This document shows, in pieces, positions 1 to 48,001 of a stretch of DNA of 48,001 bases (positions are counted from its first letter, which is position 1; the number at the start of each line of letters is the position of its first letter). Made by a program: the position numbers and the translations under genes. The notes under the pieces were generated by a model that had not been told where the DNA came from, did no database searches, and saw only the letters and a list, made by a program, of their open reading frames with translations. Source of the DNA: Deltaproteobacteria bacterium (GTDB lineage Bacteria > SAR324 > XYD2-FULL-50-16); assembly GCA_018645005.1 (NCBI GenBank), contig JABGPJ010000086.1, forward strand, positions 1 to 48,001. The letters are read 5' to 3'.

Positions 1-8870: not shown

Positions 8871-9204
8871 TAAAGCCCTCCTTTAACACAATGAGCTGTT
8901 TTAAACACCATCTCGGTCACACCGGGCCTGAAAGATATCCGGCTTACTGGAAAACGGACCTCTATCTTTCAGAAGGTTTTAAACGGTGACTTTTGTTAAA
9001 GACAATTTAGAAAAATTAAACGGAATTATGGCTTGTAAGCTTTCTATGGGAATAGTATTTTGTAAAGACTAGATGCTAATATAATAAAGTATCATTTTTT
9101 ATAGAGCAACGGTTTAAGGTTCATTTCTCATAATAATACGAATGGTCAAAAAAAGACCTTCCTTCCGCTGACAATCATCACTGAATTCAAATTTTAAATA
9201 AGCC
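8840..9204. other. Divergent intergenic region cysG/purC
   Basis: 365 bp holding the promoters of cysG (minus) and purC (plus). The cysG-proximal part contains the leader ORF start and its Shine-Dalgarno. The middle holds the hairpin listed separately (8928-8972). The purC-proximal part is AT-rich with no further symmetric structure that I can support. Confidence 0.5.
8928..8972. repeat. Inverted repeat with 10-bp perfect arms upstream of cysG and purC
   Basis: Arms CTGAAAGATA (8928-8937) and TATCTTTCAG (8963-8972) are perfectly complementary. The stem can continue with TCCG (8938-8941) against CGGA (8955-8958) after a 4-nt bulge. No T-run follows on either strand, so a terminator is unlikely. 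It sits in the 5' untranslated region expected for cysG, and may be a regulator site or an RNA leader structure. Confidence 0.55.
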
Positions 9205-10095
9205 ATGGCCCCGAACAAAAACGACACATTGCTTTGTCCTGATTTAAAACTGTTTAAAAAAGGAAAAGTCAGAGAAGTTTATGATTTCAACGATAAACTT
9301 CTGATCGTTGCCACTGACAATGTCTCCGCCTTTGATGTTGTACTGCCGACCTTGATAAAAGGCAAGGGGATCATACTCAATCAAATATCCAATTTTTGGT
9401 TCGATTTTTCAAAAAAGAACATAAAAAACCATATCATCTCGAAAAATGTGGCAGAGTTTCCCGCAGCATGTCAAAAATACGCCGACGTGATCAGGGACCG
9501 CTCTATACTCGTCTGGAAAACAGAAATGATAGAACTGGAAGCCATCGTCAGAGGATATCTGTCCGGCTCCGGATTTAAGGACTATCAAAAAACCGGTCAA
9601 ATATGTGGCATTCAGCTGCCGGAAGGCCTCAAGGAGTCTGCTAAACTGGAGACCCCCATTTTCACGCCTTCAACAAAAGCGCAGGAAGGTCATGATATCA
9701 ATATCACTGAATCAGAACTACGAAAACAGATTGATGGAGACGTGATCGACAAAGTCAAGGAAATATCGTTGCAGCTATATAGTGCCGCTGCAGATTACGC
9801 GCTTAAAAGGGGGATTATTATTGCGGATACCAAATTTGAATTTGGCCTCCTTAACGGTGAGATCATTCTCATTGATGAAATTCTCACGCCCGATTCATCC
9901 CGCTTCTGGCCGTCAGATAGTTATCGTCCGGGACAATCTCAGGACAGCTACGATAAGCAGATCATCAGAAACTACTTATCTCAGCTTGACTGGGACAAAA
10001 CACCTCCCGGGCCACAGCTTCCTGATGATATCATTCAAAAGACCATTGAAAAGTATCAAGAAGTATACAATAAACTCACAATAGTTCAGTCTTAG
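9205..10095 (+). CDS. purC: Phosphoribosylaminoimidazole-succinocarboxamide (SAICAR) synthase
   Basis: ATP-dependent ligase joining aspartate to CAIR in purine synthesis. The 296-residue protein is of the longer (ADE1-like) SAICAR synthase type. Diagnostic segments: GKVREVYDF near the N-terminus, ATDNVSAFDVVLP, EAIVRGYLSGSG, PIFTPSTKAQEGHD and the LIDEILTPDSSRFWP block that ends the catalytic core. ATG start without a strong Shine-Dalgarno. Three bases separate its stop from pyrE, indicating a purC-pyrE operon. Confidence 0.95.
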   Translation: MAPNKNDTLLCPDLKLFKKGKVREVYDFNDKLLIVATDNVSAFDVVLPTLIKGKGIILNQISNFWFDFSKKNIKNHIISKNVAEFPAACQKYADVIRDRSILVWKTEMIELEAIVRGYLSGSGFKDYQKTGQICGIQLPEGLKESAKLETPIFTPSTKAQEGHDINITESELRKQIDGDVIDKVKEISLQLYSAAADYALKRGIIIADTKFEFGLLNGEIILIDEILTPDSSRFWPSDSYRPGQSQDSYDKQIIRNYLSQLDWDKTPPGPQLPDDIIQKTIEKYQEVYNKLTIVQS

Positions 10096-10098
10096 ACT

Positions 10099-10692
10099 AT
10101 GAAAGAACAACTAGTCGATTCTTTGATTTCAATCGGAGCCGTAAAATTTGGTGAATTCAAACTCAAATCGGGAATAATATCTCCAATATATCTTGATTTG
10201 CGTATTATCATCAGCTATCCCGATATTCTAAAAAATATCGCAACGGTGCTGCTTACGCTTTCTCAAGAACTGCAGTTCGACAAAATCGCCGGTATTCCAT
10301 ATACGGCGTTACCGATCGCAACAGCTTTCAGCCTGGCCTCCGGTCACCCGATGATTTATAGCCGTAAAGAGCGTAAAGCCTATGGCACCGGCCAAATGAT
10401 TGAGGGTGTCTGGGAAGCCGGAGATCAGGTCTTAATTATTGATGACTTGATTACAAATGGCGGCTCCAAACTTGAGACTTTCAAAATATTTCTTGAAGCC
10501 GGTTTGAAAGTCAAAGATGTAATTGTCCTGATCGATCGTGAGCAGGGAGGTAGAGAAAAACTCCAACAGGAGGGATATCATCTTCACTCTGCTATCTCTA
10601 TTTTTGACATTTTGGAGAGAATGAAGCACTTGAAGCAAATCGGTGAAATGCAATATAATGAAATATACGATTTTCTTCAGAATACGAAATAG
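10099..10692 (+). CDS. pyrE: Orotate phosphoribosyltransferase
   Basis: Transfers phosphoribose from PRPP to orotate, giving OMP. The 197-residue protein shows the PRPP-binding signature VLIIDDLITNGGSK (about 112-125) and the flexible-loop region RKERKAYGTG that carries catalytic basic residues. The sequence type, with the conserved FGEFKLKSG and SPIYLDLR start, resembles the OPRT half of UMP synthase rather than the E. coli class. Start ATG lies 3 bp after the purC stop. No OMP decarboxylase is fused or adjacent. Confidence 0.93.
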   Translation: MKEQLVDSLISIGAVKFGEFKLKSGIISPIYLDLRIIISYPDILKNIATVLLTLSQELQFDKIAGIPYTALPIATAFSLASGHPMIYSRKERKAYGTGQMIEGVWEAGDQVLIIDDLITNGGSKLETFKIFLEAGLKVKDVIVLIDREQGGREKLQQEGYHLHSAISIFDILERMKHLKQIGEMQYNEIYDFLQNTK

Positions 10693-10827
10693 TTACTAAA
10701 TTTAATAATCCAGTCATGAGGGATTCATCAGGAGTATCCACTTTAGCTGGAGAATTTGTATTTTTTTTGAAGTATCCTGAGCAATGTCATGCGTTGATAT
10801 TTGCGCTGACTATATTTGGAGAATAGA

Positions 10828-12627
10828 GTGAACAGTCGATCTCTTTTAACTGGTCTGGCCCTGCTAGTTTTGTTTTTTACGCTGATCAACAATTTCGAGT
10901 GGAACACAACGCCCGAATCGGAAATTGGTTACAGCGATTTTCTTTTGTATCTTGATCGTGGGCAGATCAACAGCGTTACCATCAGTGGTGACTCCATCAA
11001 GGGGACGACTGTCTCCGGGAAACAATTCAAAACAACCGGTTCGTACGATTCCATACTGATAGAGAGCCTCAGAAAACAAAGTGTTAATATTAAGATCGAG
11101 GAAGATGACAATACCCCCTGGTATCTCGTGCTCTTGCTGCAATGGGGCCCGCTGTTATTGCTGATCGGTGTCTGGATCTTCATGATGCGAAAAATGCCCG
11201 GCTCCGGAAAAATTATGTCAATCGGCAAGTCAAAAGCCACTCGATATGAAGAAAAATCCATGGATATCACTTTTAAGGATGTTGCAGGTGTTGAAGAGGC
11301 AAAAGAGGAACTTGAAGAGATTGTGGACTATCTCAAAGATCCGGGTAAATTTCAGAAACTGGGCGGAAAAATCCCCAAAGGGGTATTAATGGTCGGTCCC
11401 CCCGGAACTGGTAAAACGCTTCTGGCAAAAGCCGTCGCTGGTGAAGCAGGGGTCTCGTTTTTTAATATTTCAGGATCTGATTTTGTAGAGATGTTTGTCG
11501 GCGTTGGAGCCAGTCGCGTCAGGGATCTCTTTGAAGAGGCACACAAAAATGCCCCTTGTATCATTTTTATCGATGAGATTGATGCGGTGGGTCGTCATCG
11601 TGGTGCCGGACTTGGCAGCGGACATGATGAAAGAGAGCAGACCCTCAACGCATTATTGGTGGAAATGGACGGTTTCGATGGTACCGAAGGTATCATTACC
11701 ATCGCAGCGACGAACCGAGTCGATATTTTAGATCCCGCTTTGTTGAGACCGGGCCGATTTGACAGGCAAGTCACCGTCAGTCTACCTGATGTGAATGGCC
11801 GTAAAAAGATTTTGGAGGTCCATGTCAAAAAAATCGTTCTTACCCAAAACACCGATCTGGAAGTGATTGCCAGGGGAACACCGGGTTTCAGTGGTGCAGA
11901 ATTGGCCAATCTGGTCAATGAAAGCGCACTGAGGGCTGCTCAGTTGAATAAAAGTGCCGTTACCCTTGAAGATATGGAGTGGGCCAGAGATAAAGTGATG
12001 ATGGGCGCAGAACGCCGATCCATGATCATGCACGAAGAAGAAAAAGAAGCGACTGCTTACCATGAAGCCGGACACGCGCTGGTTGCCTATTATTTGAAAG
12101 ATGCGGATCCGATCCATAAAATAACGATCATCCCCCGAGGGCAGTCTTTGGGAATGACAACCTTTCTGCCCGAAACAGACCGCTTAAGCATGAACAGAGA
12201 CGGTTTGATCGCCAGAATTAAGGTTGCACTTGGCGGCAGGGCAGCTGAAGAGTTAATGTTAAAGGATTTCTCCACAGGAGTGGAAGGCGATCTCAAGGAC
12301 TCCACAAATATTGCTTATCAGATGATCTGCAAATGGGGAATGAGTGAGAAACTCGGCGCCCTGTCTATTCCGCAAGGCGACAGCGGCAACTATCTCGCCA
12401 TGGACTATAATGCAGAAAGTTCTGTTTCTGAGGAGATACAAGAGATTGTAGATGAGGAGGTCCAAGATCTTTTACAGGATTGCTACACCGAAGCAAAAAA
12501 GATACTGTCCGATCATGCCTCACAGCTGAAATCCCTGGCAGATATGTTGGTGGAAGTTGAAACCGTCTCACTTGAGCAATTGACCGATTTATTTCAACCA
12601 GTTGCAGCACCTGAAGCTGAAGTATAG
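10828..12627 (+). CDS. ftsH: ATP-dependent zinc metalloprotease FtsH
   Basis: Membrane-anchored AAA+ protease that degrades misfolded membrane proteins and short-lived regulators. Two N-terminal membrane spans (about 6-21 and 98-120) flank a small periplasmic domain. The AAA module has Walker A GPPGTGKT (190-197), Walker [10 protein letters not shown] (about 244-252) and the arginine-finger region RPGRFDRQ. The protease domain has the zinc motif HEAGH (412-416). I chose the GTG at 10828 because TTTGGAG lies at good spacing before it; the upstream in-frame TTG at 10816 overlaps that Shine-Dalgarno. 599 residues, usual length. A hairpin follows the stop. Confidence 0.96.
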
Positions 12628-12635
12628 CAAATACT

Positions 12636-12670
12636 GATTCCGGTTAGACCCCGAGGTAAAAACCGGAATC
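12636..12670 (+). terminator. Strong hairpin after ftsH
   Basis: Perfect 10-bp arms GATTCCGGTT (12636-12645) and AACCGGAATC (12661-12670) enclose a 15-nt loop, nine bases after the ftsH stop codon. No U-run follows, so it may be an mRNA 3'-end stabiliser or processing site rather than a classic intrinsic terminator. Confidence 0.5.
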
Positions 12671-12737
12671 GACACCCTCGATATCACTGAAACCCATTCC
12701 GATTATTGATCAGCAACTACAAAGAGACCCAGGAAAT

Positions 12738-13568
12738 ATGAGATATCTCCTCCTACGCCTTCTGCCCAAAAACCTGTTGAGCCGCATAGCCGGAATGCTG
12801 TCTGATATCGAACTGCCGAGACCGGTTTTATCTTCGTTGATTCAGCTGTATAGCCAGATATACAAAGTCAAACTGTATGAAATGAAGCCGGCTATTGGCT
12901 CTCTGAAAACCTTTAACGACTTTTTCACAAGGGAGTTAAGACCCGAACTCAGGCCCATCGATCCGACACCTGGAAGCGTTATCAGCCCGGTCGATGGAAA
13001 GATTGCCGAGTTTGGTAAGATTGAGCAGGGTTTGTTAGTGCAGGCCAAGGGCATTCTCTATTCGCTGAGTGATCTTGTTGGTGAAAAAAGTGCGCCTATT
13101 TTTCAAGATGGTTACTTTCTGACAATCTATCTCAGTCCGGCTGACTACCACCGAATTCATCTGCCCATTTCAGGTAAAATTCGCAATTTCAGCTATATCT
13201 CGGGAAATCTATGGCCAGTAAATAATTTTGGTGTCAGGCAAATAGGGGGTCTATTTTCGTTGAATGAACGAATTATTACCCCCATAGAAGGTGAGCATGG
13301 TGTCGTCGGCCTGGTTAAAGTCGGTGCGACCATCGTCGGGAAAATAAAAGTGGATTACAGCGATTTGAGTTCAAATAGTAACAGGACCACACAGTTGAAT
13401 CTGCCAATCGTTCCAGAGAGAGTCTACCACAAGGGTGATGAAATCGGAAGATTCCAATTGGGTAGTACTGTTATCCTCCTCTTTGAAAAGAATAAATTCA
13501 AACCAGCCGATATCCTGCCCGGGACGCCTGTTAAAGTCGGCCAAATCATCGGCAGCATGAAAAACTGA
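12738..13568 (+). CDS. psd: Phosphatidylserine decarboxylase proenzyme
   Basis: Inner-membrane-associated enzyme that converts phosphatidylserine to phosphatidylethanolamine using a pyruvoyl group formed by self-cleavage. The 276-residue proenzyme has the cleavage motif LGST (241-244, Ser243 becoming the pyruvoyl group). The catalytic triad partners are also visible: Asp86 in SPVDGKI and His138/His141 in YHRIHLP. Length and motif positions match the bacterial PSD-B type. ATG start after AGGAAAT. It is the last plus-strand gene before a palindromic repeat. No phosphatidylserine synthase is in the window. Confidence 0.94.
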   Translation: MRYLLLRLLPKNLLSRIAGMLSDIELPRPVLSSLIQLYSQIYKVKLYEMKPAIGSLKTFNDFFTRELRPELRPIDPTPGSVISPVDGKIAEFGKIEQGLLVQAKGILYSLSDLVGEKSAPIFQDGYFLTIYLSPADYHRIHLPISGKIRNFSYISGNLWPVNNFGVRQIGGLFSLNERIITPIEGEHGVVGLVKVGATIVGKIKVDYSDLSSNSNRTTQLNLPIVPERVYHKGDEIGRFQLGSTVILLFEKNKFKPADILPGTPVKVGQIIGSMKN

Positions 13569-13709
13569 CCGGATAGACAGTTGGTTAAAACGCTGCAAGC
13601 CAAATTCATCGCATCACAATTGGGTGTCAGTAGAGAGAGGTAAGATAGAGCCTGTTTTTTGTGGCGCCATGTCTATCTGGTACTAAGGGTCGGCTAAAAA
13701 ATTAGTCAA

Positions 13710-13774
13710 GTGTTTCCCATTAATCGAGCGTTTCTCATTAGTGTTAAAGAAACGCGTCGCTGAAAAGGAAACAC
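13710..13774. repeat. Nested hairpin inserted within repeat copy 1
   Basis: Outer arms GTGTTTCC (13710-13717) and GGAAACAC (13767-13774) are perfectly complementary. Inside them, GCGTTTC (13728-13734) pairs with GAAACGC (13749-13755), and the inner stem can extend through CGA/TCG with one bulged base. This block is missing from copy 2. Confidence 0.65.
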
Positions 13775-13823
13775 ATTGCTGTCACGTTCTGTTTGCAAAA
13801 TGTCCGGCTTTTGGGACTTTTTC

Positions 13824-13893
13824 AAACAGATTAAGTGAAGCTATTTTTTAACGCTCTCCTTGTAAACAGATTAAGTGAAGTTGCTTTTTAACG
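13824..13893. repeat. Tandem 30-bp direct duplication in repeat copy 1
   Basis: Positions 13824-13853 and 13864-13893 match at 27 of 30 bases (both begin AAACAGATTAAGTGAAG and end TTTTTAACG), with a 10-nt spacer. Copy 2 at 26381-26485 has this segment only once, so copy 1 has duplicated its distal arm. Confidence 0.8.
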
Positions 13894-14862
13894 ATCCCTA
13901 AACTCAGCATTTTCTGGTGATGATTCAGTCAGGAGGCCTTCCGGCAGATTGTATCGTCTAAATTCAGGCAGATAGTCCGATTGAAAGGTTAACCACTCCT
14001 TGGAATCGGGATGGTGAAAAGAGAGGAAGGAAGCATGCAACAATTGTCTTTCTATCCTTCCATAGGGGGGAAAGAGGGGTTCCGTTTCATGATTGAGAAG
14101 ACGAATAAAGAAGTCGTCTGACTGACCATAAAGCTTATCACCCAGGATCGGATGGCCGATATGTTCCGCATGGCAACGGATCTGGTGCGTACGCCCGCTA
14201 AATGTTTTAATTTCTGCCAGTGTCAATCCGCTGACAATTTTTTTAGCTGTAAACAGCGTTTTGGACGTTTTCCCTTCTTCATCAACCACCTGTCGAATAC
14301 GAACCTTGCCCTGCTGCGAGGAATTTCGTTTTATGGGTTGTGTCACCATAATCTCACCCATTGAGAACTCTCCATTTAAGACCGCATGATACCTTTTCTC
14401 AGGGACCCTCTCAACAAACTGCTGCCCTAGAATGGTTGCCACTGCTTTAGTCCGAGCGATGACGACAACCCCGGAAGTTTCTTTATCCAATCTATGAACA
14501 GCAAAAAGTTCGCTGAAATCCTCTCGCTCTTTCAGAATATTAATCAGTGTATTGCGATAGTATCTTCCAGATTCACTGATTGGTAGATTCCCGCTTTTTT
14601 CAACTACCACAAGCCAGTCATCTTTGTAGATTATCCGATAGGTATCATCAACAGCAGGTTCTTTAGCTCTGGGCCGGTCATAACTAACAATATCCCGGCT
14701 TTTCAGAACCCGGTGTGGGGTCGTTTTTCTGTCATTGACCTTCACTTCACCCGCGGCGAGACATTTCAACCAGCCTTCCTCTTTCTGATATGGAAATCGA
14801 CGTACCAGAAAAGCAATCATGGTCTCTTTTTTGTCATGCCGGGTATATGAAAACGTTTGCAT
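13888..14862 (-). CDS. RluA-family pseudouridine synthase
   Basis: Isomerises specific uridines to pseudouridine in rRNA or tRNA. The 324-residue protein has an N-terminal S4-like RNA-binding domain (about 15-62, with VKVNDRKTTPHRVLKSRDIVSYD features) and the RluA catalytic motif HRLDKETSG (123-131, Asp126 the nucleophile). It also has the later RTHQIRCHAEHIGHPILGD block. The target site (RluC, RluD or TruC type) cannot be assigned from sequence alone. ATG start; an internal ATG at codon 15 has a somewhat better ribosome binding site but would cut the S4 domain. The last codons (F-R-D-R-stop) lie within the end of the palindromic repeat element. Confidence 0.88.
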   Translation of the reverse strand: MQTFSYTRHDKKETMIAFLVRRFPYQKEEGWLKCLAAGEVKVNDRKTTPHRVLKSRDIVSYDRPRAKEPAVDDTYRIIYKDDWLVVVEKSGNLPISESGRYYRNTLINILKEREDFSELFAVHRLDKETSGVVVIARTKAVATILGQQFVERVPEKRYHAVLNGEFSMGEIMVTQPIKRNSSQQGKVRIRQVVDEEGKTSKTLFTAKKIVSGLTLAEIKTFSGRTHQIRCHAEHIGHPILGDKLYGQSDDFFIRLLNHETEPLFPPYGRIERQLLHASFLSFHHPDSKEWLTFQSDYLPEFRRYNLPEGLLTESSPENAEFRDR

Positions 14863-15163
14863 CAGTTTATTATACGGCTGGTAGGTTTATTTTTGATTGA
14901 TGGTAAGATATCACTATTTTGATTTACAATGGGTGAATTTGCACCACTATTTCTTTTTTAGGGAAATAAAGGCTTCTGGACTGACAAAAAAAGTTCTATC
15001 TGTTAGTCTACTTGACAAATCTGAAATACTTTTTCATCTGATTATTCTGAATTAATTTTTTCGTGTCTTAGGCATAGACACTTGTTGACCCGTCCGCTCA
15101 CTCATTAATAAAGGGTGAGTCTCTATTTCATGCTATAGAAACCGGCTACTAAAACTGCTTCCT
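14863..15163. other. Divergent intergenic region, RluA-family gene / pseudo-receiver gene
   Basis: 301 bp, AT-rich. It contains a small perfect hairpin GTGTCT (15063-15068)/AGACAC (15076-15081) and a 5-bp ACTCA/TGAGT inverted repeat just downstream. A TTGACA at 15012-15017 and TTGACC at 15085-15090 resemble -35 boxes, but I find no well-spaced -10 partner. No gene seen. Confidence 0.4.
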
Positions 15164-15769
15164 ATGAAGGCAAATCTACTCATTGTTTCAGTTGACGAAT
15201 TTCCAGTACACATTTCTCACTTTCTGCAGAAACACGGGTTTTCCTGTTTCTATTCCCGAGGTGGTCTTAAAACAAGAGAAATATTAAAATCGCAGCCGAT
15301 CGACACAATAATCTGGCTTTTTCTTGGATATGAAAGAGCATTAGCCAAAGATTTGCTGAAAATATTCAATAAATTTTATGAGCTCCCCATTGTTTTAATT
15401 ACACAAAGCTATGACGAACTCGATTTTGCAGAGGATATCAAGGGGCTGTTCGCCAATATCGATTTGAATGATGATCTCGATGATCTGCTGCAAGCAATTG
15501 AAACCGCCAGTAACCAACCGATAGAGGAGGAGCAGAAGGCAAAATCTGTGGAGTCAGAACCACCGGAGATTGATTTCAAAAACGTTGTCTCGGAATTTTT
15601 TAAGGGAGACCCGAGCTCTCAACAGAAGCCTACAACCCAGGATAGCAACCCTCTTAAGGATCTGACACTTTGGAATGTCGTAGATGAAAGCGAAAAACGA
15701 ACGTTGTCGGAACCATATAAGCCAGAAAAAAAGAACTTGATCGCCAAACTGAAGAATCTCTTCGAATAA
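15164..15769 (+). CDS. Degenerate receiver-domain (pseudo-receiver) protein
   Basis: The 201 residues begin with a REC-like alternating fold (about 1-115: NLLIVSVDE, TIIWLFLG, LPIVLITQS). The phosphoacceptor Asp expected after the third strand is replaced (WLFLG), and no conserved Lys follows the fifth strand, so phosphorylation is unlikely. The second half (about 118-201) is acidic/basic, low complexity and probably disordered, and ends in a basic amphipathic helix (KKNLIAKLKNLFE). There is no output DNA-binding domain. It may be an adaptor or localisation protein. The ATG start has no strong Shine-Dalgarno. It converges with the nqrM end of the NQR cluster. Confidence 0.6.
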   Translation: MKANLLIVSVDEFPVHISHFLQKHGFSCFYSRGGLKTREILKSQPIDTIIWLFLGYERALAKDLLKIFNKFYELPIVLITQSYDELDFAEDIKGLFANIDLNDDLDDLLQAIETASNQPIEEEQKAKSVESEPPEIDFKNVVSEFFKGDPSSQQKPTTQDSNPLKDLTLWNVVDESEKRTLSEPYKPEKKNLIAKLKNLFE

Positions 15770-15798
15770 CAGGGATCCGATCGGCATTCGCCCCGCGC

Positions 15799-16023
15799 TT
15801 AGAATTCACAATCGCAGGTCACGCAACGGTTAATTTTATTGCCGAAAGCATCCGTGGAACAACCCTCATTATCTGCTTCAGAAGCGCTGGGATCACTACA
15901 TCCAGCATCCAGGCTGGGACTGCCGCAATGCCCCTTTATTTTAATATCACTGAAAATCATTCCAATTGAGAGGCTGAAGAATGCGATTAAAAACGCTAAC
16001 AAAGTCGCAATATATATTTCCAT
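15799..16023 (-). CDS. nqrM: Na+-NQR maturation protein NqrM (DUF539)
   Basis: A 74-residue protein with one N-terminal membrane span (about 5-23) followed by a cysteine-rich tail: the IKGHCGSPS motif just after the membrane, then several Cys ending in a CVTCDC cluster. This architecture, size and position, last in the cluster after apbE, match NqrM. NqrM is needed in Vibrio/Klebsiella-type NQR for assembling the iron centre between NqrD and NqrE. Of two adjacent ATG codons, the second (16021-16023) is better spaced from GAGG. It begins 7 bp after the apbE stop. Confidence 0.85.
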   Translation of the reverse strand: MEIYIATLLAFLIAFFSLSIGMIFSDIKIKGHCGSPSLDAGCSDPSASEADNEGCSTDAFGNKINRCVTCDCEF

Positions 16024-16030
16024 CATATCC

Positions 16031-17101
16031 TCAGTTACTTATTATGAATGATTCAAACGCAGGCGTCATTTTCACGTCAAATCCGGATTGGGTTCGAATC
16101 AGGAAGAAGGCTGCCAGATTTTCCTGCAGAGCCAACTGATATCCTTTTTCAAAGCCGGTGATCATAAATGCCGTTGCAAAGGCATCCGCTGTCATGCATG
16201 ACTGATGAACGACACTGGCCGATGCCAACCGGTGGTTTATCGGTTTGCCGGTATTTGGGTCAATCAAATGGGAAAACCGTTTCCCGTTTTTTTCAAAATA
16301 GTTGCGATAGTCTCCAGACGTTGCCAACGAATTGTTACCCATTGAAAGCACCTGCTGGATCACACTCTGACCCATAACAGGCCGTTCAATGGCCACTACC
16401 CACGGTGTTTGGTGTTGCTTGAAACCTTTAGTCCTGATTTCTCCACCAATTTCCACCAGATAGTTATTCAGGCCTTTATTTTCCAATAACATTCCCACCT
16501 GGTCAACAGCAAACCCCTTGGCAACAGCTGACAGATCTATGGTCAATTCAGGGTGCTGCTTACTGATCAGCGGCGGTTCAGTCTCAACTTTAATTTTCTT
16601 ATATCCGATCCGCCTTTTCAAGGCATTTATTTTCTTTTCATCAACGACAGTCGCTGTTTGCTTATCCGTACCAAAACCCCATAGATTAACCAGCGGAGCG
16701 ACTGTGATATCCAACGCGCCCTCAGTCAACGTACTGACCCGCAACGACTCCTTTACAACCAACGCCATCTGGCGTGAAATCGGAAAAAGGGAGACATCGG
16801 CAAAGCGGTTAAATCGAGAGATTTCCGAATCAGCCCGGTAGGTGGACATGGAGAGGTTGATCTCTTGCAGGAGTTTTTCAATTTCCTGCTGAACTTGTTT
16901 GATCGCCGATGAATCAGAAAAGCCCGAAACCTTGATGGAATAAGTCGTTCCCATGGTGGCGCCGGTGTAGACAACCGGGCCCGTGGTATCCGGATTTTTC
17001 AAGCAGCTGGAAAGCAGCAGAGCTAACATCAGACAAATCGCTCTGCTGAGTACGCCGGAAAGGATAATCTTTTTGTGCCTGCACTTACGCACCAAAATCA
17101 T
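16031..17101 (-). CDS. apbE: FMN transferase ApbE (flavinylates NqrB and NqrC)
   Basis: Mg-dependent FAD:protein FMN transferase that attaches FMN through phosphoester bonds to Thr in periplasmic or membrane proteins. The predicted lipoprotein signal ends in LLLSSC. Family motifs follow: [45 protein letters not shown] and the Mg-site segment [12 protein letters not shown] longer frame reaches 17140, but I choose the ATG at 17099-17101, which overlaps the nqrF 3' end by only 17 bp and places the signal peptide near the N-terminus (356 residues). Its position directly after nqrF, and the matching target motifs in NqrB and NqrC, indicate a dedicated maturation role. Confidence 0.92.
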
Positions 17102-18314
17102 CCAGAAGGATGTTCTCAGGTTCCACGCCCAGATTTTCAAGCAGATTGATGACTGCGGAGGTCATCAAGGGCGGTCCACACATGTAGTATTCGCAATCTT
17201 CCGGAGCTGGATGGTTTTTGAGATACTCATCGAACAGCACCTGATGAATGAATCCTGTTAATCCGTCCCAGTTATCTTCAGGCATGGGTTCTGAGAGTGC
17301 GATATGCCATTTGAAGTTTTCGTTTTCCTCTTGTAACTTATTGAAATCTTCCAAATAGAACATCTCACGCAGACTTCTGGCACCGTACCAGTAGGTTATT
17401 TTTCTCGTTGAACTCAAACGCTTAAGCTGGTCAAAGATATGAGACCGCATGGGAGCCATTCCTGCTCCCCCACCGACAAATATCATTTCAGCATCGGTAT
17501 CTTTGGCAAAAAATTCACCAAATGGTCCGGCAATCGTAACCTTATCTCCCGGCTTGAGATTAAAGATGTAAGATGACATAATCCCCGGCGGTATCGATGG
17601 CGGAGCACCCGGCGGCGGTGTTGCAACTCTGACATTCAGTTTAATTAATCCCCTCTCTTCCGGATAACTGGCCATCGAGTAAGCACGCACCGTTGTCTCT
17701 TTGACAACGGACTCATAACGCCAGATTTTGAATTTATCCCAATCTTCCTGATATTCTTTTTCGATGTTGAAGTCGCTGTATTTCAAACTGTGAGGCGGAC
17801 ATTCAATCTGAATATAGCCGCCAGCCCTGAAATCGACATTTTCCCCTTCTGGCAGTTTCAATGTCAGTTCTTTGATAAAAGTCGCAACATTGGGATTGGA
17901 AACCACCTCGCACTCCCACTTCTTGATTGAGAATATTTCAGGGGGTATATGGATCTTCATATCAGTTTTAACCGCCACCTGACACGAAAGCCTTTTCCCT
18001 GCTGAAGCTTCCCGCTTGTTGATGTGTCCCGTTTCCGTCGGCAGAATATCGCCACCACCTTCCTTGACGACACAGCCACATTGCGCGCAGGTCCCCCCCC
18101 CACCGCAGGCAGAGGGTAAGAAAATGTTTCTGCTTGCCAATGTATTTAAGAGTTTACCTCCGGCTTCCACAATGACAGAGTTTTCGGGATCATCATTGAT
18201 CAGTATATTCACATCACCGGTCGCAACCAGTTTGGACCTTGCAAAAAGAATCACCACCACCAAGGTCAGTACGATAACTGTAAACAGGATTACACCTAAA
18301 TAAATCTCAACCAT
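17085..18314 (-). CDS. nqrF: NQR subunit F, NADH dehydrogenase/2Fe-2S flavoprotein
   Basis: Electron entry subunit of the Na+-pumping NADH:quinone reductase; it oxidises NADH on the cytoplasmic side. It has one N-terminal membrane span (about 5-25). A 2Fe-2S ferredoxin domain follows with Cys70, Cys76, Cys79 and Cys111, the same numbers as in the Vibrio cholerae protein. An FAD domain has [11 protein letters not shown] (Arg210, Tyr212, Ser213) and an NADH domain has [13 protein letters not shown]. 409 residues, normal length. A good AAGGA Shine-Dalgarno precedes the ATG. Unusually, 215 bp separate it from nqrE, with a hairpin between. Confidence 0.97.
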
Positions 18315-18449
18315 TGCTTTTTCCTTTCAAGGCTAATACTGAATCGATTAATAAAAAGCGTTCGATCTCACGCGTTTTGATAAATTATATAGAATGTAAA
18401 CACCTTCTGTTTTACCTCAAGTGGGCGGCATTTTTCGTAAAAGTGAACC

Positions 18450-18478
18450 GCAATATTCCGAGATAACGGGAAAATTGC
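18450..18478 (-). terminator. Hairpin in the nqrE-nqrF gap
   Basis: Arms GCAATATTCC (18450-18459) and GGAAAATTGC (18469-18478) pair over 10 positions with one mismatch, enclosing a 9-nt loop. It lies just after the nqrE stop (minus strand). A modest T-containing stretch follows further on, not an immediate U-run. It could attenuate transcription or stabilise the nqrABCDE message ahead of nqrF. Confidence 0.35.
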
Positions 18479-18529
18479 ACGATTTTGTTTCACTCTTTTG
18501 ATTGCCAACCCGAAACCAGCAAAATCCAG

Positions 18530-19141
18530 TTACAACTGGATACCTGAAAAAGACATAAACGCAAGCGCCATCAAGCCGACACTGATAAAAGTGATTCCCA
18601 ATCCTTTCAACCCATCAGGGACATCGCTATATGCCATTTTTTCTCGAATTCCTGCCAGGGCCACAATTGCCAAGGCCCAACCGGCACCACTACCCACACC
18701 ATAAACGACGCTCTCTCCAAAATTATAGTCCCGCTCTACCATAAAAAGGGAACCTGCCAGAATTGCACAGTTAACCGTAATCAGCGGCAGAAAAATCCCC
18801 AAGGCATTATAAAGGGGCGGAAAGAACTTATCCAGAGCCATTTCAAGGATCTGAACCATGGCAGCGATCACGCCAATATAACTGATCAAACCCAAAAAGC
18901 TCAGATCCACCTCTGGATATCCAGCCCAGGACAGCGCACCTGCCTTCAAAACGAAGGTATAGATCAAATAGTTGGTCGGTACTGTAATAGTTTGAACAAC
19001 AATCACCGCTATTCCAAGTCCCATAGCGGTATCGACTTTTTTCGAAACCGCCAGAAACGTACACATCCCCAGAAAAAAAGAGAGTGCCATGTTCTCGATG
19101 AAGATTGATTTGATAAACAGACTAAGATAGGCTTCAAGCAT
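18530..19141 (-). CDS. nqrE: NQR subunit E
   Basis: Integral membrane subunit, 203 residues, about six membrane spans. NqrD and NqrE are inverted-topology homologues that hold an iron centre between them. The two expected ligand cysteines are here, Cys27 (FLGMCTF) and Cys125 (TVNCAIL). Starts with ATG one base after the nqrD stop, so translation is likely coupled. Confidence 0.96.
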
Positions 19142-19142
19142 T

Positions 19143-19766
19143 TTAGTTTTCCTCTTCTATCTGATCTTTTTTCCAGGTTCTCAGTACCCAAATGATAAAA
19201 CCAATTAAGAAAAAGGCACTTGGTGGCAATAAAAGAAGACCGTTTGTTGGATACCAGCCACCCTCTGTAATGGGTGTGAGAATGTTGAATCCTAGAAGTT
19301 TCCCGCTACCAAACAACTCCCTGAAGAATCCAACGATAAACAAGATCAACCCATATCCCAGAGCATTCCCCAAACCATCCACAAAACTCATCCAGGGACC
19401 GTTTTTCATTGCATACGCTTCCGCACGACCCATCACGATACAGTTGGTGATGATCAATCCCACATAAACCGATAATTGCTTACTGATGCTAAACGCATAA
19501 GCCTTCAGTACCTGATCAACGATAATCACCAACGATGCGATGATGGTCATCTGCACAATGATCCGAATGTTCGTGGGGATATAATTTCGGATCAGACTGA
19601 CTGACAAGTTCGACATGCTGGTAACGAATATCAGTGCCAACGTCATCGCAATGACAGTATCCATTTTACTTGTGACTGCGAGCGCAGAGCAGATCCCCAG
19701 AATTTGGAGTGCTATCGGGTTTTCTTTAAAGATCGGATCAAACAGGACCTTTGTGATTTTAGCCAT
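19143..19766 (-). CDS. nqrD: NQR subunit D
   Basis: Integral membrane subunit of the sodium-pumping NADH:quinone reductase, about 207 residues with six predicted spans. Iron-ligand cysteines are Cys26 (LGICSAL) and Cys109 (ITNCIVM), paired with those in NqrE. The open frame extends to 19820, but the ATG at 19764-19766 has an excellent AAGGAGGTGGAA Shine-Dalgarno and gives the usual N-terminus [11 protein letters not shown]. The start overlaps the nqrC stop by 8 bp (ATGGCTAA). Confidence 0.96.
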
Positions 19767-20538
19767 TTCCACCTCCTTGGTTTCGAATTCTGGCCAGAAA
19801 CTTGCCAAAACCATTTTCACTTAACCAGTAATGCATCAGGTTATTAACACCAACAGTTGTCAGTGTAGCCCCCGAAAGACCATCTGCCTGATGAATCGCT
19901 TCCGGTTTTTGCCGGTTGACCTTTCCTTTCAGGATCTCAACTGCCAGGTTCCAGTCTTTATCAAAGATTTTTTTGCCAACCCACTGCTGTTTCCAGAGAG
20001 TGTTATCAACCTCACCGCCCAATCCCGGAGTTTCTCCATGGTCATAAAAGGTATAACCCTTGACTGTATTGGCATCTCCTTCCAGAGCCAGAAATGCATA
20101 CATGGTTGACCAAAGCCCCTTGCCGTGGATTGGCAGAATTATTGTCTGCAGTTTACCACCTTCCCGGACCAGGAATACAGGCGCTTTCAATGCCCTGCGC
20201 TTTATTTTCGCCACATCTTGATCGCCGGGGATCTGAATACTTCGAGCCGGATCTTTCACAGCGACTCTCTGATTGTATTTTTCCGCATTAATATTGTCAT
20301 CAAACTCGCCACTGGCCAGATCCACAATTTTTAATTGAATCTTGCTGAACAGCTGGTCAATATCCTTTCCCTCCTCCATCAATCCGGCAGCTTGTAGAAT
20401 ATTTTTTTTTGTCGAGAGCGCTTTGTTCCTCTCCTGAAGCGGTTTCAACTTCACAGCAGCGGTTGAAACCAGCACAGAACAGACAATACACAAGAGGGCA
20501 GCGACTGTGAGAGTTTTCGTTATCGTATCTTTAGCCAT
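19759..20538 (-). CDS. nqrC: NQR subunit C (covalent FMN)
   Basis: Subunit with one N-terminal membrane span (about 10-29) and a periplasmic flavin domain. The ApbE target motif Dxx(S/T)GAT appears as DGLSGAT (219-225), so Thr225 is the FMN-bearing residue, the same number as in V. cholerae. 259 residues, normal. The start overlaps the nqrB stop by ATGGCTAA, the same 8-nt junction as at nqrC/nqrD. Confidence 0.97.
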
Positions 20539-21739
20539 TGCGCAATACCCTCCGTTTTATGTTTGCTTTGACAACATAGTGATCGATGACCGGCGCCCAA
20601 ACATTACCAAACAAAATTGCCAGCATCATTCCCTCCGGGAATGCTTCATTGACCACGCGTATCAGTATAACCATGCAACCAATCAGCAAACCATATATCC
20701 ACTGCCCTGTTTTTGTCATCGATGCCGAGACCGGGTCGGTTGCCATAAAAACGAGTCCAAAGGCAAAGCCACCCAGAACAAAGTGCCATCCCGGCGTGAT
20801 GGAAAACATCGCATTGGTCGAGCTACCTACAGCATTAAAAAGGAATGCCAGACAACCCGCACCGATCAATACGCTTACCATAATTCGCCAGGACCCTATT
20901 CCGCTGGCAATTAAAACAAAGGCGCCAAACATGCAGGCCAGAGTTGACGTTTCTCCCATGGAACCGGGTATCATGCCAAGAAAGGCGTCTGTCCAACTGA
21001 CCGCTTTTTCAATTGCTGCCTGACCACCAGCATAACCTATGCTAAGTGGCGTCGCACCGCTAAATCCATCTACTGCAACCCAGACCGCATCACCGGATAT
21101 CTGTGCTGGATAGGCGAAAAAGAGAAACGCCCTGCCTGTCAAGGCAGGGTTCAAAAAGTTTTTACCGACGCCACCAAAGACTTCCTTACCGACAACAACA
21201 CCGAATGAAATTCCAAGTGCTGCCTGCCACAGGGGTATGGTTGGCGGAAGAATCAATGGAAAAAGAATACCTGTGACCAGGAATCCCTCGTTGATTTCAT
21301 GCCCCCTGACCATGGCAAAAAGACTTTCCCACACCCCGCCTACTGTATATGATACAATCAGGAGAGGGAAAAAGTAGAGTGCGCCATGAACCAGACTGGC
21401 CCAAAAGCTCTGTGGATCAATCCCAACCCCAAGAAGGGCCAGAACATTTCCCTGCCACCCCGAAGCTGTCTGCTGCCCCAGACTTGCTAATGCCAGATTC
21501 GCCTGCATACCAGCGTTATACATAGCAAAGATAATACAGGGAACCAGCGCGACAACGACCGTAATCATCATCCGCTTCAGGTCCAGGCTATCTTTGACAT
21601 GGGTCGATTCCTTCGTCACTTCTCCTGGCGTGTAGAGAAAAGTATCCAGCATTTCGTAGAGTGCATAGTACTTTTCAAACTTACCCCCTGCTTTAAATCG
21701 AGGCTGTTGACGATCCAGGAAATTTCTCAAGAATTTCAT
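20531..21739 (-). CDS. nqrB: NQR subunit B (covalent FMN, riboflavin, Na+ channel)
   Basis: Main membrane subunit with about ten spans; it participates in Na+ translocation and quinone reduction. The flavinylation motif is DGFSGAT (224-230), so Thr230 is predicted to carry FMN attached by ApbE. 402 residues, normal length, with the typical N-terminus [15 protein letters not shown]. The ATG directly abuts the nqrA stop codon, with AAGGA as Shine-Dalgarno, consistent with a tightly coupled operon. Confidence 0.97.
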
Positions 21740-23101
<1,362 letters not shown>

Positions 23102-23623
23102 TTAGCAAGGTGTTATTCTCCGTTATGAAAAAGAATGTTCCTGTCTGTGCGACCATTTATTTTACCAGAAGACGCAGCAGGATCATTCGTAATAACCACC
23201 CTCAGAGAACCTAAAGCGAAGACCAATATTCTTAAGGATTGGTTTTTTGTATATATCATAATTTGAGGGTACATTATAAACTTAGTTTGGCCGATATTTC
23301 AAGTTATAAAAGAAATGAGCCAACCATTTTCATCAAAGATACTCCGCTAAAAGCGCTCACCGCGATCGCTTGCCTGTGGAGGCAGCAAACCGTAAAAAAC
23401 TTCTGTACACTATTTTGGATCAGAAAGATATCGGAAAAACATTTACTTTTCAATTTTTGTCAAGTATCTATCTGTGATTATTTAGTATTCAAAATTATCT
23501 GGAAGAGTCTAGAATAGTCCTGAAAGACAAAACGGAATCGAGACACCACCCCCACAGATCTTTATTCAAAGTTCTTTCATAACAAAATGGTAAAAAACTA
23601 TCAGGATATATTTCTATTTTCTT

Positions 23624-23652
23624 TTGCTGACAAAACAGAACAGAATTAGTAT
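23624..23652 (+). promoter_or_regulatory. Candidate sigma-70 promoter for prfB
   Basis: TTGCTG (23624-23629) and TAGTAT (23647-23652) are separated by exactly 17 bp and lie about 80 bp before the prfB ATG. Each hexamer only partly matches consensus. Confidence 0.3.
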
Positions 23653-23683
23653 CAGTTAGCTAAACTATTCATAAAAATTACCT

Positions 23684-23697
23684 TTATTCCGGAATAA
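23684..23697. promoter_or_regulatory. 14-bp perfect palindrome upstream of prfB
   Basis: TTATTCCGGAATAA is perfectly self-complementary and lies between the candidate promoter and the prfB Shine-Dalgarno. This is the geometry of an operator, but no regulator is implicated and chance is possible. Confidence 0.3.
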
Positions 23698-23733
23698 TTA
23701 GGAATGCAAAACATATTGAGAAAGGAATCGTAC

Positions 23734-24844
23734 ATGACTCTTGACGACATAAAAAAAGAATTGCTTGGATACTGCAAAAGAATCGATATAATAGAAGGTT
23801 ATCTTTGAATTAGAAAAATTAACATCCCAACTTGATCAACTTGAATTTAATGCTGCTCAGGACTCTTTCTGGCAGGATTCCAATTCCGAAAGGACGTCCA
23901 CACTGAAACAGATCGCTGAGATAAAAACCATTCAAGAGCGGTGGCAAAAACTATCCACCCTCAGTCAGGAAGTGGAATCAGCTGTTGAACTTCTTGAAAC
24001 CGAAGAGGACCCTGACCTGATACATGAGGTTGCGCAACAATTCAGCGCTATTGAAAAAAATATAAAATATTTCGAGCTGAATCACTTACTTGGAGAAAAA
24101 CACGATAAATGCAGTGCCATTCTGACAATCAATTCCGGCGCAGGCGGCACTGAATCAATGGATTGGACAGCTATGCTGTTGCGTATGTATCGCCGATGGG
24201 GTGAAGAGAATAAAGCCTCAATCTCAATACTGGATTTACAAACCGGAGACGAAGCGGGCGTTAAATCTGTCACCCTGAGTTTAGAAGGGGAATATATTTT
24301 TGGGAGATTGAAAACAGAAGTCGGCGTTCACCGACTGGTACGACTGTCCCCATTTGACACAAACAAAAGGCGCCACACCTCTTTTGCCTCCGTTTATGTG
24401 TATCCGGATATTGAAGACGAGATTGATATCGTCATCAATGAAAACGATCTTCGAATCGATACCTTCAGATCAAGCGGAGCAGGAGGTCAACATGTCAATG
24501 TGACGGATTCCGCCATTCGCATTACGCATAAACCGTCAGGGATTGTTGTACAGTGCCAGAATGAAAGGTCACAACACAAAAACCGATCCACTGCCATGAA
24601 GATTCTCAAAGCCGCTCTCTATGAACGGGAGGAAGAGAATCGGCGCAAAGAGCAGGACAAGTTGTATAGCCAGAAAAAGGAGATTGCGTGGGGCAGCCAG
24701 GTCAGAAGCTATATCCTGCATCCGTATCAACTGGTCAAGGATCACCGAACCAGCTTCGAAACTTCAAATACATCAGCTGTACTTGACGGCGACCTCAATT
24801 CATTTATTGAAGCATCACTGGCACAAAACGCCACTCAAAAATGA
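23734..24844 (+). CDS. prfB: Peptide chain release factor 2, with programmed +1 frameshift
   Basis: Terminates translation at UGA and UAA. The gene is read as 24 codons from the ATG at 23734 (Shine-Dalgarno AAAGGA, 23721-23726) to CTT followed by an in-frame TGA at 23806-23808. A +1 shift then reads GAA at 23807 onward to the stop at 24842-24844, giving about 369 residues (E. coli RF2 has 365). In the main frame the stop-codon recognition tripeptide SPF (in LVRLSPFDTNK) and the peptidyl-hydrolysis motif GGQ (in SGAGGQHVN) are intact. A six-frame view shows only the C-terminal 290 residues as an ORF from the first internal ATG, because the N-terminus is in another frame. Confidence 0.95.
23793..23808 (+). 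promoter_or_regulatory. prfB: Programmed +1 frameshift site of prfB
   Basis: AGAAGGTTATCTTTGA combines an internal Shine-Dalgarno-like stimulator (AGAAGG), the slippery CTT codon and an in-frame TGA at codon 25, as in the classic RF2 autoregulatory site. When RF2 is scarce the ribosome shifts +1 and makes more RF2. The spacer between stimulator and CTT is TTAT, so close to the E. coli geometry. Confidence 0.93.
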
Positions 24845-24904
24845 GACCTGCCTGTGTTACTGAATGTGCCGCCTTTTTGGGGAAGATTTTTCTGGAATAT
24901 CCTC

Positions 24905-25966
24905 TCATTTCACAACATAAGGATACCCGCCTTCCCTGTAAAAGAAGTACGTATTTAAAAGAATTATTTTTTGCAATTCTTTTAAATACAACCGCTTATG
25001 GTCGATCAGACGCCGATATGACCATGCCCCACCCGTCTTCTTTTGCGATAACTGAAGATTGCCAAAATCCAGAAAATAGCGCCGCTCCTTCTTGTTGATG
25101 TACAGCATATGAGGCAAAAATTCGATCCTGTTCGCAGAACTTGAGACTTTAATCTCAGTCTCATCCAGTAACAGCGCATAACGAATGCCCCTGGAGGGGT
25201 ACCAAAAATCGCCGTTATTGGATTGATTAAGAAGCGCCACTGGATAGAACCTCTCCACGGCCATCAACCCTTTATCGTTGCCTTTCAAATCACCACGGAC
25301 CTCAATCAGCACAGGGGTTTTAAAATCCACAAAACGCATAAATCGCTCGCTTTCTGTTGAATTATTAATAAGTTTGACCCCAATCGAATTAAGTGAATAC
25401 ATCATCAACAAATCCTGGGGAGGATCGTAAAGGATATCTTCTACATAAAAAGTCCCGGTCTGATAATCGACTGGCGCCTCAAGTCTCCTGATGACATTTG
25501 GAGAATTGATACGAACTGTTAGAACAATTTGGTCAGTCAGTGGGATTTGATTATTCAATGATTTTATTTGTACTAAATCTAGCTTGCCAGCAATCAGAAT
25601 GCGGTACCATTTTCTTAATTCCAGGTCGATCCGGGGGTGATTCGGTGAGAGTGTGCGGGCCTGCTCCAGCCTCCTAAATGCAATGGCATACTTTTTTTCT
25701 TTTACGTACTGCTCATATCGGATGAGCATATCCTCCGTTGTTTTTTGAGCTGTACGATGAAACGCATCTTTATATTTTTCATTACCTGGTGACCGAGTAT
25801 ATGCGCGATGAAATTCAATATTTGCCTCTTCGAATCGACCCTCGGCTTCGAGTTGAAGTCCGGTATGATAGTTGTAATTGCACCCTGAAAAGAGCAAACC
25901 AAATGCCAGTATCAGTCCGATCGTTTTTTTCAATCCGAGTTTTTTCATCCCTACTGGAGCCAACAT
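24905..25966 (-). CDS. TPR-containing lipoprotein of unknown function
   Basis: Predicted outer-membrane or periplasmic lipoprotein. The N-terminal signal ends in the lipobox LFSGC. Residues after it form TPR-like helix pairs (GLQLEAEGRFEEANIEFHRAYTRSPGN and YAIAFRRLEQARTLSPNHPR). A C-terminal half of about 200 residues is beta-rich and has no recognised family. The open frame extends to 26026, but the ATG at 25964-25966 follows AAGGAAAG and gives a compact signal peptide (about 353 residues). A further in-frame ATG six codons later is also possible. It converges with prfB and lies downstream of the palindrome cluster. Confidence 0.75.
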   Translation of the reverse strand: MLAPVGMKKLGLKKTIGLILAFGLLFSGCNYNYHTGLQLEAEGRFEEANIEFHRAYTRSPGNEKYKDAFHRTAQKTTEDMLIRYEQYVKEKKYAIAFRRLEQARTLSPNHPRIDLELRKWYRILIAGKLDLVQIKSLNNQIPLTDQIVLTVRINSPNVIRRLEAPVDYQTGTFYVEDILYDPPQDLLMMYSLNSIGVKLINNSTESERFMRFVDFKTPVLIEVRGDLKGNDKGLMAVERFYPVALLNQSNNGDFWYPSRGIRYALLLDETEIKVSSSANRIEFLPHMLYINKKERRYFLDFGNLQLSQKKTGGAWSYRRLIDHKRLYLKELQKIILLNTYFFYREGGYPYVVK

Positions 25967-26190
25967 ACTTTCCTTATTATTGAAACAACCTTGTTCTAAA
26001 ATACACACGGAGAAGGAGAAACTCAATCATCACCGTGTCAGGGCTCAAAACTAATAAATCAGTCGTTCATTTCAAGATAATCCGGGTTAACTTCTCAATA
26101 ATCTCGGTAATCTCAGGCAAATGGAAACAGCGGTTCAATTCGCCAATACCTTTTTACTACTTCTAACGTAATTATACAGCATGAGTTCCG

Positions 26191-26285
26191 TCGAGGGTAT
26201 CATGATTCAAAACACGCATAAATCCGTCCCTGGAGCTGTTGGAAAACGTCCTGTTTTCCATCGTTTTGAATCATGATACCCTCGA
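26191..26285. repeat. Inverted repeat with 23-bp perfect arms and an inner hairpin
   Basis: Left arm 26191-26213 (starting TCGAGGGTATCATGATTC) and right arm 26263-26285 (ending GATACCCTCGA) are perfectly complementary over 23 bp. The 49-nt spacer contains a second hairpin, TGGAAAAC (26240-26247)/GTTTTCCA (26253-26260). Such perfect arms point to a mobile palindromic element or a strong RNA/DNA structure rather than chance. Confidence 0.9.
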
Positions 26286-26315
26286 CTCCCGAAAAGTGGT
26301 CAATGATTACCTTCT

Positions 26316-26368
26316 GACAAGCATTAAAAACCACTCAACTCGGAGGTAAGTGGTTTTCAATACTTGTC
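26316..26368. repeat. 20-bp hairpin, two mismatches
   Basis: Arms 26316-26335 (GACAAGCATT...) and 26349-26368 (...AATACTTGTC) pair at 18 of 20 positions around a 13-nt loop. Both mismatches are C/A type on this strand, which become G-U pairs in a minus-strand transcript. The structure is therefore fully paired in RNA transcribed in the direction of the flanking genes. Confidence 0.8.
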
Positions 26369-26380
26369 GTACTACCTGAC

Positions 26381-26485
26381 TTAGGGATCGTTACAAAATA
26401 ATTTCACATAATCTATTTGCATAAGTCCCAAAAGCACCGGACATTTTGCAAATAGAATGTGAACTAATTTTTTAGCCGACCCTTA
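26381..26485. repeat. Palindromic intergenic repeat element, copy 2 (minimal)
   Basis: This 105-bp element is in inverted orientation to copy 1 at 13684-13901 and shares a 23-bp identical terminus (26463-26485). It folds on itself with arms TTCACAT (26403-26409)/ATGTGAA (26457-26463), CTATTTGCA (26413-26421)/TGCAAATAG (26447-26455) and GTCC/GGAC (26425-26428/26439-26442). The outer ends (TTAGGGATCGTTA and TAGCCGACCCTTA) form an imperfect terminal inverted repeat. No coding capacity. It lies 30 bp from the 3' end of the TPR gene. Confidence 0.85.
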
Positions 26486-26515
26486 TTGGCAGAGCAAGCC
26501 CATTTCAGAATCTGC

Positions 26516-27541
26516 CTACTTCAGTGGAATTTCCATGCGAGACAGTTCATTTTTCAAAATTCCTTTTTGAAACAGGTTTCCACCGTTGACCGCCTTTGAA
26601 AAAAGCCATGGATTTAGCTGTTTAATCTGCTCGACATCCTTTTTTCGAGTCTCATCATCAGAATCATTCACGATCACTTTGAGAATAAAGCCCAGTTCAT
26701 TCTGGGGGTCAATCCGAATGGCATCTTCGGCCGTTTTTTCGACCCATGATACGTAGTTTCCACTCAAATAATAGTTTTCTGCCAGCAGCGAGTACAACCG
26801 AGCACTTTTTTTGTTTTTTAAAATGGCTTTCCGCAAAAACAGTTCTGTCTTTTTAAGCAGGGATTTCTGTTCTTTCCCCTCCAGAAACTGTGATACAACC
26901 AACATTCCTACGGCCAGATCAGCAATCATTTCAGGAGGGCTTCCTTCGTCAACAATCTCCTCCAAATGAAGAATCGCCCGTATATCGGGCGGATCCCCCA
27001 GGGAAAACATCCTCTGCCGCAACATAAAAATCTCTTTCATCCCAGGCAGGTCTTTGCGAGGAAAATCTGTTCGAATCTTTAATTTAAAATCGGGTTGAAT
27101 CCAAACACCAACCTTTTTTGACAGACGATCGATCTGATTGTCCAGATTATCCGCAGAATAGGAAATTTCTAAATTTTCGGTAATTTCCTTCCCTGGTATA
27201 TTTCTTTTAACACGCAAAGAGATATAGCCTAAACCGACAACTTGCTGAAAGGAGCCTTCAATCAGAATGGTATTCAGAGGGGATATCGACCGCGATTGTT
27301 CCGTCCTGAGTGCCCAGAGCCTCAAAACACTCTGAGGATGAAATTTCCAGTCACTGTTGCTACCAAGATTGTTTTTAATTCTGGCCTGGATATAATACCC
27401 GAGCCAATCATCCTGTTGTTGATAGCGCTGGTTAGCGAACGGCAGGACGCCAACCAGCTCGTCACATAACGCGGAATGGGAAAAAAAGGAAAAAACGATG
27501 AGGAACCCATAACAAATGAGAGTTTTACAAAAAACTATCAT
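26516..27541 (-). CDS. Secreted TPR-repeat protein of unknown function
   Basis: 341 residues. A typical signal peptide (hydrophobic core about 9-22, cleavage after SALC at about 26) is followed by a VGVLPFANQ segment like the N-terminal strand of TolB/CsgG-type periplasmic domains (about 30-155). TPR-like helices (about 170-300: LAVGMLVVSQFLEG, ARLYSLLAENYYLSGNY) end in a DAIRIDPQNELGF repeat. Family not recognised beyond that. It starts 14 bp after the ZapB-like gene stop, so the two are cotranscribed. Probably a periplasmic envelope or assembly factor. Confidence 0.7.
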   Translation of the reverse strand: MIVFCKTLICYGFLIVFSFFSHSALCDELVGVLPFANQRYQQQDDWLGYYIQARIKNNLGSNSDWKFHPQSVLRLWALRTEQSRSISPLNTILIEGSFQQVVGLGYISLRVKRNIPGKEITENLEISYSADNLDNQIDRLSKKVGVWIQPDFKLKIRTDFPRKDLPGMKEIFMLRQRMFSLGDPPDIRAILHLEEIVDEGSPPEMIADLAVGMLVVSQFLEGKEQKSLLKKTELFLRKAILKNKKSARLYSLLAENYYLSGNYVSWVEKTAEDAIRIDPQNELGFILKVIVNDSDDETRKKDVEQIKQLNPWLFSKAVNGGNLFQKGILKNELSRMEIPLK

Positions 27542-27555
27542 CTCTTACAGCGCGT

Positions 27556-27792
27556 TCAATATTGTTGCTTATAAATATCCTGTCGTTCTTCTTGAGGAGC
27601 GGCAAAACTTGATCCATCGGGTTCACTTGACACTTCGGTCTCATCGAGAGGCTCCATTACATCAAGCATATCCTTCATCTTTTGTTCATATTGCGAATTT
27701 ATTTCCTCCAGTTCCACTATTCTGGCCTGTAATTCTTCGATCTTCTGAACGGCTTTTCTGACTTTCGTTCCCAGTTGTTCGAGTATTTCCAT
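27556..27792 (-). CDS. Small coiled-coil protein, ZapB-like
   Basis: 78 residues. The N-terminal half is a heptad-patterned coiled coil beginning MEILEQLGTKVRKAVQKIEE, which resembles the start of the cell-division protein ZapB (a FtsZ-ring accessory factor). The C-terminal half is acidic and probably unstructured. ATG start with AGAGGAT Shine-Dalgarno. Coiled coils match easily by composition, so the ZapB assignment is tentative. Confidence 0.55.
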   Translation of the reverse strand: MEILEQLGTKVRKAVQKIEELQARIVELEEINSQYEQKMKDMLDVMEPLDETEVSSEPDGSSFAAPQEERQDIYKQQY

Positions 27793-27882
27793 AGTTATCC
27801 TCTGTTTGAAAAAATATTAGCGCTATAAATAAAAGATGTTCTCTTTAATTAACGTGAGAAAAAGGGAATCGCAAGCGTTTTA

Positions 27883-29796
27883 TCAATTATATTTAATATC
27901 AAGGGCACTTAGAATTGACTGATTGTATTCAACCTCCATCTCTTTTTTCATCTGACCGATCAAGCTGCTGATCAGAATGTTTGCCTTTTGTCGTTTCAAC
28001 TCATTAACAAGGCCCTTATAATCATTGTCGTTTGCATGATTTGAAGCCCCTCCTTTTTTCCCGACCAGAAAGACGAGAAAGTTCTGATCCGTATCTGAAA
28101 TAGCTTTGAGACTGTTCTTTTCCATCTTGTAGACTTCAGTTCGGAAATTATCACTAATTCTAAACTCTCCGCTCTGTCTATCAGTAAAACCGAAAGTTAT
28201 GGTCTGAGGAGTAACACCCAGCTGGCTTGCCAGTTGATCAAATGCTGCCATTGATTTTGTTCCAGCCTGACCTTCTGCCATTTTTGTTTTTGCCATTTCT
28301 GCTGCTTTTTCCGATTTTGCCAGCAAAACAACCTTTTCCCTGACCTCTTTCAGTGGTTTAATAAAAGGGTCCACCACTTCAGAAATTTCATAAATGAGAA
28401 TCCCATCATCCGACAGACTAAAATATCCTCTGTCCTTGGCATTTTTAGATTTGATATCTTGGTAGAGTTGATAAGTATATCCGATTTCTTTAAGATTTTG
28501 TGCGTCATCAAATGCTTTGCTGGTCACAATTACCTTACCGTTCTCAGATGCCAGTTCATTCAGTGATTTATCCGTAAATTGTTTTACCAGTTTTGAAACC
28601 TTGTTCTTGAGTCGCCGGCCCGCTTTTCGGTTTCGAATCGTCTCAGCAATGCTCTTTTCGACCGCTTTAAACGATTTGACTGCCGGTTGTTTTTCATCCA
28701 GCAGTTCAACAATGTGATATCCAAAGTTGGATAAAAACGGTTTTGATAATTCGTTTTTTTGGAGATTCGCAACGGCTATTTCAAATTCTTTCACAAATGT
28801 TCCTTTTTCAACCCAACCGAGCATACCCCCATTTTTTGCTGAAACCGAATCTGCCGAATTTTCCCTGGCCAGTATCGGAAAATTTTTGGGGTTTTCCTTG
28901 AGCTGTTGATAGATTTGTTCCGCTTTATTTCTGGCACTACGCATCCCTTTCTCATTTCTATCTGTCGGCGCTGCAATCAATATGTGTCTCGACAAAAATG
29001 ATGCTTTAGATGAGAACTCACTCGCCCTGTTTTTTTCATAATAGCGTTTAATCTCTTTGTCTCTGACAATGACTTTGTCTTTCGTGTCTTTGACCCCTAA
29101 TGGGAAATAGTTTATCACAAACTGTTTTTTCTGCTGATAATCGGACTTGTTCCGGTCATAGAAACCTTTTATCTCCTCATCGCTTAGCTCAATATCCTCA
29201 GAAAACATATCCGATTTATATTCGATGACTTTGACTGTCATTTTGGTTTTATACCGGCGATACTCATCATCAGCAGACTGACGACTGATCAGAACACCAG
29301 AATTGAGCAGTTGGATATATTTTTCAGATAACAGATTTTCCCGCAGATCCTTTTCATAAAGTAGTTTATCAATTCGGTTACTTGTCAACATCCTGGCATA
29401 TTTTTTAGGATCAAACCGATTGTCGGTTTGGAAACCTGGCGTCTTGAAAATTGCTTGTGCTAATTCGTGGTCGGTAACGGAAAGTCCCAGTTTTTCAGCA
29501 CTTTTCAGCAGCAAAGCGCTATTAACCAACTGTTGAACAATCTGGCCCGGTAGATTTACCATCTTCATATAATCAGCCGCCTGACTCTTAAATCGCTGCC
29601 GAATCTCGTTTTGTGCCTGTTCAAACGCTCTCTGGTATTTAGATACCTTGATTTCATAACCATCGATTGTGGCGATGGTATTAATTCCCTGGTTTCTGTA
29701 AGCCGAGACACCGAAAAAAACCATCACCATCACCACAATGCCGACAATGAACTTCACACCAAACGACTGTACGTTATTTCGAATTAGATCTAGCAT
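27883..29796 (-). CDS. ppiD: Periplasmic folding chaperone/peptidyl-prolyl isomerase, PpiD-like (SurA N-terminal domain + parvulin)
   Basis: Inner-membrane-anchored periplasmic chaperone acting near the Sec translocon. Domains: one N-terminal membrane anchor (about 12-30), a SurA_N-like chaperone region (about 35-230), one parvulin domain (about 269-368, with LSRHILIAA, GGMLGWVEKGTFVKEFE and FGYHIVELLD), then a C-terminal region resembling PpiD. I choose the internal ATG at 29794-29796 (AAGGA upstream) because it gives the family's usual start MLDLIRNN; the frame extends to 29865. 637 residues, close to E. coli PpiD (623). It lies between the CULT-domain gene and the ZapB-like gene. Confidence 0.88.
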   Translation of the reverse strand: MLDLIRNNVQSFGVKFIVGIVVMVMVFFGVSAYRNQGINTIATIDGYEIKVSKYQRAFEQAQNEIRQRFKSQAADYMKMVNLPGQIVQQLVNSALLLKSAEKLGLSVTDHELAQAIFKTPGFQTDNRFDPKKYARMLTSNRIDKLLYEKDLRENLLSEKYIQLLNSGVLISRQSADDEYRRYKTKMTVKVIEYKSDMFSEDIELSDEEIKGFYDRNKSDYQQKKQFVINYFPLGVKDTKDKVIVRDKEIKRYYEKNRASEFSSKASFLSRHILIAAPTDRNEKGMRSARNKAEQIYQQLKENPKNFPILARENSADSVSAKNGGMLGWVEKGTFVKEFEIAVANLQKNELSKPFLSNFGYHIVELLDEKQPAVKSFKAVEKSIAETIRNRKAGRRLKNKVSKLVKQFTDKSLNELASENGKVIVTSKAFDDAQNLKEIGYTYQLYQDIKSKNAKDRGYFSLSDDGILIYEISEVVDPFIKPLKEVREKVVLLAKSEKAAEMAKTKMAEGQAGTKSMAAFDQLASQLGVTPQTITFGFTDRQSGEFRISDNFRTEVYKMEKNSLKAISDTDQNFLVFLVGKKGGASNHANDNDYKGLVNELKRQKANILISSLIGQMKKEMEVEYNQSILSALDIKYN

Positions 29797-29953
29797 CCGT
29801 GTATTCCTTTTAATTTTAGTATACTGAAGCTCTACAGGCAAAAAGCTAACCGCGCAATCAATCACTTTCAGTCAGATCAGGTCTAAGACCGGACAACCAA
29901 GAGATTTGTTTTGCAAAGCAAAGAAGCAATTTACCTAACAATCAATAATATCG

Positions 29954-30499
29954 TCAAATTAATGCGTCAAGAATCAACCCAAAAAAAGGTGATTCTTTCT
30001 CTGACTGAAAAAACCACCCAAGATGGGTCAAGCATTGACCGCATACGGCAACCTGCCACTGACATCCATGAAACCAGGCCCATTCAGAGGAAGGAACCCC
30101 CAGGACCACGCAGCCGTTCGCCTGTTCGAAACAACCGATATGGAACAGATCCCCCGCCGGATTTAAAAATGTATGATCAAAAGAGCCCTGGTGGCTCATC
30201 CGATATATCGGCCGTGAAATTTTATTTTCACACTGAAGGCATAAAATATATTTTTCCTCCTCCGACTTCTTTTGATTTTCTTTTTTGGTTTTTCCCTTGT
30301 TTTTTTTGCCGCCCTTTGCAACATACAAATAGTTTTTGATCAATTCAGGATTGAGAGGGCTTAATGTTTCCTCAAATTTTATCATTTCCAATTTATGCCC
30401 AATCGATTGTGACAATTCCAAGACCAATGAGCCGAATCCCAAGCTGAACCAAGGCGGTGTCAATCGTTTTTTCGCCATTTCCCCGGATATCCTGACCAT
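29954..30499 (-). CDS. CULT-domain (cereblon-like, thalidomide-binding domain) protein
   Basis: 181 residues. N-terminal 60 residues are unrecognised, followed by a Lys/Glu-rich linker (62-83) and a CULT domain (about 84-181). Zinc ligands Cys87-x2-Cys90 and Cys153-x2-Cys156 and the aromatic cage Trp142, Trp148 and Trp162 are spaced exactly as in human cereblon (Cys391/394; Trp380/386/400). The WF-x-G-x-x-W, HLGW and closing FFGLILDAL motifs are also present. No signal peptide, so probably cytoplasmic. Bacterial CULT proteins are known (one from Magnetospirillum binds thalidomide-like imides), but their native role is not. The start may be the ATG at codon 8 (30478). It is upstream of ppiD on the same strand. 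A longer frame on the opposite strand is a shadow. Confidence 0.88.
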   Translation of the reverse strand: MVRISGEMAKKRLTPPWFSLGFGSLVLELSQSIGHKLEMIKFEETLSPLNPELIKNYLYVAKGGKKNKGKTKKENQKKSEEEKYILCLQCENKISRPIYRMSHQGSFDHTFLNPAGDLFHIGCFEQANGCVVLGVPSSEWAWFHGCQWQVAVCGQCLTHLGWFFQSEKESPFFGLILDALI

Positions 30500-30725
30500 A
30501 ATAAATCCAAATTGGGGAATTTAGGGATAGATTTCACTATTAATGCAGCGTATCCTTTTTAAGTGATTAAAAACAGGACGATCTTATAATAAATCGCTGC
30601 ACCGTATCTAAAACCGAGGGGTTATCGGATCCGTTTTTTTAACCGACAGATAGAAATATCGGCCCGGTACGGCAGCAGATTACCGCAGACATTAACAAAC
30701 TCATTACTCGTAACACAAAAAATCC
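30500..30725. other. Divergent intergenic region CULT gene/pheA-like gene
   Basis: 226 bp. It contains a 7-bp inverted repeat TGCAGCG (30544-30550)/CGCTGCA (30595-30601) around a TATAAT-like sequence (about 30585-30590), but no matching -35 box. No gene seen. Confidence 0.35.
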
Positions 30726-31577
30726 GTGACATCTAAATCCGCTTTTACCAAAATAATTACCCTCGGTCCTAAAGGAACTTTCAGTAATCAGGCCGCCAGT
30801 CTGGTCGGGGGAAATGATATCGAAAATATCCAGTACACGACCACTATACCTCAAATTACCCGTGAGGTTGAAAAAAATGAGAATGCGCTGGGCGTCCTTC
30901 CCATCGAAAACTCAACCTCCGGCATGGTGGGACAGGCACAAGACAGCCTGGTGGATTCCGATGTCGTCATCATCAATGAATTGCAGATCGATATCCAATT
31001 CAGCCTGGTTTCCCATGTTCCGCTGAGTGAAGTTAGACAGTTTTTTTGTCACTCGGAAGCCTTCAATCAGACGATGAGTTTCACTGCCGAGCATATGCCT
31101 GAGGCAAAAGTCATCTTTTCCAACTCCAATATCATCTCGGGAGAACTGTTTCTCGAAAGAGACCAGGAACCTGTCGCAGCTATTATTCCCAAAGCACTGG
31201 TCGCCAAAGAGAGTGTTTTCAAGCAAAAACTAGTTGCCAATGATGTTCAAGATTATGCGCAGAACATCACGCGATTCGTCGTTGTTCAGAAAACCCCGAA
31301 AAATTATGAGCCCGATTTCGCCAGGTATAAAACGTCGCTTGTACTTGAGTTTAAAGAAGATCGACACTCACTGTTATTCGAGTTATTAAGAGAGTTCCAC
31401 GTTTTTGGTGTCAATCTCTGCCGTCTGGAATCCAGACCAATGAAAAACAATCCCTGGAGTTACCGCTTTTTTATCGATCTCATCAACAACCATCGAGTGA
31501 AAACCTGTCTACAGGAGTTGCAGAATCAAGATATCGGGTTTCAGATTTTTGGCAGTTTCGACCGTATCTCAAAATAG
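30726..31577 (+). CDS. pheA: Prephenate dehydratase with C-terminal ACT domain
   Basis: Converts prephenate to phenylpyruvate for phenylalanine synthesis. The 283-residue protein has the PDT fold (about 8-190) with GPKGTFSNQAA (14-24), PIENSTSG (59-66) and the catalytic TRF motif (182-184). An ACT domain follows with ESRP (235-238), which normally senses Phe. There is no fused chorismate mutase. The ACT GAL motif is replaced (DRHSLL), so feedback by Phe may differ. Start is GTG with no good Shine-Dalgarno. lgt follows after 99 bp. Confidence 0.9.
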   Translation: MTSKSAFTKIITLGPKGTFSNQAASLVGGNDIENIQYTTTIPQITREVEKNENALGVLPIENSTSGMVGQAQDSLVDSDVVIINELQIDIQFSLVSHVPLSEVRQFFCHSEAFNQTMSFTAEHMPEAKVIFSNSNIISGELFLERDQEPVAAIIPKALVAKESVFKQKLVANDVQDYAQNITRFVVVQKTPKNYEPDFARYKTSLVLEFKEDRHSLLFELLREFHVFGVNLCRLESRPMKNNPWSYRFFIDLINNHRVKTCLQELQNQDIGFQIFGSFDRISK

Positions 31578-31676
31578 CACAGCCCTGGAAAACATCCTTA
31601 AACCAAGCATTCAAAATCCATGAAATCTTTCCAGAGCTGCATGAATGATTGGTTAACCCGCATATTGATATTATAA

Positions 31677-32483
31677 ATGATAATTCACTGGAACATTCAT
31701 CCGGAAATATTTAACATCGGATTTCTTTCGGTGCGCTGGTATGGTTTGCTGTTCGCTTCGTCTTTCTTGATCGGCAGTTTCATTGGCAGCTGGATCTTCA
31801 AACGTGAAAACAAGCCACAGGAGTCTCTGGACCGAATTTTGATTTATATGCTCCTGGGAACTGTTATCGGCGCTCGATTGGGAGAGTGCCTCTTTTACAA
31901 TCCGGCTTACTACCTTGCAAATCCTCTGGAGATATTCAAGATCTGGAAAGGGGGACTCGCCAGTCATGGTGCGGGTGTCGGACTATTTATCTCCACTTTA
32001 ATCTATTCTCGCAGAACACCGGGACAATCCTACATCTGGATTCTAGATCGGGGCTGCATCGTCGTCGCTCTCAGCGGCTGTTTCATTCGAATGGGGAATC
32101 TGTTCAATTCTGAAATTATCGGAAAACCAACAAACGCCTCCTGGGGTTTTGTATTCGAAAGGATTGACAACATCCCCAGACATCCGACGCAGCTCTACGA
32201 ATCTTTCATCTATCTGCTGATTTTTCTGATATTAATAACGATCTATCGGAATATGGATCTCGATAAAGTCCCGGGTTTGCTGATCGGACCGTTTCTGATT
32301 CTGATATTTGGTGCACGATTAGGAGTCGAGTTTCTAAAAGAAAATCAGGCTGAATTTGAGTCCGGTCTGATCCTCAATATGGGGCAGTTTCTCAGCATAC
32401 CAATGATTTTGGTTGGCGTCTTTGTTCTTGTACGCATAACCCTTCCAGCCTTACTAAAACTGCCTCAGGGATCGTACAAATGA
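31677..32483 (+). CDS. lgt: Prolipoprotein diacylglyceryl transferase
   Basis: Inner-membrane enzyme that transfers diacylglyceryl from phosphatidylglycerol to the lipobox Cys, the first step of lipoprotein maturation. Multiple membrane spans. Key segments: SVRWYGLLF near the N-terminus, GGLASHGAGVG (the conserved His), the signature region CFIRMGNLFNSEIIG corresponding to GRxGNFxNxE, and RHPTQLYES. The 268 residues are slightly shorter than E. coli Lgt. The predicted lipoproteins in this window (ApbE and the TPR lipoprotein) would be substrates. Confidence 0.95.
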   Translation: MIIHWNIHPEIFNIGFLSVRWYGLLFASSFLIGSFIGSWIFKRENKPQESLDRILIYMLLGTVIGARLGECLFYNPAYYLANPLEIFKIWKGGLASHGAGVGLFISTLIYSRRTPGQSYIWILDRGCIVVALSGCFIRMGNLFNSEIIGKPTNASWGFVFERIDNIPRHPTQLYESFIYLLIFLILITIYRNMDLDKVPGLLIGPFLILIFGARLGVEFLKENQAEFESGLILNMGQFLSIPMILVGVFVLVRITLPALLKLPQGSYK

Positions 32484-32508
32484 GATAAGGACTCCCTGAG
32501 AAACGGCT

Positions 32509-32560
32509 AAATTCGAAACTACGGTCCTGACTCATTCAGCCAGAAGCGGCCTTCGAATTT
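32509..32560. repeat. Inverted repeat after lgt
   Basis: Arms AAATTCGAA (32509-32517) and TTCGAATTT (32552-32560) are perfectly complementary, with a 34-nt loop, between convergent lgt and the BatE-like gene. No U-run. Confidence 0.4.
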
Positions 32561-32575
32561 GCGGGTGATACCCTG

Positions 32576-32603
32576 AGCCATTTGACATCGACTCAAAGTG
32601 GCT
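32576..32603. terminator. Hairpin at the convergent end of lgt and the BatE-like gene
   Basis: AGCCATTTGA (32576-32585) pairs with TCAAAGTGGCT (32593-32603) with a single bulged base and a 7-nt loop, touching the stop codon of the minus-strand gene. It could end transcripts from both sides, although no U-run is obvious. Confidence 0.35.
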
Positions 32604-33463
32604 TAAATCATCTCAGCATCACTTACTTTGATCCACACTTCATCTCCCAGCGGTAGCTTTATCTTCCACCAGTTTTCATGGGTTCCATTGATAGTGAACT
32701 CAGTCCCTCCCGAGAGCGGTTTCTGATAGAACGGTTCATAGCCAGATCCGGGACCCTTTCTGGCAATCGTATTATCTTTCACCACTACCCCTGAGCGAGC
32801 AACGTGCAGTTGATAATAGGAGTATAAAAATGATCCACCAAATCCGATATTCAAAGCGATCAAAATGATCAACGCCATTCTCAGGAAAACATGCCGTTTG
32901 AAGATCATCATCATCAGAACGATCCAAACAAGGGAAAAAACAATCAGAAGCATGGAACGCCGTAGTTCATATTTCATCATGTAATGCCAGAAAAACAATC
33001 CTTTCACAATACTCTCCCACCAACTCTGTGTGGGTTGCGATAAATTCAGGCGACTTCGTGCCTGATTGAGATTGTATTGAAGATCCGAAAATCCAGGCAG
33101 AAGTCTTTTCGCCCGACGATAGCTCAAAATCGCTTTCCCGGTTTCTCCAGCTTCGTAGTAAGCGTTTCCCATATTATAATAGAGGCTTCCATTATCAAGC
33201 CGATGATCCCGTATTAACGATCGAAACTGCCCGGCAGATTTTATCATCAATGCCCTTTTCCGCTCACCCTGCTGTTTCAGTCCGAGCTCGAAGTTTGCCT
33301 GGGCAGACGAAAAAAGGGATTTTACCTCCTGGACCGATACCGCACAAAACCCGGTCCTGGATAAGCCGGCCAGAGCCAGAACAATAGTCAGCAAAACTAA
33401 GCGCCCTGCACCCGTTTCCGCCTTTTTAAACAACTTTGACAAAATTTTCGAAAATATCGCCAT
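32603..33463 (-). CDS. BatE-like membrane protein (TPR + SH3 domain)
   Basis: 286 residues. Predicted export signal (hydrophobic stretch LVLLTIVLALAG before a GFCA site). A TPR region follows (about 75-135: GSLYYNMGNAYYEAGETGKAILSYRRAKRL). Two membrane spans (about 165-210) precede a C-terminal bacterial SH3-like domain (ARKGPGSGYEPFYQKPLSGG, WWKIKLPLGDEVWIK). This order matches the BatE type of aerotolerance-operon proteins, but no BatA-D or MoxR gene is near. I choose the ATG at 33461-33463; the open frame extends upstream to 33541 from a TTG. An AAAGGAG in that extension leaves the start uncertain. Confidence 0.75.
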   Translation of the reverse strand: MAIFSKILSKLFKKAETGAGRLVLLTIVLALAGLSRTGFCAVSVQEVKSLFSSAQANFELGLKQQGERKRALMIKSAGQFRSLIRDHRLDNGSLYYNMGNAYYEAGETGKAILSYRRAKRLLPGFSDLQYNLNQARSRLNLSQPTQSWWESIVKGLFFWHYMMKYELRRSMLLIVFSLVWIVLMMMIFKRHVFLRMALIILIALNIGFGGSFLYSYYQLHVARSGVVVKDNTIARKGPGSGYEPFYQKPLSGGTEFTINGTHENWWKIKLPLGDEVWIKVSDAEMI

Positions 33464-33652
33464 GACTTTTATTCGACTTCGTCTTAAGATATTGGAACCA
33501 TCGGTACCTTTTTCAATAACTATCACTCCTTTCAGATCCAAACAAGGTGTTTACCGCGAGGACGGGAACAGAGGTCACAAAACAGGACTGCCTCACGCTT
33601 GCGGCTGATCGGGTTGTGACTGATTCAGCGTAATAGCGGATCCGGAGCCAGC

Positions 33653-36600
33653 ATGCCATCTCAATTCACACATCTTCATTTCCACACTCATTACTCACTG
33701 CTCGATGGCGCCATCAAAGTCAAAGGATTAGGAAAGTATCTGGCAGAAATCGGCTACGATTCCTGTGCCATTACCGACCATGGAAATCTGCATGGCGCCG
33801 TCGAATTCCACGATGACTTGAAAAAAGCCGGGGTCAAGCCGATTATTGGTATGGAAGCGTATGTCGCCAAGATTGACCGTTTTCAGCGCTCCTATCCCAG
33901 ACAGGGTCCAAACGCCTACCACACAGTATTGATCTGTGAAAATATGGATGGATACAAAAATCTGATTAAAATATCGAGTATCGGTTTCAGTGAAGGGAAA
34001 TACTATGGGAAACCCCGCATTGACCATGAAATACTCGAAAAATACAGCTCCGGTCTGATCGTATTATCAGCCTGTTTGCAGGGAGAAGTAGCCAACCGGA
34101 TTCTCAACGATGAAATCAGTGAGGCATACAATGCAGCCCGCTGGTATGCAGATGTCTTTCCGGATCGCTATTATATTGAACTCCAGGAAAACGGCCTTGA
34201 GAAACAGGCACAGGTCAATCCCCAGCTGATGAAAATAGCGGAAGAGCTTCATCTGCCACTGGTCGGCACCTGCGATTGTCACTATAAATCCAAAACAGAT
34301 GCAGAAAACCAATATATTCTGCAGCTTATGGGTTGGCAGAAAAAAGTGACCGATCCAGACGTAAAAACACTGGACACACAGGAACTTTATATCAGAAGCG
34401 AAACCGAAATATCAGAAGCCTTCAGGAATCTTCCGGAATCGTGCCTGACCAACACACGACAAATTTCCGACCGCTGCGACCTGGACCTGACCACTAAAAA
34501 AATCTATCTGCCCGAATACCCTGTTGAGCAAAACAAATCCCTCGAACAGGAGCTTATCGATCAAGCAAGAACGGGTCTAGACAAACGTCTGGAATTTCTC
34601 AACAAACTGTATGGATGGTCAGAAACCGAATTTCAGCAGCAGCAGGAGCTCTCACGCAATCGGCTGGAATTTGAACTCAACGTCATCAACAAGATGGAGT
34701 ATCCGGGGTACTTTCTGATTGTCTCGGATTTTATCAAATGGTCAAAACAGAATGCCATTCCAGTTGGGCCTGGTCGTGGCTCTGGAGCTGGATCACTGGT
34801 TGCTTATGCGATGGAAATAACCGATATCGATCCGATTAAGTACGATTTGCTTTTTGAGCGATTTTTAAATCCCGAACGCGTCAGTATGCCGGATTTTGAT
34901 ATCGATTTTGAAGTCGAGGGAAGAGAACAGGTCATTGATTATGTGAAACAGAAATACGGAGAAGCCAATGTCAGCCAGATTTCTGCCATCGGTTCTCTCA
35001 AGGCAAAAGGCGCAATCCGTGGCGTTGCCAGGGTACTGGACATCCCTTATGCGGAAGCAGATAAGATTGCCAAGCTCGTTCCGGACGACTTGGGAATTAC
35101 CCTGTCCAAAGTTCTCGAACAGGAGCCGAAACTAAAGGAGATGTTGGAGAACGGATCGGAGATAGAACAGAAACTCATCAAAACAGCGTTATCCCTGGAG
35201 GGGATGAACAACAACCTCTCCACCCATGCAGCTGGTGTCATTATCATGGATTCGCCTATCTCGGATATCATGCCGACCTGTACCCCGACAAAAGGTGATG
35301 GCATACAGTCTCAGTACACCATGAAGTATGCAGAGGCACAGGGAGCTGTGAAATTTGACTTTCTGGGATTAAGGAACCTCTCGATTATCGATAAGACCGT
35401 TTCCCTGATTAATAAAAAAAGGGCTGATGATGATAAGCTGGACATTTCACTCATTCCGATGGATAACACCAAAACGTTTCAACTGCTCTGCCGTGGGGAT
35501 ACCACTGGGGTCTTCCAGTTGGAATCAGAAGGAATGAAGACCTTGATTCGTAAACTCAAACCGGATTGCTTCGAGGATATTATCGCCCTGGTAGCACTGT
35601 ATAGACCCGGACCACTCGGCTCGGGAATGGTTGATGATTACGTGGAAAGAAAACATGGACGACAGCAGACAACCTATCCGCACGCACTGATGGAATCGGT
35701 CCTGGAGGAAACCTATGGTGTAATGGTTTATCAGGAGCAGGTGATGCGGACTGTTCAAGTGCTGGCAGATTTTACGCTGGGCAGTGCGGATATCCTCAGG
35801 CGGGCGATTGGAAAAAAAATACCGGAAGTTCTGATGGAGCAGCGCCAAAACTTCATCGACGGTTGTGAGAAAAACGATATCGATGCAAAACTAGCCAACT
35901 CTATTTTCGATTTGATCGATAAATTTGCCGGTTATGGATTTAATAAGTCCCACTCAGCAGCCTATGCGCTCATCAGCTATCAGACCGCCTGGCTGAAAGC
36001 CAATTATCCTGTGGATTTTATGGCGGCTTTGCTCACAACCGAGAGAAACAAACCGGACAGTGTCGTTAAGCTGATCAGCGAGTGCCGGGAAATGAATATT
36101 CAGGTTTTACCACCTGATATCAATGACAGTGACCTGATATTTACAGCTTACGAAGGCAAGATCCGCTTTGGGCTCAATGCCATCAAAAATGTTGGGGCGG
36201 CCGCACTGGAAAGTATTTTACATGAAAGAGCCCAATGCGACCGTTTCGAAAATCTGGTTGATGTGTTAAAGCGAATTGACACATCCAAAGTCAACTCAAG
36301 GGTTTTAGAAGCATTGATCAAAAGCGGTGTATTCGACTCTTTAGAACCCAACCGCCGCAAAATACTTGAAGGCCTGGAGGATATTCTCAACTTAGCCAGT
36401 GCTGAAAAAGCAATGACCCGCACAGATCAGACATCATTTTTCGATCTACTGGCGGAAGAGGAGGTTGAAAAAACAAAAACCAAAATGGTCCTACCCGATA
36501 TTCAAGACTGGAAACCTAAAATCCGCTTGAAATTCGAAAAGGAGTCCCTGGGGTTCTACATCTCTGGCCACCCTCTGAACCCGTATTTCGATGAGATCAA

Positions 36601-37216
36601 TTCATACGCTAAAATAACCCGCACTACGGACCTGAAGGAAGAGGGCAAGACATTCAATTTCAGGGAGGTCATTAACTTTGCGGGTGTCGTTGTCTCAAGT
36701 ATCGTCCGCCTGACAAAAAAGAACAATGAAAAGTGGGCTATCCTCACTATTGAAGATATGTGGGGCTCCATCGAAGTGATGGTTTTTTCAAAAGTGTTCG
36801 CAACCGTCAGTACGTTTCTGGAAGCCGAAAACTTTGATGACCCTGTTTTTATTACTGGCTATGTTAACAGCAATGATGATTCACTGAAGGTTGTGGGGCA
36901 GACAATTACCCCTCTGCCTGAGATCAGAGCCCAACGTGCGGCGCGTATGCAGATCGATTTGCCCGCAAAATTCCCTCTGGACAGATTGGAAGGCGTAAAA
37001 AATATTATTCAGAACAATCCGGGCCGGTGTTCTGTGTATCTCTCGATTCATTCTCAAAACAACTGCAGAGTCAATTTAAAGCTCAATCAAAAAATCGATG
37101 CGCATGAGGATTTTATCAGTGAAATAGAAGAGATCGTTCCGCCAGAAAAACTCCGATTTTTCTATAAATCCGAATCCCGGCGATCCCCGGCACCATTTCA
37201 ATCCCAGGCTATCTGA
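33653..37216 (+). CDS. dnaE: DNA polymerase III alpha subunit
   Basis: Replicative DNA polymerase, 1187 residues. N-terminal PHP domain (1-285) with all metal-ligand motifs apparently kept: HTHYS (11-15), TDHGNLHG (41-48), GMEAY, YH at 89-90, ACLQGE and CDCH (207-210). Palm catalytic aspartates are in PDFDIDFE (Asp416, Asp418) and the third lies in VKFDFLGLRN. A helix-hairpin-helix region and an OB fold (FAGVVVSSIVRL) follow. Start ATG with GGAG at good spacing. It converges with holB across 14 bp. Confidence 0.97.
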   Translation: MPSQFTHLHFHTHYSLLDGAIKVKGLGKYLAEIGYDSCAITDHGNLHGAVEFHDDLKKAGVKPIIGMEAYVAKIDRFQRSYPRQGPNAYHTVLICENMDGYKNLIKISSIGFSEGKYYGKPRIDHEILEKYSSGLIVLSACLQGEVANRILNDEISEAYNAARWYADVFPDRYYIELQENGLEKQAQVNPQLMKIAEELHLPLVGTCDCHYKSKTDAENQYILQLMGWQKKVTDPDVKTLDTQELYIRSETEISEAFRNLPESCLTNTRQISDRCDLDLTTKKIYLPEYPVEQNKSLEQELIDQARTGLDKRLEFLNKLYGWSETEFQQQQELSRNRLEFELNVINKMEYPGYFLIVSDFIKWSKQNAIPVGPGRGSGAGSLVAYAMEITDIDPIKYDLLFERFLNPERVSMPDFDIDFEVEGREQVIDYVKQKYGEANVSQISAIGSLKAKGAIRGVARVLDIPYAEADKIAKLVPDDLGITLSKVLEQEPKLKEMLENGSEIEQKLIKTALSLEGMNNNLSTHAAGVIIMDSPISDIMPTCTPTKGDGIQSQYTMKYAEAQGAVKFDFLGLRNLSIIDKTVSLINKKRADDDKLDISLIPMDNTKTFQLLCRGDTTGVFQLESEGMKTLIRKLKPDCFEDIIALVALYRPGPLGSGMVDDYVERKHGRQQTTYPHALMESVLEETYGVMVYQEQVMRTVQVLADFTLGSADILRRAIGKKIPEVLMEQRQNFIDGCEKNDIDAKLANSIFDLIDKFAGYGFNKSHSAAYALISYQTAWLKANYPVDFMAALLTTERNKPDSVVKLISECREMNIQVLPPDINDSDLIFTAYEGKIRFGLNAIKNVGAAALESILHERAQCDRFENLVDVLKRIDTSKVNSRVLEALIKSGVFDSLEPNRRKILEGLEDILNLASAEKAMTRTDQTSFFDLLAEEEVEKTKTKMVLPDIQDWKPKIRLKFEKESLGFYISGHPLNPYFDEINSYAKITRTTDLKEEGKTFNFREVINFAGVVVSSIVRLTKKNNEKWAILTIEDMWGSIEVMVFSKVFATVSTFLEAENFDDPVFITGYVNSNDDSLKVVGQTITPLPEIRAQRAARMQIDLPAKFPLDRLEGVKNIIQNNPGRCSVYLSIHSQNNCRVNLKLNQKIDAHEDFISEIEEIVPPEKLRFFYKSESRRSPAPFQSQAI

Positions 37217-37230
37217 ACCGGCGCCAGGGA

Positions 37231-38217
37231 TCAAACAACTGGTGCTCCCCAGAAGATTTGCTTGAATTGAACAAGAAGGCTTTCCAGAGCCAGGGCCTTC
37301 GAAGCGTTGGACTGAATAGCCAACTCCGTTTCCACAACCAGACCAAAGATCCATTGCAGTTTCTCATCTGAAAACCCATGGGCGGCAGCTTTCAGTTCAT
37401 CTTTCATATCATAGTTTATCAGGCCGGTAACCACTTCTTGACGAGCAGAAACGAAATCTCTCAGCCAGGACATACAAAATTCAAGAAAATAACCCTGCAA
37501 ATTCTGTTTCACCCATTGATCCAGTAACAAACTATAGTCATACAGTTTTTCCGTTTTTAGATTTTGCAGCATATGTAACACTTGGATTCTCATATTCGCC
37601 AGAACCACCGCCTTTTCAATGAAACGTTTGCGAACCCTGCCCTGAGCATAACACAACACGAAATCCTGTATATCCGGATCCAGTTGATAGTTTCTGTCTA
37701 GGACCATTTGGATTTCTTTTGTTGTCAATGGTGAAAAATAGACCTTATGACAACGGGAATTGATGGTCTCCAGCAAACGGTTTTCATCTGGCGTCAATAA
37801 GACGATCAATGTATCCAGGGGGGGTTCTTCCAGAATCTTCAGAAAACTGTTGGCCGATTCCAGATTCATTTTGTGAGCCTCTTTCACCAATACGACACGT
37901 TTTTCCGCATAGGTGGGTTTCAAGTCAAGATGGCCGATCAAATCCTGAATCTGCTTGATCCGGATACCCTGACCATCTGGTTTAATCACATGAAAATCCG
38001 GGTGCATGCCATTATCAAACATTCTGCAACTGTCACAGCTATGACAGTTATCACGGGTCTGACAATTCATCATTTCCACAAAAGTTTTCACTAAGGTACT
38101 TTTACCAATCCCTTCCGCACCGATGAATAGATAGCTGGATGGAATTCGATCCTGCTGAAAAGCAATTTTCAGCTGTTGCACATTAGATTCATGTCCAATG
38201 ATATTTGAAAAAGTCAT
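37231..38217 (-). CDS. holB: DNA polymerase III delta-prime subunit
   Basis: Clamp-loader subunit, 328 residues. AAA+ fold with P-loop-like GAEGIGKST (33-41). Four zinc cysteines are present (Cys52, Cys58, Cys61, Cys64). LKILEEPP and the SRC motif (NSRCHKVYF) are typical of delta-prime/DnaX relatives. It starts 3 bp after the tmk stop, so tmk-holB form an operon, an arrangement common in bacteria. Confidence 0.92.
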   Translation of the reverse strand: MTFSNIIGHESNVQQLKIAFQQDRIPSSYLFIGAEGIGKSTLVKTFVEMMNCQTRDNCHSCDSCRMFDNGMHPDFHVIKPDGQGIRIKQIQDLIGHLDLKPTYAEKRVVLVKEAHKMNLESANSFLKILEEPPLDTLIVLLTPDENRLLETINSRCHKVYFSPLTTKEIQMVLDRNYQLDPDIQDFVLCYAQGRVRKRFIEKAVVLANMRIQVLHMLQNLKTEKLYDYSLLLDQWVKQNLQGYFLEFCMSWLRDFVSARQEVVTGLINYDMKDELKAAAHGFSDEKLQWIFGLVVETELAIQSNASKALALESLLVQFKQIFWGAPVV

Positions 38218-38220
38218 AGC

Positions 38221-38841
38221 TCAGTTAAGACGGTCGAGAACAATTTTGAGGACATGTCGTTGGATCGATGAAATATCCTCACTGGCTTCAATCTGAATAA
38301 ACCGATCACCCTTTTTTTGGCACAAGCGGGCATATTCACTTCTGACACGATTGAAAAACAAGCTGTTTTCGCTTTCCAGGCGACAATTTTCTACATCCAG
38401 TGATTGGTTGCGCTGTTTTAATCTATCTTGTGACTGCTCCACCGAAATATCGAACCAAAGGGTCAGATCAGGTGCGATAATATGTTTTTCCTGCAGCTGT
38501 TCTAACCAGGAAAGATCCAACTGGCGTCCTCCACCCTGATAGGCCAGCGTGGCATCGTGGTATCGATCACAAAGAACAATCCGGTTTTTTGCCAAAGCCG
38601 GCAAAATCACCTCTTTGATATGCTGTATCCGATCAGCCATATAAAGCAGTACTTCGGCTTCAGGCACCAACTGTGTGTTCTCTGGATTCAGCAGAATTTG
38701 ACGAATCAGTTGACCGATTTGGGTTCCCCCAGGTTGCCGGGTCACCAAGACATTGAATCCACTTTTCTTCAGTTCTGTTTCCAGCAATTCCAACTGGGTT
38801 GTCTTACCACTGGCATCAATTCCTTCAAATGTTATAAACAT
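38221..38841 (-). CDS. tmk: Thymidylate kinase
   Basis: Phosphorylates dTMP to dTDP. 206 residues from the chosen ATG at 38839-38841, which yields the usual N-terminus MFITFEGIDASGKTTQ with the P-loop. A longer frame to 38922 adds 27 residues without family resemblance. The DRYHDATLAYQGGGR motif (base and phosphate binding) and a LID region rich in basic residues (QDRLKQRNQ) are present. Coupled to holB downstream; murA lies 124 bp upstream. Confidence 0.95.
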   Translation of the reverse strand: MFITFEGIDASGKTTQLELLETELKKSGFNVLVTRQPGGTQIGQLIRQILLNPENTQLVPEAEVLLYMADRIQHIKEVILPALAKNRIVLCDRYHDATLAYQGGGRQLDLSWLEQLQEKHIIAPDLTLWFDISVEQSQDRLKQRNQSLDVENCRLESENSLFFNRVRSEYARLCQKKGDRFIQIEASEDISSIQRHVLKIVLDRLN

Positions 38842-38965
38842 ATCAATTCTGCTTTCTGAGCTCGCTGTTTTCCAACTGTGCGGCTGTACAAATAAACGGC
38901 TCATTATTACTCTCAGCTGCAAGAGAGAGGATAATACTTCTATTAATAATTAAACCTTTTCACGG

Positions 38966-40243
38966 CTAGACCCTTTGAATATCGGCCCCCAGTGCGTTCA
39001 ACCGCTCATCAATGCGGACGTAACCGCGATCGATCTGATGAATATTTTGAATCTCACTGATCCCCTCTGCACACAGGGCTGCAATCAAAAGCGCCATTCC
39101 AGCGCGAATATCAGGGCTTGCCAGTTCTGTTCCCTTCAGTTTTGCAGGTCCGACAATAACCGCTCGGTGGGGGTCACACAATACAATTTTTGCCCCCATT
39201 CGAATCAATCCGTCTACCCAGAACAAACGACTTTCAAACATCTTTTCAAAAACCAGGATCGTTCCCGTGCACTGGGTGGCGACAACAGTCATGATGCTGG
39301 TTAAATCCGCGGGAAACCCAGGCCAGGGTGCATCATCTATTTTAGGAATCGACTGATCCATATCATTTTGAATCGTAAGATGCTGATCTCCCGGAACAAT
39401 AATATCCTCTCCCTGCACTTCAAGTTGAACCCCCAGTCGACCAAAATACTGTATTATCAAACCCAGATTTTTCACTCCGGGTCTTAGAATTTTCAATTCA
39501 CTTTTTGTGACAGCTGCCAATCCAATGAGAGATCCAACCTCGGTATGATCTGCCTGGATAGTATGTTCCCCTCCATTCAGCGCTTGCACCCCTTCAATGG
39601 TTAACAGATTACTGCCGATGCCACTTATTTTTGCCCCCATCATGTTCAGCATATGACAGAGCCCCTGGACATGAGGCTCACAAGCAGCATTATAGATAGT
39701 CGTAATTCCCACCGCCAACACTGCGGCCATAACCGTATTTTCGGTTGCCATCACACTGGCCTCATCCAGCAGGATATTGGCTCCTTTCAATGCCTCCCCT
39801 TCGATAATAAAACAGTTATCCTCGTATGTGATTTTTGCCCCCAACGCCTGCAAAGCCATAACATGGGTATCGAGTCTGCGTCGACCGATGGAGTCCCCAC
39901 CAGGTGTGTATACCTTTGCTTTTTTAAAGCGGTGCAGTAGTGGCGAAATCAGAAGAAAAGAACCTCTAATAGCCTCTGATAGTTCACGATCCGGATCTGA
40001 TTTGATCAATTGAGATGTATCAAATTGATATGAATTCTCGCCTTTGTAACTGATAGATGTTCCCAAACCTTCCAATATCGCTTTCATACTATTGATATCC
40101 CCGATATTGGGCAGGTTATGCAGCGTCAGCGGCTGGTCACAAAGAAGAACAGCCGCTAAGGCAGGCAGTGCTTCGTTTTTATTTCCGGAGGGTAGAATTT
40201 CACCACTCAGTGTGTTTCCGCCTTTAACGATAAAATGATCCAT
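38966..40243 (-). CDS. murA: UDP-N-acetylglucosamine 1-carboxyvinyltransferase MurA, Cys-to-Asp variant
   Basis: First committed step of peptidoglycan synthesis: adds enolpyruvate from PEP to UDP-GlcNAc. 425 residues, usual length. Lys22-Asn23 (GNKNEALP), the RRR loop, FPADLTSIM (catalytic Asp region) and DIRAGMALLIAA are as in MurA. The catalytic/fosfomycin-target Cys (Cys115 in E. coli) is Asp117 here, in GGDSIG. The same substitution in mycobacterial and chlamydial MurA is active and fosfomycin-insensitive. Good Shine-Dalgarno AGGGAA. Same strand as tmk-holB. Confidence 0.95.
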   Translation of the reverse strand: MDHFIVKGGNTLSGEILPSGNKNEALPALAAVLLCDQPLTLHNLPNIGDINSMKAILEGLGTSISYKGENSYQFDTSQLIKSDPDRELSEAIRGSFLLISPLLHRFKKAKVYTPGGDSIGRRRLDTHVMALQALGAKITYEDNCFIIEGEALKGANILLDEASVMATENTVMAAVLAVGITTIYNAACEPHVQGLCHMLNMMGAKISGIGSNLLTIEGVQALNGGEHTIQADHTEVGSLIGLAAVTKSELKILRPGVKNLGLIIQYFGRLGVQLEVQGEDIIVPGDQHLTIQNDMDQSIPKIDDAPWPGFPADLTSIMTVVATQCTGTILVFEKMFESRLFWVDGLIRMGAKIVLCDPHRAVIVGPAKLKGTELASPDIRAGMALLIAALCAEGISEIQNIHQIDRGYVRIDERLNALGADIQRV

Positions 40244-40339
40244 ATATTTTCCCTATACCAGGATGTGTTTTTGGCATTGTAGCTGAAGAACCTGTGCTAA
40301 TATCTCTTGAAGCGTCTGTGTGGTTGTTGGTGTGTCTTG

Positions 40340-41404
40340 CTATATCCGGACAGGCCTCCTTTTGGACCCCCAATCACCGGATTTTCTGCCAAATTTTCCT
40401 ACCAGTTGAGTCCCACATTTATTACAATACCCGAATTCCGTTAGTTGATACGTTGAAATCTCGTACCGTTCTCTTTCGATTAATGATGCCCCGCAGTTGT
40501 GACAAAATGTCGTGTCTCCTGGCGGATAAGTCACGTTTCCGGTATAAACGTGCACCAAACCGGTTTCTCTTGCAATATCCCTCGCTCTGACCAGAGATGA
40601 GAGGGATGTGGATGGTTTTTCCTTCATTTTATAGTCAGGATGAAAAGCCGAAAAATGAAGGGGGGTTTCAGATCCGAGTTCATTCAGTACCCATTGAGCC
40701 AGTTTTTTAATTTCACTATCACTGTCGTTTTCGCCGGGAATTATCAATGTCGTTATCTCCAGCCAGACAGCCGTTTTATTTCTGATGTAAGACAGCGTAT
40801 CCAAAACTGTTTTCAGATCACCACCTGTCAGGGACGTGTAAAATGATTCAGAAAAAGCTTTTAAATCGACATTTGCAGCATCGACAAAGGAAAAAAAAGC
40901 TTCCCGAGCTTCCTTATGTACATACCCATTGGTAACCGCAACAATTTGCACGCCAAGCTCATGACAGGCACTTGCCACATCTCTTCCATATTCCAGAAAA
41001 ATCACTGGTTCATTGTATGTCAGCGCCACACTCTTACATTTGTGAGATGACGCTGCGACTGATATTTCTGTAGGGCTCGCATTTTCAGACAGCCTATTAA
41101 ACTCCTTTGAGCGACTGATATCCCAATTCTGGCAAAATTTGCAGGTCAGGTTGCACCCGGCAGTTCCAAACGACAGAACTGGTGATCCGGGAAAAAAATG
41201 ATTCAGCGGTTTTTTTTCAATAGGATCAATACAGAATCCACTGCTTTTGCCGTAAGTCGTTAAAACTATTTGGTTCCCGCTATTCTGTCTCACAAAACAC
41301 ATTCCGCGCTGTCCCTCTTTTAACCTGCACTCTCTGGGACAGACATCGCACTGAATTCTGCCGTTTGCGGTCCGATGCCAGTGCCTGGTGGGGAAACTGT
41401 TCAT
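40340..41404 (-). CDS. amrS: AmmeMemoRadiSam-system radical SAM protein (AmrS)
   Basis: 354 residues. N-terminal Cys cluster (CDVCPRECRLKEGQRGMC), then the radical SAM 4Fe-4S motif CNLTCKFCQNW (Cys84, Cys88, Cys91) and the AmrS-typical TYNEPVIFLEYG and VTNGYV segments. A C-terminal zinc-ribbon-like CHNCG/CNKCG pair follows. AmrS genes usually sit with AMMECR1 and Memo homologues. Neither is in this window, so the partners must be elsewhere. The reaction is not established. ATG start with a weak Shine-Dalgarno. The gene is separate from murA by about 96 bp, same strand. Confidence 0.88.
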   Translation of the reverse strand: MNSFPTRHWHRTANGRIQCDVCPRECRLKEGQRGMCFVRQNSGNQIVLTTYGKSSGFCIDPIEKKPLNHFFPGSPVLSFGTAGCNLTCKFCQNWDISRSKEFNRLSENASPTEISVAASSHKCKSVALTYNEPVIFLEYGRDVASACHELGVQIVAVTNGYVHKEAREAFFSFVDAANVDLKAFSESFYTSLTGGDLKTVLDTLSYIRNKTAVWLEITTLIIPGENDSDSEIKKLAQWVLNELGSETPLHFSAFHPDYKMKEKPSTSLSSLVRARDIARETGLVHVYTGNVTYPPGDTTFCHNCGASLIERERYEISTYQLTEFGYCNKCGTQLVGKFGRKSGDWGSKRRPVRI

Positions 41405-41683
41405 TCAATGTCTCGTTAATTTCCGAACTGAGATCACTTTATCCATTTTCACTTCTGTCTTGAAACCAAAGCGGAATTCAAGGATGACCTGAAAAATACT
41501 TATTGACTTTCAGCAATTCTAGAGCAACCTCATCCATCATGCAACCCTGAGAAACCTGTTGAACACCGCCACAACTCGTTGACCGATCTTTGTCATTAGG
41601 GTTACTGTGATTCAAATTTTCAATTTTAATGGATTCCATTCAGCAGATAATCACGCGTCATCGCATTTTCAGGTTAATACAAA

Positions 41684-42631
41684 ATGAGCTTTTACAAGTT
41701 ACTGAGAAACAACATTTTTCAGCTAGCACTTGTCCCTGGCAACCTTCAAAACAGAGCGGCCGGTTATCTGATTCGGGGACCAAAGAACATTCTGATTGAG
41801 ACGGGTGCGTCACCTTCAAACAGCACTATCCTGTCAACTCTCAAAACTTTGGAAATATCTCCGGAAGCGATTGATGCGATTATTGTAACCCATATTCATC
41901 TCGATCATGCAGGTGGTGCCGGCCTTTTGATGCAACAATGTCCCAGGGCTACGTTGCTGGTTCACCCAAGAGGGAGAAAACATTTAAGTGATCCTGCCAA
42001 ATTGATCGATGGCGCAAAACAGGTGTATCAGGATGACTTTGACCGGCTTTTTGATCCCATTCTACCCATACCGGAAGAACGGATTCAGACGATTTCAGAT
42101 GGTGATACCCTTGATCTGGGAGGCGGCAGACAACTTCAATTCTATGAAGCCTTCGGGCATGCAAGGCACCACATCATTGCGTTTGACTCTGAAAGCAGAG
42201 GAATTTTTTCCGGAGACATTGCCGGTGTATTTCATGATCGGATCCACGATCGAACCGGACAACCGATCAGTTTTCCAAATACAGCCCCGACCCAATTTGA
42301 TCCCGAAGAGATGAACGCATCTTATGATCTAATGATGTCACTGCAGCCGCAATGTATTTTTTATACCCACTTTGGCATGGTGAATCAGGCAGTTGATGTT
42401 CTCAAAGCAGCCAAGGTGTGGATTCCTTTTTTCAGTGAAACCTGCGTCGCATACTATCAGAAAAATCCATCGCTGGATAAACTGACAGCTTTTATCCAGA
42501 AAAAGACAGTGGCATACCTTGAGAACGAAAATATTCCAGTTGATGCAGTAGATATCAAAAATCTTGAATTTGATAACCGGTTGAACGCCCAGGGGATCAT
42601 CGCTTATGAACAGCGATTGCAGAAAAAGTGA
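41684..42631 (+). CDS. Metallo-beta-lactamase-fold hydrolase
   Basis: 315 residues. The metal-binding motif is H-x-H-x-D-H in THIHLDHAGG (His70, His72, Asp74, His75), followed by the FGHARHHIIAF histidine and the FSGDIAG aspartate. A distal His lies in FYTHFG. Cytoplasmic, no signal peptide. The C-terminal 60 residues are helical. Substrate unknown: glyoxalase-II-like, lactonase-like and other thioester or phosphoester hydrolases share these motifs. It stands alone on the plus strand between amrS and proC. Confidence 0.85.
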   Translation: MSFYKLLRNNIFQLALVPGNLQNRAAGYLIRGPKNILIETGASPSNSTILSTLKTLEISPEAIDAIIVTHIHLDHAGGAGLLMQQCPRATLLVHPRGRKHLSDPAKLIDGAKQVYQDDFDRLFDPILPIPEERIQTISDGDTLDLGGGRQLQFYEAFGHARHHIIAFDSESRGIFSGDIAGVFHDRIHDRTGQPISFPNTAPTQFDPEEMNASYDLMMSLQPQCIFYTHFGMVNQAVDVLKAAKVWIPFFSETCVAYYQKNPSLDKLTAFIQKKTVAYLENENIPVDAVDIKNLEFDNRLNAQGIIAYEQRLQKK

Positions 42632-42666
42632 TCATTATACAAAGTTAACCAGTTTAAAGGAGCGTA

Positions 42667-43473
42667 TCACTTTTGACCCAATTCCAAGGAACGTCGAAAA
42701 GAAACTTCGAATCCCTTTATCAACTCCTCTTTTAAATCTTTTTCAGTAAAGTAATTCAAAGCAGCTTCCGTAGTTCCTCCAGGCGATGTAACTTTGCGAC
42801 GCAGCACTTCTGGTGAATCAGGACTCTCGTTCAACAGCTCAGCTGCGCCTAACAATGTCTGTGTCGCCAATAAATCGGACTGTTCGTCGGTAAAACCCAA
42901 CCTGGTGGCACCTTCTTTCAGTGCCTCTGCAAGATAAAAAACATACGCAGGACCACTCCCGGATATAGCTGTCGCCGCATCGATCATTATTTCATCAGTT
43001 ACCTGAAACGCTTTGCCCATTGCACTCAGAATCTGTTGGGCCAGCTGAAAAGATGAAGCGGATACACGACTATTACCGCAGTAAACAGTCATTCCCTGAT
43101 GAACTGAGCAGGGGGTATTGGGCATGCATCGAATAATTTGTGCTTGAGGTAGCTGAGATTCCATCGACCCTATTGAAATTCCGGCCATGATTGATAAAAC
43201 CAAAGTCTCATGATTTGTTTTCGATGCGATCTCCCTTAAAACACTTTCAGAGTCCTGCGGCTTAACAGCCAGAATAACCAGATCCAGACTGTCGTGCAGC
43301 TCATCGGGTCGGTCGAGTACAACAGCTTTTTCTTCAGCCAGTTGCCGAGCGAACGAATTCTCTTGTTTTTCCACAATCGTAAATGCTTCAGCTGTGTATA
43401 TCCCCTGCTGGAGCAACGCTTTAATGATTGCTGAGCCCATATTACCGCAACCAATCACAACCGGGTTTTTCAT
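42667..43473 (-). CDS. proC: Pyrroline-5-carboxylate reductase
   Basis: Last step of proline synthesis, NAD(P)H-dependent. 268 residues. N-terminal dinucleotide fold VIGCGNMGSAIIKALL, then MPNTPCSVHQGMTVY, SGSGPAYVFYLAEAL and the C-terminal signature VTSPGGTTEAALNYF. ATG start after AGAGGTTAAC. On the same strand as serC and serA, with 63 bp to serC, so possibly one amino-acid transcript serA-serC-proC. Confidence 0.95.
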   Translation of the reverse strand: MKNPVVIGCGNMGSAIIKALLQQGIYTAEAFTIVEKQENSFARQLAEEKAVVLDRPDELHDSLDLVILAVKPQDSESVLREIASKTNHETLVLSIMAGISIGSMESQLPQAQIIRCMPNTPCSVHQGMTVYCGNSRVSASSFQLAQQILSAMGKAFQVTDEIMIDAATAISGSGPAYVFYLAEALKEGATRLGFTDEQSDLLATQTLLGAAELLNESPDSPEVLRRKVTSPGGTTEAALNYFTEKDLKEELIKGFEVSFRRSLELGQK

Positions 43474-43536
43474 GTTAACCTCTGAGATGATAATTATTCT
43501 TTCCGGTGCACGAAAATTATCTGACTATTTATGGCA

Positions 43537-44628
43537 TCAGCCATTACGGCGTTCAAATTCTACCATGAAGTCAATCAAGGCTGCGATACCTTCCATCGGC
43601 ATGGCATTGTATATCGAGGCCCTTACACCACCGATAGATCGGTGCCCTTTTAAGGCCGTCAATCCCTCAGCTGATGATTGCTTCAGAAACAACTCCAGTA
43701 GCTCAGCGGACGGCAGATTAAACGTCACATTCATAATGGAACGATGCGCCGGTTGGGCATGTCCTTTATAAAATTCAGATTTATCCAGTAACGAATACAT
43801 GCGTACCGCTTTGGCTTCGTTAACCTTTTCGATAGCAGCAACCCCGCCTTCTTTTTTGAGCCACTTCAATACTAAATTGATGACATAAATCGCAAACGTA
43901 TTATTGGTGTTCGCCAGAGAATGTTTCTGATGATAGATATCATAATTGAGGAGTTTGGGGGTCTGCTCCATAGCATAGCCGAGCAAATCCTCACGAATGA
44001 CTACCACCGCTAACCCGGCAGGACCAAGGTTTTTTTGTGCTCCCGCAAAAATAATTCCGAACTTCGAAAAATCCATCTTCCTTGACAGAAGCTCGGAAGT
44101 CGCATCAATCACCAGAGGAATATCCCCAGTATCCGGGAATTCCTGCCATCGAGTGCCAAATATCGTATTGTTACTCGTTAAATAAACGTACGAAGCATCT
44201 TCATCCAGATCAGCCGCATTAAACTCTGGAATCCGGTCATAATTTGTATCCGCACTGCTGGCAACTGTGACAATGTCGCCATATTTTTTTGCTTCCTCCT
44301 TAGACAATCTGGCAAAGTTACCTGTTTCAAAATAGAGGGCTTTCTGCGCAGGTTTGCGCTGTATCAGATTCATGGGAATAGCTGAAAACTGCATCGAGGC
44401 ACCGCCATGAACGTATAACACCTTATAATTGTCAGGGAGCTCAACCAGTTCGGCAAACAGTTCATCCGTCTCACAAAGCAGGTCGTCAAACTGCTTGGAC
44501 CGATGACTAATTTCGATAATAGACGACCCCATGTCTCTGAATTCCAGAAACTCCGCCTGGATTTGCTCTATTACAGGAGAAGGCAGTTTCGCAGGACCAG
44601 CACCAAAGTTGTAAACAGGTTGTTTCAT
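43537..44628 (-). CDS. serC: Phosphoserine aminotransferase
   Basis: PLP enzyme converting 3-phosphohydroxypyruvate to phosphoserine. 363 residues. N-terminal YNFGAGPAKLPSPV, the PLP-lysine segment FAGAQKNLGPAGL, YVHGGASMQF and the C-terminal GHRSIGGVRASIYNAMP are diagnostic. ATG start after AGGGAATT. 158 bp downstream of serA, same strand, which is the expected pairing for serine synthesis. Confidence 0.96.
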   Translation of the reverse strand: MKQPVYNFGAGPAKLPSPVIEQIQAEFLEFRDMGSSIIEISHRSKQFDDLLCETDELFAELVELPDNYKVLYVHGGASMQFSAIPMNLIQRKPAQKALYFETGNFARLSKEEAKKYGDIVTVASSADTNYDRIPEFNAADLDEDASYVYLTSNNTIFGTRWQEFPDTGDIPLVIDATSELLSRKMDFSKFGIIFAGAQKNLGPAGLAVVVIREDLLGYAMEQTPKLLNYDIYHQKHSLANTNNTFAIYVINLVLKWLKKEGGVAAIEKVNEAKAVRMYSLLDKSEFYKGHAQPAHRSIMNVTFNLPSAELLELFLKQSSAEGLTALKGHRSIGGVRASIYNAMPMEGIAALIDFMVEFERRNG

Positions 44629-44786
44629 AGCAATTCCCTATTGTTTATTTTCGAAAAAGACGTTTCCCAGATCCCGGTCAAGGGAGAAAAGTGAATTTTA
44701 TCCGTTGTTGGGGTTTCCCGGGGTTGCCGTTGATATCATCAATTGTCCCCTAAACTCTCACAGGAGTTCTCATCCGACCAAGACAA

Positions 44787-45959
44787 TCAATGAATACGGA
44801 CTCCATAGATACCATCAATCGTTTTTATTTTTTCTATGATCTCTTCGGAAACCTCGGTATCAACATCCAGCAGAGTATATGCGACGCTTCCGCGGCTACG
44901 GTTCAGCATATCCAGCACATTAATCTCATAAGTCGCCAGAATCGGCAAAACCTGCCCTAACATATTGGGAACATTCTCGTTGGAGAACGCAAGACGAGTA
45001 ACCCCGGTCCGCTCCATGTTGAGATTTGGAAAGTTTACAGAATTCTTGATATTCCCGTTTTCCAGAAAATCTATCAATTGATCTGCTGCCATGGTCGCGC
45101 AGTTTTCTTCAGCCTCTTTCGTGCTCGCACCAATATGGGGCATCAGAATGATATCCTCCCGACCCATCAAGACGGGATGCGGGAAATCGGTGATAAATTT
45201 CGAGAGTTTCCCATTATCAAGTGCTTCGACAATTGCGTGAGGATCGACGATCTTTTCTCGAGAAAAATTAAGCAGCCGCGCACCCTTTTTCACAGACTGC
45301 AGAGAATCTCTGTTAATCATATATTTTGTCGATTCCAGCATGGGAAGATGGAGTGTAATGAAGTCCGATCTAGCCATCAAAGCAGAAAGATCTTTAATCC
45401 GTTTTACCTTGTTGGAAAGGCGCCAGGCTTGATCAACAGACAGACTGGGATCGTATCCCAACACCTCCATCCCCATGCCCATAGCCATTTCAGCCACAAT
45501 AGATCCGATTGCTCCCAAACCAACAATTCCCAACGTTCTTCCAATAATCTCGCTCCCAGCAAACCGTTTTTTCTCTTTTTCGACAGTTTTCGTCACGACG
45601 TCTGGATCATCCGTTGTTTTTGCCAGTTCATCCAGAAACCGAATCCCACGAACAACGCCACGGGACGACAGCAACAAGGAAAGTGTAATCAGCTCTTTCA
45701 CCGAATTGGCATTCGCTCCGGGAGTATTAAAGACAGGAATGCCTTTCATTGTACACTCATCAACACAAATTTTATCAACACCCGCTCCAGCCCTTGCTAT
45801 CGCCCTCACGGTTGCAGGTAGATTCTCGGGCCGAACAGGGGTGCTTCTCACTAAAATGGCATCAGGAGAAGCAAATTCGCTTGCTATTTCATATTTTTCG
45901 GAAGAAAAGCGCTTCAATCCTTTAGCAGAAATCTGATTTAATTTTAAGACTTTTAACAT
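44787..45959 (-). CDS. serA: D-3-phosphoglycerate dehydrogenase family protein
   Basis: First step of serine synthesis, NAD-dependent. 390 residues: substrate domain, nucleotide domain (GLGAIGSIVAEMAMGMG), then a C-terminal ACT domain (about 318-390, NVLDMLNRSRGSVAYTLLDVD). The catalytic Arg (NFSREKIVD) and His (LMPHIGASTKEAEEN) are present. The DVF-x-x-EP segment that normally supplies the catalytic Glu is DFPHPVL here, a feature I recall from the PGDH-like subgroup that often pairs with serC. Of two adjacent ATGs, the second (45957-45959) is better spaced from AGGAG. Confidence 0.9.
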   Translation of the reverse strand: MLKVLKLNQISAKGLKRFSSEKYEIASEFASPDAILVRSTPVRPENLPATVRAIARAGAGVDKICVDECTMKGIPVFNTPGANANSVKELITLSLLLSSRGVVRGIRFLDELAKTTDDPDVVTKTVEKEKKRFAGSEIIGRTLGIVGLGAIGSIVAEMAMGMGMEVLGYDPSLSVDQAWRLSNKVKRIKDLSALMARSDFITLHLPMLESTKYMINRDSLQSVKKGARLLNFSREKIVDPHAIVEALDNGKLSKFITDFPHPVLMGREDIILMPHIGASTKEAEENCATMAADQLIDFLENGNIKNSVNFPNLNMERTGVTRLAFSNENVPNMLGQVLPILATYEINVLDMLNRSRGSVAYTLLDVDTEVSEEIIEKIKTIDGIYGVRIH

Positions 45960-46055
45960 CATGCTCCTAAGGAAAAACCGTATACACTGTCATGATCCCC
46001 GACCACAACAAGAGATGAAAAAGAATAAACCGAGAAAAATGGGTTTATTTACCTG

Positions 46056-47657
46056 TTATACAGGAATATGGTCGGAATTTTGGAAAAATGCGATTCCCTC
46101 AAACTTTTTCTTAGCATAATCCAGATCCCAGGTTGAATTACAGAGGAAGATTTTTTTATTTTCAACGTCCGTCGCAATCTGACCAAGATAGCGCGCTTCA
46201 AACCGTTTCAACATTTCTTCGTCAGGACTGTGGTACCACCTTGCGCAGGTATAGGGAACGCCTTCAAATACGCCCTCGACGTTGTATTCGTGCAGCAGAC
46301 GGAACTTGATCACGTCAAATTGCAACGACCCGACGACACCGAGAATATGATTATTGCTGGCAACGGACTTGAATACTTGTGTTGCGCCCTCTTCTGTAAG
46401 TTGAATCAGTCCCTTTTCCAACTGTTTTCCTTTTAAAGGATCCGCCAGCCTCACCCGCATAAAGTTTTCGGGAGAAAAATGAGGAATGCCCATAAAATTC
46501 AACTCTTCTCCCATACTGAAACTGTCACCAATCTTGAAAATACCCGGATCATACAACCCCAGGATATCTCCGGCATAGCCCTCTTCCATCATTTCCCGCT
46601 CTTTGGCCATGAAGGTGACGGTGTTGTTCAGTTTAATCATACGCTGCAAGCGCGTGTGAAATATTTTCATCCCGCGCGTGAATTTTCCAGAACAGATGCG
46701 CATAAATGCGATGCGATCTCTATGCGCGGGGTCCATATTGGCCTGTATTTTAAATATAAACCCAGTCAGATTCTTTTCGGTCGGTTCCACAACTCTTTCA
46801 GTCGCTTCTCTGGATTTCGGAAGCGGGGAGTAATCCAAAAAACTATCAAGAAACTCGTGCACACCAAAACTGTTGAGTGCAGAACCGAAAAATACGGGTG
46901 TAATTTCCCCGGCCAGATAGGCTTCTTTTGAAAAAGAGGTGCCGGCACCTTCCAGCAACTCCAGGTCCTCCCTTAATTGATCAGCGTAAATACTACCTGC
47001 AATCTCCTCCAGTCGCGAGTCATCCAGATTTTCTAGTTTAACGATTTCGAATTCACGTTGATTTACATCCGGATGAAAAACTCGAATGGTCTTTGATGTC
47101 AAATCGTAAACCCCCTTGAACTCCTTTCCCATCCCGATAGGCCATGTCAGTGGGCTGCACTGAATTTTTAACACACTCTCAACCTCATCCAAAAGATCGA
47201 ACGGGTTTCGACACTCCCTGTCGAATTTGTTCATAAACGTCATGACCGGTGTATTCCTCATTCGACAGACGTCCAGCAGTTTCTTTGTCTGAGTCTCAAC
47301 CCCCTTAGCACCATCGATTAGCATCAATGCGCTGTCAACAGCTGTTAAAACACGGTAGGTATCTTCCGAAAAGTCCTGATGCCCAGGTGTGTCCAGCAGG
47401 TTAATTTCAAAACGTTGATAGGCAAACTTCATCACAGAGGAAGTCACGCTGATACCTCTCTGTCTTTCGATCTCCATCCAGTCAGAGGTAGCGAATTTTT
47501 TTGATTTTCTGGCTTTAACAGTTCCAGCCATATTGATGGCACCACCAAACAGCAGGATTTTTTCCGTAATGGTCGTTTTACCGGCGTCGGGATGGCTGAT
47601 AATAGCAAATGTTCTGCGCCTGGTAACTTCCCGTTCTATTTGAGATTCTGTTGACAT
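46056..47657 (-). CDS. prfC: Peptide chain release factor 3
   Basis: GTPase that ejects RF1/RF2 after termination. 533 residues from the ATG (47655-47657); a TTG just before it extends the frame by one codon. GTPase motifs: G1 SHPDAGKTT, switch region ERQRGISVTSS, G3 DTPGHQDF and G4 NKFD. The C-terminal RF3 domains are full length, close to E. coli RF3 (529). The window thus encodes both prfB and prfC, far apart. Confidence 0.95.
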   Translation of the reverse strand: MSTESQIEREVTRRRTFAIISHPDAGKTTITEKILLFGGAINMAGTVKARKSKKFATSDWMEIERQRGISVTSSVMKFAYQRFEINLLDTPGHQDFSEDTYRVLTAVDSALMLIDGAKGVETQTKKLLDVCRMRNTPVMTFMNKFDRECRNPFDLLDEVESVLKIQCSPLTWPIGMGKEFKGVYDLTSKTIRVFHPDVNQREFEIVKLENLDDSRLEEIAGSIYADQLREDLELLEGAGTSFSKEAYLAGEITPVFFGSALNSFGVHEFLDSFLDYSPLPKSREATERVVEPTEKNLTGFIFKIQANMDPAHRDRIAFMRICSGKFTRGMKIFHTRLQRMIKLNNTVTFMAKEREMMEEGYAGDILGLYDPGIFKIGDSFSMGEELNFMGIPHFSPENFMRVRLADPLKGKQLEKGLIQLTEEGATQVFKSVASNNHILGVVGSLQFDVIKFRLLHEYNVEGVFEGVPYTCARWYHSPDEEMLKRFEARYLGQIATDVENKKIFLCNSTWDLDYAKKKFEGIAFFQNSDHIPV

Positions 47658-48001
47658 CAACGTTTTATTGCTTTAAAGGCCTTTATCTCCGGAAAACCGG
47701 ATTCTTTTTTATGGATTAGAAGATAGAATAGAGTTGCATTGATTATTTCAAACCAAGCCACTTCCTCACATTGATGATTTCGATATCCTGTCGCACAAGT
47801 TAAGCGTCTTTAAGACAGCTAAATTCAGGAACCCTCGAAAGGTAAGGTTTTATAGTATCTTACGGAAGTAACCTTTTATTGTATGTATAATGAAGGAACA
47901 GATTATATGAGCTAGCTCAAAAGTCACAAAGAATAAAGCAGATCTGTTCAGCAATGTCCGGTTAGGTTTTTGCAAAACTAAAGCTGAATGATAAAACCCG
48001 T
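47658..48001. other. Region upstream of prfC to window end
   Basis: 344 bp without a recognisable gene. It would contain the prfC promoter. A plus-strand TATAAT (47886-47891) is present but has no supporting -35 box. A CCGG-AAAA-CCGG stretch near 47690 is a short tetraloop-like palindrome. Nothing else is supportable. Confidence 0.35.

Follow-up and report, generated by a model that had tools for sequence, protein, structure and literature searches.

A cereblon-like CULT protein of a SAR324 bacterium, its divergent pocket residue and a recurring tail motif among its bacterial relatives

We found that the window, the whole 48,001-nucleotide stretch of SAR324 DNA analysed here, encodes a protein which by its sequence and its predicted beta-tent fold is a member of the bacterial CULT family. 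It is a new member of an already known family, placed in a phylum that was not named in the 2015 survey of CULT proteins. The gene product is a cytosolic CULT domain, pinned by a putative zinc and carried on a charged N-terminal tail that is predicted to be disordered. The reading that we tentatively favour, with somewhat more doubt than belief, is that the CULT protein serves protein quality control as an adaptor, in which the tryptophan cage would read an imide and the tail would dock a partner. The features of the locus were as follows.

29954-30499, minus strand: ORF of the CULT protein, 181 codons with an ATG start, probably 143 codons counted from Met39
30386-30499, minus strand: residues 1-38, a doubtful coding extension 5' of Met39
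30302-30334, minus strand: hydrophobic/basic tail patch NYLYVAKGGKK, residues 56-66
30251-30313, minus strand: residues 63-83, Lys/Glu-rich linker, predicted to be disordered for the most part (sequence, AF2)
29957-30250, minus strand: CULT (cereblon thalidomide-binding) domain, residues 84-181 (phmmer, AF2, Foldseek)
30230-30241, minus strand: first zinc CxxC, Cys87-Cys90, invariant across the relatives' alignments
30074-30076, minus strand: cage Trp142, equivalent to W79 of MsCI4 (alignments)
30062-30064, minus strand: Cys146, replacing the pocket-anchoring Tyr83 of MsCI4 (alignments with MsCI4 and relatives)
30056-30058, minus strand: cage Trp148, equivalent to W85 of MsCI4 (alignments)
30032-30043, minus strand: second zinc CxxC, Cys153-Cys156, invariant across the relatives' alignments
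30014-30016, minus strand: cage Trp162, equivalent to W99 of MsCI4 (alignments)
27883-29865, minus strand: ppiD-like SurA_N/rotamase protein, next gene downstream of CULT
30726-31577, plus strand: prephenate dehydratase gene (pheA), divergent upstream neighbour

The ORF at 29954-30499 with its ATG start was present as the first-pass annotation had described it, and the residues listed there (C87/C90, C153/C156, W142, W148 and W162) were all found in it, together with the motifs WFHG, HLGW and FFGLILDAL and the Lys/Glu-rich stretch. The two CxxC pairs, read from the sequence, would hold one zinc. Compared with the PDB by phmmer, the protein matched MsCI4 (E value 3.8e-24) and, at E values of 6e-11 to 2e-8, most human cereblon chains, each of these matches covering residues 85-181; at the level of sequence, such similarity is far above chance. 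Pfam has no CULT model and its sole match to the ORF was a sub-threshold one to Yippee-Mis18, while NCBIfam gave no CULT model matching the protein. A template-free AF2 model, built from shallow alignments by a predictor that has seen cereblon, was a beta-tent with pLDDT mostly above 90 in the CULT domain, whereas nearly the whole of residues 1-66 stayed below 50. Foldseek placed MsCI4 first and human cereblon next, MsCI4 giving a TM score on the target of about 0.8-0.87 and 42% identity in the structural alignment; the best match was 4v32, the Y101F mutant of MsCI4, and the deoxyuridine complex 4v31 was also among the matches. The CULT identity claimed at first pass, with the cage and the zinc-ligand site, was thus borne out by phmmer, by AF2 and by Foldseek, the overlay of a predicted structure on cereblon having been named beforehand as one check. 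The ORF holds the CULT domain and the tail only, with no LON domain or DDB1-binding region, and no signal peptide was seen by eye. Antisense to the gene lies a 142-codon ORF with a TTG start (29911-30339, plus strand), most likely a shadow ORF.

The true start of the gene is likely, though not proven, to be Met39, because in the congener L018 an in-frame stop two codons 5' of the equivalent ATG excludes a longer start and because residues 1-38 had no convincing relative in a sequence search. The two proteins align from Met39 onward. By codon score, residues 1-38 ranked at the 23rd centile among true pieces, and a scan for strong Shine-Dalgarno sequences found none at any candidate start, both results being compatible with either start. 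Residues 1-38 may be untranslated. A tail of 45-83 residues therefore precedes the domain, depending on the start, and what had been taken as an unrecognised 60-residue N-terminal region comes down mostly to a start-codon question and a disordered tail.

With regard to the pocket, the W-6-W-5-C-3-C-6-W spacing was the same as that of MsCI4 in a residue-by-residue alignment, and the human chains, for which equal intervals had been claimed, align over the same span. We take the human equivalents to be W380, W386 and W400 for the cage, Cys391 and Cys394 for zinc and Tyr384 for Tyr83 of MsCI4. Across 21 bacterial sequences the cage tryptophans, the zinc cysteines and the hairpin NP (N113, P114) were invariant or nearly so. 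Two pocket positions differ from MsCI4, Tyr83 being Cys146 and Tyr101 being Phe164. In MsCI4, two flexible pocket regions are held in place by Tyr83 (PMC4449219); at this position Cys was also found in L117 and L150, and Phe or Tyr in most other relatives. The earlier description of an intact tryptophan cage hence holds, the three tryptophans being in place, but the pocket as a whole can be called intact only with the qualification that one pocket-ordering aromatic has been exchanged for Cys146. On alignment, Cys146 is the divergent pocket residue that the window member contributes.

The same pocket admits two other readings. The protein might be a small-molecule sensor, whose cage binds uridine, dihydrouracil, hydantoin or another free cyclic imide and whose ligand-induced pocket folding is signalled to a partner through the tail. 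MsCI4 binds uridine and thalidomide at low micromolar concentration and a third of its domain folds only upon ligand binding (PMC4449219), and the deoxyuridine complex stood among our fold matches; however, when 100 genes immediately next to CULT were scanned, the commonest families included no recurring gene of pyrimidine or other ligand metabolism, and the authors of the MsCI4 study were unable to place uridine in a biological context (PMC4449219). We regard the sensor as possible but unlikely. An enzyme that hydrolyses or otherwise processes the bound imide, as the related beta-tent enzymes MsrB and GFA do with their own substrates, appears very improbable: some beta-tent relatives are enzymes (PMC4287342) and hydrolysis products of ligands are present in the MsCI4 crystals 6r0s and 6r0v, but zinc ligands, cage aromatics and structural Gly, Asn and Pro make up most of the invariant residues, and no catalytic set is evident among them.

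The bacterial members were reported in the founding paper to be made up solely of the CULT domain (PMC4287342). At odds with that literature, tails are usual in the bacterial CULT sequences that we compared, lengths of about 18-60 residues being the norm in a set of 72 loci reduced at 75% identity of the domain, so the N-terminal region cannot serve as the distinguishing mark of the window protein for which it had been taken. The window protein itself departs from the single-domain organisation of Lupas 2015, which describes the 2015 set and is not required for homology. Long ORFs in a few relatives, such as L096 and L097, were considered as fusions to another domain and rejected, as they look like upstream run-on; L097 was read in this way because its motif follows an internal Met.

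An unsupervised search of the tails gave a six-column motif, hydrophobic-hydrophobic-[FL]-R-x-P, at a near-fixed distance from the domain, with a log-likelihood of 115.8 against 88.5 +/- 3.9 (maximum 94.2) in 12 shuffled sets. With five columns a hydrophobic run ending in Arg was obtained, above its shuffles, and with eight columns a different, acidic/polar pattern, also above its shuffles. A simpler pattern, a hydrophobic pair plus Arg at -26 to -36 from the first zinc Cys, was present in 28/65 non-redundant tails against 5.6 +/- 2.2 when shuffled; at 50% identity dereplication it was still significant (8/24 against 2.2 +/- 1.4), and it was rare in four control windows. This pattern and its range of positions were picked after the tails had been seen, and the unsupervised result is for that reason the fairer test. 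The window tail carries at the motif's place a degenerate patch, NYLYVAKGGKK, with neither Arg nor Pro. No earlier report of the tail motif, or of the CULT-LonC cassette described below, was found in the literature searched.

It is conceivable, though improbable, that the tail acts in cis, the PhiPhiRxP motif folding along the pocket and stabilising the liganded state with no docking partner. Such a role would agree with the near-constant distance of the motif from the domain and with human cereblon, whose N-terminal extension folds along the thalidomide site, touching flexible regions only (PMC4449219). Against it, the AF2 model of L105, a locus with a strong motif (tail HHFFFRIPSEKRDK), left the motif unplaced at pLDDT below 50, which is weak evidence as the alignment held 22 sequences and no ligand was included. 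A motif that the model leaves free of its own domain would fit docking in trans.

A first scan of genome contigs with a single query sequence gave no match. CULT was found in 17/52 genomes of the SAR324 phylum, in 39/395 of a Desulfobacterota-side phylum sample and in 21/399 of a second, proteobacterial phylum sample. Carriage by phages, plasmids or viruses was rejected, no CULT match being obtained in phage records, plasmid records or viral contigs at the sensitivities used, and no known defence or phage families of note were found. Two CULT subtypes were seen within SAR324, the MsCI4-like L018-L022 (family f1) and L023-L032 (family f3), the latter having longer loops and, in many cases, an N-terminus of the MFFVRP type, which suggests separate acquisitions.

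In six genomes of the window's family CULT lies between pheA and ppiD, directly upstream of ppiD on the same strand, and in three relatives that are 97-98% complete pheA and ppiD are kept together and CULT is absent; CULT is an accessory gene. One CULT-less relative has a different gene between the two, and that of L163:6925-7887 appears by eye to be radical-SAM-like (CxxxCxxC stretch). The relatives share an MLDLIRNN start for the ppiD-like protein, 23 codons downstream of the GTG with which the ORF begins here, and 29796 is probably its true start. We give very little credence to the CULT protein being a partner of the adjacent PpiD-like chaperone in SAR324. Their same-strand adjacency holds in 6/6 CULT-bearing genomes of the family, but the whole block is syntenic, with pheA-ppiD standing together without CULT in the three relatives, neighbours differ in other lineages, and the CULT protein has by eye no signal peptide; PpiD acts outside the cytoplasm. 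Nor do ppiD and pheA lend support to the adaptor role, since they stay together in relatives without CULT.

The wider survey of gene neighbours, proposed at first pass as a further check, was answered in part: no neighbour family was common to CULT loci across lineages, and in one Desulfobacterota clade a cassette of CULT with a LonC-type protease gene and a BFN gene was found. The cassettes lie as follows.

L124, 9843-13680: order CULT-LonC-BFN
L126, 9844-13315: order CULT-LonC-BFN
L168, 3414-6709: order CULT-LonC-BFN
L167, 4929-8408: order LonC-BFN-CULT
L169, 1918-5569: order LonC-BFN-CULT

In the first order (L124, L126 and L168) the gaps are 444, 87 and 13 nt. The linkage was thus found in five genomes of one Desulfobacterota-side class in two gene orders, which amounts to two independent events at most, and it surfaced after a scan of many neighbour families. 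LonC was not within five genes of CULT in L166 and L127, and L125 ends at a contig end. The cassette proteases carry the domains AAA_32, LonB_AAA-LID, LonC_helical and Lon_C, and their nearest solved sequence is the TTC1975 peptidase/LonC, 4fwd; the BFN product carries the bifunctional-nuclease domain PF02577. With Ser and Lys motifs kept and no canonical Walker A, the proteases resemble the ATP-independent LonC of PMC3391209, an enzyme that breaks down unfolded proteins without ATP and has been proposed to clear damaged proteins. That the linkage has been kept in either gene order points to a functional connection within this clade.

LonC as the general partner of CULT was rejected by co-occurrence. 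No full-length LonC was found in the window's assembly (68% complete) or in any CULT-bearing SAR324 genome, and in the 395-genome sample, counted by hand across two tables, LonC was no commoner with CULT (19/39) than without it (240/356). Among the SAR324 genomes examined LonC and CULT were mutually exclusive, full-length LonC occurring only in f4 and CULT only in f1 and f3. Protein-isoaspartate methyltransferase was also dropped as a co-occurring partner, being uninformative because it is nearly universal (51/52 SAR324-phylum genomes have one). As to other neighbours, genes for a BatD-like and a Bat-like membrane protein precede CULT on the same strand (-1, -2) in the proteobacterial loci L131, L132, L133 and L136, and a rhodanese-like gene follows it on the same strand (+1) in L139, L140, L143 and L150.

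In the adaptor that we propose, the cage would read a cyclic imide, the remnant of the breakdown of an Asn or Gln residue and most probably an aspartimide or glutarimide at a C-terminus. The short hydrophobic/basic tail peptide would then dock the CULT protein to a quality-control partner, for which it would serve as substrate adaptor; in the one Desulfobacterota clade this partner would probably be the adjacent LonC-type protease, and in SAR324 it would have to be something other than LonC. The cyclic-imide ligand is extrapolated from human cereblon, which reads C-terminal cyclic imides as degrons (PMC11974815, PMC12117711), and the tail docking and adaptor function are likewise our own proposals. 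The recurring tail motif, together with the CULT-LonC cassette of one other lineage, would lend the adaptor some support; the degenerate motif of the window tail, the lack of a neighbour shared between lineages and the absence of LonC in SAR324 count against it. In the literature searched, we found no case of a bacterial CULT protein binding or degrading a protein with an imide end. A broader idea, possible though doubtful, is that prokaryotes have an imide-degron pathway of their own with bacterial CULT proteins as its tethered adaptors, the cage picking up C-terminal cyclic imides and the N-terminal PhiPhiRxP peptide passing the client to a protease (in one Desulfobacterota clade LonC, in other lineages a different one), and that the damage reading of cereblon predates ubiquitin.

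Bacterial cereblon-like proteins were described in 2015, and drug chemistry relies on MsCI4 as a workhorse. Two features of the relatives, the tail motif and the CULT-LonC cassette, offer concrete, mutable handles on a partner, and with a recurring motif and a Lon-type protease neighbour in one lineage a damage-clearing role becomes testable. Should these hold, imide-damaged proteins would have been recognised before the ubiquitin system arose, and imide compounds might serve to steer bacterial proteases in the way that they steer human cereblon. The more interesting facts sit in the relatives; the window itself adds Cys146 and a SAR324 member.

Among known systems, MsCI4 (MGR_0879 of Magnetospirillum gryphiswaldense) is the closest, sharing the CULT domain, the zinc site and three cage tryptophans at equal spacing with 42% identity; the window protein differs from it in having Cys146 for Tyr83, Phe164 for Tyr101, a longer charged tail and an origin in another phylum (SAR324). 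The thalidomide-binding domain of human cereblon has the fold and the cage in common with the window protein, in which Phe164 presumably corresponds to human Phe402. The window protein, in contrast, is without the LON domain and the DDB1-binding region, and we know of no cereblon-type ubiquitin system in bacteria of this kind. Yippee/Mis18 (PF03226) has a related beta-tent fold, but the match was below the family cut-off and that to cereblon far stronger. The folds of SspB and ClpS are unrelated to CULT. The likeness to these adaptors of ClpXP and ClpAP lies in the proposed layout only, a binding domain, a flexible linker and a short terminal docking peptide (PMC8138137); for SspB the layout is also credited to a 2003 SspB study listed among the references of PMC7226468. 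Unlike in SspB and ClpS, the docking partner of CULT is a proposed one, and the candidate docking peptide is present in relatives and degenerate in the window. SspB docks on ClpX by its peptide, and the CULT adaptor would be its proposed counterpart, in keeping also with the logic of cereblon itself.
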